The position numbers and the translations under genes are program-made. 64,000 nucleotides of DNA from Planctomycetota bacterium (GTDB lineage: Bacteria; Planctomycetota; UBA1135; UBA2386). The notes under the pieces are model-generated. The model was not told the origin of the DNA, did not search any database, and saw nothing but the letters and a program-made list of their open reading frames with translations. Of the stretch, positions 1 to 64,000 are shown piece after piece. Where the stretch lies: assembly GCA_028281765.1 (NCBI GenBank), contig JANQJF010000128.1, positions 62,001 through 126,000 of the forward strand. The letters are read 5' to 3'. The first letter of the stretch is position 1. The number at the start of each line of letters is the position of its first letter.

Positions 1-572
1 CGCTGCTGGACGGCCGCCGCGACGACGCAGCGCGCATCCTGCTCGACGACCTCGACTGGCTGCGCCACCACGTCTACCTGCTCGGCAGCGTGTCGGCCGA
101 CCTCGCCGAGACAGGCGAAGTTCTCGTCCGCCTCGGCCGCGCGCGCGAGCTCGCCGCGCGCATCGAATCCCTCCAGCCGGTCGCGACGAGCGCGGCGGTC
201 TCCCAGGCGCTGACCTACGTCGCCGGCCTGATCCTCGTGACCGAGACCAACCGCGCTCCGGACACCGCCCTCGCGACTCTCGAGCAAAGCCGTCAGCTCG
301 TCTGGTCGACGCTGCTCAAGGCCGCGGTCCACCGCCGCCGCGGCGAACTCGTCGACGAAACCCGCGAACTCGCGACCGCCGTGCGCATCTCCGACGGTGC
401 CCTCGTCCGCGAGAACTTTTCCCGCGCCCTGAACGCGTTGGGACGGGACGAGGAAGCCACCGCGCTGCTCGCGGACCTGCGCAAGCAGCTCCTGACGATC
501 GACCTGCGTCGTGCATCGCGACACCCGGTGTTGAGTCCGGGGCGGGCGTTGGCGTTCTTGGCGACGCGCTGA
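1..572 (+). CDS. C-terminal part of a helical-repeat (TPR-like) protein, truncated at the left edge
   Basis: An open frame enters from base 3 without a start codon and ends at TGA 570-572, so only about 189 C-terminal residues are visible. The sequence is rich in Ala, Leu, Arg and Glu with a helix-turn-helix periodicity. Blocks such as ATLEQSRQ and ALNALGRDEEATALLADLRKQ look like TPR-type helical pairs. TPR tails like this are common at the end of planctomycetal Ser/Thr kinases, but the N-terminal part lies outside the window, so no function is assigned. GTG codons inside the frame (for example at 90) could be misread as starts. Confidence 0.6.
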   Translation, partial: LLDGRRDDAARILLDDLDWLRHHVYLLGSVSADLAETGEVLVRLGRARELAARIESLQPVATSAAVSQALTYVAGLILVTETNRAPDTALATLEQSRQLVWSTLLKAAVHRRRGELVDETRELATAVRISDGALVRENFSRALNALGRDEEATALLADLRKQLLTIDLRRASRHPVLSPGRALAFLATR

Positions 573-586
573 GGGCGTGGGCGACA

Positions 587-711
587 CGTTTTCGGGCTCG
601 GGCTCGGACCCGTTCACGTTCCACGGGTCGGGACTCGGGACTCGTGGAACGCCCGTGTCCCGTGTCCCGACCCGTGGTACGTGAACGGGCCCGGGTCCGG
701 GCCCGAAAACG
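587..711. repeat. Long near-perfect inverted repeat (about 125 nt)
   Basis: The left arm 587-633 and the reverse complement of the right arm 665-711 match at 42 of 47 positions. Both begin CGTTTTCGGGC and both end CCACGGGTCGGGA. The 31-nt centre (634-664) contains a smaller CGGGAC/GTCCCG pair. The element fills the gap between the end of the truncated gene and the DUF4382 lipoprotein gene. It has no U-tract, so a simple intrinsic terminator is unlikely. It could be a REP- or MITE-like element or a structured 3' end. Confidence 0.85.
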
Positions 712-812
712 CCCCCCGCACATTTTCCCGTTGCACCTCGCACGTCATCCCGTTTCTCCCTTCGGCCCACCCCCCTGCGCATTCCGATAACCCCTTCATG
801 GAGATACCCCCC

Positions 813-2585
813 ATGATTCGTTGGTCGACGCTCCCCCTCCTCGCCATCGCGCTTCTCCTGCCGTCCTGCGGCGGCAGCAGTTCCACGGACGCGACGGGCG
901 GCACGGGCTCGGCGGCCATCGTGCTGACCGACGCCGCGTCCGACGAGATCGACGTCTTCGAGGTCGACGTCACGGACATCACGCTGACGAAGGCAAACGG
1001 CTCGGCCGTCTCGGTGCTCGCGCGGCGCGCCCGTGTCGACTTCGCCGAGCTCCAGAGCGTCGGGGAACTCGTGCTCGGCGTCGGGCTCGAGGCCGGCTTC
1101 TACGAGTCGCTGAAGATGACGCTCGACTTCGCGAACGCGCAGGTCTGCATCGTCGACAAGTCGACGCAGGCGACTATCCTCGACGCCGCGGGCAACGTGC
1201 TCAACGGCACGATCGAGACCACGGTCACGTTCCCGCGCAACGCGCGACCGCGCGTGATCGCCGGTCGCAACCACCTGTTCAACCTCGATCTCGACCTCGA
1301 CCGCGCGGTCGCCGTCGATGCCGCCGACAACGAAGTCACGTTCAGCCCGGTGCTCGACGTCACGCTCGATCCGGACAGCCCGAAGCCGACGCTGATGCGC
1401 GGCGTGCTGACCTCGGTCGGCACGGACTCGATCACGCTCGAACGTCGCACGCCGAACGACGAGGCGATCGGCAGTTACACCATTGCCGTCACGTCGTCGA
1501 CGGTCTTCCAGATCGACGGGGCGATCTCCACCGGCACGGCAGGCCTCACGACGATCGGCGGGTTCGTCAACAGCCGGGTCTACGTGCAGGGCACGCTGAG
1601 CACGACCGAGCAGAAGCTGACCGCGCTCGCGATCGAGACGGGCGCCGGCACCCGCGGCAACGGCCAGGACTGGGTCGTCGGGCACATCGTCGCGCGTACC
1701 GGCGCGGCGGGCAGCGACGCGACGCTCACCGTGCTCGGTCGCTCGTACGACGGGCCGGGCGGCACCGTCCGTATCAACACGTCGCACACGATCAACGTCT
1801 CGAAGTCGATGACGAAGGTGCTGCGTCGTGGTGCGGGGAACTCCCTCGACAGCGACGCGCTGCAGGTCGGACAACTGATCACGGCGTTCGGTACGCTGAC
1901 CTCGACCACACTCGACGCGACGGCCGCGACCGGCGTGGTGCGCATGCATCGCACGAGCCTCTTCGGCGTCGCCGCGGGGACGGTCAGTAGCGATACGATC
2001 ACGCTCAACGTGTCCCGGATCGGTCTGCGCCCGATCGCACGCTTCAACTTCGACGTGTCCGGGACCACGCAGCTGACGGCGACGGCGATGACCGTCGACA
2101 CGGACGGACTCGACGCGTCAGGAGTCGCCGCGAACAGTCGCATCCGCGCGATCGGCTGGCTCAACCCGGTCGGTGTCACGACCGACGCCGACTTCGACGC
2201 CGTCTCGCTCGTCAACAACACCGGCGGCAACCGCCTACTACTGTGCCAGTGGCTGCCGGCTCGCACCGACGCGATCACCGCGACGTCGACCGAACTCACC
2301 CTGGCGGTGGCCAACGCGTGGATCAAGAGCGTCGCAGACGGCTTCTCGCCGGTGGCGCTGACCGATTCACCGGCGCCGACGGTGACGCCCGCCAGCGACA
2401 CCGGGGCCTACGTGATCATCGAGGACGGCGCGCTCGAGTCGCACCGTGAATTCGCGCCGTTCGCCGAGTCGCTGACGTCGCGCATCTCGTCGACGTCCCC
2501 GGTCGCGCGGATCGCGGCGCTCGGGACGTTCAACGAGACGGAACAGGTACTCAGCGCGACGGTCGTGACCGTGGTCCTGCGCTAG
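813..2585 (+). CDS. DUF4382 domain lipoprotein
   Basis: Predicted 590-residue exported lipoprotein of unknown function. I chose ATG 813 because GGAG at 800-803 sits at good spacing, and the product then starts with a lipoprotein signal (MIRWSTLPLLAIALLLPSC, Cys at about residue 19). A low-complexity Gly/Ser stretch follows. Residues about 30-180 resemble DUF4382 (AAIVLTDAASDEIDVFEVDV, then a block on tuning a linear response). The remainder consists of beta-rich repeats with motifs such as GVLTSVGTDSITLE and GHIVARTG, reminiscent of DUF5666 modules. Its 3' end overlaps the convergent gene 2551-3147 by 35 nt. A longer in-frame start at 681 would lie inside the upstream palindrome and destroy the signal peptide. 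Confidence 0.8.
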   Translation: MIRWSTLPLLAIALLLPSCGGSSSTDATGGTGSAAIVLTDAASDEIDVFEVDVTDITLTKANGSAVSVLARRARVDFAELQSVGELVLGVGLEAGFYESLKMTLDFANAQVCIVDKSTQATILDAAGNVLNGTIETTVTFPRNARPRVIAGRNHLFNLDLDLDRAVAVDAADNEVTFSPVLDVTLDPDSPKPTLMRGVLTSVGTDSITLERRTPNDEAIGSYTIAVTSSTVFQIDGAISTGTAGLTTIGGFVNSRVYVQGTLSTTEQKLTALAIETGAGTRGNGQDWVVGHIVARTGAAGSDATLTVLGRSYDGPGGTVRINTSHTINVSKSMTKVLRRGAGNSLDSDALQVGQLITAFGTLTSTTLDATAATGVVRMHRTSLFGVAAGTVSSDTITLNVSRIGLRPIARFNFDVSGTTQLTATAMTVDTDGLDASGVAANSRIRAIGWLNPVGVTTDADFDAVSLVNNTGGNRLLLCQWLPARTDAITATSTELTLAVANAWIKSVADGFSPVALTDSPAPTVTPASDTGAYVIIEDGALESHREFAPFAESLTSRISSTSPVARIAALGTFNETEQVLSATVVTVVLR

Positions 2586-3147
2586 CGCGCTTCTTCGCTG
2601 CCGACTTCTTCACCGGCGTAGCCTTCTCGGGCGCGCTCTTCTTCGGGGCGCTCTTCCGCGCGGCGGTCGCACGCGCGTGCGCCGCGTCCGCCTGCTTCAG
2701 GGCCCGCTTGAACTTCAAAACGTCCTTGCGCAGCGAGAACGCGAGTCGGTCCGCGTGATGCGAGAACGTGATGTCCTTGCCCCATCGCTTGCGGAGCGAA
2801 TCGAGCGATCGCTGTGCGGACTGCGCGCGACGCACAGCCGCGCGGAGCAGCCGGCGCTTGGCGAAAAGGTCCTTCGCGACCTCGGCCTGCTTCGCGAGAT
2901 CGTTCGTCGACTCGAGCTTCTTTCGAATCGGCAGGAGCTTGGCGATCCGCGCGTTGGTCCGCTTGACCTTCGCGCGCTCGGCGGCCTTGGGTCGCGGCCG
3001 GTGTTTCTGCTCGCCGTAGAGCGGGCTGACCGGAGTCGCGCCGAGGTTGGGCCCGACGAACTGGGCTTCGACGGGCGTCGCCCAAACCAGGAGAAGCGCG
3101 CCGCACGTGACGGCGCGGAGCAGTGCTTGCCGAACGCGTCTCTTCAT
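2551..3147 (-). CDS. Secreted Lys/Ala/Arg-rich hypothetical protein
   Basis: 198 residues. A signal peptide is visible (MKRRVRQALLRAVTCGALLL... ending PVEAQ, about residues 1-29). The middle (residues 50-150) is strongly basic and helical, with heptad-like Leu/Ala spacing that suggests a coiled coil. The last 40 residues are a low-complexity tail of SAPKKSAPEK- and KKSAAKKRA-like units similar to histone H1 tails. An AGAGAGG Shine-Dalgarno lies 8 nt before the ATG. The 3' end overlaps the convergent lipoprotein gene. I do not recognise a family; the tail could bind anionic polymers, which is inference only. Confidence 0.6.
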   Translation of the reverse strand: MKRRVRQALLRAVTCGALLLVWATPVEAQFVGPNLGATPVSPLYGEQKHRPRPKAAERAKVKRTNARIAKLLPIRKKLESTNDLAKQAEVAKDLFAKRRLLRAAVRRAQSAQRSLDSLRKRWGKDITFSHHADRLAFSLRKDVLKFKRALKQADAAHARATAARKSAPKKSAPEKATPVKKSAAKKRASAGPRSRPSR

Positions 3148-3243
3148 CGCGATACCTCTCTGTCTATAGGAGCCAACGACCGGTAGGTCCCGTTAGGTCC
3201 AAATGTTCCCGATTGCGAGGATTTCGGGTCCGGAACGACCCGT

Positions 3244-4113
3244 TCAGCCGCGGAGCATCAGCCAGCACTCGCCGAGCGCCCGCATCCCGGCGCGCTCGTA
3301 GGCGCGTCGCGCCGGAGCGTTCTCGGCCGCAACGTGCAGGCAGACCAGCGGGTGAGAACGGAGGAACTCGTCCGCGACGTGGGCGACGAGCCGGGATGCG
3401 AGTCCCTGGCCGCGCTGCTTCGGGTCGGTGTAGACACCCTCGAGGACCGCGGCGGCCGAGCCGCAGCTGCCGACATCGAGCTTGCACGACGGCGCGCCGA
3501 CCGGCCCCACGACCACGGTCTGTTCGAGCTTGATCCGCCGCCGCACGGTGTCGCGCAGCCAGACCTTGTTCACGCGCCAGGCCGCGACGTTCAGATCGCT
3601 CTCGTTGAGCTCGAGGGCAGCCTGCATCAGCGCTTTCGAGTCCCGACGCTCGGCCCGGCGGGCGTCCGTCCGCGCCAGCTCCGCATCGATCTCGCCCGAC
3701 GTGGCGCCGTAGTAGACCTGCTGCCGGTTGACGAGCGGGGTCCGGCTGTCGTGGCGGCACAGCTCCTGGACGACCTCCCGTCGCGCCAGGACGATGCGCC
3801 ACTCCCACGGACAGTCACGGATGAAGGCTGCGAGGCGCTGTGCCGACAGTGGCGACCGTTCGACGACGATCAGGTTGCCGCGTCCGCCGAAGTAGATCAG
3901 GCCGAGCAGGCGATCGACACCGTGGATGCCGTAGATCTGGTCGCGACCGTCGAGGAACGACTCCTCGAGCGCGTTCCGGACATACGCCGCGTGGACCCCG
4001 ACCTCCTCGGCGACCTGCCGGGCCTCGTCGAGTTCGGCCGGGTCGAGCTGCCGGCAGGCGAACGCCGGGCTGGCCTCCAGTCGCTCAAGGTCGGTCGCAG
4101 AACGGTCGATCAT
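3244..4113 (-). CDS. GNAT family N-acetyltransferase
   Basis: 289 residues if ATG 4113 is used, which has GGGGA 5 nt upstream; an in-frame GTG at 4125 is the alternative. The C-terminal 130 residues carry the GNAT acetyl-CoA signature: strand VLEGVYTDP followed by the pyrophosphate loop KQRGQGLASRLV, then CLHVAAENAPARRAYERAGM typical of motif B. The N-terminal half resembles the DUF4081-like domain found in two-domain GNATs and contains EVVQELCR and VNRQQVYYG. The substrate cannot be inferred. It stands divergent from the small gene at 4180. Confidence 0.85.
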   Translation of the reverse strand: MIDRSATDLERLEASPAFACRQLDPAELDEARQVAEEVGVHAAYVRNALEESFLDGRDQIYGIHGVDRLLGLIYFGGRGNLIVVERSPLSAQRLAAFIRDCPWEWRIVLARREVVQELCRHDSRTPLVNRQQVYYGATSGEIDAELARTDARRAERRDSKALMQAALELNESDLNVAAWRVNKVWLRDTVRRRIKLEQTVVVGPVGAPSCKLDVGSCGSAAAVLEGVYTDPKQRGQGLASRLVAHVADEFLRSHPLVCLHVAAENAPARRAYERAGMRALGECWLMLRG

Positions 4114-4179
4114 CGGAATCCCCACGCCATGAGGGTCACCACGTCGGTGCCCCCCGGCAGAACGGGAAGGTCAGGACTC

Positions 4180-4551
4180 ATGCAGTTTACACCAGCTCAT
4201 GATGCCACCCCTCTGGCTCCCCTGCTCGACCGAATTCAAGACGACCCGTGGTCCCTGACCCTGTCGGAGCGCAATTCGGTCGCGGTGCGGATGCCCGAGC
4301 AGCAGGCGCAGTGGCTGCGACTCCTGCCGAACCTCGTCGAGCCGCCAACGCCGGCGCCCGATTTTCCGGCGTTTCTCCTCGAGACGGAGCGGTTCGCCGC
4401 ATTGCGACGCGCGATCGAGGGGAAACTGACGCACTCGGAGCTCGACACCGCGACCGCGGATGAGCTGCAGCGGTTCGTCGACCTCTACCGCAACTACCTG
4501 ACGGACGAGTCGTCGACGCTCATCGAAGCGTCAGAGCGGCTGGATCCGTAG
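4180..4551 (+). CDS. Small hypothetical protein
   Basis: 123 residues starting [20 protein letters not shown]. The GGGAAGG at 4164-4170 gives a good ribosome binding site for ATG 4180. The protein is acidic and probably all-helical, with no signal peptide, membrane segment or known motif. The same frame is open far upstream (to 3334), but that part is antisense to the acetyltransferase gene and has no matching ribosome binding site. The end overlaps the convergent thioredoxin-domain gene by 32 nt. Confidence 0.55.
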
Positions 4552-6652
4552 TCGGCGCGTCGCAAGTGCCGCGCCGACACACGTAGGCCGCCGGCACGCC
4601 GTCGACGGGCTCCTTGCCCGTCGCGAGACTCGTGAGCTCTTCGAGCGCGGCGCGATTGCCGTCGTGGACGACGACCACGACGTGATGCGGCGGGAACTGC
4701 GTGCGCACGGAGTTCAGGAACGCGCCGACCTCGGCCGACTCCGGATCGCCCGCGATCACGATCTCGCGCGGATCGCCGAGCGCGAACTCGAGCGCGAGCA
4801 CGAGGCTCGGACAGTTGATCGGAGACGTGCTGAGCATCTCGTGGTGCGCACGGAGCGCGTTCCAGCCGCGTTCGTAGAGAGCTTCGTCACCGAGCAGCAG
4901 ACCCGCACGCAGGAATGCCGCGGTCGCGATCGAGATGCCCGACGGCGTCGCCGACTCGAGCACGCTCTTGCTGCGCGTGATCAGCGTCTCGTGATCGTCG
5001 GCGGTGAAGAAGAACGAGCCGTCTTCGTCGAGGAAGTGTGTCTCGATCTGACCGAGGAGCGTCTTCACCTCGCGCAGCCACTTCGGGTCGAAGTCGCACT
5101 CGAACACGTCGAGCAGCGCGACCGAGAAGAAGGCGTAGTCTTCGAGATACGCCGACAGGTGCGCCTTGCCCGCGCGCGACGTGCGCAAGAGGCGACCGTC
5201 GCGCCGCATGTGCGTGAGCACGAAGTCGGCGGCGCTTCGCGCGGCGTCCAGGTAGCGCGGCTCTCCGAGCACCTGGTGCGCGCGTGCGAAGGCGGAAATC
5301 ACCATCCCGGTCCACGCCGTCAGGATCTTGTCGTCGGTGCCGGGCGGGATGCGCTTCTTGCGCGCGTCGTAGAGCGCCTGACGAGCGTTCTCGAGCCGTG
5401 CCCGCACCTGCGCCTCTTCGAGCTCGAGACGCTTTGCGATGTCCGCGATCGGCATCGCGCGAAACAGCACGTTGTGTCCCTCGAAATTGCCGCTGTCCGT
5501 GACGCCCCACCGGAGTCGGGCGAGCTCCGCGTCGTCGCCGCAGATCTTGTCGACGTCGGCCCGACTCCACACGAAGAACTTGCCCTCCTCACCTTCACTG
5601 TCCGCGTCGGTCGTCGACCAGAACGCGCCGCCCGGATCCTGCATCTCGCGCAGGAGGTAGTCGAGCACGTCGCGGCACACCTCGGCGTAGCGAGGCTCGT
5701 CGGTCACGAGATACGCGTCGAGATACGCCTGCACGAGGAGGCTGTTGTCGTACAGCATCTTCTCGAAGTGCGGGACGAGCCATTCCCGGTCGGTGCTGTA
5801 GCGGTGGAAGCCACCTCCGATCTGGTCGTAGATCCCGCCGTCGGCCATCGCCTGCAGGGTGCGCTCGGCCATCTGCAGCGGCTTGGTCGCCTTCGTGCGC
5901 GCATGCGCGCGGAGCAGCTGCTGGATCTCGCTCGCGTGCGGAAACTTCGGCGCGAAGTTCGGCGGCGCCGCGAATCCTCCCGTCGACTCGTCGAACCGAC
6001 TCCGACTCTGCTCGACGAACGACTCGACGAATTCGAGCTTCGGGTCGTTCGGCTGCCCGCGCACCGCGAGGTGCTTCGAGATCGCCTGCGTGAGACGCTT
6101 GGACAACGAGTCGACGTCCGAGCGACGGTTGTTCCAGAGATCGATCGTGTGGTCGAGGACGCGCTGGAATCCCGGCATGCCCATGCGATCCTCGGGCGGC
6201 CAGTAGGTCCCGCCGAAATACGGCTTGAGGTCAGGCGTCATGAACACCGACATCGGCCAACCACCGCTGCCGGTCAGCGCCTGCACGGCCACCATGTAGA
6301 TCTCGTCGAGATCCGGCCGCTCCTCCCGATCGACCTTGATGCAGACGAAGTTCTCGTTGAGCTTCTTCGCAATCGCGGGGTTCTCGAAGCTCTCGTGCTC
6401 CATGACGTGGCACCAGTGGCACGCCGAGTAACCGATCGACAGGAAGATCGGCTTGTTCTCCTTCTTCGCGCGCGCGAGCGCCTCCTCGCCCCAGGGGTAC
6501 CAGTCGACCGGGTTGTGGACGTGCTGCAGCAGGTACGGCGACGTCTCGTTCACGAGGTGGTTCATTTTGCGGGGTTTCGACGTCGGGGTGTCGTGCTGCG
6601 CGGGGGCACACGCGGCGAGGACGAGGGCAGCGGCCGGGAGAGTGGATCGCAT
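4520..6652 (-). CDS. YyaL/SSP411-type thioredoxin-domain lipoprotein (DUF255)
   Basis: 710 residues, matching the usual full-length family (spermatogenesis-associated protein 20/YyaL). After a short lipoprotein signal ([15 protein letters not shown]) the DUF255/thioredoxin_7 domain starts at [20 protein letters not shown]. It contains the hallmark [14 protein letters not shown], with the CxxC pair, and [11 protein letters not shown]. Residues 200-700 form the (alpha/alpha)6-barrel region ([52 protein letters not shown]). The family is conserved but its substrate is unsettled. The lipobox suggests this copy is envelope-anchored, unlike typical cytosolic members. Confidence 0.93.
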
Positions 6653-6731
6653 CAGCTGTGGAGACTACCGGTTCGGGGCCATCGGCATACACCGCGGCCG
6701 CCGAACGAGTTCCCCGAATTGCGCCGACTCA

Positions 6732-9700
6732 TCAGCGCCGCGCGAGCAGCGGCGTGAAGTACCGGTAGTACACCTCGAGGCTGAGCACGATCATCGCCGT
6801 CGTGTAGCTCCGGTCCCGCCTGGTGTCGTTCGCGTACTGCGCATAGGCGCCGATCGGAGAGAACGAACCGTCCTGATTCTGCGCCGGCAGCACGACCTCC
6901 TTGAGCGCCGTGTTCCACTCGTCCCACACATCGCCGCCAGCGAGCAGAGTCGCGAGCGAACTGTAGTACCAGAAGTACACGTTGCCCGCGCCACGCTTGA
7001 CGAACTGGTCGGTGCTGTACTGCCGATAGCGCGACGGTCGCCGGTCGACGACGTATTCGAGCGCGTCCTCGATCCGCGTGTCGACGCGTTCGCCGAGCAG
7101 CATCAGGCAGAACGCGGCCGCCGGCGTCGACGCCGGCAGCGTGCGCCAGCCCGAGTTCAGCCGGGAAGGATCCTTGCTGTAGAGCACATAGCCACGGCGA
7201 CGGTCGAACATCCTCCAGAGGAAATCCTTCGCGTCGTCGAGCGCGCGATCCGGGAACTCGATCCCGCCGATCTGCGCCGACTTAAGGGCCATGATCTGCC
7301 ACGCGCTGACCGACGTGCGCGAGAAGCGATCCTCCGGACGCAGGTCCGCCGAGTAGTACGGCCAACCCCCGCGGTTGCGCTCGTCGCCGCGTCGGTTCTG
7401 GTTCTTCAGAATCCACTGCACGGCCATCTCGAGCGGCTCGCGCAGCTCGTCGTCACGCGTCATCGCGTAGCACTCGGCGAGTGCGTAGGTCGTGATGCCG
7501 TGGCTGTAGGCCGAGCTGCGGCCGAAGTGTCCGGTTTCGAGATCCTGCGTGTCGACCAACGCGCGCAGCGCGCGCTCGACCTCACTCGAGTACTCGGTGT
7601 CCGACTTGTGCGTGTGTCCCGCGCCGAGGAACGCGAGTGTGCACAGCGCGGTCTTGCCGATGTAGGTCTCGCCGTACTTTTCGTGGTCGAAGCGCGAACT
7701 GCCCCAGTAGCCACCGCGACGCTGCACGGATGCCAGGTAGCGCAGACCCGCCGCGACCGCCGCTTCGGTCTCTTCGCTGCCGCCGAACCGCTCGAGCGCC
7801 TCCTGCTTCTTGGGGCCTGTCCGGTTCGCGTAGAGCGCCGGCGTCGCGGTCGGCGGACCGAGGCGCGCGACTTGCATCTCGCGGTGCGGTGCGCGCGCGA
7901 GGTGCGATCGCGGCCGCGGCATCTTGGAGCCGAGCGCGGAGCGGCCGACCTTGGCGAGCGAACGCGTCGCCGAGAACGCCTCGGGGCCCCGCCGTTCGGG
8001 CGCGGGCTCGGACCGCATCTGCGAGTCGCCGACGGGTGCGTCGCTCTTCGCGACCTTCGGACGCGACGCGGAGGCCTCCGCGACTCCGTCCCGCAACGAC
8101 GACTTCGCGAGCGAGGACGACGGCAACGGCAGCCGCGAAGCGACGCGCTGCGAACGACTGGTCGTCATCCTCGTCGGCCGCTGCGGACGCAGCGAAGACG
8201 AAGGCATCGGCCGCGACACCTCGAGGTCCGTGCTGCGCGACGGAGCACGCGAGGTCCCGAGCCCGGACGCGCGAGTGGGCGCCTGCAGCTCGGTCGACGC
8301 CTGCGGCGCGGCCATCGCGAGTGCGCCTTCGGCAGCCGTACTCGCGCGCTCGGCGCGGACAGCGTCCTGCATCGACGGCGCGGCGAGCGCACTCTGCGGC
8401 GGCGCGTCCTGCGAGGAAAACCGTTCTCCCGCCGTGGCGACCACGCCCGCGGATCGGGCCAGCCCGCTGCGACCGGGCACGCCAACCTCCAACGTGGACT
8501 CCCCCGCCTGCGACCGGCTCACCGACGACTCGGCGGCGGCGGTCGGCGCGGCGACGGCCGTCGATTGCGCGGCCGTCGCCGCGACCGAAGCATCGCGACC
8601 CTGCGACGGGGCGACGTTCTGCACGGTGTCCTGCAACGCCGACGAAGGCGCGACCGAGGCGCTCGGGGCAGCCGCGGCCGCGACGCGACTCCCGGACTCG
8701 ACGCGTGGCGCCGCGCCTTCGGCCGCGGACACCGTGGCGGCGGGCGCCGCGACGCTCTCTTGGAACGACCGACCCTGGAACGCGATCGTGCGATGCACGT
8801 CACTCGCGCGACCCCCACCCCCGCCGGCGGCCTCGCCCGCGGAGAGGAATCGCACCTCGAGCCGGTCGCCGTCGTCCGGCAGCTCCGGTTCGTCGTGACC
8901 GAGCTGCATGCCGCCGAGAATCATCAGGATCAGCAGGTGCAGGAGCGCGGAGATCAGGATGCACCACGTGATGATGTCGAGCTGGCGCCAGCGGTTCCCC
9001 AGCAAGAGCAACGCAATGAGCAGCAGCGCGACGAACAGCGTGATCCAGAGGAACAGCTCGAGCGCGGACTGGCCCTCCCACCAGGGGTAGACCTCCTTCG
9101 CGCGCGCTTCGTAGACGAGCGCGGCGGCGCCGAGCTGGATCAGCTCGACCGAGAAGCCGTCGCCACGCGGCAGCGGTCCGCGGTAGTTGCCGAGTCGCGT
9201 CTCCGCGACCGGCTCGACGAACGCGCCCTCGTGCCGCCAGGTGCGGTGCACGACCGGCGCGCCCCCCGCGGCCTGCCGCGCAAACCAGAGCGCGGTGCCG
9301 TCCGGCGCGAACGCGGGATCGCGATCGATGCGCACGACGTCCCGCTCGGCGGGGTCGACCTCGTCCGCCAGCAAGCGAACGGCCGGCTGCTCGGCGTTCG
9401 ACTTGCCGAGCCAGATCTCCGCGTTCTGCTCGCCGAGCACGCGCCGCACGAACGCGAGCCCGAACCCGCCCGGCTCGGGCGCAGGATCGATCTCGTCGTG
9501 CTCGGTATTGAACTCGCTGCCGAGCGGCTCCGGCGCACGGAACCGGCCGTCGCGATACTCCGCGCGGTAGAGGTCGAAGCCGCCGTTGCCATCGTCGCGA
9601 TCCGACGCGAAGTAGAGCCGACCGTCCGTGCCGAACGCCGGCGCCAGATCATGACGCTCCGGCACGTTGAGAAGCGAGAGCGCCACCGGCTCGAGCTGCG

Positions 9701-10001
9701 GCCGCTCCGGATCGAACGCAACGAGCTCCGTCGTGTCGTCGGGCTGCACCCGCGCGTACACGACGCGTCCGTCGGGCAGTCGCGCCGTCCGACCACGCAC
9801 CGGGCCCGGCAATTCGAAGCGCACCTCCGGCGTGCGCCAGACGAGCATCGAGCGATCCGCGAGCGAATCGGCGCGATAGGCGCGCGTCCCGTCCGTGTAG
9901 AAGAGCGGTCGCCCCGACCGCAACACGCCGAGCGAGACGCCGCACGCGATCGCGACGACGGCACAGCACGCGATGAGGATGATGCGAGTGCGCTTGTTCA
10001 C
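6732..10001 (-). CDS. Large membrane protein: PD40-like propeller, transmembrane pair and squalene-cyclase-like toroid
   Basis: 1089 residues from the GTG at 10001, which shares GTGA with the stop of the upstream ExbD gene (translational coupling). Layout: transmembrane helix about residues 6-25; PD40/WD40-like propeller about 60-300 (GRLYFASDRDDGNGGFDLYRAEY); two hydrophobic helices about 313-337 and 347-366; a Ser/Ala/Arg-rich low-complexity linker about 400-720; and a C-terminal prenyltransferase/squalene-oxidase-like repeat domain about 730-1089 (AAGLRYLASVQRRGGYWGSS, SSAYSHGITTYALAECYA, PAQNQDGSFSP). The cyclase catalytic DxDD motif is not visible, so the toroid is probably a binding or complement-like fold. 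It is the last gene of the TPR-ExbB-ExbD operon, so it may be an effector of that energised complex (inference). Confidence 0.85.
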   Translation of the reverse strand: MNKRTRIILIACCAVVAIACGVSLGVLRSGRPLFYTDGTRAYRADSLADRSMLVWRTPEVRFELPGPVRGRTARLPDGRVVYARVQPDDTTELVAFDPERPQLEPVALSLLNVPERHDLAPAFGTDGRLYFASDRDDGNGGFDLYRAEYRDGRFRAPEPLGSEFNTEHDEIDPAPEPGGFGLAFVRRVLGEQNAEIWLGKSNAEQPAVRLLADEVDPAERDVVRIDRDPAFAPDGTALWFARQAAGGAPVVHRTWRHEGAFVEPVAETRLGNYRGPLPRGDGFSVELIQLGAAALVYEARAKEVYPWWEGQSALELFLWITLFVALLLIALLLLGNRWRQLDIITWCILISALLHLLILMILGGMQLGHDEPELPDDGDRLEVRFLSAGEAAGGGGGRASDVHRTIAFQGRSFQESVAAPAATVSAAEGAAPRVESGSRVAAAAAPSASVAPSSALQDTVQNVAPSQGRDASVAATAAQSTAVAAPTAAAESSVSRSQAGESTLEVGVPGRSGLARSAGVVATAGERFSSQDAPPQSALAAPSMQDAVRAERASTAAEGALAMAAPQASTELQAPTRASGLGTSRAPSRSTDLEVSRPMPSSSLRPQRPTRMTTSRSQRVASRLPLPSSSLAKSSLRDGVAEASASRPKVAKSDAPVGDSQMRSEPAPERRGPEAFSATRSLAKVGRSALGSKMPRPRSHLARAPHREMQVARLGPPTATPALYANRTGPKKQEALERFGGSEETEAAVAAGLRYLASVQRRGGYWGSSRFDHEKYGETYIGKTALCTLAFLGAGHTHKSDTEYSSEVERALRALVDTQDLETGHFGRSSAYSHGITTYALAECYAMTRDDELREPLEMAVQWILKNQNRRGDERNRGGWPYYSADLRPEDRFSRTSVSAWQIMALKSAQIGGIEFPDRALDDAKDFLWRMFDRRRGYVLYSKDPSRLNSGWRTLPASTPAAAFCLMLLGERVDTRIEDALEYVVDRRPSRYRQYSTDQFVKRGAGNVYFWYYSSLATLLAGGDVWDEWNTALKEVVLPAQNQDGSFSPIGAYAQYANDTRRDRSYTTAMIVLSLEVYYRYFTPLLARR

Positions 10002-10411
10002 CTTGGTTCCGAGGGCAACGCTGCGATCGACACGCGCTTCAACGACGCCGCTCGGCACGCGTCGAACGCTTGCGCCACCGAGCCGAAGTGCACGCGGGTA
10101 TCCCCGCGGATCAGAACTTCACGCTTGCGGTTCTCGGCAGCCGCGGCGCGCAGCCGCTGGCGCAGACCCTCGAGCGTGACGCGTCGGCCACCGACGTGCA
10201 GCGAGCCGTCCTCGGCGATCGAGATCACGAGCAGATGCTGCTCTTCGCCGGCCTGTCCAGTCGTGGCATCGGGCAGCTGCAGATCCATCTCCAGCTCCTC
10301 CTTCGCGAACGTCGTCGCGACGAGGAAGAAGATGAGCAGCAAGAACACGACGTCGATCAACGGCGTGAGGTTGAAGTCGCCGCCGGACGGCTCTTCGACC
10401 TTAAGCCGCAT
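9998..10411 (-). CDS. ExbD/TolR family biopolymer transport protein
   Basis: 137 residues beginning MRLKVEEPSGGDFNLTPLID, the classic ExbD/TolR start. The single transmembrane helix is about residues 15-36 (LIDVVFLLLIFFLVATTF) and includes the conserved Asp of PLIDVVF that carries protons. The periplasmic domain follows (EDGSLHVGGRRVTLEGLRQRL, RGDTRVHFGSVAQAFDACR). The ATG at 10411 overlaps the ExbB stop by 11 nt. A longer frame to 10474 would only add antisense-like sequence. It should form a proton-driven complex with the ExbB homologue next to it. Confidence 0.93.
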   Translation of the reverse strand: MRLKVEEPSGGDFNLTPLIDVVFLLLIFFLVATTFAKEELEMDLQLPDATTGQAGEEQHLLVISIAEDGSLHVGGRRVTLEGLRQRLRAAAAENRKREVLIRGDTRVHFGSVAQAFDACRAASLKRVSIAALPSEPR

Positions 10412-11084
10412 CCCGGTGCTCCTGCGGCCGCATCGCGATCCGCTCGATCGTGGGCGCGATCTTGTCGTCGACACGCTGGACGAGTCGACGCACCTTGCCG
10501 TTGAGATGGGCAGCGAGCAGCATCGCGGGGATCGCGACGCAGAGCCCCGCGATCGTCGTCGTCAGCGCTTCGTTGATGCCACCGGCGAGCATCTCCGGCT
10601 TGCCCATGCCAGCCTGGGAGACCCGGCGGAACGAATCCGCGATCCCGAGCACGGTCCCGAGCAGTCCGAGCAGCGGCGCGACCGCGGCAATCAGCGTCAG
10701 CGGCCGGATGTTGCGCTGCATGCGCTCGACCTCTTTCTGCGCCTGATCCTCGATCGCGCCCTCGACGTCGCGCACCTCGTAGCCTTCCCGGCGAAGACCC
10801 GCACAGAGAACACGCGCCGCGGGCGCCTTGATCTGCTCGAGCTCCTGCCGCGCGTCGTCGAACTGCGACGCGCCGATCTTCTCGAGCACGGGATCGAGTG
10901 AACTCGGGCAAACGCGGCCGCGCGTCAACGCGAGCCAGCGTTCGAGCGTGAACGCGAGGACCAGCACCGAGCAGATCGCGATCGGCACCATGACGGGGCC
11001 GCCGGACTCCAAGAACTGCCACAGGGTCTGCGCGGGGTTCGCTTGCTCCTGCGGAGCGGACAGCATCAGCATCAACGTCGTCAT
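10401..11084 (-). CDS. MotA/TolQ/ExbB proton channel family protein
   Basis: 227 residues from ATG 11084, which lies 4 nt after the stop of the TPR gene with AAGGA 8 nt upstream. Three hydrophobic segments are present: about residues 28-48 (VMVPIAICSVLVLAFTLERW), 130-152 (LIAAVAPLLGLLGTVLGI) and 170-195 (TTIAGLCVAIPAMLLAA). AAVAPLLGLLGTVLGIADSF and GGINEALTTTIAGLCVAIPA are the MotA_ExbB domain signatures. The Ala/Met-rich N-terminus (MTTLMLMLSAPQEQ) is not a clear signal peptide. It presumably forms a proton-motive-force-driven motor with the downstream ExbD, with the TPR and propeller-toroid proteins as partners (inference from the operon). Confidence 0.93.
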   Translation of the reverse strand: MTTLMLMLSAPQEQANPAQTLWQFLESGGPVMVPIAICSVLVLAFTLERWLALTRGRVCPSSLDPVLEKIGASQFDDARQELEQIKAPAARVLCAGLRREGYEVRDVEGAIEDQAQKEVERMQRNIRPLTLIAAVAPLLGLLGTVLGIADSFRRVSQAGMGKPEMLAGGINEALTTTIAGLCVAIPAMLLAAHLNGKVRRLVQRVDDKIAPTIERIAMRPQEHRDAA

Positions 11085-11088
11085 CGGA

Positions 11089-14000
11089 TCAGTCCTTGGC
11101 CTCGTCAGAATTCGGATAGCGCTCACGGAGTTCCTTGCGGAACTTCTTCGCGTGCTCGGGCTGGTCGAGCTCGTCGTAGCACTCGGCGGCGCGCGCGAGA
11201 CCGCGCGGCACCCACGGTTCGTGCGCGAAGAGGATCGAGAGTTTCATGAACGCTTCGATCGCAGCCTCGCGATCGCCGGCTGCGTAGCGCGTCTCGCCGA
11301 TGCGGAACTGCGCCTCCGCACCGACCTCGCCGACGGACAGCGACGTCGCGGCGGTGAACGCCTGCTCGGCGCGATCGGCTTCGCCGCGATCGGCGTGGGC
11401 GCGACCGAGCCACAGGTTCGCACGCGCTCGCTCGGTCGCGGGCGTCGCGTCGTCGGCCTGGCCGAGGAAGCGATCGAGCGCCGCGATCCCCTGTGCGGGT
11501 TGTTTCGCGCGCACCGCGCACTCGCCGACGTACAGCCGCGCGCGCTGCGCGCGTTCGTGCTTCGGCTCGCGCTTCAGCAGCGCGCCGAGGTGCTCGAGAG
11601 CCCGCGCGTGATCGCCGGCCCGAAGCGAACATTCGCCGACCATGAACCGTGCCTCCCAGTAGAGCGGCTCGGCCTCGCCGCGCGCCGCAAGCTCCTCGAA
11701 GACCTTGGCGGCCTGGTGGTAGCGCTTCTCTTCGACCCAGGAGAAGCCGAGCCGATAGAGCGCACGACCGCGATGTGCGCCCGTCACCTTCGCGAGCTGC
11801 GCACGGGCCTTCGACGGATCGTCTTCGATCGAACCGACCGACAGCTCGAGCAGCGCTTCGCCGACGCGGTCGGGATCGTCGTTGAGCTGCGCGACGCGCT
11901 CGAACGCGCGCTTTGCTCCCTCGACGTCGCCACAGTTCTTGCACGCCCACGCGAGCTCGTAGAACACGCGAGTCGAACGCTCGACCTTGCTCAGCTCACG
12001 CAGCGTGTCGCGCGCGTCCTCGGCGCGGCCACCGCGCGCCTGCGCGACGCCGAGCGCGTAGCGCACCGCGGGGACGCGCTCGTGCTCGGGATGCTCGCGC
12101 AAGAATCGCTGCGCGGCGCCGATCGCATCCGTCCACTTCTCACCGCGGTGAAACACGCTGATCGCGAGTTCGTCGAGCCCGGCCTGGATCGTCGCGTCGA
12201 CGCCAGGATGCGAACGACCGCGCTCGATCGTCCGCAAACAGTTGGGGTCGTCCCCGAGCTCGAACGCACACCAGGCGAGGCCTTCGATCGCGCGGGCACC
12301 CGCGCGATCCTCGCGCTTGCTCGCCGCACGGTAGCGCTTGCGCGCCGCGTCGAAGTCGCCCTGCTCGAACAGCACGTCGGCCTGCTCGAGTTCGAGCTCG
12401 GCCGCATTCGACGAATCGGGCTCGGCGCGCGATGCGCGCTCGAACCGCTGCGCGGCCGCGTCGAGCTCGCCACGCGCTCGCAGCACGCGTCCGGCGATGC
12501 GCTCGGTCCGCGGCAGATAGCCACCGTTCGGATACCGCGCGTGGTAGCGATCGGCAGCCCGCAGCGCGCGCTCTGCATCCCCGGCTTCGTGCCAGGTCAG
12601 CGCCAGCAGCGAGAGCGCCTCCTCGCGCATCGCCGCGTCGAGCGCGGCGTCGTCGACAAGCGCCTCGAAGCGCGGCGCCGCACCCTTCGCGTCGCCGCCG
12701 AGGAACGCCGACCACGCGGCCTTGAACCGCGCCACGGGTCGTCGCGGGTGCTCGTCCCCGAGCCGCTCGTACGCGTCCAGCGCCGCGACGTAGCGCTCGA
12801 GCGCGAACAGGTTCTCGGCTCGCGCAAACGCCGCTTCCTTCGCGAGCCGATGCTTCGGCTGCTCCTTGATCAGCTGCGCCGCGCGCCGCGCCGACTCGGC
12901 GAAATCGGCGAGCTCGTGCAGCGCGACCACCTGCGCATAGCGCGCGTCGCCGCGCAGCTCGGGATCCTCGGCCTGCGCAGCGCGCTCATAGGCATTCAGC
13001 GCTTCGCGCCACTTGCCGGACTGGGCGAGCGATTCGCCGAGGCCGTACTGCAGACGGGCCGCGCGCGGGTCGGCGTCGCCGAGCGAGCTCGCGACGCTCT
13101 CGTAGCTGGCGCGTGCCGCCTTGGTGTCCCCCGACGCCAGCAACGCCGCGGCGCGGACCTCGAGCGCCTGGGCCCCGAGTTCGGCATCCCGGAGCAGCGG
13201 CTCCAGCACGCGCGCGGCCTTGCGATGGTTGCCCGCCTCGTGGAGCAATCGCCCGACCTCGAGCTTGCCGCGCTTCGCGATCGCCGCGCGCGGATGCTGC
13301 TCGATGAGCCGCTCGAACAGCCGCAGCCCGCCCTCCTTGTCGCCGCGATCGACCCGACACCACGCGAGGCCGTAGAGCGCATCCGCGGTCTTCTCGCCGC
13401 CACGCTCGACGCACGCCCGCCATGCGGATTCCGCGGCGTCGAAGTTCTTGGCACGGTATGCCGCATCACCCTGGAAGTAGCGCACCTCGGCATACTTCTC
13501 GTGGTTCGGCTGCCGCTGGGCCAGCGCTCCGAACAGCCGCTCGGCCGCCTGGAACCGCTCGAGACGCAGTAGCGCAAACCCCGCCTGGTAGCCGCCGTAG
13601 AACGCGTAGCGCTCGCCGTCTCCACCGTTGCGTCCCCCGGCCTCCGCAGCGTCCAAGAACGCGTCGATCGCCGGCTCGTCGCGCCCGAGGTCGCGCAGAC
13701 ATTCGCCACGGCCGTAGAACGCCGCCGCGCGGAGATAATGGTCGTCCTCACTCCGCTCGACGAGGGTCCCGAACTCACTGGCGGCCGCGTCCAGCTCCCC
13801 CTTCTCTTGCAGTGCCGTGCCGAGCCGGTAGCGGGCCTCCGCGATCAGCTCGAAGTCCCGACTGCGCACGGCCTTGCGAAGAGCGACGATGCCCTGCTCG
13901 GCCCGATTCGTCTCGAGCCGGCAGACGCCGAGGCGATACCACGCTTCGGACGCCCGCGCGTGCCGCGGATGCCGTTCGAGGAATCTCTCGAACTTCGGAA

Positions 14001-14145
14001 TCGCTTGCGAATGCAGCCCCCGTTCGACGTATCCGAGCGCGAGCACGAAGTCTTCGGGAGTGCGATTCGTCTGCGCCGCGAGTGTCGATACGAGAACCGC
14101 CGGCAGGATCAGCCCACCGACACGCCGGAGAGAGAGTTCGGGCAT
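11089..14145 (-). CDS. Exported TPR-repeat protein, first gene of the ExbB/ExbD operon
   Basis: 1018 residues with a signal peptide (MPELSLRRVGGLILPAVLVS ... LAAQ) followed almost entirely by TPR repeats of about 34-36 residues, for example HARASEAWYRLGVCRLETNR, AFYGRGECLRDLGRD and GEAEPLYWEARFMVGECSLR. This is the arrangement expected of a long periplasmic or outer-membrane-associated solenoid such as YbgF/BamD-type proteins. It is followed after 4 nt by ExbB, so it is probably co-translated and may link the inner-membrane motor to outer-envelope clients. No enzymatic motif is visible. Confidence 0.88.
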   Translation of the reverse strand: MPELSLRRVGGLILPAVLVSTLAAQTNRTPEDFVLALGYVERGLHSQAIPKFERFLERHPRHARASEAWYRLGVCRLETNRAEQGIVALRKAVRSRDFELIAEARYRLGTALQEKGELDAAASEFGTLVERSEDDHYLRAAAFYGRGECLRDLGRDEPAIDAFLDAAEAGGRNGGDGERYAFYGGYQAGFALLRLERFQAAERLFGALAQRQPNHEKYAEVRYFQGDAAYRAKNFDAAESAWRACVERGGEKTADALYGLAWCRVDRGDKEGGLRLFERLIEQHPRAAIAKRGKLEVGRLLHEAGNHRKAARVLEPLLRDAELGAQALEVRAAALLASGDTKAARASYESVASSLGDADPRAARLQYGLGESLAQSGKWREALNAYERAAQAEDPELRGDARYAQVVALHELADFAESARRAAQLIKEQPKHRLAKEAAFARAENLFALERYVAALDAYERLGDEHPRRPVARFKAAWSAFLGGDAKGAAPRFEALVDDAALDAAMREEALSLLALTWHEAGDAERALRAADRYHARYPNGGYLPRTERIAGRVLRARGELDAAAQRFERASRAEPDSSNAAELELEQADVLFEQGDFDAARKRYRAASKREDRAGARAIEGLAWCAFELGDDPNCLRTIERGRSHPGVDATIQAGLDELAISVFHRGEKWTDAIGAAQRFLREHPEHERVPAVRYALGVAQARGGRAEDARDTLRELSKVERSTRVFYELAWACKNCGDVEGAKRAFERVAQLNDDPDRVGEALLELSVGSIEDDPSKARAQLAKVTGAHRGRALYRLGFSWVEEKRYHQAAKVFEELAARGEAEPLYWEARFMVGECSLRAGDHARALEHLGALLKREPKHERAQRARLYVGECAVRAKQPAQGIAALDRFLGQADDATPATERARANLWLGRAHADRGEADRAEQAFTAATSLSVGEVGAEAQFRIGETRYAAGDREAAIEAFMKLSILFAHEPWVPRGLARAAECYDELDQPEHAKKFRKELRERYPNSDEAKD

Positions 14146-14190
14146 TGCTCAAGACCTACGTAGAGAACTCCCGAACCCCCCGAGATTTTG

Positions 14191-14493
14191 TCACGGGAAG
14201 TTCGATTGGGATTTCTCCACAGAGCTTTGCACGGGACTTGGGGAAGGCCTGTGGAGAAGGACCGGTCCTGTGCACAGTGTCCGCGATCCGCGCGCGGGAC
14301 TCAGCTCTTCTCGACGAGACCGCGGAGACGGCGCCAGGCCGCGCCGTACACCTTTCCCGGCCCAAGCAGGCGTCACGCCGTCCGGAACGTCCGCGACATT
14401 CACTCGATGCAGCCGATCGAGCACCGCCGGATCCACCGGCTCAGGCGCAGCACATCCAATCAGGCCGAGCCCCAAAAGCAAAATGCGGGTCAC
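14191..14493 (-). CDS. Possible small lipoprotein
   Basis: A 100-residue frame whose N-terminus reads as a lipoprotein signal (MTRILLLGLGLIGCAAPEPV, Cys at residue 14), followed by DPAVLDRLHRVNVADVPDG, which looks like real coding sequence. The last 40 residues are low-complexity Ser/Pro/Arg and overlap a patch of short inverted repeats, so the true 3' end may be altered. If this is not a gene, 14146-14588 is an unassigned stretch of about 440 bases. Confidence 0.45.
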   Translation of the reverse strand: MTRILLLGLGLIGCAAPEPVDPAVLDRLHRVNVADVPDGVTPAWAGKGVRRGLAPSPRSRREELSPARGSRTLCTGPVLLHRPSPSPVQSSVEKSQSNFP

Positions 14494-14588
14494 CCTCGAA
14501 GAGTACCCGCCTTCCCATCTCTACCCCAGCACGCGCCCATCGCCCGCGCCCAAGCCCTCGCCCGAAAACACGGGCGAGCGCAGCGCGC

Positions 14589-15290
14589 TCATCGAACCGA
14601 CGTCCATGTATTGCCATCCGCCCCCACCTCGTTGACCGCGAGATCCGTCGAGACGATCTGCGTTTCCCCCGAGGTGCCCACCAGCGCAGCGCCCGGCGCC
14701 GGCATGTCACCGAGGCCCGTGTAGCCACCGGTCTTGGTCTTCACGATCTCGCCCTGCTGGTTGACGAAGTAGGTCGCCAGCCCGCTGTTCGGCGTCGACA
14801 CCGGCCACGCCAGCATCGTCCAGTATCCTTCGGAGTTGTTCGCGTCGATGCTCGCGATGCCGCCGGTCGTCTCGGGGACTCCATCGCCCGACGCGTTCGG
14901 CAAGTAGAGCTGGAAGTAGTAGCCGTGCTTCAGGAAGCGGCCGTTCGCGTCGATGTGGTCGAGCGACATCGGCAGCAGGTTCGGCGACAGGCGATCGCCG
15001 TTCGAACCGCGCAGCGTCGTGCCGCCGGTCATCTCGCGCATCGTGCCGTATTCGTACCCACCGTTGGAGTTCGTGTCGACGAGTCCCATCGTCTTGAACT
15101 TGAACTGCCCGGTCGAAACCGCGCGCAGCGTGCCGACGACCGCGCCCTCGTTGGCGGCGACGCGACCCTGGACGAAGCCCGGGACGACGAGACCCGCGAG
15201 GATCCCGATCACCGCGACGACGACCATCAGTTCGACAAGCGTGAGGCCGCGGCAGCGGCTGTTCTGCGGATTGACTGCGTTGTGGTTCAT
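14589..15290 (-). CDS. Type II secretion/type IV pilus-like pseudopilin
   Basis: 233 residues from ATG 15290 with GGAG 7 nt upstream; the longer frame to 15485 runs into the divergent PPIase promoter. The N-terminus has a prepilin peptidase site and methylated helix: SRCRGLTLVELMVVVAVIGI, with Gly before the cleavage point and Glu at mature position +5. The C-terminal part (about 190 residues) is soluble with turn motifs such as NANGRFLKHGYYFQLYLPNA and IDANNSEGYWTMLAWPV, typical of planctomycetal major-pseudopilin-like proteins. No secretion ATPase or prepilin peptidase lies nearby, so it is an orphan copy. Confidence 0.9.
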   Translation of the reverse strand: MNHNAVNPQNSRCRGLTLVELMVVVAVIGILAGLVVPGFVQGRVAANEGAVVGTLRAVSTGQFKFKTMGLVDTNSNGGYEYGTMREMTGGTTLRGSNGDRLSPNLLPMSLDHIDANGRFLKHGYYFQLYLPNASGDGVPETTGGIASIDANNSEGYWTMLAWPVSTPNSGLATYFVNQQGEIVKTKTGGYTGLGDMPAPGAALVGTSGETQIVSTDLAVNEVGADGNTWTSVR

Positions 15291-15444
15291 TTCGCTCTCC
15301 GCGAGATTCGTCGACACGCTGCACTCCCAACTGAGGCGGAACCCATCAGTTCGCGTCTCGCGCTGAGACGCCGCAGTCGGAATTCCCGATGCGATCGCGC
15401 GGATTCGCGTGCGGCGATTTGCGGCGAATCGATACAGTCCGCGG

Positions 15445-15930
15445 ATGACCGACCGCACGATCACGGCCAACACCGTCGCCGGCATCCACTTCTCGCTGAA
15501 GCTCGACGACGGCCAGACGGTCGACTCGACCGAGGGCCACGAGCCGCTGCTCTACCTGCACGGCCACCACAACCTGGCTCCGGGCCTCGAGGAGGCTCTC
15601 GAGGGCAAGTCGGCCGGCGCCAAGTTCGACGTGACCGTGCCGCCGGAGAAGGGTTTCGGAGAGCACCGTCCCGACGGCATGCAGGTCGTGCCGCGTGAGG
15701 CCTTCCCGGACGAGATCGAAGTCGGCATGCAGTTCGGCTTCCAGGACGAGTCCGGCAACGTGCTCCCCGGCTGGATCCAGGACATCCAGGACGACGGCGT
15801 GCACATCGACCTCAACCACCCGCTCGCCGGGCAGACGCTGCACTTCTCGGTCGAAGTCACCGAGGTGCGCGACGCGTCCGAACAAGAGCTCGAAAACGGC
15901 CACCCGGACGGGCTGGACGAACCCGAGTAG
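15445..15930 (+). CDS. FKBP-type peptidyl-prolyl cis-trans isomerase, SlyD-like
   Basis: 161 residues starting MTDRTITANTVAGIHFSLKL. SlyD-type features are visible: YLHGHHNLAPGLEEALEGK, then VTVPPEKGFGEH, an inserted chaperone (IF) domain (VVPREAFPDEIEVGMQFGF), and the closing strand LNHPLAGQTLHFSVEVTEVR. The acidic tail (NGHPDGLDEPE) lacks the His-rich metal-binding extension of E. coli SlyD. No export signal, so it is a cytoplasmic folding helper. I put the start at ATG 15445 because the extra upstream codons (from 15409) are Arg-rich and precede the domain. Confidence 0.92.
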   Translation: MTDRTITANTVAGIHFSLKLDDGQTVDSTEGHEPLLYLHGHHNLAPGLEEALEGKSAGAKFDVTVPPEKGFGEHRPDGMQVVPREAFPDEIEVGMQFGFQDESGNVLPGWIQDIQDDGVHIDLNHPLAGQTLHFSVEVTEVRDASEQELENGHPDGLDEPE

Positions 15931-15938
15931 TCGAAAAA

Positions 15939-16625
15939 CTAGTGCTCCGCGCCCAGAGACGAACGGAAGTCGGCGTGCTCGGGCGTATCGACGCCTTCAC
16001 TGACCTTCGCGTGCACGCGCGCGATGTCGCGCTCGAGCAGAGCCGCGACGTCCAGCCACAGACCGGGGAAGCACTTGCTTCGGAGCACACCGCTGAGGGA
16101 CGGCGCCAGGACTTCGTAGCGACCGTCACGCCGCACGAACCAATCGACCTGCGCGTCGTCGACTCGCCAAACGACGTACTCCTGCACGCCGTTGCGGCGG
16201 AACGCGTTCTTCTTGTCGTGCAGGTCGTAGCTAGCCGAGCTCGCGGAGATCTCGACGACCAGCTCGGGAGCGCCGCAGATGTAGCCTTCGTCATCGAGCC
16301 GCGCTTGGCCCCGCTCGATGCGGAGCGACAGGTCCGGCTGGGGCTCATTGTCGTCGTCGAGGATCACGGTCGCGTTGTCGACCGCGACGACTCCGGGCGT
16401 CGCCATGACGTACGCACCCAACCAATTGCTCGCGAGAAAATGCGGCTCCCCGTGCCGATCCGCCCGCACCGGTGAAGGCATGTAGACCACTCCCTCGATC
16501 AACTCCGCCTTCTTGACGTGCTCCATCGCGAGGTAGCGCCGATGGAACTCGAACCGGGTCAGCCGGTCCCCGGCCTGCAGCTCGGGGACTTCGGACCATT
16601 CGTCAAGGTGTCGCACGGAGGTCAT
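15939..16625 (-). CDS. Uma2 family endonuclease-fold protein (DUF820)
   Basis: 228 residues from ATG 16625. The restriction-endonuclease-like core shows the family pattern: RLTRFEFHRRYLAMEH, KAELIEGVVYMPSPV, then EPQPDLSLRIERGQ (Asp of the PD motif) and APELVVEISASSASYDLHDKK (E-x-S followed by the Lys pair), ending YVVWRVDDAQVDWFVRR. Uma2 proteins are very numerous in Planctomycetota and Cyanobacteria and their natural substrate is unknown. The open frame continues upstream to 17045, but that part is antisense to ribD. Confidence 0.9.
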   Translation of the reverse strand: MTSVRHLDEWSEVPELQAGDRLTRFEFHRRYLAMEHVKKAELIEGVVYMPSPVRADRHGEPHFLASNWLGAYVMATPGVVAVDNATVILDDDNEPQPDLSLRIERGQARLDDEGYICGAPELVVEISASSASYDLHDKKNAFRRNGVQEYVVWRVDDAQVDWFVRRDGRYEVLAPSLSGVLRSKCFPGLWLDVAALLERDIARVHAKVSEGVDTPEHADFRSSLGAEH

Positions 16626-16669
16626 CTCGGGAACAGGGGAACGGCAGCCGCCGATTCTACCCGAATTCC

Positions 16670-17776
16670 TCAGTGGAACACGCCGTGCACGACGAGGTCC
16701 TCGCCGGCACCATCGCCCGCGGGCGCGTCCCACCACCACTCGTCGAGGCGGAACGCGCTCTCGATCGTCGCGCTGCCGCGCCCGTCGAACGGCGTCGGCG
16801 CTTCGCGGCCGCCGACGAGGCGCGACGTCACGAACGCGAGCACCTGGTCCACGCAGTCCGACTCGTAGAGCCGCGCGAAGAGCGCGCCGCCACCTTCGAC
16901 GAGCACGCGCCGAAGCCCGAGTTCCCGGAGGGCTGCCCAAGCCGCGGCGACATCGAGGGTGTCGTCGACCGTCGGGCAGCGCACGATCTCCGCTTCGGTC
17001 GCCTCGAGCGCGTCGCACTCGGCGTCCTCGCGCACGAGGAGCCACGTCGGCACCTCGCCGGCCGACTGCACGACCCCACGATCGGGCGACAGCTCACCGC
17101 GCGGATCGACGACGATGCGAATCGGGTTCGCGCCTTCGGCGTCGCGCACCGTCAAGCGAGGGTCGTCGCGCTGCGCCGTGCGGAACCCTACGACGACGGC
17201 GTCGACCCGCGCGCGCAACTCGTGTACGCGCCGCCGCGACTCCGCACTCGAGATCCACTGCGAGTCTCCGGATGCCGCCGCGATCTTGCCATCGAGCGTC
17301 ATCGCCCACTTCGCGATCGTCCACGGTCGCGCCAGCGAGAGCCATCGATCGAACGCGCGGTTGATCGCATGGCACGCGTCGGCGCGGACGCCGGTGATCA
17401 CCTCGACTCCCGCCTGGCGCAGCTGTTCGAGACCGCCGCCCACGTGGCGCGGATCGGGATCGGTCGCGCCGACGACGACACGTTCGATCCCCGCCTCGAG
17501 CAGCCACTCGACGCACGGCGGCTGCTTCTTGCCCGTCCCCTTCGAGCTACACGGCTCGAGAGTGACGACGACGCTGTCGGGATTCACACCGTTCTCGGCG
17601 GCGTCTCGCAGCGCTTCGGGCTCGGCGTGCAGCCCACCCCACGCGCGATGCCACCCGCGCCCGACGATTTGCCCGTCCCGCAGCGCGAGCGCGCCGACAC
17701 GAGGATTCGGTTCGACCTGCCCGCGGCCGCGAAGGGCCAGGGCGATCGCCTCGTCCATCAGCGCGTCGTAGTTCAC
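16670..17776 (-). CDS. ribD: Riboflavin biosynthesis bifunctional deaminase/reductase RibD
   Basis: 368 residues, the usual length. The N-terminal deaminase domain (residues 1-145) has the zinc site GLHAEPEAL and LEPCSSKGTGKKQPPC. The C-terminal reductase domain (about 150-368) has WTIAKWAMTLDGKIAAASGDS, PRLTVRD and RRVLVEGGGALFARL. It deaminates the 2,5-diaminopyrimidine ribosyl phosphate from GTP and then reduces the ribose side chain, giving the riboflavin precursor. It lies 25 nt downstream of miaB on the same strand, so the two are probably co-transcribed. No FMN riboswitch is apparent. Confidence 0.96.
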   Translation of the reverse strand: MNYDALMDEAIALALRGRGQVEPNPRVGALALRDGQIVGRGWHRAWGGLHAEPEALRDAAENGVNPDSVVVTLEPCSSKGTGKKQPPCVEWLLEAGIERVVVGATDPDPRHVGGGLEQLRQAGVEVITGVRADACHAINRAFDRWLSLARPWTIAKWAMTLDGKIAAASGDSQWISSAESRRRVHELRARVDAVVVGFRTAQRDDPRLTVRDAEGANPIRIVVDPRGELSPDRGVVQSAGEVPTWLLVREDAECDALEATEAEIVRCPTVDDTLDVAAAWAALRELGLRRVLVEGGGALFARLYESDCVDQVLAFVTSRLVGGREAPTPFDGRGSATIESAFRLDEWWWDAPAGDGAGEDLVVHGVFH

Positions 17777-17801
17777 GACAGGGCCTTCAAGTTGAGGGAC
17801 T

Positions 17802-19139
17802 TCACGAAAGGGCCGGTGCCGGCTGCAGCTCGCCGACGAGCGAGTGCGCGAGCGCTTCGGTCACGCGCACGTGCACGTATTGCCCCTTGAGCGCCGGGTC
17901 GTTCGCCGGGAAGTGCGCGAGTCGATGGTGCCACGTCCGGCCGGACATCCGTCCTTCGACCTTGCTGTCGCCTTCGACGAGCACTTCGAGCGTCTGACCG
18001 ACGAGCCGGTCGTTCTTCTCGCGCGTGTGTTTCTCCTGCAGGGCGAGCAACACCTGGTTGCGGCGCGCCTTTTCGTGCTCGGGCACGTCGTCCTCGAGGT
18101 CCGCAGCAATCGTGCCGGGGCGCGGCGAGTACTTGAAGACGTAGCTCTGTGCGAACTTCACGCGCTCCATGAACTGCACGGTCTCCTCGAAGTCGGCCTC
18201 GGTCTCGCCGGGATAGCCGACGATGAAGTCCGAGTGCAGCTCGATCTCCGGGACCTTCGCCCACAGCTGCTCCGCGCGCGCGAGGTAGCGCTCGACGGTG
18301 TATCCCCGCCGCATCGTCTTGAGCACGCGGTTGCTGCCGGACTGCGCCGGCAGGTGCAGGTAGCGCGACACGTTCGGCAGCTCGGCGATCGTGTCGATCA
18401 GCTCGGCCGACAGGAAGTTGGGGTGCGACGTGATGAACGCGAGGCGACGCAGACCTTCGATCGCGTGCAGCTCACGGAGCAAACGCGACAACGTGAACTC
18501 ACGCCCGAGGTCCCTGCCGTACGCGTTGACCGTCTGACCGAGCAACGTGATCTCGGTCACGCCGTCGTCGACGAGCCGCTGCGACTCTTCGACGATCTCG
18601 TGCATCGGCCGCGAGATCTCGATCCCACGCGTCGTCGGCACGATGCAGTAGGTGCACGGCATGTTGCAGCCACGCATGATCGAGACGTAGGCCTGCGAGC
18701 GGTGCGGCCGCACCCGCACGTTGCGGAAGATCGAGTCGCCGGACACGCCATCGTCGACAGCGACGACCGAGTTCTTCGCCCGCGCCGCGTCGACCTTCTT
18801 CTCGATGTCGCCGAAGGCCGACGGCCCGACGACGAGATCGACGTGCGGCATCCGCGCCTGCACGCGGCGCTGGTGCTCCTGCGCCATGCAGCCGAGCATC
18901 CCCACGACGAGCTCCGGCTCCTTGCGCTTGCGGACGCGCAGCCGACCGAGCTTCGACCAGACGCGGTCCTCGGCGTGCTCCCGCACCGAACACGTGTTCA
19001 GCAGCACGACGTTCGCCTCGCCCTCGGTATCCGCGGGCTCGTAGCCGGCTTCGAGCAGTCGGCTCTCGACGAGCTCGGAATCGAGCTTGTTCATCTGGCA
19101 GCCGTAGCTGTGGACGAAGTACTTCGGGCGGGAGGTCAT
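17802..19139 (-). CDS. miaB: tRNA-2-methylthio-N6-dimethylallyladenosine synthase MiaB
   Basis: 445 residues from ATG 19139. The N-terminal UPF0004 domain carries three Fe-S cysteines in YGCQMNKLDSE, LNTCSVREHAEDR and MLGCMAQEH. The radical-SAM motif is CNMPCTYCIVPTTRG (CxxxCxxC), and a C-terminal TRAM domain follows (LVEGDSKVEGRMSGRTWHHRL). QSGSNRVLKTMRRGY and FIVGYPGETEADF are MiaB-type signatures that separate it from RimO. It adds the methylthio group to i6A37 of tRNAs. Open sequence upstream to 19757 is antisense to the subtilase gene. Confidence 0.95.
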   Translation of the reverse strand: MTSRPKYFVHSYGCQMNKLDSELVESRLLEAGYEPADTEGEANVVLLNTCSVREHAEDRVWSKLGRLRVRKRKEPELVVGMLGCMAQEHQRRVQARMPHVDLVVGPSAFGDIEKKVDAARAKNSVVAVDDGVSGDSIFRNVRVRPHRSQAYVSIMRGCNMPCTYCIVPTTRGIEISRPMHEIVEESQRLVDDGVTEITLLGQTVNAYGRDLGREFTLSRLLRELHAIEGLRRLAFITSHPNFLSAELIDTIAELPNVSRYLHLPAQSGSNRVLKTMRRGYTVERYLARAEQLWAKVPEIELHSDFIVGYPGETEADFEETVQFMERVKFAQSYVFKYSPRPGTIAADLEDDVPEHEKARRNQVLLALQEKHTREKNDRLVGQTLEVLVEGDSKVEGRMSGRTWHHRLAHFPANDPALKGQYVHVRVTEALAHSLVGELQPAPALS

Positions 19140-19195
19140 GAGCGGCGGGATGATAGCGAGGAGGCCCCGCCTCGTCACTGGGGCGGGCCCCGAAC

Positions 19196-21616
19196 CTACC
19201 GAATCGACGCCGTCAGCAGGTCCGTCGTCCCGACCCCGAGCGCGTTCGCCTGCGGGTCCAGGAACGCCCCCTGCAGGTAGAACGTCAGCCCGGTGATCCC
19301 CGGGGTGTTGGGGATCGCCATCGCGACCGAGCCCGTGGCCGTGTCGCCGACGAGCGGGACGGTCACGACGTTGTTCTGGTAGAGCCAGCAGCCGGCCATG
19401 CCGAGCGGGGTCAGGTCGGCCGGCAGCGGCATCCCGGTCAGAGTCATCGACGCGTCGTCGCCGACCATGAGGCTGCGCATCGCGGTCGGGGCGAACGCGG
19501 CGACTTCTGTCGTCACGGTCTCGCCGCCGCACCAGGCGCCGGCCGTCATGATCTGGGCGTCGACGCCGAAGCGATCGGCGCAGCCGACGCCGGAGCGCGA
19601 ATCGACGCCCGCGCAGAGAGGCAGGCCGCCCTGGGCCACGAGGGCGTAGTCCACGTCGTCGACGTTCGGCGTCTCGATCCGCGCATCCATGTTGATCGCG
19701 CGGGCGTGCACTTCGATCGACCACACGCCAGCGAGCGGGCTCGGGACGAACACGCACTCGACCGTGTCGCGATCGTCCGGGGCGCCGCCGGCGATCGAGG
19801 CTGTGCCCGACATGAGGCCGGCGTTGCCGTGGTAGACCGTGCCGTCGGGCGCCGTCACCGTGAGGTCGACGTCATTGACGCGCGCGAACGCGGCGCCCGG
19901 ATTGCCCGGCGGGTCCAGGTAGCTCATCGTGACCTTGAGTTCCGGCGCGGCGTCCGCGACCTGGATCTGGTAGGTCGTGGATTCGCCCTGCGTCAGGGAA
20001 TCCTCCTCGTCGACGAGAAGGGTCAGGCTGCGCAGGTCGTACAAGCGCGCGAGATCGGGGAAGCCCCAACCTTGGTGTTCGCGCCGGTTGTCGGTGCTCG
20101 ACGGACCGAACGCGTACTGCCGAGCGGAGTTGATCACGAGCGACTTCGCGGTCACGGCGTGCGGCCGGTTCTCGAAGCGCGTGCCGCCCGGCACCCGCAG
20201 CGGGTTGCCGAACAGGCCATCCGTGAACATCTGTATCGCGAGGCCGACGCTGCCGCCGACCATCGGCGTCGCGCCGGACGTGCCGCCGAACGACGGGAAG
20301 AAGTCGGCGATCGTGTAGCCGTCGGCGCCGGTGCGATCCGACGTCATGATCTCGTCGTCGTAGCCGACGAGGTCCGGCTTGATCCGGCCGTCGCTCGCAG
20401 GGCCGATGCTCGCGTTGCCCGCGGCCCAGGAGTCGTTGCTCGGGTCGGCGTCGTCACCGTGGTCGACGGCGCCGCATGAGATCACGTTCTTCGCCCAGGC
20501 TTCGGGGCGCGACAGCTGCGAACCGGTGTTGCTCTGGCTCTGTGTGATCGCGAGGTCGTGATCGAAGATCGCGTCGTCGAGCGCCGCAGACTGCGCGTTG
20601 TAGGTCGTCGACGTGAAGATCGTGCCCCAGCTCGCCGTCGACAACACGCCGCCCGCGTCCACCACTTCGCCGTAGACGACGTAGCGGCTGTCGAAGCAGA
20701 AGTTGTGGGCAGTGTAGAGCCCCTGCGCGTCGGGCAGCATCCCGCGCGCGAGCGAGATGCTCGTGCCGTTGCCGAGCAGGATCCCGGCGACGGCGTGCCC
20801 GTGATCGGTCGGACCGGCTGAGCAGATGTCCTGCGGCAGGTTCGTGAAGTCCGGGTGCGACGTCTGCAGGCCTTCGTAGGTGTGCGCGACGAGGCCCTGC
20901 CCGGTCATGCCGGCCATGGCCTCGAGGTGATCCGCGCCGGTTTGCACCCGGGCATTGTCCATCGGCAGGGCCGACGAACGCGCGCGCCGTCGCGGCTTCG
21001 CGTCCACCTCGGTGCCGTAGCCCCGCTCGATCCACAGCACCTCGTCCCGCCGCGCGATCGCGGCGAACTGCCGCGCACTCAGCAACAGCCGCACGACGAG
21101 CCCACCGTGCGGCGGCTCGGCGACGATTCCGCCAAGCGCGGCGACCGCCTGGAACAGGCCCGGCTTGTCGCGGTGCTTGTCGACGAGCACGACGTCGTAG
21201 TCAGCCTGCGCCGGCACGGCACCACCGACCATCGCGGCCGCGAGTCCCGGCTCCATGCGGAAGGCCGGAGCGTAGCCGCCGACCCAGCGGACGAACGGCA
21301 GGGACCGAACCTTCTCGACGTCTCGCGGCGCGATCCGCACGACGTGCGCCTGGTCGGGTAAGAAGCTCGCGACGTGCCCGCCCACCCCTCGGACCGCGGC
21401 CCGCCACGTGTCGCGACTCGGACCGCGAAACTGCACGACCCAAAGGCCGGATTCCGGGTCGGCTGCGAGAACGCCAGGGAGCTCCGGCGCCGCCTCGAGC
21501 GGGTCGAAGTGCATGGCTCGCAGTCGGATCGACTGGGCGCGGGCCCCGTCCACCGGGAGCGCGCACCCGGCGATCGCCGCCAGCGCGACGAGCAGTGCGC
21601 GGCTCCGGGAGGTCAT
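19196..21616 (-). CDS. Secreted subtilase (S8 family) with lineage-type C-terminal module
   Basis: 806 residues with an N-terminal export signal (ALLVALAAIAGCALPVDGARAQ, possibly a lipobox at Cys 18). The S8 fold is marked by DHGHAVAGIL (catalytic His, about residue 271) and GGTSGATPMVGG (catalytic Ser, about 445). At the normal Asp motif, the segment LVAHTYEGLQTSHPDF (about 240-256) has Tyr where DTG-type enzymes have Asp, so the triad looks altered. A beta-sandwich region follows (TYQIQVADAAPELKVTMSYL), and the last 145 residues are the shared secreted-protein module (CADRFG ... LTPLGMAGC ... TFYLQGAFLDPQANALGV). The ATG overlaps the upstream pseudopilin stop by 4 nt (ATGA). Confidence 0.9.
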   Translation of the reverse strand: MTSRSRALLVALAAIAGCALPVDGARAQSIRLRAMHFDPLEAAPELPGVLAADPESGLWVVQFRGPSRDTWRAAVRGVGGHVASFLPDQAHVVRIAPRDVEKVRSLPFVRWVGGYAPAFRMEPGLAAAMVGGAVPAQADYDVVLVDKHRDKPGLFQAVAALGGIVAEPPHGGLVVRLLLSARQFAAIARRDEVLWIERGYGTEVDAKPRRRARSSALPMDNARVQTGADHLEAMAGMTGQGLVAHTYEGLQTSHPDFTNLPQDICSAGPTDHGHAVAGILLGNGTSISLARGMLPDAQGLYTAHNFCFDSRYVVYGEVVDAGGVLSTASWGTIFTSTTYNAQSAALDDAIFDHDLAITQSQSNTGSQLSRPEAWAKNVISCGAVDHGDDADPSNDSWAAGNASIGPASDGRIKPDLVGYDDEIMTSDRTGADGYTIADFFPSFGGTSGATPMVGGSVGLAIQMFTDGLFGNPLRVPGGTRFENRPHAVTAKSLVINSARQYAFGPSSTDNRREHQGWGFPDLARLYDLRSLTLLVDEEDSLTQGESTTYQIQVADAAPELKVTMSYLDPPGNPGAAFARVNDVDLTVTAPDGTVYHGNAGLMSGTASIAGGAPDDRDTVECVFVPSPLAGVWSIEVHARAINMDARIETPNVDDVDYALVAQGGLPLCAGVDSRSGVGCADRFGVDAQIMTAGAWCGGETVTTEVAAFAPTAMRSLMVGDDASMTLTGMPLPADLTPLGMAGCWLYQNNVVTVPLVGDTATGSVAMAIPNTPGITGLTFYLQGAFLDPQANALGVGTTDLLTASIR

Positions 21617-22251
21617 TTCTCGAGCTTTTGGAGCAGCTTGTGGGGCGAGTCGGGACCGACTTCAAACCATGTCTCGATCCCGTCACCCTCGTAGCCAAGT
21701 TCCATGAGATGCGGGTCGTAGAGCAGCTCGACGATCGAGCGGTCCCCCATCAGCACGTGGATCGTCTGGTTGAGGAAGACCGCGCCGGTCTCGTTGTCGT
21801 TCGCCATCAGCGGCTGCTTGCCGGAGAAGATCTTGCCGGCGAGGTGCGAGCGCGCTCGCCCGGCGTAGTGCGTGTCGATGCTCGACACGTCGTCGATCGT
21901 CTTCCAGACCTCGTCGACGCCGATGTCCATCATCAGCGTCTCCGAGTGCGGATCCTCATAGCCCGGCACGAAGTAGCGCTCGAAGTTCGCCTTCGTGCGT
22001 TCACAGCAACCGCGCACCCAAGGCGCGATCACGAATTGCGAACCGCCGAAACGCGGCGCACTCTTGTAGCGGCGCTTGTACTCGAGCAGGTTGTCGTAGT
22101 GCCAGCGAAGGTTCTGCTGGTCAGCCGCCTGGTAGGCGGACTCCTGCGACTCGATGACGCGCGGCAGCAGCGCGGCCGCGAGGACACCGATGATCGCGAT
22201 GACCACCATCAGCTCGATCAGCGTGAAGCCGGCGGAGCGGAGTTGATTCAT
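21613..22251 (-). CDS. Type II pseudopilin-like protein
   Basis: 212 residues. The N-terminus MNQLRSAGFTLIELMVVIAI is a textbook prepilin site (AG^FTLIE, Glu +5) followed by the hydrophobic helix. The soluble domain contains two adjacent Cys (RGCCERTKANFERYF) and ends in a helical tail (LLQKLEK). It is translationally coupled to the subtilase gene by the ATGA overlap, so the two products are probably made together; whether the pseudopilin takes part in subtilase export is unknown. Confidence 0.9.
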   Translation of the reverse strand: MNQLRSAGFTLIELMVVIAIIGVLAAALLPRVIESQESAYQAADQQNLRWHYDNLLEYKRRYKSAPRFGGSQFVIAPWVRGCCERTKANFERYFVPGYEDPHSETLMMDIGVDEVWKTIDDVSSIDTHYAGRARSHLAGKIFSGKQPLMANDNETGAVFLNQTIHVLMGDRSIVELLYDPHLMELGYEGDGIETWFEVGPDSPHKLLQKLEK

Positions 22252-22429
22252 AGGGAGGGGTATTCGGGAGTGAGGGGTCGGACCCGGACAAGTCTAACCC
22301 GCGCCACCGAAAAGTAACCCTCCGCCGCCTGGTAGCCCTCAACGAAAGCACGCCCGGAGCCCCGTGGGATCGGGATTCCGAGCGCGTTCGGGATCGGACG
22401 CCCGAGGGCGCCGAATCAGGGTTCGGGCC

Positions 22430-23461
22430 TCAGTGGCCGTTGCCTTCGGACTTCTGGCTCTTCTTCGGCTTCTCGCCGGTACCGGTCGGCAGCGTGATCG
22501 GCGCGCCGGCCGGCGTCTGGGTCGACTGCGGGGCGCCGGACGTCTCCGTGCCAGTCGTCTCGGTGCCGGTCGTCTCCGTGCCGGTCGTCTCCGTGCCGTT
22601 CGCCTCGCTGTTCGAGTTCTCGGCCGAACCCGACTCAGCGTTCTCTGCGTTGTTGTTCTCGGAGTTGGTCGACTCCGTGTTCTCGGCAGACTCGTTCCTC
22701 TCGGAGTTCTCGATCGCGCCCTGGCCCTGGTCCTCGGGGCTGTCGGGGTTCTCGGTCATCTCCGGCTGCTCGCCCTGCGTCTCGTCGTCGAGGTTGACAG
22801 TCTCGCCACCCGGCTTCGAGCCGATGCGCCAGTCGTTCTCGGCCTCGAACACGTCGAGACCGCGATCGGCCGCGTAGTCCTTCGCGAACCACGGGTCACC
22901 CGACTGATCCGACCACCACTTGCGCCAGCGATACGTCGCCTGGTTGCGCGACGCGAGGTTGTCCGCAAGGTGGTCGTAGCCGAACTCACGACCGGTCGCC
23001 TGACGGAGCGCTTCATGGCACAGGTAGCGCACCTGGACGCGGTCGGAGTCGAGGCCATCGATCAGGGACGGCGTGTGCTGGAGGTCGCCCATGAGCACGA
23101 GCGTGCGCGCGGCTTCGAGGCGCACGGTCGAGTCCTGGTCCTGCACGAGCGGCTGCATCTGCGGAATCGCACGACGGTCGCGAATGCGGCCGAGCACCCA
23201 CAGGGCGTTCGAGCGAACCTTCGCGTTGTTGTGCTCGAGCGCGGTCAACAGCGACGGGATCGCTTGCTCACCGGTCTGCGCCAGCCAGAGAAGGTTGTTG
23301 AACAGCTCTTCCCGCTGCTGGAACGGGATCTGCGAGATGCGGTTGTCGATCTCGCGAGCCATCAGCTCGTTGGGCTTGAGATAGGGGTTGTCTTCCGAGT
23401 GCGTGGTGCCGCAGGCGGCGAGTCCCAAACACATCGAAGCGATGATCGCAGTGGACCTCAT
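22430..23461 (-). CDS. HEAT-repeat lipoprotein with Thr/Glu-rich repetitive tail
   Basis: 343 residues from ATG 23461. Lipoprotein signal MRSTAIIASMCLGLAACGTT. HEAT/PBS-type repeats occupy residues 40-160 (GEQAIPSLLTALEHNNAKVR, DRRAIPQMQPLVQDQDSTVR, SLIDGLDSDRVQVRYLC). A Trp-rich stretch (TYRWRKWWSDQSGDPWFAK) follows. The C-terminal third is acidic and of low complexity with TETTG repeats, ending in a Lys-rich tail. HEAT repeats suggest a protein-binding role in the envelope; the partner is unknown. Confidence 0.82.
   Translation of the reverse strand: MRSTAIIASMCLGLAACGTTHSEDNPYLKPNELMAREIDNRISQIPFQQREELFNNLLWLAQTGEQAIPSLLTALEHNNAKVRSNALWVLGRIRDRRAIPQMQPLVQDQDSTVRLEAARTLVLMGDLQHTPSLIDGLDSDRVQVRYLCHEALRQATGREFGYDHLADNLASRNQATYRWRKWWSDQSGDPWFAKDYAADRGLDVFEAENDWRIGSKPGGETVNLDDETQGEQPEMTENPDSPEDQGQGAIENSERNESAENTESTNSENNNAENAESGSAENSNSEANGTETTGTETTGTETTGTETSGAPQSTQTPAGAPITLPTGTGEKPKKSQKSEGNGH
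22540..22599. repeat. Four tandem 15-bp units inside the HEAT lipoprotein gene
   Basis: Units GTCTCCGTGCCAGTC, GTCTCGGTGCCGGTC, GTCTCCGTGCCGGTC and GTCTCCGTGCCGTTC run head to tail and encode the TETTG repeats on the minus strand. The unit length is a multiple of three, so copy-number change would keep the frame. Confidence 0.9.
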
Positions 23462-23832
23462 GGGTTCGGAATCTCCATCAAAAGGGTGTCGGTCGAACCA
23501 GTGCTGGTATCGGGGGGAAGGGTGTCTTGACTTGAGACAGGGGTGGAGAAAATCGCGGTGAGAAGGGCGCGGCGACGCCGCGCCCTTCTCACACGCACTT
23601 GCCCCTGCCCTTGCCGTCCCGCGCCCGCGCCCCGGTGCCAGCTCCCGCGCCCAGGGACGCGCCAGGCAAGGGCAAGGGCAAGGGCAAGTAGTGAGGCGCA
23701 GAGGGGAGGCCGGCACTTTCCGCTACGCGGAAAGGGCTGGCCTCCCCTCTGCGCCTCACTACAATGCCAACTCGCAAAGGCCTGACCGGGCGGTTGGGCG
23801 TTCGACAGCGAACTTCCGGAGGAATCAACAGA
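23462..23832. repeat. Intergenic region filled with three adjacent palindromes
   Basis: No gene is seen in these 371 bases. Palindrome 1 (23558-23592) has perfect 16-bp arms GTGAGAAGGGCGCGGC around GAC. Palindrome 2 (23598-23689) has arms made of CTTGCC-type hexamers (left CTTGCCCCTGCCCTTGCC, right GGCAAGGGCAAG repeated) enclosing a GC-rich centre. Palindrome 3 (23688-23762) has 36-nt arms with two mismatches, beginning GTAGTGAGGCGCAGAGG, around TAC. The arms differ among the three. They sit between the divergent HEAT-lipoprotein and HU genes, and palindrome 3 ends 70 nt before the HU start. Confidence 0.85.
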
Positions 23833-24114
23833 ATGAACAAGGCCGAACTCATCGACACAGTCCAGACCGACCTGGGCCCCGAATGCTCGAAGGCGCACGC
23901 CGAGCGCGTCGTCAACACCGTTCTCACGAGCATCGGGCGAGGCCTGATCGACGACGAAATCGTCCAGCTGATCGGTTTCGGCACCTTCCAGGTCCGCGAG
24001 CGCAAGGCGCGCACGGGTCGAAACCCGCAGACCAACGAGCCGATCGAGATCCCGGCCAGCAAGAGCGTCGGCTTCCGTCCCGGAGCCAAGCTCAAGGAAA
24101 CGATCTCGGCCTAG
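23833..24114 (+). CDS. HU family DNA-binding protein
   Basis: 93 residues (the HU family is about 90). ATG 23833 has the strong Shine-Dalgarno GGAGGAA upstream. Family marks: MNKAELIDTV at the N-terminus, IGFGTFQVRERKARTGRNPQ with the beta-arm Arg/Lys, and IPASKSVGFRPGAKLKE. Dimeric HU bends and compacts DNA. Its TAG stop overlaps the stop of the convergent isochorismatase-fold gene (CTAG shared). The preceding 75-nt palindrome could be a regulatory or supercoiling-sensitive element. Confidence 0.95.
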   Translation: MNKAELIDTVQTDLGPECSKAHAERVVNTVLTSIGRGLIDDEIVQLIGFGTFQVRERKARTGRNPQTNEPIEIPASKSVGFRPGAKLKETISA

Positions 24115-24776
24115 CGGGCCTCGGCCTGGTGCCCCGTCGAGGGCGGCAGCTCGTACGGGCTGCGCATCGGAACCGGCAACGCGCGCTGGCACTCCCGCCA
24201 TTCGGCCGGCTGAGCGCTCCGATCCACGGTGCCGACGAGCTCGAAGAAGAGCGTCTTGTAGGTGCACGGCACGACGCCACGGGCATACATCCGGCGCAAC
24301 GCCGGCGCCGTGTTCGGCTCGCGTGTGAACCAGTAGTCCTCGAGCAGAAACACCTCGAAGCCGAGCTGCTGGAGCCCGCGCGCCGACTGCAGCACGCAGA
24401 CGTCGGTCTCCGCTCCGGCCAGCACGATCTGCTCGATCCCCGACGCGCGCAATGCCCCCAACGCCGTGAGGATCTCGTCCTCGCTGCAGCAATCGAACGT
24501 GCGTTTCACGTAGCGCTGCCCGTGCTCGGGGAACGCCTTTTCGAGCCGCTCGGGCAGCCAGCCGTTGCTCTCCGTCGGATGCTCGAACGTAGCGACGAGG
24601 GGCAAGTCGGCCATCGTTGCGAGCAGCAGGAGCTGCTCGATGCGGGCTTCGATCGGCTCGCGCTCCTGCGCCATCCAGCCCCAGAACGAGGGCTGGGCGT
24701 CGATCAGGACGATCGCGGTGCGAGCGGGGTCGATCGAGCAGAGGGTCGGACAGAACACGGCGCGAGAGGCGATCAC
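24111..24776 (-). CDS. Isochorismatase/nicotinamidase-fold hydrolase
   Basis: 221 residues from GTG 24776 (an ATG at 24821 would add Gly/Arg-rich sequence that overlaps the upstream divergent region). The cysteine-hydrolase triad is visible: Asp in AIVLIDAQPSF, Lys in YVKRTFDCC, and Cys in LAGAETDVCVLQSARGLQ. The substrate is not predictable. The extra Cys pair in TFDCCSEDE is unusual. It is divergent from the secreted protein at 24830, with short intergenic space. Confidence 0.88.
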   Translation of the reverse strand: MIASRAVFCPTLCSIDPARTAIVLIDAQPSFWGWMAQEREPIEARIEQLLLLATMADLPLVATFEHPTESNGWLPERLEKAFPEHGQRYVKRTFDCCSEDEILTALGALRASGIEQIVLAGAETDVCVLQSARGLQQLGFEVFLLEDYWFTREPNTAPALRRMYARGVVPCTYKTLFFELVGTVDRSAQPAEWRECQRALPVPMRSPYELPPSTGHQAEAR

Positions 24777-24829
24777 GCGGCAATCGTATCCAACTTGTCC
24801 AGTACCCCCGCGTCCACACATCGTCGGAC

Positions 24830-27019
24830 ATGGACCTCCGCGCCTTCTCCCTCTGTGTCACGCTCTACGCCGCCCCCGCCCTCGCCCAATCCTCCGGGCT
24901 CGACGACGCGATCCCGATCCACACCCGCGCCTCGGATTCCGGCGAAGCACCCCACGCCTGGGCCGGCGCGCCGAGCTTCAAGTGCCGACTCGACGGCCGT
25001 TTCGCCTTCTACCCGGCCCTCGGCCCGGACCATCCGCGCACGCTGCCGTGGCGTTGGCACACCGAGTCGATTCGGTCCGGTGATACCGAGCTGGTCGACG
25101 GCGTTCCTCACGAAGGCGCGGCCCACGACTTCCGTTGGGAGCGGACCTGGCCAGGATGCATCGAGGCCTACGACGTTCGTTCGGACGGCGTCGAGCAGAC
25201 GTTCACGATCGCGCGGAAACCCGGACACGGCGCGATCACGATCCTCGGCCGCGTGGACACGGAGCTCGCAGCGACGCCGACGGCGGAACCCGCCCACACG
25301 TCGCTGACGTTCCGAAGCGCGTCGGGCGAACCGCTCATGACCTACGGCGCCGCCACGGCCATCGACGCGACCGGCCAACGCATCCCGATGCATACGGAGT
25401 TCTCGAGCAGTCACATCACGCTGCGCCTCGATGCGGAGTCGGTCGCGAGCGCATCGTTCCCGCTGGTCGTCGATCCGATCCTGTCGAGCTTCAGCGTCGC
25501 ACCGGTCGACGACTCCGCGGTCGCCGTCGCCGAACCGGGCACGGCCTCCCGGCCATGTTTCCATGCGTTCACACGCACCTTCTCTGCGACGGACCGGGAT
25601 TGCTTTGCCTACCGGGCTCGCTTGGACGGCACGTTCTCGACGCTCATCTACGCGGACCTCACCGCGGACGACGTCACCAGCGTCGACGTCGCGATCGACG
25701 TGGTCGGCTCGCGCTATGTCCTCGGCACGACCCGCAAGGAGGGCACGTCCAACGCCGGGAAGATCCTGTTCGAGGCTCTCGGATTCTCGGCGACTCCCTT
25801 GCAGCAGGGCTCCTCGATCGGCTCGATCGTGCTCAACACCGACACGCTGCGCAACATCTCGATCGCCGCCAATCCCGACGACGAACGCATCCTCGCGGTC
25901 TACGACCTCGAGAGCGCAACCGGACACACGGTCGAGGCGCGCCGCGTCGACTTCTCGTTCCCGGGCGGCTCCCTGACGAGTGATGTGCTAGGAACGCTCG
26001 CGACCGTCACCGAGCCGGTCAGGCCATGCCTGGCTGCTCTTCCCGACGCCGACCGCTGGCTCGCGTGCTGGACCACATCAGCCGGCGGAACGTCGCGCAT
26101 CATGGGCCGCCGCGTGCGCACGACCGACGAAGCGTTCGAGACACCCGCGATCCTCTACCAGACCGGCTCCGAGAACTTCTCCCGCATCCGCGTCGCAGGC
26201 GCCGGCGGCCGCTACTGCGCAACCTACTACTCGTCGCCGATCGGCTTCGGCGTGATCGCGATCCGCGCGCATCGCTTCGATTGGATCGGCGCGGCCTCCG
26301 CACCGAGCGTGTATCCACGCGCGACGGTCTCGTTCGGCGGGACCTACACGAACAACGACCTCGCGTGTGACCGCAACACGCAGTCGCAATGGCTCGCGGC
26401 CTACACCGAGACCGTCGGCGTGGCCGGCTCGACGGTGCGGCTCGCGCGCCTCGGGCTGCACGGCGAAGTCATCGACACCGTGCAGGCGCACGGCTCGAGC
26501 ACCGGTCGCCCCGCGGTCGGCGCGGTCGAATGGATCGAACCGCCGTCCGCCACGACCGCCGGCAGCTGGTCGGTGCAGTACACGCTGCGCCAGTCGCACG
26601 AGGTCTACGCGATCGAAGAACCCTACCCGGCCGGCGTCGACCAGCACCCGATCGTCGCGCCCGGCTGCGCGTCGGCCGACACCGAGCAATGGGCGCCGGC
26701 AATCGCCGGCAGCGAGTTCTTCTGGGGCGAGATGTGGGGCCACAACGGCGCAGCCGCCGCGATCGGCATCGCACTGTCCCAGTCGAACGTCCCGCTGGAC
26801 TCGATCGGCATGAGCGGCTGCGTGCTCGGCGTCGACCCCGCGAGCGCGGTGTTCGTGCCGACGCCGACCGGCACGTCCGGCAACGCGACGATCACGTTCC
26901 GACTGAACGACGATCCGGTGTTCACGGGGTCGTTCTACACGCAGTGGCTGCACCTCGAGCCGGGAGCAAACGTGCTCGGGGTCGTGACGCGAGGTGCGCG
27001 GGTGCACGACGTGCAATAG
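24830..27019 (+). CDS. Secreted protein of unknown function with shared C-terminal module
   Basis: 729 residues from ATG 24830, beginning with a signal peptide (MDLRAFSLCVTLYAAPALAQ). The sequence is beta-rich without clear enzymatic motifs. Segments such as GAITILGRVDTELA and RILAVYDLESATGHTVEARR suggest propeller or jelly-roll strands. The C-terminus (about the last 130 residues) carries the module seen on other secreted proteins here: VPLDSIGMSGCVLGVDP, then a beta-pair and YTQWLHLEPGANVLGV. The open frame upstream to 24617 is antisense to the hydrolase gene and is not used. Confidence 0.7.
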   Translation: MDLRAFSLCVTLYAAPALAQSSGLDDAIPIHTRASDSGEAPHAWAGAPSFKCRLDGRFAFYPALGPDHPRTLPWRWHTESIRSGDTELVDGVPHEGAAHDFRWERTWPGCIEAYDVRSDGVEQTFTIARKPGHGAITILGRVDTELAATPTAEPAHTSLTFRSASGEPLMTYGAATAIDATGQRIPMHTEFSSSHITLRLDAESVASASFPLVVDPILSSFSVAPVDDSAVAVAEPGTASRPCFHAFTRTFSATDRDCFAYRARLDGTFSTLIYADLTADDVTSVDVAIDVVGSRYVLGTTRKEGTSNAGKILFEALGFSATPLQQGSSIGSIVLNTDTLRNISIAANPDDERILAVYDLESATGHTVEARRVDFSFPGGSLTSDVLGTLATVTEPVRPCLAALPDADRWLACWTTSAGGTSRIMGRRVRTTDEAFETPAILYQTGSENFSRIRVAGAGGRYCATYYSSPIGFGVIAIRAHRFDWIGAASAPSVYPRATVSFGGTYTNNDLACDRNTQSQWLAAYTETVGVAGSTVRLARLGLHGEVIDTVQAHGSSTGRPAVGAVEWIEPPSATTAGSWSVQYTLRQSHEVYAIEEPYPAGVDQHPIVAPGCASADTEQWAPAIAGSEFFWGEMWGHNGAAAAIGIALSQSNVPLDSIGMSGCVLGVDPASAVFVPTPTGTSGNATITFRLNDDPVFTGSFYTQWLHLEPGANVLGVVTRGARVHDVQ

Positions 27020-27055
27020 CGCGGCGGACAATGACCGTTCACTGGAGCCGGCCCC

Positions 27056-27409
27056 TCACTGGGCTCTCACATCGACGCGAACGAACCGCACGAAGCGGAA
27101 CACCATCGAGACGCCCCACAAGCCGAGCGCCAGGAGTCCCGCGCGCTGGGCCCACGCGCCCCACGCGACATCGAAACGGCAGCCGATCAGCAAGGGTCTT
27201 TCGGGATAGATCTCACGGCCGAGACGCCAATCCCGAACGATGTCCCAGATCGGCACCGAATCGAGGTATCCGACGAAGCAAGGTATGTAGGTCGGCACGA
27301 CGACCAAGTTGCCGAGCATCACGACCACGCACAAGACCACGAACGCGCGGCGCGGCGTGATCTCCGCGCGAAGGCGCCGACGCCAAGCCGATTCGGATGG
27401 ACTCTCCAT
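27056..27409 (-). CDS. Small membrane protein of unknown function
   Basis: 117 residues from ATG 27409, with GGAGAAG just upstream. Two hydrophobic segments: about residues 20-41 (AFVVLCVVVMLGNLVVVPTY) and about 90-110 (RAGLLALGLWGVSMVFRFV). The loop between them has two Cys (YIPCFVGYL, LLIGCRFD). The N-terminus is Arg-rich and probably cytoplasmic, giving a hairpin topology. No family recognised; convergent with the secreted protein upstream and divergent from the AlkC-like gene. Confidence 0.6.
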   Translation of the reverse strand: MESPSESAWRRRLRAEITPRRAFVVLCVVVMLGNLVVVPTYIPCFVGYLDSVPIWDIVRDWRLGREIYPERPLLIGCRFDVAWGAWAQRAGLLALGLWGVSMVFRFVRFVRVDVRAQ

Positions 27410-27566
27410 CGAACTTCTCCACGGCTTGTGTCGGGTGCTTTCGGTGCGAGCTTGAGCTTGGCCCTGCGAAGGAAAACAGGACTGGAGCGGCAGAGCGAGG
27501 CCGGCAGCAAGAGAGTTCCCGTTTCGGCCGAGATGCAACTTCCCACACTCCGTTAGGCTGGGCCGC

Positions 27567-28649
27567 GTGGCGGAACCGTTGAAGAACGGATACGACCGGG
27601 CCTATCTCGAACGCCTGGCTGAGACCCTCGATGCGTGCGCTCCCGCGGGCATCGATCGCCATGCCTTCCTGGACGCCGCGTTTGCCGAGGGCTGGGAAGA
27701 ACTCGAGCTGAAGGGGCGCATGCGACGCATCACCGAAGCCACGCGCGCCGTCCTCCCCACGGACTATCTCGATGCCCTTCCCATCGTGCGGGGAGCCGCG
27801 GCGAGCTTCGGCGGCTACCTCTCGATGCACTTCCCCGACTTCGTCGAACAGTATGGCCTCGACGATTGGGACCCGTCGGTGGATGCGCTGCGCTGGCTCA
27901 CTCGCTTCGGCAGCTCGGAATTCGCGGTGCGCCCATTCCTCGCAAAGGATCCGGCGCGCATGGTCGCCACCATGCGGGAGTGGGCCGACAATCGCAACGA
28001 ACACGTCCGGCGCCTGGCCAGCGAAGGTTGCCGTCCACGCCTGCCGTGGGCGATGAACCTGCCGGTGTTCCAAGACGACCCGGCCCCCCTACTGCCGATC
28101 CTCGAGGCGCTGCACGACGATGACTCGGACTACGTCCGTCGTAGCGTCGCCAACAACCTCAACGACATCGCCAAGGATCACCCCGAGGTCACCCTGACCA
28201 CGACCGAGCGCTGGCAAGGCAAGTCCGAACAGATCGATCGCGTGGTCAAGCATGCCTGCCGCACTCTGTTGCGCGAGGGGCATCCGCGAGCCATGCGCAT
28301 GTTCGGCTTTCGCGATCCGGCGGACATCACCCTCACCGACCTCCGCCTCGATCAAGAGACCGTACCGCTCGGCGGCGACCTCCACTTTCACTTCCAACTC
28401 GACGCTCCCGACAGCCTCGGCAGGATCCGCCTGGAGTACCGCATCGACTTCGCCCGCCCCCACGGCCGCGGCGCGCGCAAGGTGTTCCAGATCGGCGAAT
28501 CCGACTGCAGCGACTCATGCCGCGCCGTCAGTCGCCGTCATTCCTTCGTCGACCGCAGCACCCGTAAGCACTACCCGGGCGACCATCGACTCACGGTGAT
28601 CGTCAACGGCGTGGCGAAGGCCGAAACGCACTTCGCGTTGGCGGATTGA
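27567..28649 (+). CDS. DNA alkylation repair protein, AlkC/AlkD-like
   Basis: 360 residues from GTG 27567. The middle (residues 80-230) is a HEAT-like helical superhelix (LRWLTRFGSSEFAVRPFL, REWADNRNEHVRRLASEG, DDDSDYVRRSVANNLNDIAKDHPE) as in AlkC/AlkD DNA glycosylases. The C-terminus (RRHSFVDRSTRKHYPGDHRL) matches the Ig-like end of AlkC-type proteins (COG4335). Such proteins remove 3-methyladenine and related lesions by base-excision repair. The catalytic residue assignment was not checked by alignment. Confidence 0.87.
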   Translation: MAEPLKNGYDRAYLERLAETLDACAPAGIDRHAFLDAAFAEGWEELELKGRMRRITEATRAVLPTDYLDALPIVRGAAASFGGYLSMHFPDFVEQYGLDDWDPSVDALRWLTRFGSSEFAVRPFLAKDPARMVATMREWADNRNEHVRRLASEGCRPRLPWAMNLPVFQDDPAPLLPILEALHDDDSDYVRRSVANNLNDIAKDHPEVTLTTTERWQGKSEQIDRVVKHACRTLLREGHPRAMRMFGFRDPADITLTDLRLDQETVPLGGDLHFHFQLDAPDSLGRIRLEYRIDFARPHGRGARKVFQIGESDCSDSCRAVSRRHSFVDRSTRKHYPGDHRLTVIVNGVAKAETHFALAD

Positions 28650-28737
28650 CATGCACACACGCGGTTCGAATCGGGAGTCGACGACAAGAGTTCGTGTACG
28701 CTTCCCGCATCCATGGCGTTTGGGACTCGGACACCCG

Positions 28738-30147
28738 ATGAACCACGCCACGCGAATCCTCCGTTCTCTGCTCGCTGCGCCCCTCCTCGCGACCCCGTCG
28801 CTGGCCCAGACACAGTGGACGGAAGCCCAGGCCACCGGCCCGAGCGCCCGCTCGCGCCCGGCCGTGGCCCCGATCGCATCCGGCGACCACATCGTGCTCT
28901 TCGGCGGCTGGGACGGTGTCCCGTTCACCGGTCAGCTCGGGGACACGTGGCTGTGGTTCGGCGGCGCGTGGATCGAGTGGTTCCCGACAAACGTGCCGGA
29001 TGCCGTACACGCCGCGGCGATGGCGCCCCTAGACGACGACATCGCCGTGCTGTTCGGCGGCATCCACGGTACCCAGGCGCGGCAGAGCACGTGGGTGTGG
29101 GACGGCCTGGACTGGACGCAGTTTGCAACGTCGCCGCTCGACCCGCGACCGGGGCCGCGTTTCATGCACGCAATGGCGAAGATGCCTGGCGGCAGTGGCG
29201 CACTGCTGTTCGGCGGCGCCTACACCGGGGGCGGCGTCGGGATGCACGACGACAGCTGGCTCTTCTCGAACGGCGTCTGGTTCGAGCTGCCGGACGGACC
29301 CGAGGTGCCCGCCGCGCGCTTCCGCCACGCGATGGCGTACGACGCGCGCCTCGACCGCGTCGTCATGTTCGGGGGCTACGACAGCCAGTCCGAACTCTCC
29401 GACACCTGGGAGTTCGACGGCGTGCAGTGGGTGCAGCGCTTCCCCGCGACGATCCCACCGGCGCGGCAGGAGCACGTGCTCGCGTTCGACGCCGCGCGCG
29501 GTCGCACGGTGCTGTTCGGTGGCCGCAACGACTCGTCACGGCTGCAGGACCAGTGGGAGTGGGACGGCGTCGACTGGCGCGACGTCACGTCCGGGCCGGC
29601 GCCGAACGGCCGCAGCTACGCCGGCATGGCGTTCCACGAACTGACGCAGGAGCTCGTCGTGTTCGGGGGCCAGTCCGACGCGGCACAGCAAGCCGACACG
29701 TGGACGCGCACGAGCGTGCACCCCGCGACGTCGGTGCCCCTCGGCACGGGCTGCACGTCGTCCGACGGTCCGACGGAGCTGAGCGTCGCGCCGTTCGCCG
29801 AAGCGTGGCTGAACGACACGTACCAAGTCGAATTGACCGGCGCGCCTGCCGTCGCGCCGGCCGTCCTCGGGTTCGGCTTCTCGACGACGGACTGGGGTTC
29901 GATCGCGCTGCCGCTCACGCTCGACCCTCTGGGCGCGCCGGGCTGCACGGTGTGGTCCGAGCCCGCGCTACCGTTCGCGATGCAGCCGGGTCCCGGAGGC
30001 ACGCGCACGTGGTCGTTCGCGATCGGGAACGCGACGGACTGGGTCGGCGGCAGCTTCGCGGTGCAGGGGTTCGTGCTCGACCCGGGGGCGAGTGCGCTCG
30101 GGCTCGCGGCGTCGAACGCGATCGTGTCGACGGTCGGCGTGCGCTAG
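28738..30147 (+). CDS. Secreted Kelch-repeat protein with shared C-terminal module
   Basis: 469 residues from ATG 28738, opening with a signal peptide (MNHATRILRSLLAAPLLATP, cleavage after SLAQ). About six Kelch/galactose-oxidase-type blades run from residue 40 to 340; each has a VLFGG, MFGGY or VVFGG core followed by TW and W (DHIVLFGGWDG, RVVMFGGYDSQSELSDTWEF). The remaining 130 residues are the shared module (TGCTSSDGPTELSVAPF, LTLDPLGAPGCTVW, FAVQGFVLDPGASALGL). Probably an extracellular or surface binding protein. The 3' end faces the GntR gene. Confidence 0.88.
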   Translation: MNHATRILRSLLAAPLLATPSLAQTQWTEAQATGPSARSRPAVAPIASGDHIVLFGGWDGVPFTGQLGDTWLWFGGAWIEWFPTNVPDAVHAAAMAPLDDDIAVLFGGIHGTQARQSTWVWDGLDWTQFATSPLDPRPGPRFMHAMAKMPGGSGALLFGGAYTGGGVGMHDDSWLFSNGVWFELPDGPEVPAARFRHAMAYDARLDRVVMFGGYDSQSELSDTWEFDGVQWVQRFPATIPPARQEHVLAFDAARGRTVLFGGRNDSSRLQDQWEWDGVDWRDVTSGPAPNGRSYAGMAFHELTQELVVFGGQSDAAQQADTWTRTSVHPATSVPLGTGCTSSDGPTELSVAPFAEAWLNDTYQVELTGAPAVAPAVLGFGFSTTDWGSIALPLTLDPLGAPGCTVWSEPALPFAMQPGPGGTRTWSFAIGNATDWVGGSFAVQGFVLDPGASALGLAASNAIVSTVGVR

Positions 30148-30159
30148 CGATCGCTGCTT

Positions 30160-31110
30160 CTAGAATATCGAAAGTCGCGCGGCTCGCTCGAGCGCGCGCC
30201 AAGCCCGCGTCGCCACCTCGAACGAGAGCGGAAACACGCGCTCGTGGAGCTTGAGGTCTCGCGACGCCGCCGTCCAAAGGCTGGGCGACAAGACGGCGGC
30301 GCGGCTCCGGGCGCGCAACGCGCGCCGCACGACATCGTCCACGCGACCGATGTCGGCCTGCGCGGAAACGACTCGCAGCCCGTTCGTGACTTTCGCCGCG
30401 TCGCGCGCCACATGCGCCGCGACATCGCCGTCGAGCTGGAAGAACACAACCTCGCGCGCGGCCACCGCGAGTCGCTCGGCGAGTCGCGGAGAGAACTCGA
30501 TCGGCACGGTAACGACGCGGGCATCGCCCCGTCGACGGCGCACTTGCCGAGCGTGGAACCCGGTCGTCAACAGCGTCCGGACGTGCGATGGCGGCTCCTC
30601 CTCGAGTTCTTCGAGCGTCATCGCCATACAGGGCACGCCGAGCCGGTTCGACACCTCACGCGCATGCCCGCGGGCCTGGAACGCGGTGCACTCGACGAAC
30701 GCGAGCTCCGGCTCGCGGCGCGCGCGCGCGTCGGCGAGGTCCGCGAGGTAGCGAAATGCTGCGAGCGTCGACACGTCGGCATCCCCGTCGAATCGCTTCG
30801 CGAGCTTCTCGAACAGCTTCGCGAGCTCGCGTTGCTCCGCCGGCGGCGCGCTGACCGAATCGGCGACGAAAAACCCCGACCTGTCGACGTTGCGCACGAG
30901 GCCCTGCTCGACGAGCCGGCGATACGCCTTCAGCACCGTCAGGTGGTTCACCGCCCATTCCTTGGCCGCCTGCCGAACCGACGGCAAACGCTCGCCCGGT
31001 GGCCACGCTCCGGTCGAGATCTCGAACACGCAGTGCGTGACGATCCGTTCGACCTTGGAACCGGCACGCGATGCGGCAGGCTCGGGCGGCTTGTGGGCGG
31101 GCTCAGCCAT
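30160..31110 (-). CDS. GntR family transcriptional regulator
   Basis: 316 residues. The winged helix-turn-helix is at residues 18-90: VERIVTHCVFEISTGAWPPG, then RLPSVRQAAKEWAVNHLTVL and RRLVEQGLVRNVDRSGFFVA. No aminotransferase (MocR) domain follows; the effector part (about 90-316) instead resembles a periplasmic-binding/LacI-like fold, with FVECTAFQARGHAREVSNRL and VVFFQLDGDVAAHVA. The ATG touches the operator (31110-31132) with no Shine-Dalgarno, so leaderless or operator-embedded translation is likely. It is divergent from the DUF4932 gene and probably regulates itself and that gene. Confidence 0.9.
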   Translation of the reverse strand: MAEPAHKPPEPAASRAGSKVERIVTHCVFEISTGAWPPGERLPSVRQAAKEWAVNHLTVLKAYRRLVEQGLVRNVDRSGFFVADSVSAPPAEQRELAKLFEKLAKRFDGDADVSTLAAFRYLADLADARARREPELAFVECTAFQARGHAREVSNRLGVPCMAMTLEELEEEPPSHVRTLLTTGFHARQVRRRRGDARVVTVPIEFSPRLAERLAVAAREVVFFQLDGDVAAHVARDAAKVTNGLRVVSAQADIGRVDDVVRRALRARSRAAVLSPSLWTAASRDLKLHERVFPLSFEVATRAWRALERAARLSIF

Positions 31111-31132
31111 CTGTTATGTTTAGCATAACAGA
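31110..31132. promoter_or_regulatory. Probable GntR operator
   Basis: Perfect 9-bp arms TCTGTTATG and CATAACAGA separated by TTTAG. The palindrome lies exactly between the divergent GntR and DUF4932 genes and includes the first base of the GntR start codon. This arrangement is standard for autoregulated GntR proteins. It is AT-rich in a GC-rich genome, which also makes it a likely promoter region. Confidence 0.85.
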
Positions 31133-31156
31133 TTCGAAGACGAGAGGAATACCCGC

Positions 31157-32587
31157 ATGGCCCGCCGCCAACTCGCACCGCTCGCAGCCGCGCTCTCGAT
31201 GGCCCTCGCCCCCACACCGGCCGCGCAGCAGCACGCCACAGCATCGCGCAACTTGATCACCGTCAAGGTCGATCCCCGCGTCGAACTGCTGAGCGTGATC
31301 TTTCGACTCGCCGGTAACCGCGAATACAACATGGCGAAGGTCGACCGCTACGCCGAAGCCGTCGACGCACACTTCGCGCCACACAAAAACCACGCGGCCA
31401 TCAAGCTCGCGCGCGACCTGCGCAAACGCTACGGCGTCTCATTCGACGCGGTCATGGGCATGGCGATCCACCTGACCAACGCGACCGAACTCGGTGAGCT
31501 GGTACCGTTCTCCCCCCACCCGAAGAGCCTCGACAAGCGCTGGAAGTCGGGCTCGGCGAAACGCTTCGTCCGCGCGGCGAAGAAGTTCGTCGCCGACGCG
31601 AAGTTTGCCGAGTTTGTCGAAGAGCACAGCGAACTCCACGCGACTGCCGTCGAACGGATGCAGCAGCGGCTACGCGACAGCGCGAAGCTCGACTGGTTCG
31701 ACGAGTTCTTCGGTGAGAACCCGACCGCGAAGTTCGAGCTCGCACTCGGCCTGCTGAACGGCGGTGGCAACTACGGCCCCCACGTTTCTCACAAGGGAGG
31801 CCGCGAAGACCTCTACTGCATCCTCGGCGTCTGGCAGACCGACGACGAGGGTATTCCCACGTTCGACGAGAAGGTGATCTCGACCGTCGTCCACGAGTTC
31901 TGCCATTCGTACTGCAACCGCCTCGTCGACGCGCACGCGAAGAAGCTCGCGAAGTCCGCGAAGCGCCTGTGGCCGCACGTCGAGGACGCGATGCGCCGTC
32001 AGGCCTACGGCAGTTGGCAGACGATGATGCGCGAGTCGCTCGTGCGCGCGTGCGTGATCCGCTACATGGCGAAAACGGGCGGGCCGCGCCAACGGACGAT
32101 GCAGATCCGCAACGAGGAGCGGCGCAAGTTCCTCTGGGCAGGCGAACTGTCGGACCTCCTGATCGAATACGAGAAGGACCGTGAGACGTATCCGACGCTC
32201 GAACCGTTCATGCCGAGGATCGTCGAGTTCTTCGACGACTACTCGAAGGGATTCGGCGACCGCATGTCGCGAGCTCCCCAGGTCGTATCGATGGTCCCGG
32301 AGATCGGTGACCGCAAGGTCGACCCCGACCTGAAGGAGATCGTGATCACTTTCGACCGCAAGATGCGCGACGGGTCGTGGGCGTTCGTCGGCGGCGGACC
32401 GAAGTATCCGAAGACCAAGGGCAAGCCCCGCTACGACGACGGCTGCAGGGTGCTGCGACTCGCGGTCGATCTCGAGCCGAACCACGACTACGAGTTCTGG
32501 CTCAACCGGGGGAAGTACGACTCGTTCGCGAGCGCCGAGGGGATCAAGCTCGAGCCACTGCGCGTGACGTTCCGAACGCGGAAGTAG
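31157..32587 (+). CDS. DUF4932 secreted metallopeptidase-like protein
   Basis: 476 residues; signal peptide MARRQLAPLAAALSMALAPT, cleavage around PAAQQ. Residues 45-390 match DUF4932: LLSVIFRLAGNREYNM near the start and STVVHEFCHSYCN, an HExxH-type zinc motif (His-Glu-Phe-Cys-His), about residue 250. A C-terminal SbsA/Ig-like domain (VDPDLKEIVITFDRKM) follows. A GAGAGGAA Shine-Dalgarno precedes the ATG. Its promoter region holds the GntR operator. Likely an exported metal-dependent peptidase, activity unproven. Confidence 0.88.
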   Translation: MARRQLAPLAAALSMALAPTPAAQQHATASRNLITVKVDPRVELLSVIFRLAGNREYNMAKVDRYAEAVDAHFAPHKNHAAIKLARDLRKRYGVSFDAVMGMAIHLTNATELGELVPFSPHPKSLDKRWKSGSAKRFVRAAKKFVADAKFAEFVEEHSELHATAVERMQQRLRDSAKLDWFDEFFGENPTAKFELALGLLNGGGNYGPHVSHKGGREDLYCILGVWQTDDEGIPTFDEKVISTVVHEFCHSYCNRLVDAHAKKLAKSAKRLWPHVEDAMRRQAYGSWQTMMRESLVRACVIRYMAKTGGPRQRTMQIRNEERRKFLWAGELSDLLIEYEKDRETYPTLEPFMPRIVEFFDDYSKGFGDRMSRAPQVVSMVPEIGDRKVDPDLKEIVITFDRKMRDGSWAFVGGGPKYPKTKGKPRYDDGCRVLRLAVDLEPNHDYEFWLNRGKYDSFASAEGIKLEPLRVTFRTRK

Positions 32588-32622
32588 TGCGCGCGCCCAG
32601 GCCCGTTATCCTCGGGCCACAG

Positions 32623-34038
32623 ATGTTCGAACGAATCCGACCGACTCTCGCCGCCCTCCTCCTCGCGGTCTCGGTCCCCGCCCAGACCGACGACGCACTC
32701 GCCGCGCTGAAGGCCGCGGGCGCGAAGGCGATCGCCGCGGTCGAGAAGGAACTCGACGTGAAGCTCGACGGCGTCGGCGTGCGCTTCACGACGACCGAGG
32801 AGCTCATCGAGATCTTCGACAAGGAGCTCGTGCCGCAGTTCGCGATCCAGTTCTCGGATCCGGACGAAGCCGACCGGCAGCGCCGGATGTTCGCCGAGTC
32901 GATGGCGCCCGCCGTCATGGCGAAGTTCGATACGACCGCGAAGGAGATCCTCGTCGAGCAAGACAACATCGAGGACCTCGCGGACCAGCTCGACATCCCC
33001 GAACTGCGCACGCCCGAGTGCCTGCAGGCCATCCTCGTACACGAGGCGGTACACGCCGCATCGGAAGCGAAGTTCAGCTGGTCCAAACGACTCTCCAAGT
33101 GCAGGGACGCCGACGCGATCCTCGCCTACAACGCGGTCATCGAGGGTCACGCGCAGCACGTCGCGCGGCGCATCTGCAAGAAGCGCGGCTGGACGGGCGC
33201 GTTCGAGAAGTTCACGAGTTCGGTCGGCAAGGTGCCGGAGATCGAGAATGCGATCGCGCGCCAGCTCGCGCGCATGAATGCGGTCAGCTTCTCGTGGGCC
33301 TACCACGACGGCGAGCGCTTCGTCGCGGCGATCGCGGAGGAGGGCGGTGAGAAAGCCGTCGCGCGTGCGTACACGGAACCGCCGACCTCCCCATCCGTCA
33401 TCTTTCACCCCGAGTGGTTCCTCGACCCGTCGAAGCAGCCGAAGCTCGAATTCGACTTCGCGACGGGTCTGGCCGAACTCGCCAAGGCGTTCGGCGCCGA
33501 CGACTGGACCGAGAGCCGCACGACGCTCACGCCACCACAGTTCGATGCGGCGTTCGCGCTGTTGCCGAAAGAGGACGTCGAGCGCATCAAGAAGCAGACC
33601 CGGTCCAACCGCGTCCTCGTCCTGAACTGGACCGCGCAGCCCGGGGAGAAGCTGATCGCGGCCGGCGTCTACGAACTCGACTCGTACACCGAGGCGGCGT
33701 ACTTCGTCGCCGCGGAAGAGCGACTCCTGCGCGCCAAAGACGAGGCGATGGCCAAGGGCATGACGCGCATCACGTCATCGACGTACGCGCCGCTCCAGCT
33801 CGAAGGCAGCCTCGGCACGCACGCGACGAAGAAGGTCGCGTTCCCCGGCGGCAGCGTGGACGTCGCGGTCGTCGTGCTCGCGCGCGGCCGAATCGCGGTC
33901 GAGCTGATGGTCAGCAACCACGACGTCGAGCGCGACCGCCTCGTGAGCCTCGCCGCGAAGCTGCTCGAGACGATCGAGACGTCCGCGACCGGCGCCGACG
34001 AGGCGAAGGAAGAAGCGAAACCCGAGGCGGGCAAGTAG
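32623..34038 (+). CDS. Secreted putative metallopeptidase-like protein
   Basis: 471 residues from ATG 32623; signal peptide MFERIRPTLAALLLAVSVPAQ. The segment LQAILVHEAVHAASE has an HExxH-type motif (His-Glu-Ala-Val-His) and is followed 30 residues later by AVIEGHAQHVARR, which would supply a third ligand. This gluzincin-like layout was not confirmed by search. The tail is acidic and Lys-rich. The kinase gene starts 5 nt after the stop, so the two are probably one operon. Confidence 0.75.
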   Translation: MFERIRPTLAALLLAVSVPAQTDDALAALKAAGAKAIAAVEKELDVKLDGVGVRFTTTEELIEIFDKELVPQFAIQFSDPDEADRQRRMFAESMAPAVMAKFDTTAKEILVEQDNIEDLADQLDIPELRTPECLQAILVHEAVHAASEAKFSWSKRLSKCRDADAILAYNAVIEGHAQHVARRICKKRGWTGAFEKFTSSVGKVPEIENAIARQLARMNAVSFSWAYHDGERFVAAIAEEGGEKAVARAYTEPPTSPSVIFHPEWFLDPSKQPKLEFDFATGLAELAKAFGADDWTESRTTLTPPQFDAAFALLPKEDVERIKKQTRSNRVLVLNWTAQPGEKLIAAGVYELDSYTEAAYFVAAEERLLRAKDEAMAKGMTRITSSTYAPLQLEGSLGTHATKKVAFPGGSVDVAVVVLARGRIAVELMVSNHDVERDRLVSLAAKLLETIETSATGADEAKEEAKPEAGK

Positions 34039-34043
34039 GAGCG

Positions 34044-36653
<2,610 letters not shown>

Positions 36654-36659
36654 CCGTCG

Positions 36660-37274
36660 TCAGTCCGCGAGAGCTTCGCGCAACCACGCCTTGGCCGTGC
36701 GCCAGTCTTCGGCCGCCGCCCAGTTCGAGCATCCGATCGCCTGGGCGGCTTCGTCGACGCTCAGCCCGACGAAGAACCGCATCTCCGCGACCTTCGCGGC
36801 TCCCTCGTCGATCTCGCCGAGACGTCGCAACGCATCATCGAGAACGAGCACGTCGATCGACTTCTCCCCCGCTTCCTTGAGCCCGGGATCGAGCTCGACG
36901 CGTTCGTTGTTCCCGCCGCGCTTCTTACGATCGCGTCGCCGCGCGTGGTCGATCAGCACCTGCCGCATCGCGCGCGCCGCGGCACCGAACAGGTGCCGGC
37001 GGTTCTCGAGGTTGTCGAGTTCGTCTCCGAACTTCAGCCACGCCTCGTTGATCAGCGCCGTCGGCTGCAAGGTGTGCTGCCCGCCCTCCTTCTTGAACGC
37101 CGCGGCCGCGAGCTTCTGCAGCTCGTCGTAGACGACCGCCATCAAGCGATCGACGGCCTTGCGATCGCCGGAGCGCACGTCGCCGAGGATCTGCGTGATC
37201 GGGGGCTTGGATTCGTCGGACACGGGAGTCACACGTTCGCGCAAGTCCGATCCGCGCGCAACCGCGAGCGACAA
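36660..37274 (-). CDS. ECF-type RNA polymerase sigma factor (PF07638-like)
   Basis: 204 residues. This planctomycetal ECF subfamily is marked by ITQILGDVRSGDRKAVDRLM, then VVYDELQKLAAAAFKKEGG, TLQPTALINEAWLKF, RHLFGAAARAMRQVLIDHAR and a region-4 HTH (GLSVDEAAQAIGCSNWAAAE). An in-frame GTG before VTPVSDESKPPITQ could be the start instead. It is convergent with the kinase at 34044 and lies just upstream of, and on the same strand as, nothing it clearly controls; the second kinase is in the same orientation 13 nt upstream, so the two may be one transcript. Confidence 0.93.
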   Translation of the reverse strand: MSLAVARGSDLRERVTPVSDESKPPITQILGDVRSGDRKAVDRLMAVVYDELQKLAAAAFKKEGGQHTLQPTALINEAWLKFGDELDNLENRRHLFGAAARAMRQVLIDHARRRDRKKRGGNNERVELDPGLKEAGEKSIDVLVLDDALRRLGEIDEGAAKVAEMRFFVGLSVDEAAQAIGCSNWAAAEDWRTAKAWLREALAD

Positions 37275-37286
37275 TTCAGGGACGCT

Positions 37287-40040
37287 TCACTCGAGTCGCG
37301 AGTGCGCGAACGCTCGCGCGCGCGCGGAGATCGAGAACGATACCGGAGGCGTCGTCGCCGCTGCGTGGGCTCGATCCGCCGACTCGAGGTGTTGTCGCCA
37401 CTCGCCATCGGGGCGACCGTCGAGCGCGTGTGCCGCGAGCGCCAGGAAATACCCGTCTCGCGCGTTCTCGGCACGCTGCAGCGCTTGCGCGCTCGCCGGC
37501 CAGGATGCACGCGCATCGATCGCCGCACAGAGGTGCTCGACGGATCGCGCGTGGTTGCCCCGCAGGTACTCGGCGACGCCGAGCGCTGCCGACGCGATCG
37601 GCGAACTCTCACCACCCCACGCGGACTCGGCAGCTGCAAATCGGGCGAGGTTCCACGCCAGCTTGACGAAGTAGCCCGGACGACCGTCGTCCTGCGTCAG
37701 CTCACTCGGCGGCAACGTCGCGATCAGCAGAGTCGCACTGGCTAGGTCTCGAGGCGAATAGACCGCGAGGTCGTAGAGTCGATCCAAGCTGCGGCGCACC
37801 TCCTCGAATCGCTCCATCTCGACGTGCACGAGAGCGGCGGTCAAGTGCGCGCTCGCGAGTCCGGTCTCTCGGCTCCGTCCGAACGCATCCTCCGGACGAC
37901 GCTGCGCGCGAGCCGCAAACTCTACGGCCAGCTCCGGATCTCCTGTCGCGAGGGCGAGTCGCGCACGCACGACGTGCGTGCGCAGGTCGCGCGCCTGGAC
38001 CTCGTGCGATTGGAAGAGGTCGCGGGCCCGGGCCCACTCGCCGCGAGCGAGGCTGACCATGGCCAGACCAGTATGCGCGTTGTGGTTCGGGCCACGCCGT
38101 TCGTCCGCGTGCTGAATCGCGCGTTGGAACTCTTCGACCGCGAGGTCGAGATCACCGCGAAAGAGCGCGATCTGCCCCAGCGTCGAGAAGTCCAAATGGA
38201 ACGGCCGCGCACCGGACGCCGCGATGGCTCGCCGCGCGGCATCCTCCCCATCGAGAGCCGCGGCCAGGTGATCGAATCCTCGCGCGCGGAAGAACTGCAC
38301 GCGACCGAGGCATGTCAGCGCGACGCGGTGCTCGGGACGGACCGACAACACGGTTCGGAACGCCTGGATCGCTTCCTGGAACTCGTGCCGACGACCGCCC
38401 AGAAACAGGACGTCGAACGCGGCGACTCCTCGCTCCAAAGCGACGAGATAGTGATCCGGATTGAGTCGAATCCTCGCGGCGATGCGTGAGGTCGGCGATT
38501 CGTCGCGCTCACGCTCGTCTTCCGGGATCGCGAGCGTCGCACTCACGGTCGGGTCGATACCGCCGCTACGAGCGAGCGCGCTCCTGGCCTCGTCGCGCAG
38601 CGCCTCCTGCCGCGGCGCATTCCGCGGATCCGCCTGCATCCGTGATGCCACGAGCCCGCGCAAGTATTCGATCTGGGCACGCCAGGATCCCGTGGCGAAT
38701 TCGCCCTCACGGCTCAGCGCGCGGAGGTCCTCGAGCGCGCCGGGCAGCCGATCCAACCGCAACAGATGCAGCGCCCGCAACACGCGCCACTCCGGATTGT
38801 CCGGATCGATGTCCCGACACCACGCCCAAGCCGGGAGGATCCGCCGGTCCGCGCGCGGCAGCGTGAGCTGATCCAGCGCCACGAACCGAGCCGCGATCGT
38901 CTTGTGAAACGCCGCACGCTGGGACGCCATGACCCACCAGAGCACGACAGCCAGCCCGATCCCGAGCAATCCCGCCGCCCCGACGGATGCCAGCTGCTTG
39001 TGACGACCGAACCACAGAGCCAGCCGCTGGACGAATCCGATCGACCGACCCCGAATCGGCTCACCCCTGAGAGAACGCTGCAGATCCTCCCGCAGCTCCT
39101 CCATGGTCTGGTAGCGACGAGCCGGATCCTTCTCCATCGCCTTCAGGCAGATCTCGGCGACGTCGCGCGGCACGCGCGGGTTCAACACCCGCGGGTGGAC
39201 CGGCTGCGTCTTCTGCACGTTCCGCACGATGTCCGCCGTCGTGCTTCCCCCGAACGGGCGCGTCAGCGTCACCGACTCGTAGATCGTGACGCCGAGAGAG
39301 AACATGTCGACCCGGTGGTCGATGGGAGCATCCGTCTCGCCAGCCTGCTCCGGGGCGACGTAGTACGGCGTGCCGACGAACTCTTCGGCACGCTTGGGCA
39401 GTCGCAGCGCCCCCCCGATCTTCGCGAGCCCGAAGTCGCCGACTTTCGGAGCGGCGCCTTCGTCCAACAGGATGTTCGAAGGCTTGAGATCGCGGTGCAC
39501 GACACCCGACTCGTGGGCGTGACCGACCGCGTCCGCGATGTCGATCATCCAGCCGATGACCGTCCGCAGGAACCCGGGCGGGTAGCCACCGGACTGGCGC
39601 CGCTCCTCGAGCTCGTCCGCGAGCGTGCGACCGTCGCCGACGAGTTCCTGGGCGATGTAGTGCACGCCGTCCGCTTCTCCGACCGCGTGCACGGCGACGA
39701 TATTGGGATGGTGTTGCCGGCCGAGCGCGAGGGCCTCCTCGTGAAACGTCGCGATAGCCCGCGCCGAGAGGCTCAGGAGGCTCGGCAGCACCTTGAGCGC
39801 GACGCGCCGATCGAGCGAAAGCTGCTCCGCTTCGTAGACCGTCGCCATCCCGCCCGCGCCGATCTGCCGCACGATGCGGAAATCGTCGAGAACCCGCCCC
39901 ACCCACGCGTCGTGCGTCCTCGACGCACCCGTACTCGCGACGTCCCCACGCGGCAACGCATCGAACAGGTGCTTGATTCGCTTCTCGAACTCTTCGTAGT
40001 CCGGAATCGAGTCCGCGTCGTCTCTCGGTTCTTCGGTCAT
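37287..40040 (-). CDS. Ser/Thr protein kinase with TPR-like C-terminal region
   Basis: 917 residues from ATG 40040. Kinase domain about 53-330: IGAGGMATVYEAEQ, VALKVLPSLLS, HRDLKPSNILLDE, DFGLAKIGG and GTPYYVAPEQAG. One transmembrane helix follows (ASVGAAGLLGIGLAVVLWWV). The remaining ~540 residues are helical with TPR-like repeats (RALHLLRLDRLPGALEDLRA, TLGQIALFRGDLDLAVEEFQ). It is divergent from the ECF sigma gene at 40114, and the downstream ECF gene lies 13 nt away; kinase-sigma neighbours suggest a phosphorylation-controlled sigma pathway (inference). Confidence 0.93.
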   Translation of the reverse strand: MTEEPRDDADSIPDYEEFEKRIKHLFDALPRGDVASTGASRTHDAWVGRVLDDFRIVRQIGAGGMATVYEAEQLSLDRRVALKVLPSLLSLSARAIATFHEEALALGRQHHPNIVAVHAVGEADGVHYIAQELVGDGRTLADELEERRQSGGYPPGFLRTVIGWMIDIADAVGHAHESGVVHRDLKPSNILLDEGAAPKVGDFGLAKIGGALRLPKRAEEFVGTPYYVAPEQAGETDAPIDHRVDMFSLGVTIYESVTLTRPFGGSTTADIVRNVQKTQPVHPRVLNPRVPRDVAEICLKAMEKDPARRYQTMEELREDLQRSLRGEPIRGRSIGFVQRLALWFGRHKQLASVGAAGLLGIGLAVVLWWVMASQRAAFHKTIAARFVALDQLTLPRADRRILPAWAWCRDIDPDNPEWRVLRALHLLRLDRLPGALEDLRALSREGEFATGSWRAQIEYLRGLVASRMQADPRNAPRQEALRDEARSALARSGGIDPTVSATLAIPEDERERDESPTSRIAARIRLNPDHYLVALERGVAAFDVLFLGGRRHEFQEAIQAFRTVLSVRPEHRVALTCLGRVQFFRARGFDHLAAALDGEDAARRAIAASGARPFHLDFSTLGQIALFRGDLDLAVEEFQRAIQHADERRGPNHNAHTGLAMVSLARGEWARARDLFQSHEVQARDLRTHVVRARLALATGDPELAVEFAARAQRRPEDAFGRSRETGLASAHLTAALVHVEMERFEEVRRSLDRLYDLAVYSPRDLASATLLIATLPPSELTQDDGRPGYFVKLAWNLARFAAAESAWGGESSPIASAALGVAEYLRGNHARSVEHLCAAIDARASWPASAQALQRAENARDGYFLALAAHALDGRPDGEWRQHLESADRAHAAATTPPVSFSISARARAFAHSRLE

Positions 40041-40113
40041 CGTGGCAGCGGAAACTCGCACCGATTCGGTGCTATCCCCTACGAATCGGGACTGCGGATC
40101 CACACGATACACG

Positions 40114-40752
40114 ATGAGCGCGCGGGTTAGACTCCACGCTTCCCCTCACTCCGCGGATCCGGAGCCCACGTTGAGTAGCGTCGAACACCGAATTGGAGAT
40201 CTCGTTGCGCACGCGCTCGACGGCAACGAAGACGCCGTCGCGACTCTCTACGGCCTGTACCACCAGAAGCTCGTCGGCGTCGCGCACCGGCGACTCGGCC
40301 ACACGCTCCACGGTCTGATGGAGAGTGTCGACCTCGTCCAATCCGTCTGGCGCGACGTTCTGCAGGCGCTCCATCAGTTCGAAGACCGCGGTCCGGACTC
40401 GTTCTTCCACTGGCTCCACGAGTGCCTGATCCGGAAGATCAACAGCAAGCGACGCTTCCACCGCGCAGAAAAGCGTCGCGCGAAGCGATCGACGCCCCTT
40501 CCGGAGTACGACGTCCTGCCGCAGACGACCGAGCGCACGCCGAGTCAGAACGCGGCGATGAATGACGAGGTCGCACACCTGATGCAGATCCTCGAGAAGT
40601 TCCCAGAAGCGCAACGCGAGGTGCTCCTGCTGCGCATGCGCGACGGATTGACGTACCAGGAGATCGGGGAGCGCATCGGCAAGTCGATGGAGGCGGTCAA
40701 GAAGATCTACCACCGCTCCCTCGACCGCCTGATCGATTTGCTCCCGCGCTGA
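40114..40752 (+). CDS. ECF family RNA polymerase sigma factor
   Basis: 212 residues from ATG 40114. A TTG at 40171 with GGAG 6 nt before it is a strong alternative and would give a 193-residue protein starting LSSVEHRIGDLV. Sigma region 2 is at GNEDAVATLYGLYHQKLVGV and LMESVDLVQSVWRDVLQALH; region 4 is at FPEAQREVLLLRMRDGLTYQ with an HTH (EIGERIGKSMEAVKKIYHRS). It is divergent from the TPR-like kinase, the partner arrangement typical of Planctomycetota. Confidence 0.92.
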   Translation: MSARVRLHASPHSADPEPTLSSVEHRIGDLVAHALDGNEDAVATLYGLYHQKLVGVAHRRLGHTLHGLMESVDLVQSVWRDVLQALHQFEDRGPDSFFHWLHECLIRKINSKRRFHRAEKRRAKRSTPLPEYDVLPQTTERTPSQNAAMNDEVAHLMQILEKFPEAQREVLLLRMRDGLTYQEIGERIGKSMEAVKKIYHRSLDRLIDLLPR

Positions 40753-40804
40753 CGAATCCGCGATCGGGCGTCCCCATCCGGGAATTGCTCGCCTTGACGG
40801 GGTG

Positions 40805-42469
40805 ATGAACCTCCCCGCCCTGCTCGCCCCCGTTCTCGCCGTTGCATCGCTGGCGGCCCAGTCGACGATCCACGTTCCGACGGAGGCCCCGACGATCGGT
40901 TCCGCCATCGCCGTCGCGACGAGCGGAGACACGATCTCGGTCGCGCCCGGGATCTACTTCGAACACGATCTCGACTTCGGCGGCCGAAACCTCGTGCTCC
41001 GCAGCACGGCGGGGCCGGACGCGACCTACCTCCATTCCGGAGGACTCGGACGACTGCTGCACTTCCAGAACGGTGAGACCGCGAACGCCGTCGTCGACGG
41101 GTTCACGCTCGTCGGCGGAAGGGCGCCGAACGGCACGGCGGGCGGGCCGTCCGTAGACGGGACGCCCGGCGCGCACGGCGGCGCCATCCGGATCGTCAAC
41201 GCGTCTCCCACCATCCGGCGGTGCGTGTTCCTGGACAATCGAGCAGGCCACGGCGGCGCCGGCGGCGACGGCAACGACGGCTGGGACGGCGACCCGGCCA
41301 CGGACGGCCAGCACGGGGGACACGGCGGCGACGGCGGCTGCGGCGGCGCGATTTCGATCGACGGCGGCGCGCCGAGAATTCTCAGTTGCGCGTTTACGTC
41401 CAATCGCGCCGGTGACGCGAGCTATGGCGGAGATGCCGGGGACGGCGGCGACGGGGACGACGGTGGCATCTTCGGAGCCGGTGGCGATGGCGGTAGCGGT
41501 GGTGACGGCGGAGACGGTGGCGACGGAGGCTCCGGCGGTGCCGTGTGCTTGCTGTCCGGCAGCGTCGAGATCGTGAACTGTTCGTTCTGGCAGAACCTCT
41601 CCGGCGGACCCGGCAACCGGGGTTCGGGCGGCGACCGCGGGCTCGGCGGCAGCGGCGTTCCGTCGGGAACGGACGGGGAAGACGGTGCGAACGGCATGAA
41701 CGGCGTCGTCCTCGGTGGCTCCGCGCTCGACGACCGCGCGTCCGGCATGAGCATCCGGAACTCGATCGTCTGGGCGAACTCGGGTTTCCCGATCCGGGGC
41801 ACGCCGACGATCGGATACTCGGATGTACAAGGTGGTTTCGCGGGCGTCGGAAACTTCGATTCCGATCCGCAGTGGACCTACCCCGGCAGTCACCGACTCG
41901 ACGCGACCTCGCCGTGCATCGGCGCCGGGGACCCCTCGCCCGCGGGCCTGTCGCCGCTCGATCTCGATGGCGAACCCCGCGTTGCCGGCGCCGTCGTCGA
42001 CATCGGCCCGGACGAGTTCGTGCCGGCGGCGACGGTCGCGAGCTTCGGCTGCGGCGTCAATCCACCGGGCAGCCTGAGCTGGCTCGCAGGACGACCGTCA
42101 CCCGGTGAGAACCTCGTCCTCGGAGTCGACAACCCGCTCGGCACTCAGGCGCAGGGTTCGTTCGCGTTCGTGTTGCTGACGCCGTTCCAGGCGCCGCTGT
42201 ATCCATGCGGCGTCGTCGTGCCCGGCTTCGGCATGGCCGGACCGGGCGCCGGCGGCGAAGCGCTCGTCGACCTCGCGACCGCGACCGTGCAGATCGACTC
42301 CCTCTGGTACGGTCCGGGGACACCGGCACCGGCCATCCTCGCGATCCCTGCCGATCCCGGTCTCTACGGCGTGACGTTCTACGCCCAGGGCCTGATGCTC
42401 GATCCGGTCGCCGCGCAGGGCGTCGGGTTCGGCTTCACGAACGGGATCGAGTTCGTCGTCGGGATCTGA
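40805..42469 (+). CDS. Secreted right-handed beta-helix protein with Gly-rich segment and shared C-terminal module
   Basis: 554 residues from ATG 40805; signal peptide MNLPALLAPVLAVASLAAQ. Beta-helix features: PTIGSAIAVATSGDTISVAP, GIYFEHDLDFGGRNLVLRST and repeated IRNSIVW/VNCSFWQN turns. Residues about 145-290 are collagen-like Gly/Asp repeats (HGGHGGDGGCGGA, GDGGSGGDGGDGG). SPCIGAGDPSP and DIGPDEFVP are typical choice-of-anchor ends. The module at the C-terminus contains FGCGVNPPG and YAQGLMLDPVAAQGVGF. Confidence 0.85.
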   Translation: MNLPALLAPVLAVASLAAQSTIHVPTEAPTIGSAIAVATSGDTISVAPGIYFEHDLDFGGRNLVLRSTAGPDATYLHSGGLGRLLHFQNGETANAVVDGFTLVGGRAPNGTAGGPSVDGTPGAHGGAIRIVNASPTIRRCVFLDNRAGHGGAGGDGNDGWDGDPATDGQHGGHGGDGGCGGAISIDGGAPRILSCAFTSNRAGDASYGGDAGDGGDGDDGGIFGAGGDGGSGGDGGDGGDGGSGGAVCLLSGSVEIVNCSFWQNLSGGPGNRGSGGDRGLGGSGVPSGTDGEDGANGMNGVVLGGSALDDRASGMSIRNSIVWANSGFPIRGTPTIGYSDVQGGFAGVGNFDSDPQWTYPGSHRLDATSPCIGAGDPSPAGLSPLDLDGEPRVAGAVVDIGPDEFVPAATVASFGCGVNPPGSLSWLAGRPSPGENLVLGVDNPLGTQAQGSFAFVLLTPFQAPLYPCGVVVPGFGMAGPGAGGEALVDLATATVQIDSLWYGPGTPAPAILAIPADPGLYGVTFYAQGLMLDPVAAQGVGFGFTNGIEFVVGI

Positions 42470-42527
42470 AGATTCCCGAGCATCGACGTCCCGTCTGCGC
42501 CGCTCCTGGCCTTTGTCGAGAAGACCC

Positions 42528-44183
42528 ATGATCTCCCGACTCATGACCACCGTCCTGTTCGCGTCGCTGGCGACGCCCTCCATTGTCGCGCAGTCGGAGA
42601 TCCGTCAGCTCGAGCCGATCCCCGAGGACGGCGGGTACGCGTGGAGCATCGCGAACGCGGGCGACGTGGACGGCGACGGGATCCCGGACACGATCGTCGG
42701 CGCGTTCCTGTCGACGATCACGGCACCGCCGTTCACGCTGACCGGTGCCGCGATCGTGTACTCGGGCTCGGACGGTAGCGAAATCTACCGCCGGTATGGC
42801 ACGGCCTACAACCAGTTCTTCGGCCGCGCCGTCAGCGGCGCCGGGGACGTCAACGGCGACGGGTTCGACGACTTCGTCGTCGGACAGTCGACGAGCGTAT
42901 TCCCGCAGGGTCCGGGCATGGCGTTCGTGTTCTCGGGCGCGGACGGCTTGGTCCTCCACAACCCGACGGGCCTCGCGGACGGAGACTTCTTCGGCCACTC
43001 GTGCGCGGCCGCGGGCGACGTCAACGGCGACGGCTTCGACGACGTGATCATCGGCGCGGACCAGGTCGACCCGAGTCACCCGCTGTTCGCCTGGTTCGGT
43101 CCCGGCTACGCCAAGGTCATCTCCGGACGAGACGGCTCAGTGCTGCACACGTTCACCGGCACTTCGACGGGATATCGCTTCGGCGCGTTCGTCGGCGGTC
43201 TCGGCGACGTCGACGGCGACGGCTTCGACGACGTGTTCGTCGGGGCAGCCGGCCAGCCCGCGTTCGGCAACGGCTACGTGCGCGTCTTCTCGGGCGCCGA
43301 CGGAACGATGATCCGTGAGCACGCGGGCGGCCAGCTCTTCGGCGGGCACGTCGCGTCCGCCGGCGACTGCGACGGGGACGGCACGACGGACTACCTCGTC
43401 TCCGACTCGGGCTCGGCTGTGTTCCCGGCACTCGTCCATCTCTACTCCGGCGCCACCGGAGCGGAGCTGCACACCTTCTCCGGCCCGAGCCCGGAGTTCG
43501 GCAGCACCGTGTCCTCCGCCGGCGACGTGAACGGCGACGGCTTCGACGAAGTCGCGATCACCGAGTTCTCGACGTCCGTGACGGTGTTCACGCTGCACCC
43601 GGCTCCCGCTGCGATCCACACGTTCCCCGCACCGGCTCCCGGCCAGGACAGCTTCGGACAAACGCTCTCGCCCGCCGGCGACGTCGACGACGACGGGTTC
43701 GGCGATCTCTTGGTCGGCGCCCCGCAGGCACAGCACCCGACGGGACTAGGTCGCGTCTACGTCTACGACCTCGGGGCCACCGGCACCCCGCCGCGCGCAC
43801 GCACCCACGGACGCGCCTGCCTCGGCGGCGCGGGCCTGCTCCGCATCGACCAAGACGGGCACGCTCGCGTGGGGACGACGATGCAAGCGAAGCTGCGCGG
43901 CGCATCGCCGACGACGATGGCCCAGCTGTTGGTCGGAGAGTCGGTCGACGTGCCGCTCGACCCGATCGGCATGACCGGCTGCTCGCTGTTCGTCGCACCC
44001 TTCGCGAGCGCATCGACGCTCACCGATGCGCACGGCCGCGCGGCGATCGACCTGACTTGGCCGAACAACCCGTCCGTGATCGGAGTCCCGGTCGATCTCC
44101 AATGGGCGAGCCTGGAGCTCACGGCGCCGCACGCGATCCCCGTCGCGACGAGCAACGCGCTCGCGACGATCGTCGGTTCCTGA
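42528..44183 (+). CDS. Secreted FG-GAP repeat protein with shared C-terminal module
   Basis: 551 residues from ATG 42528; signal peptide MISRLMTTVLFASLATPSIV ending AQ. Six or seven FG-GAP/VCBS units of about 55 residues carry Ca-binding loops such as AGDVDGDGIPDTIVGAF, AGDVNGDGFDDFVVGQS and LGDVDGDGFDDVFVGAA, the pattern of an integrin-like seven-blade propeller. The C-terminus is the shared module (GRACLGGAG, PLDPIGMTGCSLFVAP, TSNALATIV). Likely surface or matrix protein. Confidence 0.9.
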   Translation: MISRLMTTVLFASLATPSIVAQSEIRQLEPIPEDGGYAWSIANAGDVDGDGIPDTIVGAFLSTITAPPFTLTGAAIVYSGSDGSEIYRRYGTAYNQFFGRAVSGAGDVNGDGFDDFVVGQSTSVFPQGPGMAFVFSGADGLVLHNPTGLADGDFFGHSCAAAGDVNGDGFDDVIIGADQVDPSHPLFAWFGPGYAKVISGRDGSVLHTFTGTSTGYRFGAFVGGLGDVDGDGFDDVFVGAAGQPAFGNGYVRVFSGADGTMIREHAGGQLFGGHVASAGDCDGDGTTDYLVSDSGSAVFPALVHLYSGATGAELHTFSGPSPEFGSTVSSAGDVNGDGFDEVAITEFSTSVTVFTLHPAPAAIHTFPAPAPGQDSFGQTLSPAGDVDDDGFGDLLVGAPQAQHPTGLGRVYVYDLGATGTPPRARTHGRACLGGAGLLRIDQDGHARVGTTMQAKLRGASPTTMAQLLVGESVDVPLDPIGMTGCSLFVAPFASASTLTDAHGRAAIDLTWPNNPSVIGVPVDLQWASLELTAPHAIPVATSNALATIVGS

Positions 44184-44251
44184 GTTCTTCGTCCCGCAGC
44201 GCGTCGGGATGGCGTTTGGAGGGTCGTTCCCCGTTCCCTGGAGGTTTCGTG

Positions 44252-45424
44252 ATGATCCGAGTGCTCGCTTCCTGCCTGCTTCCCCTCTGTCTCGCTTCCG
44301 TCGGCGCGCAGATCGTCGTCGACCCCGGCGGCGGCGGCGACTTCACGACTCTCCAACCGGCGATCGACGCCGCGGCGCCGTTCACGACGATCCGCGTCGT
44401 CAGTGGCAGCTACGGACCGGTCACGATCGACCGGACCCTGACGATCGTGGGCGACCCGAGGCCGACGATCCGCGCGGCCACGACCGGTCCCGGATTCGTC
44501 CAGCCTCCGGCCGTGAGCCTGAGCGGCTCGGGCTCGGACCGCATCGTGTTCCAGAACGTGGAACTCGGCGGCAGCATCGTCGACGGGAACTCCTACAGCG
44601 CCGCCGGCTCGCCGATCGCCGGCTCGGGCTTCGCGCAACTCCAGCTCGCCGACTCGACCGTCCGGGCACCGGAGTGGTTCCAGGTCACGGGAACCGCCCA
44701 TGGCGTGCCCGCGATCGACGTCGACTTCGCGCTGTCGATCCTGCTCGTGCGCTGCGACGTCGCGGGCTCGATGTCGCCCGACGACCCGGGCGCGAACGAC
44801 GTGTTTCCGTTCGACGGACCGGTCGGCATCGATGCGCCAGGCGCGAACGTGCTGGTCATCGACTCCGAAGTCCTCGGCGGCGGCGCCGGAGAGACCCGTT
44901 TCGTGTCAATCCCACCGGTATCGGATCACCCCTGCCCGTGCATTCCCGCGAGCGGCAACGGCGGCGCGGGCATCCTCGCGCAGCGCGTGTTCTCCGTACA
45001 GTCCCTGATCCGCGGCGGCGAGGGGAGCGAGGTGTTCTTCCTAGGCGAACCCTACGGGCATCAGCTCGACGGCGTCCCCGTGATCGCAACGACGCACACG
45101 GCGTACGCGCAGCGCTTGAGCTCGACGCGCGCACCGCGAATCGGCGAACCGTTCGACGTGTTCGTCTCGCCAACCCTCGAGCAGAGCGCGACGCTGCTGT
45201 TCGGAGCGATGCGCGTGCCACCGCTGCCGGCACTCGGCGCGGACCTGTTCCTGGATCCCCTCCAGCCGATCACCCCGCTGTCCATGGCGGCGAGTCAGAG
45301 TTCGTTCCGCGTCAGCGTGCCGAACGACACCGACCTGATCGGAACGCGCTTCGGCCTACAGCTCGCGGAAGTCGCGGCATCCCTGACCCTGTCCAACCCC
45401 GTCATCGAAGTCATTACGTTCTGA
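44252..45424 (+). CDS. Secreted beta-helix protein, first of a tandem pair
   Basis: 390 residues from ATG 44252, which has GGAGG just upstream. Signal peptide MIRVLASCLLPLCLASVGAQ. The opening IVVDPGGGGDFTTLQPAIDA is the start of a right-handed parallel beta-helix (pectate-lyase-like) repeat. Further turns such as NVELGGSIVDGNSYS and LVIDSEVLGGGAGE follow. A short variant of the C-terminal module closes the protein (DLFLDPLQPITPLSMAA). The next gene encodes a same-length paralogue. Confidence 0.85.
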   Translation: MIRVLASCLLPLCLASVGAQIVVDPGGGGDFTTLQPAIDAAAPFTTIRVVSGSYGPVTIDRTLTIVGDPRPTIRAATTGPGFVQPPAVSLSGSGSDRIVFQNVELGGSIVDGNSYSAAGSPIAGSGFAQLQLADSTVRAPEWFQVTGTAHGVPAIDVDFALSILLVRCDVAGSMSPDDPGANDVFPFDGPVGIDAPGANVLVIDSEVLGGGAGETRFVSIPPVSDHPCPCIPASGNGGAGILAQRVFSVQSLIRGGEGSEVFFLGEPYGHQLDGVPVIATTHTAYAQRLSSTRAPRIGEPFDVFVSPTLEQSATLLFGAMRVPPLPALGADLFLDPLQPITPLSMAASQSSFRVSVPNDTDLIGTRFGLQLAEVAASLTLSNPVIEVITF

Positions 45425-45433
45425 GAAGCTCTC

Positions 45434-46606
45434 ATGTTCCGCAACCTGCTCGCCGGAGCGACCATCGCGCTCCTCTCTACGCCCGCCGCGACCCAGATCG
45501 TCGTCGATCCTGGCGGCGGCGGCGACTACACCGAACTCCAGGCCGCGATCGACGCGGCGGCCCCCTTCTCGGTGATTCGAGTCGTCGGCGGCTCCTACGG
45601 TGCGATCGCAGTCGACCGAACCCTGACGATCATCGGCGATCCGATGCCGGAGATCGTGGCCCCACGAGGCGGCATCGGCCCGTTCCAGCCGGCTGCGATC
45701 GAGCTCCAGGGCTCCGGCTCGGACGCTCTCACGCTCGTCAACCTTCGCGTCGGCGGTGGGCTCGTCAGTGAGCTCGAAGGCTTCGCGGTCGCCGGTCCGG
45801 CAATCGACGGCGCCGGGTTCACCCGACTGCACGTCCAAGACTGCGTCGTGAGCGGCCCGGAGTGGACCGACCTCGACGGCATCAAGCCGGGCGCACAAGC
45901 CATCCGGCTCGAGTTCGCGCAGCAGATCGCGATCGTTCGGAGTGAGCTGACCGCGTCTCGTTCGGTCGCGATGCTCGTGAACGACGTCTTCCCGCCGAAC
46001 GGTGTCGCCGCCATCGACGCCCCGGGCGCGCAGGTGTTCGTCACCGGTTCGACGATCCGCGGCAGCTCGGTCGGACCGACCGTGATCGAAGGGATTCCAC
46101 CGCTGCCGGCACCGTGTCCGTGCCCGGCGCACTCGGGCGACGGCGGCCCCGGCATCGTCGCGGCAGGCGTGACGGTCGTCGGCTCGATCGTGCGCGGCGG
46201 TGACGGCTCCGAAGTGACCCACTTCGGCCAGCCGTGGGGTCACCAGCTCGACGGCGTTCCGATCGTCGCGACCCGCAGTGACGCACTCCCCGAAACCCTG
46301 GTCTCGACGGGATCGCCCGCACTCGACTCGCAGTACTTCGCGTTCTTCGCGCCGTCGCCGACGAGCGTGAGCACGCTGATGTTCGGCGCGCCCCGCGAGA
46401 ATCCGATCCCGGTGCTCGGCGCACTCCTGTTCCTGGATCTGTTCCAGCCGATCACGCCGCTGCCGGTGTCGGCCGGACAGTCGGTCTACGGCTTCCAGGT
46501 CGGCTCGGATCCGTCGCTCGCGGGCCTGACGTTCGCGCTACAGCTGGGCACGATCTCGAGCACGCTCACGCTTTCGAATCCGGTGTTCGAGACGATCACG
46601 TTCTGA
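45434..46606 (+). CDS. Secreted beta-helix protein, second of a tandem pair
   Basis: 390 residues, exactly the length of the upstream neighbour and similar along its whole length (IVVDPGGGGDYTELQAAIDA, LTIIGDPMPEIVAP, GHQLDGVPIVATRSDALPET). Signal peptide MFRNLLAGATIALLSTPAAT. It begins 9 nt after the upstream stop, so the pair is an in-tandem duplication in one operon. The Cys-rich PCPCPAHSGDGG loop corresponds to PCPCIPASGNGG in the neighbour. Confidence 0.86.
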   Translation: MFRNLLAGATIALLSTPAATQIVVDPGGGGDYTELQAAIDAAAPFSVIRVVGGSYGAIAVDRTLTIIGDPMPEIVAPRGGIGPFQPAAIELQGSGSDALTLVNLRVGGGLVSELEGFAVAGPAIDGAGFTRLHVQDCVVSGPEWTDLDGIKPGAQAIRLEFAQQIAIVRSELTASRSVAMLVNDVFPPNGVAAIDAPGAQVFVTGSTIRGSSVGPTVIEGIPPLPAPCPCPAHSGDGGPGIVAAGVTVVGSIVRGGDGSEVTHFGQPWGHQLDGVPIVATRSDALPETLVSTGSPALDSQYFAFFAPSPTSVSTLMFGAPRENPIPVLGALLFLDLFQPITPLPVSAGQSVYGFQVGSDPSLAGLTFALQLGTISSTLTLSNPVFETITF

Positions 46607-46620
46607 GGAGCCGGCGCGGC

Positions 46621-47697
46621 TCAGTCGAGCCAGCCGCCGCCGAGCACGAGGTCGTCGTCGTAGAACACGGCCGCCTGTCCCGGCGTGATCGCGAACGCCG
46701 GATCCGCGAACTCGATCGTCACCACGGTCGGGTCCGTCGGGTCCGGCACGATCCGCGCCGGAGTCGGCGCCGAGCGCGCGCGGATCTTGACCTCGCACGA
46801 GGTGCCCTCGCCGCTCGGCACGTCGACGAGCCAGTTCACGCCGCGCACGAGCGCTGTCGCCGACTGCACTTCGTCACGCGTCCCGAGGACGATCGTGCCG
46901 CTGTCGGCATCGATCTGTTTGACGAAGTGTGGCGTCCCGAGCGCGGGCAGCCCACGCCGCTGGCCGACCGTGAACGCGTCGATTCCGTCGTGCTCCCCGA
47001 CCACGTCGCCGCGCACGTTGACGAACGTGCCGGGCACGCCGGCGCCCGCACGGCCGCGCACGATGTCGCGGTAGTCGCCCGACGTGACGAAGCAGATCTC
47101 CATCGACTCGGGCTTCTCCGCCGTGACGAGATCCGCGCGCCGCGCGTGTTCGCGAACTTCGGCCTTCGTCATGTCGCCGAGCGGGAAGTGCACGCGCGGC
47201 AGCAGCGTGCGATCGATCCCGAACAGGTAGTACGACTGGTCCTTTTGGTCGTCGCGCGCGCGGTAGAGCTTGCCGTCGTCGACCCGCGCGTAGTGCCCGG
47301 TCGCGACACCGTGCGCACCGAGATCCTCGGCGACCGTGAAAAGGTGTCCGAACTTCAGATCCTGGTTGCACAGCACACAGGGGTTCGGCGTGCGGCCGCG
47401 TCGGTACTCCGCGACGAAGTGATCGATGATCCGCTTGAACTCGGCCGCGTAGTCCACCGCGTAGAACGGCACGTCGAGCTTGGCCGCGACGCGGGCGGCA
47501 TCCCTCGAGTCCGACGCCGAGCAGCACGACTTCTCGGCCGCCGGCCCCTTGCCGGAGATCCCGTTGCGCATGAACACGCCGACCACGTCCAGCCCCGCCT
47601 CCTTGAGCAGGAGCGCGACGACGCTGCTGTCCACGCCCCCGGACATCGCGGCGAGGACCGGCGCAGAACTGCCGGGTGTTGGAGTCTCTGGTGACAT
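46621..47697 (-). CDS. mnmA: tRNA-specific 2-thiouridylase MnmA
   Basis: 358 residues, a normal length. PP-loop ATP pyrophosphatase motif AAMSGGVDSSVVALLLKEAG; substrate region CNQDLKFGHL with Cys in PNPCVLC; catalytic second Cys in ESMEICFVTSGDY; plus DQSYYLFGI. It makes the 2-thio group of U34 in tRNA Lys, Glu and Gln using a sulfur relay. Convergent with the beta-helix gene. If 2-selenouridine is also formed, a SelU-like protein would be needed, and none is in the window. Confidence 0.97.
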   Translation of the reverse strand: MSPETPTPGSSAPVLAAMSGGVDSSVVALLLKEAGLDVVGVFMRNGISGKGPAAEKSCCSASDSRDAARVAAKLDVPFYAVDYAAEFKRIIDHFVAEYRRGRTPNPCVLCNQDLKFGHLFTVAEDLGAHGVATGHYARVDDGKLYRARDDQKDQSYYLFGIDRTLLPRVHFPLGDMTKAEVREHARRADLVTAEKPESMEICFVTSGDYRDIVRGRAGAGVPGTFVNVRGDVVGEHDGIDAFTVGQRRGLPALGTPHFVKQIDADSGTIVLGTRDEVQSATALVRGVNWLVDVPSGEGTSCEVKIRARSAPTPARIVPDPTDPTVVTIEFADPAFAITPGQAAVFYDDDLVLGGGWLD

Positions 47698-47789
47698 TGA
47701 TTGCTGGGAAATAAGACGGCGGATCCTATATTTCCGCCCCCTTCCTGACCCGCGGGAGCCTAACGGCCCCGCCGGAGGCCCGATAGTCG

Positions 47790-48266
47790 ATGATTGCCGA
47801 ATCGCTCACGTTGCGCGCCGAGTTCCTCCCCCAGAAGGGCCAGAGCACCGGCGACGCACCGCCCGCTGGCGTGACCGGACCGGCCGGCGCCGGCCCGGCC
47901 GAGACCGGCGGCACGCCGGGGACGGTCGATCCCAACGGAGCTCCCGGCGGCGCTCCGCGGCAGCAGGACCCGATGAAGGGCTGCTACGAGTCGCTGCCGA
48001 TGATCCTGCTGATGGTCGGCGTGTTCTACTTCCTGCTGATCCGCCCCCAGCAGAAGCAGGAGAAGCAGCGCAAGGAGATGGTCAGCGCCCTGAAGAAGGG
48101 CGACGCCGTCGTCATGAACAGCGGAATGCACGGCATCGTCGAGGAGCTGACGGAGAAGACCGTCCGCGTCCGCGTCGACTCCAACGTCGTGCTGATGTTC
48201 GATCGCGGCTCGATCCAGCGCAGCGAGTCGCTCGGCGGTGAAGACGCCGGGCAGAAGGCCTCCTGA
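47790..48266 (+). CDS. yajC: Preprotein translocase subunit YajC
   Basis: 158 residues. The YajC core is at the transmembrane segment LPMILLMVGVFYFLLIRPQQ (about residues 69-88), followed by KQEKQRKEMVSALKKGDAVV and GMHGIVEELTEKTVRVRVD. Unusually for a ~110-residue family, it has a 60-residue Gly/Pro-rich N-terminal extension (GDAPPAGVTGPAGAGPAETG). YajC accompanies SecDF at the Sec translocon; no secD/F is seen here. Confidence 0.94.
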   Translation: MIAESLTLRAEFLPQKGQSTGDAPPAGVTGPAGAGPAETGGTPGTVDPNGAPGGAPRQQDPMKGCYESLPMILLMVGVFYFLLIRPQQKQEKQRKEMVSALKKGDAVVMNSGMHGIVEELTEKTVRVRVDSNVVLMFDRGSIQRSESLGGEDAGQKAS

Positions 48267-48630
48267 CTCCAGCGGCCGCGCCGGCGAGGACCTCGCGGCG
48301 CGCCATCTGCGCCGCCTCGGATTCCGGATCGTCGCGCGCAACCTGCGCACGACCGCCGCGGAGATCGACATCCTGGTCCGGCGCCGCCGGACCTACGCAG
48401 CCGTCGAAGTGAAGAGCCGGGCCCACCATCCCGCCCCCGAGCGCGCCGTCTCGATCGAGCAGGTCGATCGCCTCGAGGAGGCACTGCGGCGACTCACCCC
48501 GCGGCTCCGTCCGAGACCCCACCTCCTCCGCGTCGACATCGTCGCGGTGAGGTGGCCCTGCCAACCCCGCCAGGATCCCGAAATCCGACACTTCGCGGGC
48601 ACCCCGTTTCCAGCCCCGAACGACCCGTAG
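48238..48630 (+). CDS. UPF0102 (YraN-like) endonuclease-fold protein
   Basis: 130 residues from GTG 48238, overlapping yajC by 29 nt. Family pattern GRAGEDLAARHLRRLGFRIV, RNLRTTAAEIDILVRRRRTY and AAVEVKSRAHH, the restriction-endonuclease-like core. Its biological role is unsettled. The short C-terminus (PCQPRQDPEIRHF) resembles other members. The overlap suggests translational coupling with yajC. Confidence 0.88.
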   Translation: MKTPGRRPPDSSGRAGEDLAARHLRRLGFRIVARNLRTTAAEIDILVRRRRTYAAVEVKSRAHHPAPERAVSIEQVDRLEEALRRLTPRLRPRPHLLRVDIVAVRWPCQPRQDPEIRHFAGTPFPAPNDP

Positions 48631-48755
48631 GAAGGCCCCGATGCGACCGCGCTCCCGCGCCTGTTTTTCCCAGGCCGATGGAAGAAGCGGTACTTGCAAC
48701 AGTTCGTCCACAGAGGTCCCGTGGGCGCCCTGCCGCACCGCCGCCTCTCCCACCG

Positions 48756-50174
48756 ATGCCGACTCTTCGCGAACAGATCATCCCGCGCCGCAAGCTGATG
48801 CTGATGGCGTCGGAGACCGCCCTGATCATGGCGGTCCTGTTCCTCGGCACGACGTTCGCGCCGGGCGCGCGGCAGTTCGAGTTCGACCCGATCGGCAGTG
48901 AGGTCCTGCGCGGCCTGCTGTCGTGCTTCACGATCTCGCTGCTGTGCCAGGTGTCGCTGTCCTACAACGACCTCTACGACTGGCGCGTCTCGCAGAACCG
49001 GGCGGAGCTCTCGCACCGCCTGCTGCACTCGGCCGGCTACGCGCTCGTGATGATCGCGGCGGTCGTGCTGCTCGTGCCGTCGCTGTTCTACTTCCCCGGC
49101 CTGAGCAACGTCTCGGACGAAACCTGGAAGCTGATCGTGCTCGTGCTGGTCAGCTTCGCGGTGATCTACGCGTGGCGCTTCTGCTTCCACTGGTTCTTCT
49201 ACAAGTGGAACTTCGGCGAGCGCGTGCTGATCCTCGGCACCGGTCCCCGCGCGCGGGAGATCGAACAGCTGATCTCGGCGCACCGCATGGCCGGCTTCGA
49301 GGTCGCGGGCATGGTCGGCGAGCTGCCCGCGAACTCGGGCCTCAACGGCTCCGAGAACGCAGCGGTCCTCGTCGAGCTCGCGCAGGAGCACGGCGCCGCG
49401 CGCGTCATCGTCGCTCTCGAAGAGCGCCGGGGGACGCTACCCGTCACCGAGCTGCTCGCCTGCCGCATGGCCGGCATCTCGGTCGAAGAGACCGAGGCGA
49501 TGTACGAACGGCTGACCGGCAAGATCGCCGTCACGAGCCTGCGCCCGTCCTACCTGATCTTCGGCAGCGGCTTCGCGAAGCACCCGGTCGCCGGCGCGAT
49601 CAAGCGCGTGATCGACATCGTCGTGTCGCTCGTCGGCCTGATCATCGCGTTCCCGCTGTGCGTGATCGTGACGATCGTCGTCAAACTCGACAGCAAGGGT
49701 CCCGTGTTCTTCAAGCAAGAGCGCGTCGGCCAGGACGGCGAGCTCTTCAACGTGATCAAGTTCCGCACGATGACCGTCGACGCCGAGAAGAACTCGGGCC
49801 CGGTGTTCGCCGGCAAGAACGACGCCCGGGTCACGCGGCCCGGCAAGTTCTTACGGCTGACCCGCATCGACGAAATCCCGCAGATGCTGAACGTGTTGAC
49901 CGGCCACATGTCGTTCGTCGGTCCACGCCCCGAGCGACCGTTCTTCGTCGAAGAACTCGCGAAGAAGAATCCGTACTACATGCTGCGCCACACCGTGAAG
50001 CCCGGCCTCACCGGCTGGGCCCAGGTGATGCACCACTACGGCGCGAGCTTCGATGACTCGATCGAGAAGCTTCGCTACGACCTCTACTACATCAAGAACC
50101 TCAGCCCACTGTTCGACCTGAACATCATCCTGCGGACCGGCGGGGTGGTGCTGTTCGGCAAGGGAGCCCGATGA
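48756..50174 (+). CDS. Exopolysaccharide polyprenyl glycosylphosphotransferase
   Basis: 472 residues from ATG 48756; an ATG at 48678 is possible but adds a Pro/Arg-rich leader. Several transmembrane helices lie in the first 150 residues. A CoA-binding-like domain follows (RVLILGTGPRAREIEQLI). A further helix about 285-310 (VIDIVVSLVGLIIAFPLC) leads into the catalytic domain: GPVFFKQERVGQDGELFNVI, KFRTM, TRIDEIPQMLNVLTGHMSFV and GPRPERPFF. It transfers a sugar-1-phosphate to undecaprenyl phosphate, the first step of exopolysaccharide assembly. No other EPS genes are here. Shares ATGA with serA. Confidence 0.92.
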   Translation: MPTLREQIIPRRKLMLMASETALIMAVLFLGTTFAPGARQFEFDPIGSEVLRGLLSCFTISLLCQVSLSYNDLYDWRVSQNRAELSHRLLHSAGYALVMIAAVVLLVPSLFYFPGLSNVSDETWKLIVLVLVSFAVIYAWRFCFHWFFYKWNFGERVLILGTGPRAREIEQLISAHRMAGFEVAGMVGELPANSGLNGSENAAVLVELAQEHGAARVIVALEERRGTLPVTELLACRMAGISVEETEAMYERLTGKIAVTSLRPSYLIFGSGFAKHPVAGAIKRVIDIVVSLVGLIIAFPLCVIVTIVVKLDSKGPVFFKQERVGQDGELFNVIKFRTMTVDAEKNSGPVFAGKNDARVTRPGKFLRLTRIDEIPQMLNVLTGHMSFVGPRPERPFFVEELAKKNPYYMLRHTVKPGLTGWAQVMHHYGASFDDSIEKLRYDLYYIKNLSPLFDLNIILRTGGVVLFGKGAR

Positions 50175-51763
50175 CGACCCCGAAGATGAAGATCCTCGTC
50201 GCCGACGACCTCGGTGAAGAAGGCCTCACGATCCTGCGCGCGAGCTGCGACGTGACCGTTCAAACCGGCATGGACGAAGACACGCTCCGCGCGACGCTCC
50301 CCGGCTATGACGCGCTCGTCGTGCGCTCCGCGACCAAGGTCACAGCGCGCTCGCTCGAAGAAGCGGACCGCCTCTCGGTCATCGGCCGCGCCGGCATCGG
50401 CGTCGACAACATCGACGTCGGCGCCGCGACCGAACGCGGCATCGTCGTCATGAACACGCCCGACGCGGGCGCGACGACGACCGGCGAGCTCGCGATCGCC
50501 CTGCTCGTCAGCATGGCGCGCATGATCCCCGCCGCCGACGCCGCGCTGAAGGCCGGCCGTTGGGACAAGAAGAAGTTCACGGGTGTCGAGCTGACCGGCA
50601 AGACGCTCGGCGTCCTCGGCCTCGGCAACATCGGTCGCGTCGTCGCCGAACGCGGCAAGGGCCTGCAGATGAAGGTCGTCGCCTACGACCCGTTCGTCAC
50701 GCAAGAGCAGGCGCCGCCGGACATCCGCATGGTCAGCATGAACGAGCTGCTCCGCGAGAGCGACTTCGTGACCGTGCACGTCCCGCTCGCCGACGAAACT
50801 CGCGGCCTGCTCGGCAAGGAGCAGTTCGCGATGATGAAGGAAGGCTCGCGCCTAATCCACGCCGCTCGCGGCGGCATCGTCGACGAAGCCGCGCTGATCG
50901 ACGCGCTCGAGAACGGCCCGCTCGCCGCGGCCGCCCTCGACGTGTTCGAGGCCGAGCCGCTCGCCGAAGACCACAAGCTGCGCTCGATGGAGAACGTCGT
51001 CCTGACGCCGCACATCGGCGCGAGTTCGCAGGAGGCGAAGCGCTCCGTGTCGCGCGACATGGCCGAACAGATCGCCCTCTGCATGACCAAGGGCATCGTG
51101 CTCAACGGCATCAACGTCCCGCGGATCGCGCCGTCGGAGGCCGCGGCGGTCGGGCCGTTCTTGAACCTGTCGACAAACCTCGCCGCGCTGTTGTCGAACG
51201 CGCACATCGACGAACGACTGCAGTCGGTGCGCGTGACGCTGCAGGGTGGACTCGCCGGCGGCGCGCCCGAGCCGCTGACGGTCGCCGCCCTCGTCGGCGC
51301 GCTGCGACCGCGGTCTGAGCGCCCGGTGACCCCAGTCAACGCCAAGCGCATCGCCGAAGAAGCCGGCGTCCGCGTCCACACCGAGAAGTCGACGCTGAAG
51401 CGCGACTTCATGAACCTGATCCGGATCGAGGCGGTCTTCGACGAGAAGCGCGTCTGCGCGACCGGCACGGTGCTCGGCCACAAGCACGGCCGCGTCATCG
51501 AGTTCGACGGCTACCACATCGACGCGATTCCGGAGAGCCCGCTCCTCGTGACCTACCACAAGGACGAGCCGGGCGTCCTCGGCAAGATCGCGACCACGCT
51601 GGGCGATATGGGTGAGAACATCTCTCGCATGCAGCTCGGGGATCCGCCGGAGGGCGGGCATACGGCGATGGGGATTTGGAACCTCGAGGCGCCGCTGTCG
51701 GATGAGGCGGTGGGCAAGCTGGCTCAGCTCGATGTGATCGAGCGGGTTTGTCAGGTCGAGTAG
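50171..51763 (+). CDS. serA: D-3-phosphoglycerate dehydrogenase
   Basis: 530 residues, the long form. NAD-binding core with GRAGIGVDNIDVGAATERGI and LGVLGLGNIGRVVAERGKGL; catalytic region RLIHAARGGIVDEAALIDAL with the Arg, then VVLTPHIGASSQEA with the catalytic His. An intervening allosteric domain leads into the C-terminal ACT domain (SPLLVTYHKDEPGVLGKIAT). First step of serine biosynthesis. Its ATG overlaps the upstream stop by 4 nt with AAGGGAG upstream. Serine is also the precursor of Sec on tRNA(Sec), though no functional link is claimed. Confidence 0.97.
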   Translation: MTTPKMKILVADDLGEEGLTILRASCDVTVQTGMDEDTLRATLPGYDALVVRSATKVTARSLEEADRLSVIGRAGIGVDNIDVGAATERGIVVMNTPDAGATTTGELAIALLVSMARMIPAADAALKAGRWDKKKFTGVELTGKTLGVLGLGNIGRVVAERGKGLQMKVVAYDPFVTQEQAPPDIRMVSMNELLRESDFVTVHVPLADETRGLLGKEQFAMMKEGSRLIHAARGGIVDEAALIDALENGPLAAAALDVFEAEPLAEDHKLRSMENVVLTPHIGASSQEAKRSVSRDMAEQIALCMTKGIVLNGINVPRIAPSEAAAVGPFLNLSTNLAALLSNAHIDERLQSVRVTLQGGLAGGAPEPLTVAALVGALRPRSERPVTPVNAKRIAEEAGVRVHTEKSTLKRDFMNLIRIEAVFDEKRVCATGTVLGHKHGRVIEFDGYHIDAIPESPLLVTYHKDEPGVLGKIATTLGDMGENISRMQLGDPPEGGHTAMGIWNLEAPLSDEAVGKLAQLDVIERVCQVE

Positions 51764-51990
51764 AGCGGGTTCGTCGTTTGTAGACGGGAGCGCGCGCGGG
51801 TCGCGGCGCCCGGGATGCGGGCGCGAGATGCGGCCCGAGGGCCTCGCCCCACGCCCGCGCCCGCCTCTCCAGCAACCCCACCCCAGAATTCATGCATCCA
51901 CCCGCAAGATCCTTCGAACAACGGGAAATACACCGGTCGGGCGCCGGAGCCTTCCCCGCCCCACCTGATCCACAACCCGTATTCCGAAGT

Positions 51991-52620
51991 ATGAAATCAG
52001 CAACACTCGCCCTCGGCGCGTTTGCGGCTCTCGCCTTCGGCCTCGGCGCCCAGCAGGCGCCGACGTCGAAGCCGACGGTCGCGAAGACCGAGACCGTCTG
52101 GACGTTCCAAATTCGCGGCATCAGCGGTTGAAGCGCGGCCAGTAAGGCCAAGGGAGCCCGTGCGGCTCTCAGCAAGATGGACGGCGTCGAGAGCGCCCTC
52201 GTCGACACGACCGCCCGTGCCGTCCTTCGCATGAAGAAGGACAAGGAGCCGACGGTCAAGGCGATCAACACGGCCCTCGGCCGGCGCATGTCGACCAAGA
52301 AGGTCACGAAGACCGAGATGGCCAAGGCCGCCGAGGTCTACACCGTCCAGGTCAAGGGCCTTGGTTGACAGGGCACCGCCAAGAGCATCCGTGCGATGCT
52401 CGAGAAGCGCGACGACGTGATCGCCGCGTATCCCGATGGTGGCACCGGCGAGGTCGCGATCCACGCGAAGAAGACCGGCGCCATGACCGAGAAGACGGCG
52501 AAGAAGCTCATCGAGTCCGACAAGCAGTTCAAGGTGAAGTCGTTCTCGAAGAAGGTCCTCGCGACGGCGAAGAAGCCGGCGATGAAGGCCAAGGCGATGC
52601 GCAAGACTCCCGGCGAGTGA
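51991..52620 (+). CDS. Two-Sec selenoprotein with tandem HMA-like domains (in-frame UGA at 52129 and 52366)
   Basis: A single frame from ATG 51991 to TGA 52618-52620 gives 209 residues if UGA 52129-52131 (residue 47) and UGA 52366-52368 (residue 126) are read as Sec (U). Signal peptide MKSATLALGAFAALAFGLGA. Two heavy-metal-associated-like repeats follow: WTFQIRGISGU..KAKGARAALSKMDGV and YTVQVKGLGUQGTAKSIRAM. In the second, U falls where the first Cys of the HMA CxxC would be, and Thr replaces the second; in the first, U lies two residues further upstream. The protein has no Cys. A hairpin lies after each UGA (52152-52170, 52383-52401). Reading the frame as three short ORFs would leave most of a two-repeat fold unexplained. 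Metal, Hg or redox chemistry is possible, unproven. Confidence 0.88.
52152..52170 (+). promoter_or_regulatory. Candidate bacterial SECIS hairpin for UGA 52129
   Basis: GGGAGCC (52152-52158) pairs with GGCTCTC (52164-52170), seven pairs including one G-U, around loop CGTGC. The loop starts 27 nt after the UGA. GU stands at loop positions 2-3. It is inside the coding region, as bacterial SECIS elements are. Confidence 0.8.
52383..52401 (+). promoter_or_regulatory. Candidate bacterial SECIS hairpin for UGA 52366
   Basis: GAGCATC (52383-52389) pairs perfectly with GATGCTC (52395-52401) around the identical loop CGTGC, which starts 21 nt after the UGA. The stem differs from that at 52152 but the loop is conserved, as expected of a structure under selection. 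Confidence 0.83.
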
Positions 52621-52641
52621 GTCACAAACTCGCTCCGAGAC

Positions 52642-52663
52642 ACGCCCGCGGAGACGCGGGCGT
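52642..52663 (+). terminator. Intrinsic terminator-like hairpin
   Basis: ACGCCCGCG (52642-52650) pairs perfectly with CGCGGGCGT (52655-52663) around a GAGA tetraloop, followed by CGTCGTTT. It lies just after the final TGA of the HMA-like selenoprotein, so that gene is probably transcribed alone and the following gene has its own promoter. Confidence 0.75.
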
Positions 52664-52718
52664 CGTCGTTTAGGGCCGCCCCACGGTGGGAACGAGACTC
52701 TGGTCGTATGATCGACGC

Positions 52719-53903
52719 ATGATCGCAGCGCACTCACGCCGGGTCGTCGCGCCCGCGCTTCTCGTGGCTCTCGTCGGCTGCCAGTTCACGAGGGACCATG
52801 GGGGCCCCGCACCGTCCCCGATCTCTCCCTCCTCCCGCACCCTCGAAGGTGCGACGGCCCGCCGCTTCGACTTCCTGCTCGAGTCCTACGACTCCGACCG
52901 CGACGGCGCGGTCTCCCGCGCGGAGTACCGCCGCGACGACCGCGCGTTCGGCAACCTCGACCGCGATGGTGACGGCGCGATCACGGCGGCCGACTTCGCG
53001 CGCGGCGCGGGCCGCGGCGACGCACGCCCGGACGCCGAAGCGAAGTCGCGGCAAGTCGCGCGCCGGATCTTCGACGTCTACGGCTGCTACGTGAACACGG
53101 ACGGCCAGCCCGGCATCACGCGCGCGGAATGGACGTCCGCGATCGACGCCCTCGGCATCGACGACGACACGCGCCTCACCGCCGCGAACTTCGAGCCGCT
53201 ACTCGGCCCCGACGGCGCGGCCAAGATGGCGCCGATGGTCGGCATGATGTTCCGCACGCTCGACGTCGACGGTGACGACGACGCGGGCAAGGCCGATCTG
53301 CTCGCGGCGTTCGACGCCGTCGATGCGAACGACGACGGGGTCGCGTCGACCGACGAAGTTCCGGTGCCGCCGGGTGTCGGTGAAGTCGCACCCGACTTCA
53401 CGCTGCGCCACGCCGACGACCCGAGCCGATCCGTGACGCTGTCGAGCTTCCGCGGCGACAAGCCGGTCGCGCTGATCTTCGGCTCGTACACTTGACCGCC
53501 GTTCCGCGAGTCGGCCGGTCGGCTGACCGAACTCTACGAGCGCTACCATGACCGCGTGGCGTTCTACATCGTCTACATCCGCGAAGCGCACGCGGTCGAC
53601 AGCTCGTGGCCGATGCTGCACGACAACAAGGCCGGCGAGACCCAGTTCATCGAGGATCCGATCGACGAGATCGAACGCGCGAAGGTCGCCGGCGCCTGCG
53701 TCGCCGATCTCGGGCTGCCGATGCCGGCACTCGTCGACTCGATCGACGACGCCGTCAACTCGTCCTACCGGGGCTGGCCCGACCGGCTCTTCCTGATCGA
53801 CGCCGAAGGCAAGGTCGCCTACTCCGGCGGGCGCGGCCCGTTCTTCTTCGCCCCGGACGGGCTCGAGCAGTCGATCCGGCGGGTGCTGGGGCTGCAGGAC
53901 TGA
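52719..53903 (+). CDS. EF-hand lipoprotein fused to an iodothyronine-deiodinase-like selenoprotein domain (UGA at 53493)
   Basis: Read from ATG 52719 to TGA 53901-53903, with UGA 53493-53495 (residue 259) as Sec, this is 394 residues. Lipoprotein signal MIAAHSRRVVAPALLVALVGC. EF-hand-type loops: DSDRDGAVSRAEY, DRDGDGAITAADF, DVDGDDDAGKAD and DANDDGVASTDE. A thioredoxin-fold domain (VGEVAPDFTLRHADDPSRSV) contains the deiodinase core FGSYTUPPFRES, then FYIVYIREAHAVDSSWPM, matching the animal FGSCTUPPF...YIEEAH motif. Asp/Glu-rich loops suggest Ca control. Substrates of bacterial deiodinase-like proteins are unknown; it may be a peroxiredoxin-type enzyme. Truncation at the UGA would lose the active site. 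Confidence 0.94.
53510..53527 (+). promoter_or_regulatory. Candidate bacterial SECIS hairpin for UGA 53493
   Basis: GTCGGCC (53510-53516) pairs with GGCTGAC (53521-53527), seven pairs including one G-U, around loop GGTC starting 21 nt after the UGA. A GGU-containing loop is the type seen in E. coli formate dehydrogenase SECIS elements. Confidence 0.87.
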
Positions 53904-54027
53904 CCCAGCTGCCTCACCGCGCCGAAAGCCCCGCCCGGCGGGGATTCGGGCGTTCTTGCCGGTGACGATCGTCTGTCTTCCAGGCTAAGCTTTCCCGCCG
54001 CCCCTCTGACGGCGCAGCAATCTCGCG

Positions 54028-56310
54028 ATGATCCAACGAATTCTCTCCCTCGGAGCCCTCGCGCTCTTCCTCGCGTGTCCCCTGGTCGCCCAGGACGACG
54101 ATGCCAAGTTCAACGAGTCGCAGGCCAAGAAGATCAACGCGTTCGCGGACAAGGCCTTCAAGAAGGGCTTCCCGCGGGCCGCGCGCCTCGAATGGCTAAA
54201 GGTCCTGAAGCTCTACGACTTCGACAACGCGGTCGCCCGTGACAAGCTCGGCTTCGACAAATCCGGCCGGGTCTGGGTCGCGCGCCCGAACTTCAAGTAT
54301 CCGCTCGAAGACACCGGCGAGAGCAAGGACGGCCGCTCGCTGTTCTCGGCCTACGAGAAGCTGAAGAAGCAACTCGCGGCCGCGCACAAGTCCGAGGCGA
54401 AGAAGTGGGCGAAGGCGGAACGGCGCGACAAAGAGCTGTTCCACTACGGCATGGTCCTGCGCTGGGTCCGCGACGACACGGAAGCGCAGAACGCGTTGGA
54501 GCACCAGGAAGTCGGCGGCGTCACCGGCACCGGGCTCGAGCAGACCCTCTACGATCGCAGCAAGATGATCGAGAAGGTCGTCGCCGAGCAGGCGAAGGTG
54601 CAGTATGGCGTCGAGAAGGTCGAGAAGGAGTGCGCGGTCCTGAAGCGCGCACAGGTCCCGTACATCAGCGTGAAGTCCGAGCACTTCCTGCTGCACGGCG
54701 ACGAGGCCGAACTCGAGAACCTCAAGGAAGCGCTGCAGTGGGCGGAGCGCGCCCGCGTCGTCTGCGCCGAGGCGTTCCCATGGCAGGTCAACGTCACCGG
54801 CGAATACGCGTTCTTCACCTCGAAGGACACCTACAAGCAAATCCTCAAGGCGCACGCGGACAAGATCCCGAACCTCGAGTGGGCGCTCGAACACACGTCT
54901 ACCCGCACGCTCGACAACATCCGCGTCGGCGCGACCGGCGGTGCCCAGACCCTGTTCGACGCGTGCGTGCGCAACGTCGCGCGCGGCCACTCCGGGTTCA
55001 TTCGCCCGGGTCTCGGGGAGGGGATCGGCCACACGTTCGTCGGCATGATCTTCAACAACAACCGCCTGTTCTCCGTCGACACGAAGAAGCAGGAGGGCAC
55101 GACGACGACCGAGGAGGACAACGAGTACACCTCGCCGGACTTCGACGTGTGGAAGAACCTCGCGCTCGAGATGGCGTGGACGATGACCGGCGGGATCGCG
55201 GCCAGCGAAATCCCGTTCGTCGAGGTCGGCAGCTTCACGAACGAAGAGCGCATCAAGTGCTGGTCGTTCTGCGACTACGTGATGCGTCGCGATCCGAATC
55301 TGCTGCGCCAGCTCGATCGCGCCGGCCTCGAGGACCTGGCCCAGAAGGATCGCCCCCGTTCGCTCGGGCAGCGCAAGCAGCGCGGCGAGCAGCTCGACGC
55401 GGCCTACTCGAAGAAGGTCGGCGTCTCGATCGCCCAGCTCGACAAGGAGTGGGAGGACTTCTGGACGGAAGCCACCCCCGTGCTCGCTGCGATCCGCAAC
55501 AACACCCCGCCGCTGGCCTCGGTCAGCAAGGGCGTCGAGAAGTGGCTCAAGGCGCTCAACGCCGCGCGGACGAAGCTCGGTGCCACTGAGTGCAACTGGT
55601 CGTCGAACCTGTCGGCCCGCTGCAAGGAGCATGCGGAGTACCTGAAGACCAACAAGAAGGAGCGCGGTCCCGCCGCCGAACACCGGCAACTCGTCGACCT
55701 CGGCGGCACCCACCTCGGCAACATGTTCGCGCAGATGGCCGTCGTCGAGACCGGCGCGAAGGTCGGCAAGGCCAAGAAGATCTTCGAGCGCTGGATGACG
55801 ATCCCCGGCTACCGCGACGCGTTGATCAACCACACGCTGCGCACCGTAGGCATCTACACGGACGGCGACATCTTCGTCATGAACGTCATCTCGGGCATCG
55901 GTACGCCGCGCTCGAAGAAGTCGGGTTACTCGCCGTACCCGCGCAACGCGGCACGCGGTGTCCCGACCGAGGCCAAGGTCGCGGACCTCGGCCCCGAACT
56001 CGTCGAGCTGCTCGAGAAGCACGGCAAGGGCAAGAAGAAGACCGTCGGCTTCCCGCTGACGATCCACTTCGGCGGCACACAGATCCCGGGCGACAAGCAC
56101 TCGTACAAGTGCCGTGCGCGCTCCGGACGCGGCGAGCCGATCGAAGGCGCGATCTTGTTCGACGACGGCAAGATCCGCAACACGAGCTCGCCGGGACTGA
56201 TCACGTTCATCCCGTTCGAGCCGCTGCCGCGCGGCGAAGTGGAAGTCACCTGGACGTGGAAGCTTGACAGCGGCGACAAGTCGCTGAAGACCAAGTTCAC
56301 GACCAAGTGA
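54028..56310 (+). CDS. Secreted protein with C-terminal CAP/SCP-like domain
   Basis: 760 residues; signal peptide MIQRILSLGALALFLACPLV ending AQ. Residues 30-200 are Lys/Glu-rich and helical. The middle (ISVKSEHFLLHGDEAELENL, AFFTSKDTYKQIL) resembles peptidase-like DUF1570-type domains but without a HExxH motif. A CAP-domain-like region at about 500-620 has LNAARTKLGATECNWSSNLS, ARCKEHAEYLKTNK, GTHLGNMFAQMAVVETGAK and VGIYTDGDIFVMNVISG. The tail is beta-rich (GKIRNTSSPGLITFIPFEPL). Convergent with the protease gene at 56357. Confidence 0.78.
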   Translation: MIQRILSLGALALFLACPLVAQDDDAKFNESQAKKINAFADKAFKKGFPRAARLEWLKVLKLYDFDNAVARDKLGFDKSGRVWVARPNFKYPLEDTGESKDGRSLFSAYEKLKKQLAAAHKSEAKKWAKAERRDKELFHYGMVLRWVRDDTEAQNALEHQEVGGVTGTGLEQTLYDRSKMIEKVVAEQAKVQYGVEKVEKECAVLKRAQVPYISVKSEHFLLHGDEAELENLKEALQWAERARVVCAEAFPWQVNVTGEYAFFTSKDTYKQILKAHADKIPNLEWALEHTSTRTLDNIRVGATGGAQTLFDACVRNVARGHSGFIRPGLGEGIGHTFVGMIFNNNRLFSVDTKKQEGTTTTEEDNEYTSPDFDVWKNLALEMAWTMTGGIAASEIPFVEVGSFTNEERIKCWSFCDYVMRRDPNLLRQLDRAGLEDLAQKDRPRSLGQRKQRGEQLDAAYSKKVGVSIAQLDKEWEDFWTEATPVLAAIRNNTPPLASVSKGVEKWLKALNAARTKLGATECNWSSNLSARCKEHAEYLKTNKKERGPAAEHRQLVDLGGTHLGNMFAQMAVVETGAKVGKAKKIFERWMTIPGYRDALINHTLRTVGIYTDGDIFVMNVISGIGTPRSKKSGYSPYPRNAARGVPTEAKVADLGPELVELLEKHGKGKKKTVGFPLTIHFGGTQIPGDKHSYKCRARSGRGEPIEGAILFDDGKIRNTSSPGLITFIPFEPLPRGEVEVTWTWKLDSGDKSLKTKFTTK

Positions 56311-56319
56311 ACGATCGGC

Positions 56320-56361
56320 AGTAGACGCCCCCACAGGGCATCGACCGAGGGGACGTCTACT
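56320..56361. terminator. Inverted repeat between convergent genes, possible bidirectional terminator
   Basis: AGTAGACGCCCC-type left arm (from 56320) pairs with GGGGACGTCTACT (ends 56361) with one bulged base. It spans the gap between the stops at 56310 and 56357, and the right arm includes the stop codon of the protease gene. No U-tract is seen, so termination is only a suggestion. Confidence 0.55.
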
Positions 56362-59257
56362 CCTGCCAGCGACGGCCGTAGCGCAACCGCTTGCCGTTCA
56401 CCTCGACGCGGACCGCCTTCCCACCGCGGTAGAGCAGGCAGTCGAACTCGACACCGGTGTCGTAGACGCTGTTGTTGTTCACGTAGTTCTCGAGCTGCTC
56501 GAGCTGCGTGAACCGCTTCCAGCCGTCGAGGGTCTTGATCGCGAGGATCAGGTCCCCCGCCTTCAGCGCCTCTACCGAGGGATGCACGCGGTCGACCCGC
56601 GGCATCGACACCGGGAAGTCGAGGGGAACCGCGTTGGGGTCTTCGGTGATCGCCCGCTCGACCGCGATGGCGGCCGCGCGGACCTGCGCGGCATCCGTCG
56701 TGTTCGAACCCTCGAAGCGCATCTGACGGTAGACCTGCCGGACCACTGCCGACTGCGGCGCGATCGCGATCGTCTTGTTCGCGCCGCCACGGCGCACGGT
56801 CAACGAGATGCGATCCTTGTCGCGGTGCTCGAGCAGCGCGTGCGCCAGGTCGACGCTCCAGCGCAGCGCCTGCCCCTCGACCGCGACGACGACGTCGTCC
56901 TTCTGGACGCCGGCGCGCTTGCCGGGACCGAAGCGGTCGACGGCGTGCACGTAGACCTTGCCGTCGCTGTCGAGCACGGTGAACCCGAGGTGCGCCGAGC
57001 GCAGCTTGTCCGTGGTCAGGAGCAGCGAACGCAGCTTCTCGCGCACCGCGTCGACCGCGATCGCGAAGCCCGTCACGTTGCGACCAGAGCCGCCCGCGCT
57101 GTTGATGCCGATCAGACGTCCGTTGATGTCGAGCAGGGCGCCACCGCTGTTGCCGCCGTTGATCTGCGCGTCGGTCTCCATGAGGCTCGGCAGCTTGGTC
57201 GCGCGCCCCTTGACGTTGATCTTCTTGTTCTTCGCGGCGACGACGCCGGCGGTCACCGTGTTCGCGCGACCGTGCGGGTTGCCGATCGCGATCGCGGCCT
57301 CGCCGACCGTGAGCTCTTCCGAGTTGCCGAGCTTGACGAAGTTCACGGACTCGCCCTCGGGGATCTCGAGCTGGATCAATGCGAGATCGTCCTCGCGGGA
57401 CGTGCTGAGAACGCGCGTGTTGTAGCGAGTGCCGTCACCCGTCGACACCGTCACCTCGTAGCCCGCCTTCATCTCGCCGTTACTGTGCGTCGCCGAATCG
57501 ACGACGTGCCAGTTCGTGAGCGCGAGGCCGCTCGCGTCGATGACGACGCCGGAGCCAAGACCGCGCGTCGCAGTCCTGGTCGGGGCGGCGAACGCACCGA
57601 ACGGGTTGTCGTCGGCAACCGGCGCCGTCGGCACTTTCACGTAGACGTTGAGCAGGGCCGAGCGCGTCCGCTCGACGAGGTCGACGATCGGCGTGTGCCG
57701 CAGCTCACGGTCGGCCGGCGCGACCTCCGGCGCTTTGGCCGTCGATTCGTTCGAGCCCGCGTGCTCGTCGAGATCCGCGCCGAACGCCTTGCGCAGCCAG
57801 TCGACGTGCGGCACGTCGTTGAGACCGGTCTCGGTCTTGACCTCGTCGGTGCCGCGCATCGCGGCCTCCATCTCCCACGGATCGAACGCGCCAGCATCCA
57901 CGATCCCGAGCACCCGGCCGGACAGATCGACGAGCGGGCCGCCGCCGTTGCGGCTGTCCGTCTGCGCGTCGGTCTGCACCTGGCGGTCGCGGATCGCCGA
58001 CAGGACGCCCTCCGACACGGTCAGCGCGGTGCCTTCGGGGTTGCCGATCGCGAGCACGGCTTCGCCCTGCATCGCGGATTCGACGCTGCCCCACACGAGC
58101 GGCTCGACCTTCTTGCCGCGGAAGTCGACCTTGAGCAGCGCGATGTTGCCCTTCTTGGCGAGCAGCGTCGCGGAGTAGTCCTTCTTGCCGCCGAACAGCC
58201 GCACTCGCACGTCATTCTCGGACCCGACGATGTGCGCGTTCGTCAGCACGAGCCCCGTCGTGTCGACGATGAAACCCGAACCGATGTGCTTGCGGCGCTG
58301 CACCGCGAACGGATCCTTCAGCCCGAGCTTCTTCGGATCGTCCCCCGCCCGCACCGTCACGATACCGTTCCGTACGGCGGCGACCGCGTCCGCGGTGCCG
58401 CGCGAACGGATCGCGTCGATCCCCGGCGGCGGCCTCAGCAGCGTCGAGTTCTTCGGCTTGCGAGACTGGAACTCGCGGCGGAACACCTTGCGAATCGTGT
58501 CGGCCGCGATCGCGACGCCGAAGCTCGGCTTCTTGAGGTCGGCCGTGGTCGGCTCGCGCACGGCGCGCAGCACGTTGCTCGCGTTACAGAGCCCGAGCAG
58601 ACGACCGGCGGCGTCGACGAGTGCCGCGCTCGCGCAGCGATCCTGGATCGCGGCGGTCGTCAGCACGAACTCGTCGGTGCTCAGCTCGCGCGCGCCGATC
58701 GTGGTCGCGCCGGACGGACGCAGCGCGATGCCCGCGAACACGACGTGATCCTCACCGTCCGGGTAGCCGACGACCGCCGCGGGTTCGCCGACGAGCATCC
58801 CGCTCGAATCGGCGAGCTCGCAGAACGGCAGGCCGATCGACGGCTCGTCGATCGCGAGCAGCGCGAGGTCGAGCTTCTCGTCGTGGGCGACGATCTTCGC
58901 CGCCATCTCCTCCCGACCCTCGACCTCGACGAACACGGTCTTGTCGGTCGCGCCGTGCGCCTCACGGACGAGCGACCAGTGCGTGACGACGAGACCCGAC
59001 GGGTCGACGATCACGCCCGTGCTCGGCCGCTCGATGCGGAACTTCGGCTCGGCCCGCACCTCGATCGACACGAACGCGACCGCCCCGCGCACCTTCGCGA
59101 GGGCATCGGCGATCTGGGTCTTGCGACGCGCGGCCTGGGCCTCGGTGTCCGGTTCGGCCGCGACGATCGAGGCGTTGATCTCCTGGGACGAGACCGGGGC
59201 TGCGGTCAGGAAAACGAGCCCGGCACACACCGGGCGAGCTACACGACTGAGACTCAT
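56357..59257 (-). CDS. Secreted multi-domain trypsin-like (HtrA/DegP-type) protease with three protease-like modules
   Basis: 966 residues; signal peptide MSLSRVARPVCAGLVFLTAA. Three trypsin-like modules: module 1 (about 55-265) has STGVIVDPSGLVVTHWSLVR and DRCASAALVD, with His and Ser positions substituted; module 2 (about 285-480) has IVDTTGLVLTNAHIVGS but RNGGGPLVD, so Ser is replaced; module 3 (about 545-750) has VVIDASGLALTNWHVVD, DDLALIQLE and INGGNSGGALLD, a complete His-Asp-Ser set. Two PDZ-like regions follow (HAVDRFGPGKRAGVQKDDVV, ALKAGDLILAIKTLDGWKRF). Only the third module looks active; the others may be binding modules. Periplasmic quality-control role is inferred from the HtrA family. 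Confidence 0.92.
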   Translation of the reverse strand: MSLSRVARPVCAGLVFLTAAPVSSQEINASIVAAEPDTEAQAARRKTQIADALAKVRGAVAFVSIEVRAEPKFRIERPSTGVIVDPSGLVVTHWSLVREAHGATDKTVFVEVEGREEMAAKIVAHDEKLDLALLAIDEPSIGLPFCELADSSGMLVGEPAAVVGYPDGEDHVVFAGIALRPSGATTIGARELSTDEFVLTTAAIQDRCASAALVDAAGRLLGLCNASNVLRAVREPTTADLKKPSFGVAIAADTIRKVFRREFQSRKPKNSTLLRPPPGIDAIRSRGTADAVAAVRNGIVTVRAGDDPKKLGLKDPFAVQRRKHIGSGFIVDTTGLVLTNAHIVGSENDVRVRLFGGKKDYSATLLAKKGNIALLKVDFRGKKVEPLVWGSVESAMQGEAVLAIGNPEGTALTVSEGVLSAIRDRQVQTDAQTDSRNGGGPLVDLSGRVLGIVDAGAFDPWEMEAAMRGTDEVKTETGLNDVPHVDWLRKAFGADLDEHAGSNESTAKAPEVAPADRELRHTPIVDLVERTRSALLNVYVKVPTAPVADDNPFGAFAAPTRTATRGLGSGVVIDASGLALTNWHVVDSATHSNGEMKAGYEVTVSTGDGTRYNTRVLSTSREDDLALIQLEIPEGESVNFVKLGNSEELTVGEAAIAIGNPHGRANTVTAGVVAAKNKKINVKGRATKLPSLMETDAQINGGNSGGALLDINGRLIGINSAGGSGRNVTGFAIAVDAVREKLRSLLLTTDKLRSAHLGFTVLDSDGKVYVHAVDRFGPGKRAGVQKDDVVVAVEGQALRWSVDLAHALLEHRDKDRISLTVRRGGANKTIAIAPQSAVVRQVYRQMRFEGSNTTDAAQVRAAAIAVERAITEDPNAVPLDFPVSMPRVDRVHPSVEALKAGDLILAIKTLDGWKRFTQLEQLENYVNNNSVYDTGVEFDCLLYRGGKAVRVEVNGKRLRYGRRWQE

Positions 59258-59335
59258 GAGGGCGGAAAGTCTAGCCCTCGATGCGCGGACGCGTCAGCGA
59301 TCGGGCCAGATTCCCGCGCTCCTGGGCCTTCGGCT

Positions 59336-60229
59336 TCACTTGCCCGCGCCGGCGACCTGCTCGTTGTGTTCTTGGCGCGCGATGCAGAGCTCGAGCACGC
59401 GCTTCTGGCGCTCGAGGAAATACTGGATCGACTGCCGGAACGACTCGGTCATGTTGTTCTGCATGTCGCCGTAGCCGACCCACATCGACCCCTTCGTGTG
59501 GGCTTTGCTGACCGCGACGTAGAACTTCGTCGTCCCCTTCAGAGACGGCAGATACTTCTCCGCAGGCTTCAGGATCTTGGCGAACGCCTTGGCGTCCTTG
59601 CGGCCCTCTCCCTTGGAGGCGAAGCCCGCCAGGTTGCTGTGCGCTTTCTCGACGCCTTTGAGCGCGGCGCGTAGATCCTTCAGTTTCGCCTCCGCGACGG
59701 ACGGCTTGAGCTTGAACGGCGTGACGAACCGCTTGCCCTTGCACACGGTGCAGGGATAGCCGCCCTTGCCCTTGCAGCAGCCGCACTTCGCCGGCTTCTT
59801 GGAGCCGCCCTTGATCGGGAAGCTGCCCTCGTTGCCACACACCATGCATACCTGCACGCCGGCCCCCATGCATCCCGGGCACGGCGACTGCTCGAGGATG
59901 TCGATCGTCTTGCCCGTCGCGTTGCAGATGCGGCACGGCGCGGCCCCCTTGCCCTCGGGGTCCTTGCTGACGTCGCGCTTGCACTCGAGGCACGACTTCG
60001 TGCGCTCGGCGCGGGCGCAGTGCGGGCACTCGTGCTTCTTCGACCGCTTGCACGTCGGGCACGGAGCGGTCTCGAACTTCTTCCACTGCAGGAACCCGGC
60101 GTCGTCCTTCTTCGTCTCCCGCTCGAGCTTGTCGGGCGGGACCCAACCGAGCGGCATCAGCTTTTGCGCGCCGGCGTCGACGGCGAACAGGAGACCGACG
60201 AGAAGTGCGAGGATCTTGGCGTGATTCAC
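59336..60229 (-). CDS. Secreted protein with DnaJ-type CxxC zinc-finger-like repeats
   Basis: 297 residues from GTG 60229; the longer frame to 60415 lacks a signal-compatible start. Signal peptide VNHAKILALLVGLLFAVDAG ending AQ. At least eight CxxC pairs: APCPTCKRSKKHECPHC, SCLECKRDVS, CRICNATGKT, CPGCMGAGVQVCMVCG and KCGCCKGKGGYPCTVCKG. They resemble DnaJ CxxCxGxG repeats but no J domain is present. The C-terminal half is helical (LKDLRAALKGVEKAHSNLAG). Divergent from the tandem-Sec gene at 60479 with 249 bp between, a shared promoter region. A secreted Zn or Fe-S scaffold is possible. Confidence 0.85.
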   Translation of the reverse strand: MNHAKILALLVGLLFAVDAGAQKLMPLGWVPPDKLERETKKDDAGFLQWKKFETAPCPTCKRSKKHECPHCARAERTKSCLECKRDVSKDPEGKGAAPCRICNATGKTIDILEQSPCPGCMGAGVQVCMVCGNEGSFPIKGGSKKPAKCGCCKGKGGYPCTVCKGKRFVTPFKLKPSVAEAKLKDLRAALKGVEKAHSNLAGFASKGEGRKDAKAFAKILKPAEKYLPSLKGTTKFYVAVSKAHTKGSMWVGYGDMQNNMTESFRQSIQYFLERQKRVLELCIARQEHNEQVAGAGK

Positions 60230-60478
60230 GGGTGGGCCTTCGTCCGGGGTACGCTCAGACGATAGTCGCGCCGCGCACCGCGGAGCAAGCACCTCCGCTG
60301 GGGCCTCCAGGTCCATCGCTTTCCGCCTGGCCCGACGCGACTTACGCCGACCGTGCTCACAACCGGCCCCCGGGTAAGGAAATGGCTCGACATCCTGTTC
60401 CCGAGCCGTTCTCACGCTCTATACTCCCCGTGTTCGCCCGATGACCTGCCCAAGGACCTCGGACCTCTCGGAGACAGA

Positions 60479-61456
60479 ATGCTCAACTCGCTAGTCAGAC
60501 TTCTGCCGCTCGCGTTCCTCATGGCCATCATCGCCGCGCCGGCTGGCGCGGCCCCCCAGTGATGAACGGGCGGTGGTAGCTCGGGTCCGAGCTACGGTGG
60601 TCCCGGTGACGGGGGTGGTGGCGGCACGGGTGGCGGCCTCGGTGGAGGCGGCGGCCGTGGCGGCGCTGGTGGCGGCACGGGCGGCGGCATGACCGGCCCG
60701 GGCGGCGGCGGCCCCTCGACGGGCGGCGGCGGCATCCAGGTCGACATGCGTCGGCGTGAGACGTCGAAGAACCTGCTGAAGATCGACTGGAAGCACCCGG
60801 TCTACGCTCCGGACCTCGGCAAGGTCGAGACCGGTCGCACGACGACGGGCGCCGCGTTCACGGCGCTGCCGCGCGACAAGGCGTTCGTCGAGATCAGCGA
60901 AGACGGCGACGATCGCCCGCTTCTCGTCCTGCGTGAGTGCACGAAGTGCAAGGGCAGCGACGCCGCCCTTCTGTCGCGCAAGCTCGACAACGAGAAGACC
61001 GTCCTGATGACGCGCTGGTTCCGCTGCGTGAAGCTGCCGACCGACGTGCTCGAGAAGGACCACCCGTTCCGCAACCTCTTCGCCGAAGAGCATCCGCCGC
61101 ACTTGTTCCTCTGCGACAAGCACGGCAAAAACGTGATCCCGCTCGACGGCAACCAGGCTCAGACCCTTCTCTGGAAGGAGATGAGCAAGGTGCTGAAGGA
61201 GCGCTACGACCGCGACGCCAAGAAGGCGATCAAGGAGATCCGCCGCCTCCTGAACAAGTTCGACCTCCTCGACTACAAGGAGGACGAATACATGGCGCGC
61301 CTCGATGACGAGCTCGTGAAGAACGGCCCGAAGTCGTCCAAGGCGAAGAAGCTCCGCAAGCAGATCGACAAGGTCCGCAAGGAGCGGGACGCCATGAAGA
61401 AGAAGGAGCGCAAGCTGTTCGACCTCAAGCTGCGCGAACCAAAGGCAAGTGACTGA
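60479..61456 (+). CDS. Secreted tandem-Sec selenoprotein (UGA-UGA at 60560-60565) with Gly-rich linker and CxxC region
   Basis: Read from ATG 60479 (GGAG 7 nt upstream) to TGA 61454-61456 with UGAs at residues 28 and 29 as Sec, this is 325 residues. Signal peptide MLNSLVRLLPLAFLMAIIAA ends near PAGA, and the mature protein begins APQUUTGGGSSG. A ~60-residue Gly-rich linker follows. The folded part has LVLRECTKCKGSDAALL with a CxxC pair, then RWFRCVKL and HLFLCDKHG. The last 90 residues are Lys-rich coiled coil (KKLRKQIDKVRKERDAMKKK). Without recoding, translation stops after the signal peptide. An ATG at 60689 would lack the signal peptide. No family recognised; a redox-active UU pair plus CxxC is inferred. 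Confidence 0.9.
60576..60595 (+). promoter_or_regulatory. Candidate bacterial SECIS hairpin for the tandem UGA pair
   Basis: GTAGCTCG (60576-60583) pairs perfectly with CGAGCTAC (60588-60595) around GGTC. Loop starts 18 nt after the second UGA and 21 nt after the first, so one hairpin could serve both codons. Eight uninterrupted pairs in a Gly-rich coding stretch is more than low-complexity sequence would need. Confidence 0.87.
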
Positions 61457-62780
61457 GAGACCGGTCTTGAACCAACTCCCCACTGCGGGTCGCCGCGCGC
61501 GACCCGCCCAAAAGCGCCCCGGTCTGTCGAAGGTCGGGGCGTTTGCCGTAGTCGTCTTGTCGCTCCTCCTCGCGGCTCCCGCGCTCGCACAGCGTGACGA
61601 GCCGGACCGCAAGCCGAAGAAGGACGCGGACAAGTGGAAAGAGGACCCCTACACGAAGAACGAGACCGAGGCGCTCGAGAAGGCGGGCATCGTCAAGCTC
61701 GGGCCAATCGGCTGGCGCCCCTCGTTCACGAGTGAGCGCATCGAGCAAGCCCTCGGCGACGTCAAGATCCGTTGGATCGAGACGCCGCACTTCCGCCTGG
61801 GATGCGCCGTCAAGTCGTGGAAGGTGCCCTCCCACCCCAAGAAGGTCCGCAAGCGCGTCTACGAGGAGATCGCGCGGCTCCGGAAGAAGCTGCCGACCGT
61901 CAAGAAGAAGCCGAAGACGCTGAGCCCTTGGCTGCGCGCGCATCTGTTCGCCCAGCGGCTCGAAGAGCTCTACGCCGAGATCCAGGAGATCCTCGGCGTC
62001 ACGGACGAGAGCTTCCCGAAGGACGGCGAGAAGATCGACGGCGAGTACATGGGGCGCGGCCCCTACCTCGGCGTGAAGGGCAAGTTCAACGTCTTGATCC
62101 TGCAGAAGGAGTCCGACTGCGCACGCTTCCTGTCGACGTTCACCCCGTCGAAGGGCACGGATCCGAGCCGCTGGTTCACCGCAGAGCCTGCCGACTGCTT
62201 CCTGTTCGCCACGGCCGTCGAGTTCGCCGAGGAGGCGTACAAGGACGACACCGCTATGTGGGCGCACGTGCAGTTCAACCTGGTCAGCAACCTCACCGAC
62301 GCGTACCGCGGCTACATGTACCGCATGCCGGTCTGGTGGCAGGAAGGACTGGCCCACGACTTCCGTCGCGAAGTCTACGAGGAGCGCAACGCGTTCTCGG
62401 GGATCGCGGACAAGACCGAACGCCTGTTCAAGAAGGAGTTCTCGAACTGGGAGAAGCGCTGCTACGGCCTCATCAAGCACGGCCTGACGAAGCCCGCTCG
62501 CGTGACGTGCACTCAATTCACCCACAACAAGCTGAAGTTCGTCGACCACATCGAGATCTGGTCGCGAGTGCAGTTCTTGCGCAGCCTTGGAGACGACAAG
62601 TTCGGCAAGCTGATCCACGCGCTGAGCGGTTGCTACACCGCGCAGGGGACCGGCGCGCCGAAGGAGTACATCCTCAAGGTGCAGGAGCAAGCGATCCAAG
62701 ACATCTGGGGCTGGTCGCTCGACGAGTTCGACGAGGCTTGGAAGAAGTGGGCGAAGAAGAAGTACAAGAACGCCAAGTAG
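61449..62780 (+). CDS. Secreted protein of unknown function, DUF1570-like
   Basis: 443 residues from GTG 61449, which overlaps the selenoprotein stop by 8 nt; a TTG at 61467 is an alternative. After a long basic n-region there is a signal helix (GAFAVVVLSLLLAAPALAQ). Residues 80-440 are helical: KIRWIETPHFRLGCAVKSWK and MPVWWQEGLAHDFRREVYE resemble peptidase-like DUF1570 proteins, where the catalytic site would read HE; here QEGLAHDF lacks the HExxH zinc motif. The overlap places it in an operon with the tandem-Sec gene. Confidence 0.72.
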   Translation: MTERPVLNQLPTAGRRARPAQKRPGLSKVGAFAVVVLSLLLAAPALAQRDEPDRKPKKDADKWKEDPYTKNETEALEKAGIVKLGPIGWRPSFTSERIEQALGDVKIRWIETPHFRLGCAVKSWKVPSHPKKVRKRVYEEIARLRKKLPTVKKKPKTLSPWLRAHLFAQRLEELYAEIQEILGVTDESFPKDGEKIDGEYMGRGPYLGVKGKFNVLILQKESDCARFLSTFTPSKGTDPSRWFTAEPADCFLFATAVEFAEEAYKDDTAMWAHVQFNLVSNLTDAYRGYMYRMPVWWQEGLAHDFRREVYEERNAFSGIADKTERLFKKEFSNWEKRCYGLIKHGLTKPARVTCTQFTHNKLKFVDHIEIWSRVQFLRSLGDDKFGKLIHALSGCYTAQGTGAPKEYILKVQEQAIQDIWGWSLDEFDEAWKKWAKKKYKNAK

Positions 62781-63583
62781 GCGGCCGCGACGGCACGAAC
62801 TACCGACTCACCGCCGAGCACGTCGCGGCGTTCGAGCACGACGGTTACGTGCATCTGCCCGGGGTTCTGAGCGACGAGGAAGTCGCGTCGCTCGAAGCCG
62901 ACTACGACCGGCTGATCCGCGGCGAGATCGAAGTCCCCGGCAAGGACTTCTGCGACATGTCAGGCGACTACTCGAAGGACCCCGCCGACTTCTCGATCAT
63001 CAACGTGATGCTGCCGCGCAAGTATCACCCGGCGTGGCGGGGCAACGTCTACGAGCAGCGCGCAGCGACGATCGCACGGCAGCTCTGCGGTGACGGCATG
63101 GCGATCGACTACGACCAGCTGCTCGCGAAGCGGCCCGGCAAGGACGACGCGGTGTTCGCCTGGCACCAGGACCTCGCCTACTGGCCGGTCACCGACGATC
63201 TACGAACCGCCACGCTCTGGCTCGCGATCGACGACTCGACGATCGAGAACGGCTGCATGCGCTTCGTGCCCGGATCCCATCGCGAGCCCGCACTCCGCCC
63301 CCACCGCCCCGCCACCGGCGACCGCAGCGAATCCCACACGCTGATCGCCGAGGTCGACGAGAACCGCGACGAGGTCCGCTACGCGGAGATCCGCCGCGGC
63401 GACGTCACGGTGCACAACGAGAGCGTGATCCACGGCAGCGGCGGGAACACCAGCGACCGCTGGCGCCGAGCCTACGTGATCGCGTTCCGCAGCCGCGAAA
63501 CCATCGCCGAGGAGCGCCGGCTGGGTTTCACGCATTCCCACAACGACGAGGACGACGTCCTGCGTGACGTGGGCGGCGACTGA
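62747..63583 (+). CDS. Phytanoyl-CoA dioxygenase (PhyH) family protein
   Basis: About 278 residues if the in-frame GTG 62747 inside the upstream gene is used; no ATG precedes the domain, so the start is uncertain. PhyH pattern: LTAEHVAAFEHDGYVHLPGV, then the iron-binding VFAWHQDLAYWP (HxD), GCMRFVPGSHRE, and the distal His in NESVIHGSGGN followed by RRAYVIAFRSRE with the 2-oxoglutarate-binding Arg. Fe(II)/2-oxoglutarate oxygenase; substrate unknown. Confidence 0.9.
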   Translation: MGEEEVQERQVGGRDGTNYRLTAEHVAAFEHDGYVHLPGVLSDEEVASLEADYDRLIRGEIEVPGKDFCDMSGDYSKDPADFSIINVMLPRKYHPAWRGNVYEQRAATIARQLCGDGMAIDYDQLLAKRPGKDDAVFAWHQDLAYWPVTDDLRTATLWLAIDDSTIENGCMRFVPGSHREPALRPHRPATGDRSESHTLIAEVDENRDEVRYAEIRRGDVTVHNESVIHGSGGNTSDRWRRAYVIAFRSRETIAEERRLGFTHSHNDEDDVLRDVGGD

Positions 63584-63673
63584 GCCCCGAATTCCGCGGT
63601 TCCATGTCCCGGCGGCCCGGCTCCCGGCCTTGACCCTGGCCCAACGTCTGCCATTTGCCAGATCGGAGTCGCC

Positions 63674-64000
63674 GTGTTCGGAATCAAGCTCGTGTCGTGT
63701 CTGGGTGCTCTCGCCGCGTGCTGTTCGCTCTGCCCGAGCGAAGCTCGCGCGCAGACCCTGTTCGAATGGGCGCCCAAGCATCATCTGCCCCCACACGCCG
63801 CCATCAGCTACGCCGGGGCCTTCCTCGATGTGGACGGCGACCTCGACCTCGATCTAGTCGTCGCGAACCAGGGACAGAACACGGCCTATCGGAACGACGG
63901 ACACGGGCGCTTCTCCGAGTTCGGCGGCCTTCTGCCCACCGACGACGACGAGACCCACTGCGTCGTCGCGTTCGACTTCGACAGGGACGGCGACCTCGAC
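63674..64000 (+). CDS. Secreted FG-GAP/VCBS-repeat protein, truncated at the right edge
   Basis: 109 residues visible from GTG 63674 and open to the window end. Signal peptide-like start VFGIKLVSCLGALAACCSLC ending EARAQ. Ca-binding repeat units FLDVDGDLDLDLVVANQGQN and FDFDRDGDLD are VCBS/FG-GAP-type, so a long propeller protein is likely. The start codon is a GTG with weak support (GGAG at 63665-63668 lies 5 nt upstream). Confidence 0.8.
   Translation, partial: MFGIKLVSCLGALAACCSLCPSEARAQTLFEWAPKHHLPPHAAISYAGAFLDVDGDLDLDLVVANQGQNTAYRNDGHGRFSEFGGLLPTDDDETHCVVAFDFDRDGDLD

Follow-up and report, generated by a model that had tools for sequence, protein, structure and literature searches.

Gene organization of the locus

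The window analysed here is a stretch of 64,000 nucleotides from a Planctomycetota bacterium. It contains a gene in which two consecutive in-frame TGA codons stand between a signal peptide and a Gly-rich linker followed by a CxxC domain (Table 1). This layout had been proposed in an earlier, sequence-only reading of the window and was confirmed: the gene is a single frame from 60479 to 61456. The letters at 60554–60568 are CCC CAG TGA TGA ACG, with the TGA pair in frame; a third TGA terminates the gene. When TGA was translated as selenocysteine (Sec, U), the product comprised the leader, AGAAPQ-UU, the Gly-rich linker, the CxxC domain (CTKC), and a helical C-terminus. By the AxA rule, applied manually, the signal peptide is likely cut between AGA and APQUU or close by. 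Among 102 homologues, the closest upstream Met that is 14 or more residues away was 14–31 residues before the site (median 25.5). Standard annotation is expected to split such genes at the UGAs.

The gene is followed by a partner gene. The earlier reading had taken the overlap of the downstream gene as a sign that the product is made in vivo. The overlap itself holds if GTG 61449 is the start; as evidence of expression it is weak, because it rests on that start and because the gap is variable in relatives.

Table 1. Features of the putative selenoprotein locus (positions in the window)
Feature	Position	Strand	Remarks
Selenoprotein gene	60479..61456	+	325 residues, UU at 28-29; opens with ATG 60479, stop TGA 61454-61456
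Signal peptide, 27-residue leader ending AGAAPQ	60479..60559	+	Predicted from sequence
UGA 1 = Sec28	60560..60562	+	U or C in 108/113 homologues; other 5 neither or truncated
UGA 2 = Sec29	60563..60565	+	Homologues have U, C or a different residue
Gly-rich low-confidence tether, Sec pair to domain	60566..60733	+	pLDDT <50 at residues 29-73 and 75-84
SECIS core: 8-bp perfect stem, apical loop GGUC at 60584-60587	60576..60595	+	Weaker lower stem to about 60567-60605
Predicted thioredoxin-like domain	60866..61204	+	AlphaFold2 model; Foldseek
CxxC, Cys154/Cys157	60938..60949	+	Invariant in 75-sequence alignment
Third conserved Cys183 (WFRC)	61025..61027	+	84/85 UU/UC/CU proteins scored
Two long C-terminal helices, residues 247-282 and 287-314	61217..61420	+	AlphaFold2 model
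Partner, secreted-looking pseudo-peptidase	61449..62780	+	Gluzincin-like fold without HExxH; start uncertain

Homologues and residues at the UGA site

The family was searched for in 61 genomes, including that of the window, and was present in 51. A named genome collection was also scanned, and the best 80 of 91 stretches encoding relatives, in 78 loci, were used. Both sets were pooled and made distinct, giving 113 homologues that were read at the aligned site; the automatic readings of two (L046 and L102) were corrected by eye. Where a taxon was named, the loci of the relatives belonged to Planctomycetota or a subgroup of it, and some were named merely 'bacterium'. Carriers with a complete chromosome include two cultured organisms, Planctomycetes bacterium Pla86 (L139) and Poly30 (L137), both with UU. 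The family occurred in 7 of 149 sampled genomes of the phylum, the own genome counted, and is therefore lineage-restricted. A plasmid collection gave no match to the family.

The earlier reading had asked which of Sec and Cys occurs at the site in homologues. UU was found in 60 of the 113, UC in 23, CU in 3, U with another residue in 7 (UG 3, UR 2, UN 1, UP 1), and C with another residue in 15 (CP 11, CA 1, CV 1, CS 1, CG 1); the remaining five had neither C nor U or were truncated. Thus, in-frame UGA codons have Cys homologues at the same position, as is characteristic of bacterial selenoproteins. The residue before the site was Q in 81/108 and G in 25/108. Stop codons other than UGA at this site had been named as evidence against a selenoprotein, and TAA or TAG was present at neither codon in any of the 113 homologues. 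Conservation after the UGAs, also raised in the earlier reading, was observed: dN/dS downstream of the site was about 0.02 to 0.39 in nine hand-chosen pairs, below 0.4 in all nine. An assembly error was rejected, as the pattern recurs across dozens of separate assemblies.

The genome of the window has three copies of the gene: UU (the window gene), UC (L072), and C-only (L067). Two other loci (L084 and L095) each contain a local duplication, a pair of neighbouring UU genes of the family; the pseudo-peptidase gene is between the two in L084 and after both in L095.

In a quick tree of 110 domains built by maximum likelihood, with some long branches placed uncertainly, the UU label had to change 13 times, and well-supported branches forced at least 7 of these changes. 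Sec and Cys were exchanged among close relatives, with UC in L116 and UU in L110 and L128, and with UC in L138 and UU in L112 and L106. Within tight clades, position 2 toggles between Sec and Cys (TGA and TGC/TGT). One gene, L066, has UN, with Sec at position 1, inside a Cys-only clade and beside a C-only copy. Its hairpin has the usual spacing, an AGTT loop, and an interrupted stem; Sec was possibly regained or retained there. The pair can be dispensed with in some cases, since Cys-only paralogues retain one Cys plus CxxC.

Selenocysteine machinery

The genome of the window contained tRNA-Sec/selC (73.6 bits), selB, selA, and selD over the cut-off, and selD had one in-frame TGA. All four genes whose absence had been named as contrary evidence were therefore found, as in other bacteria that make selenoproteins. 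Among the 61 genomes, SelB was over the cut-off in 58 and tRNA-Sec was found in 54. The genomes with a UU gene in which tRNA-Sec was not detected were G019, G029, and G030; those with a UU gene in which SelB did not exceed the cut-off were G002, G025, and G029. Except for G030 (93% complete), these genomes are drafts of 62–81% completeness. Of 41 genomes examined for SelD, 39 contained it, and in 37 of those it carried one TGA.

SelD was used as a control at 30 loci, and its UGA was in context in 28 (L155, L159–L184, and L186). In 23 of the 28, the 27th nucleotide after the UGA was the first of a hairpin with the loop CGGG(A/C) or CGUG(A/C). The SelD of the own genome (L155) was one of the five exceptions, with only a weak hairpin by the same measure. 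The SelD loops differ from the AGUU/GGUC loops of the UU family.

SECIS hairpin

The hairpin of the window gene was proposed as a perfect 8-bp stem with a GGUC loop, beginning 21 nt after UGA 1 and 18 nt after UGA 2. The stem and loop were confirmed at 60576–60595, but 18 nt (from UGA 2) and 21 nt (from UGA 1) are the distances to the apical loop; to the first nucleotide of the stem they are 10 and 13 nt. Folding of the 40 nt that follow the pair gave −22.4 kcal/mol (z −2.68), which was equalled by 2 of 200 shuffles.

Conservation of the hairpin was investigated by a GU-core test, in which a hairpin over the threshold had to carry GU 16–24 nt after codon 2. Such a hairpin was found in 64 of the 93 Sec-type genes (UU 44/60, UC 15/23, and CU 2/3), compared with 0/15 Cys-only genes and 3/93 of the same genes 42 nt downstream. 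In 200 synonymous shuffles the mean was 3.3/93 and the maximum 12, so the hairpin is conserved beyond chance and beyond what the protein coding accounts for. A poorer test that accepted any loop gave 71/93, against 1/15 for Cys-only genes, 19/93 downstream, and 16.8/93 for the shuffles. GU stood at exactly +20 after codon 2 in 56/93 Sec-type genes and in 0/15 Cys-only genes. The arms of these 56 genes covaried. Within a gene, 6.09 of 7 positions paired; exchanging arms among genes lowered this to 4.44 (at most 4.91 in 1000 exchanges), and a single position showed as many as six pair types. No hairpin over the threshold was found in 29 of the 93 Sec-type genes, several of which have interrupted stems. 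The expected conservation was thus borne out, with covariation, in most Sec-type genes but not in all.

The distances suggested how one hairpin could act on two codons. In a wider scan of genes over the threshold, the loop G lay 20–26 nt from the UGA in 15/15 UC and 3/3 CU genes. Among the UU genes over the threshold in that scan, both UGAs were within 20–26 nt in 42/45, UGA 1 alone in one, and neither in two. Because these 42 genes place both UGAs in the distance range of the UC and CU genes, a single SECIS hairpin would serve both UGAs.

The hairpin was also compared with the bSECIS criteria in the relevant section of PMC13188914 (a loop of 3–9 nt with G in its first two positions, an upper stem of 4–16 bp, spacing of 16–37 nt, and MFE ≤ −7.5). 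The window hairpin agreed with them for both UGAs (spacing 21/18, −20.6 kcal/mol, 14 pairs when extended). They were passed for every UGA in 50/60 UU genes and 74/93 Sec-type genes, and also by 7/15 Cys-only genes. Since these Cys-only genes pass, the criteria quoted from PMC13188914 discriminate poorly in GC-rich linkers, and the weight lies on the GU-core test.

Domain structure and conserved cysteines

The AlphaFold2 model of the protein had pLDDT ≥90 at 192/325 residues, nearly all past residue 90. It showed a strand-CxxC-helix domain and a low-confidence linker. The CxxC follows immediately after the first strand of the domain (strand 148–152, then Cys154/157), as in the thioredoxin superfamily. 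The top 20 Foldseek matches were mostly thioredoxin-related by title (1j08, 3h79, 2lst, and the DsbD C-domain). Because these matches were weak (best E 0.08, none ≤0.001), the model makes a thioredoxin-like fold probable rather than proven. The C-terminal helices probably form a coiled coil, judging from the same model.

The CxxC pattern was present in 105 of 110 domains, and one further row (L119, CECNECIG) was missed by the pattern. Two Sec-type proteins lack CxxC, L072 (UC) and L063 (UG); therefore, the tail and CxxC are not strictly coupled. Cys183 was found in 59/59 UU, 22/23 UC, and 3/3 CU proteins, and in 4/15 C-only and 4/6 U-other proteins, with unmatched rows read by segment. This association mostly reflects one Cys-only clade.

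For the window protein, no NCBIfam or Pfam family exceeded its curated cut-off: the top NCBIfam score was 15.6 bits (cut-off 110) and the top Pfam score 11.3 (cut-off 29.9). In a scan of 75 members, a single family matched at most 6 of them in NCBIfam and at most 8 in Pfam, among the best 25 of 64 and of 102 families, respectively. A sequence search of the PDB found no family.

Partner gene and neighbourhood

A relative of the partner adjoined the selenoprotein gene in 75 of the 78 named loci. Of the three loci without it, L080 and L144 end within or soon after the gene, and L114 has space for a partner. The leader of the partner resembles a signal peptide. Its model resembles the peptidase domain of collagenase T (E 7.9e-4), and no Pfam or NCBIfam family was found for it. 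The HExxH zinc motif of gluzincin metallopeptidases was found in 0/52 partners. Since the motif is missing despite the peptidase-like fold, the partner is probably a pseudo-peptidase with a binding, not a cutting, role, as far as the model indicates.

Four window genes were tested as neighbours, and only the pseudo-peptidase was constant. The upstream gene (59336–60415, minus strand) and the downstream phytanoyl-CoA dioxygenase-like gene were each a neighbour in 0/78 loci, and the HtrA-like gene in 1/78. The upstream gene is Cys-rich with repeated CxxC pairs, is divergent from the selenoprotein gene, and has no Pfam or NCBIfam match. The gene at 56357–59257 (minus strand) encodes 966 residues in which apparent trypsin/HtrA-like repeats (GNSGG/GGPL motifs) were seen several times by eye.

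Comparison with known systems

Sec-type thioredoxin reductase carries a mobile chalcogen pair on the flexible C-terminal tail of a flavoenzyme, where it serves a separate redox centre. Its tail is thus C-terminal on a flavoenzyme, whereas that of the window protein is N-terminal on a thioredoxin-like domain. Shchedrina reportedly described a diselenide selenoprotein family in 2007.

UxxU Prx-like proteins (PMC9312934, PMC2398784, PMC13188914) are similar in having two Sec at diselenide distance and in being thioredoxin-related. As these sources describe them, their Sec residues are spaced as UxxU, whereas those of the window family are adjacent and outside a domain that keeps CxxC. The families SaoL, SaoC, HgcA, KCU-star, and MbdU in PMC13188914 also have an adjacent pair that includes Sec; in the entries given there the pair is CU, not UU. 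The models of these CU families were absent among the best 25 of 64 NCBIfam families for 75 members, and the unlisted ones matched one member at most with E ≥0.014.

The sequence-only reading knew of no characterised bacterial family with this layout. This agreed with the literature searched. Table 1 of PMC13188914, an inventory of 119 prokaryotic selenoprotein families (2026), includes UxxU, UxxxxU, and CU and lists no UU. In the text available from PMC12013277 and PMC9312934, no passage on consecutive Sec or Planctomycetes was found. PMC4807772 reports Planctomycetes selenoproteins. The only Sec-Sec precedent found was algal PDI_e, whose consecutive Sec (GUGUU motif) are called the first in the corresponding passage of PMC7539508, where a thioredoxin-like fold is detected in most algal PDI-like proteins. 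By that description, algal PDI_e is eukaryotic and has three Sec, whereas the window family is bacterial, with a near-N-terminal PQUU/PGUU and one coding-region SECIS. With UU unlisted for bacteria in these sources and a precedent in PDI_e, the window gene is therefore classed with a new family, not with a categorically new system.

Proposed function and alternatives

The results suggested, with a probability of roughly 0.85, that the gene product is an exported selenoprotein, that both UGAs are read as Sec through one SECIS, and that the tethered N-terminal Sec-Sec arm is part of a selenol/thiol oxidoreductase. Comparison of homologues supports Sec at each of the two positions, a conserved SECIS, purifying selection, and linkage to the partner; export, the use of one hairpin by both UGAs, a diselenide or selenylsulfide state, relay to CxxC, and the substrate are inferred. 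SelB would read both adjacent UGAs as selenocysteine, with the single coding-region SECIS within working distance of each. Once exported, the protein would carry Sec-Sec close to its mature N-terminus, a few residues in, with a flexible Gly-rich tether between the pair and the thioredoxin-like CxxC domain. The tethered pair (UU; UC or CU in relatives) may act as a fast dichalcogenide that exchanges electrons with CxxC and a substrate, resembling to some extent the tail of Sec-type thioredoxin reductase but placed N-terminally. From the anatomy of the protein, an extracytoplasmic selenol/thiol oxidoreductase would be the most likely role.

The main functional rival accepts the selenoprotein and has the Sec pair bind a soft metal or a selenium species instead of serving as a redox relay. 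Adjacent CU is found in proteins named for metals or mercury (SaoL, HgcA, and MbdU, as listed in Table 1 of PMC13188914), and a flexible tail could serve for metal binding or delivery. However, CxxC is nearly universal in the probable thioredoxin-like domain, single-Cys and U-G/U-R/U-N forms are expected to be poor binders, and the only constant neighbour among the four genes tested is a pseudo-peptidase. Metal or selenium binding is thus the less likely function, at a level that deserves attention.

It is improbable that only one UGA encodes Sec, the other being read by another tRNA or acting as a regulatory stop, so that UU tunes the yield with the selenium supply. The tolerance of position 2, which accepts G, R, N, P, S, V, and A while position 1 is U or C in 108/113, agrees with such a role. 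However, position 2 swaps between U and C in close relatives, and the three CU genes of the 113 have Sec solely at position 2, as expected of a Sec residue there.

Reading both UGAs as true stops would give a short secreted peptide, with the domain made from an internal start such as ATG 60689. An unrecoded double stop ends translation well, and a 255-codon ORF does begin at 60689. Against this, neither TAA nor TAG replaces UGA in the homologues, the 15 genes without UGA have Cys at the first codon, and the hairpin is conserved beyond protein coding. Moreover, the internal Met sits in the unconserved linker, and a start there would lose the export signal. Termination with re-initiation is very improbable and was rejected. 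Genome-wide reassignment of TGA to a sense codon was likewise rejected as next to impossible: it would account for the in-frame TGAs of the window gene, but the gene ends on TGA, the one in-frame TGA of SelD is where Sec is expected, and every part of the Sec machinery is encoded.

For the exported oxidoreductase with two Sec residues, the balance leans slightly towards a broader picture. Vicinal Sec-Sec would be the commonest state of a bacterial family and would be made by two successive SelB deliveries with one SECIS; the tethered N-terminal UU/UC/CU arm would be a separable redox module of an exported thioredoxin-like domain that works with a secreted pseudo-metallopeptidase.

If this is true, bacteria would gain a further selenoprotein family, represented here by 93 distinct Sec-type genes, with a Sec-Sec motif outside the 2026 inventory as tabulated in PMC13188914. 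The family would provide a natural test of one SECIS and SelB decoding two UGAs in succession. Its natural UU/UC/CU/C series would be suitable for asking what the second selenium buys chemically.
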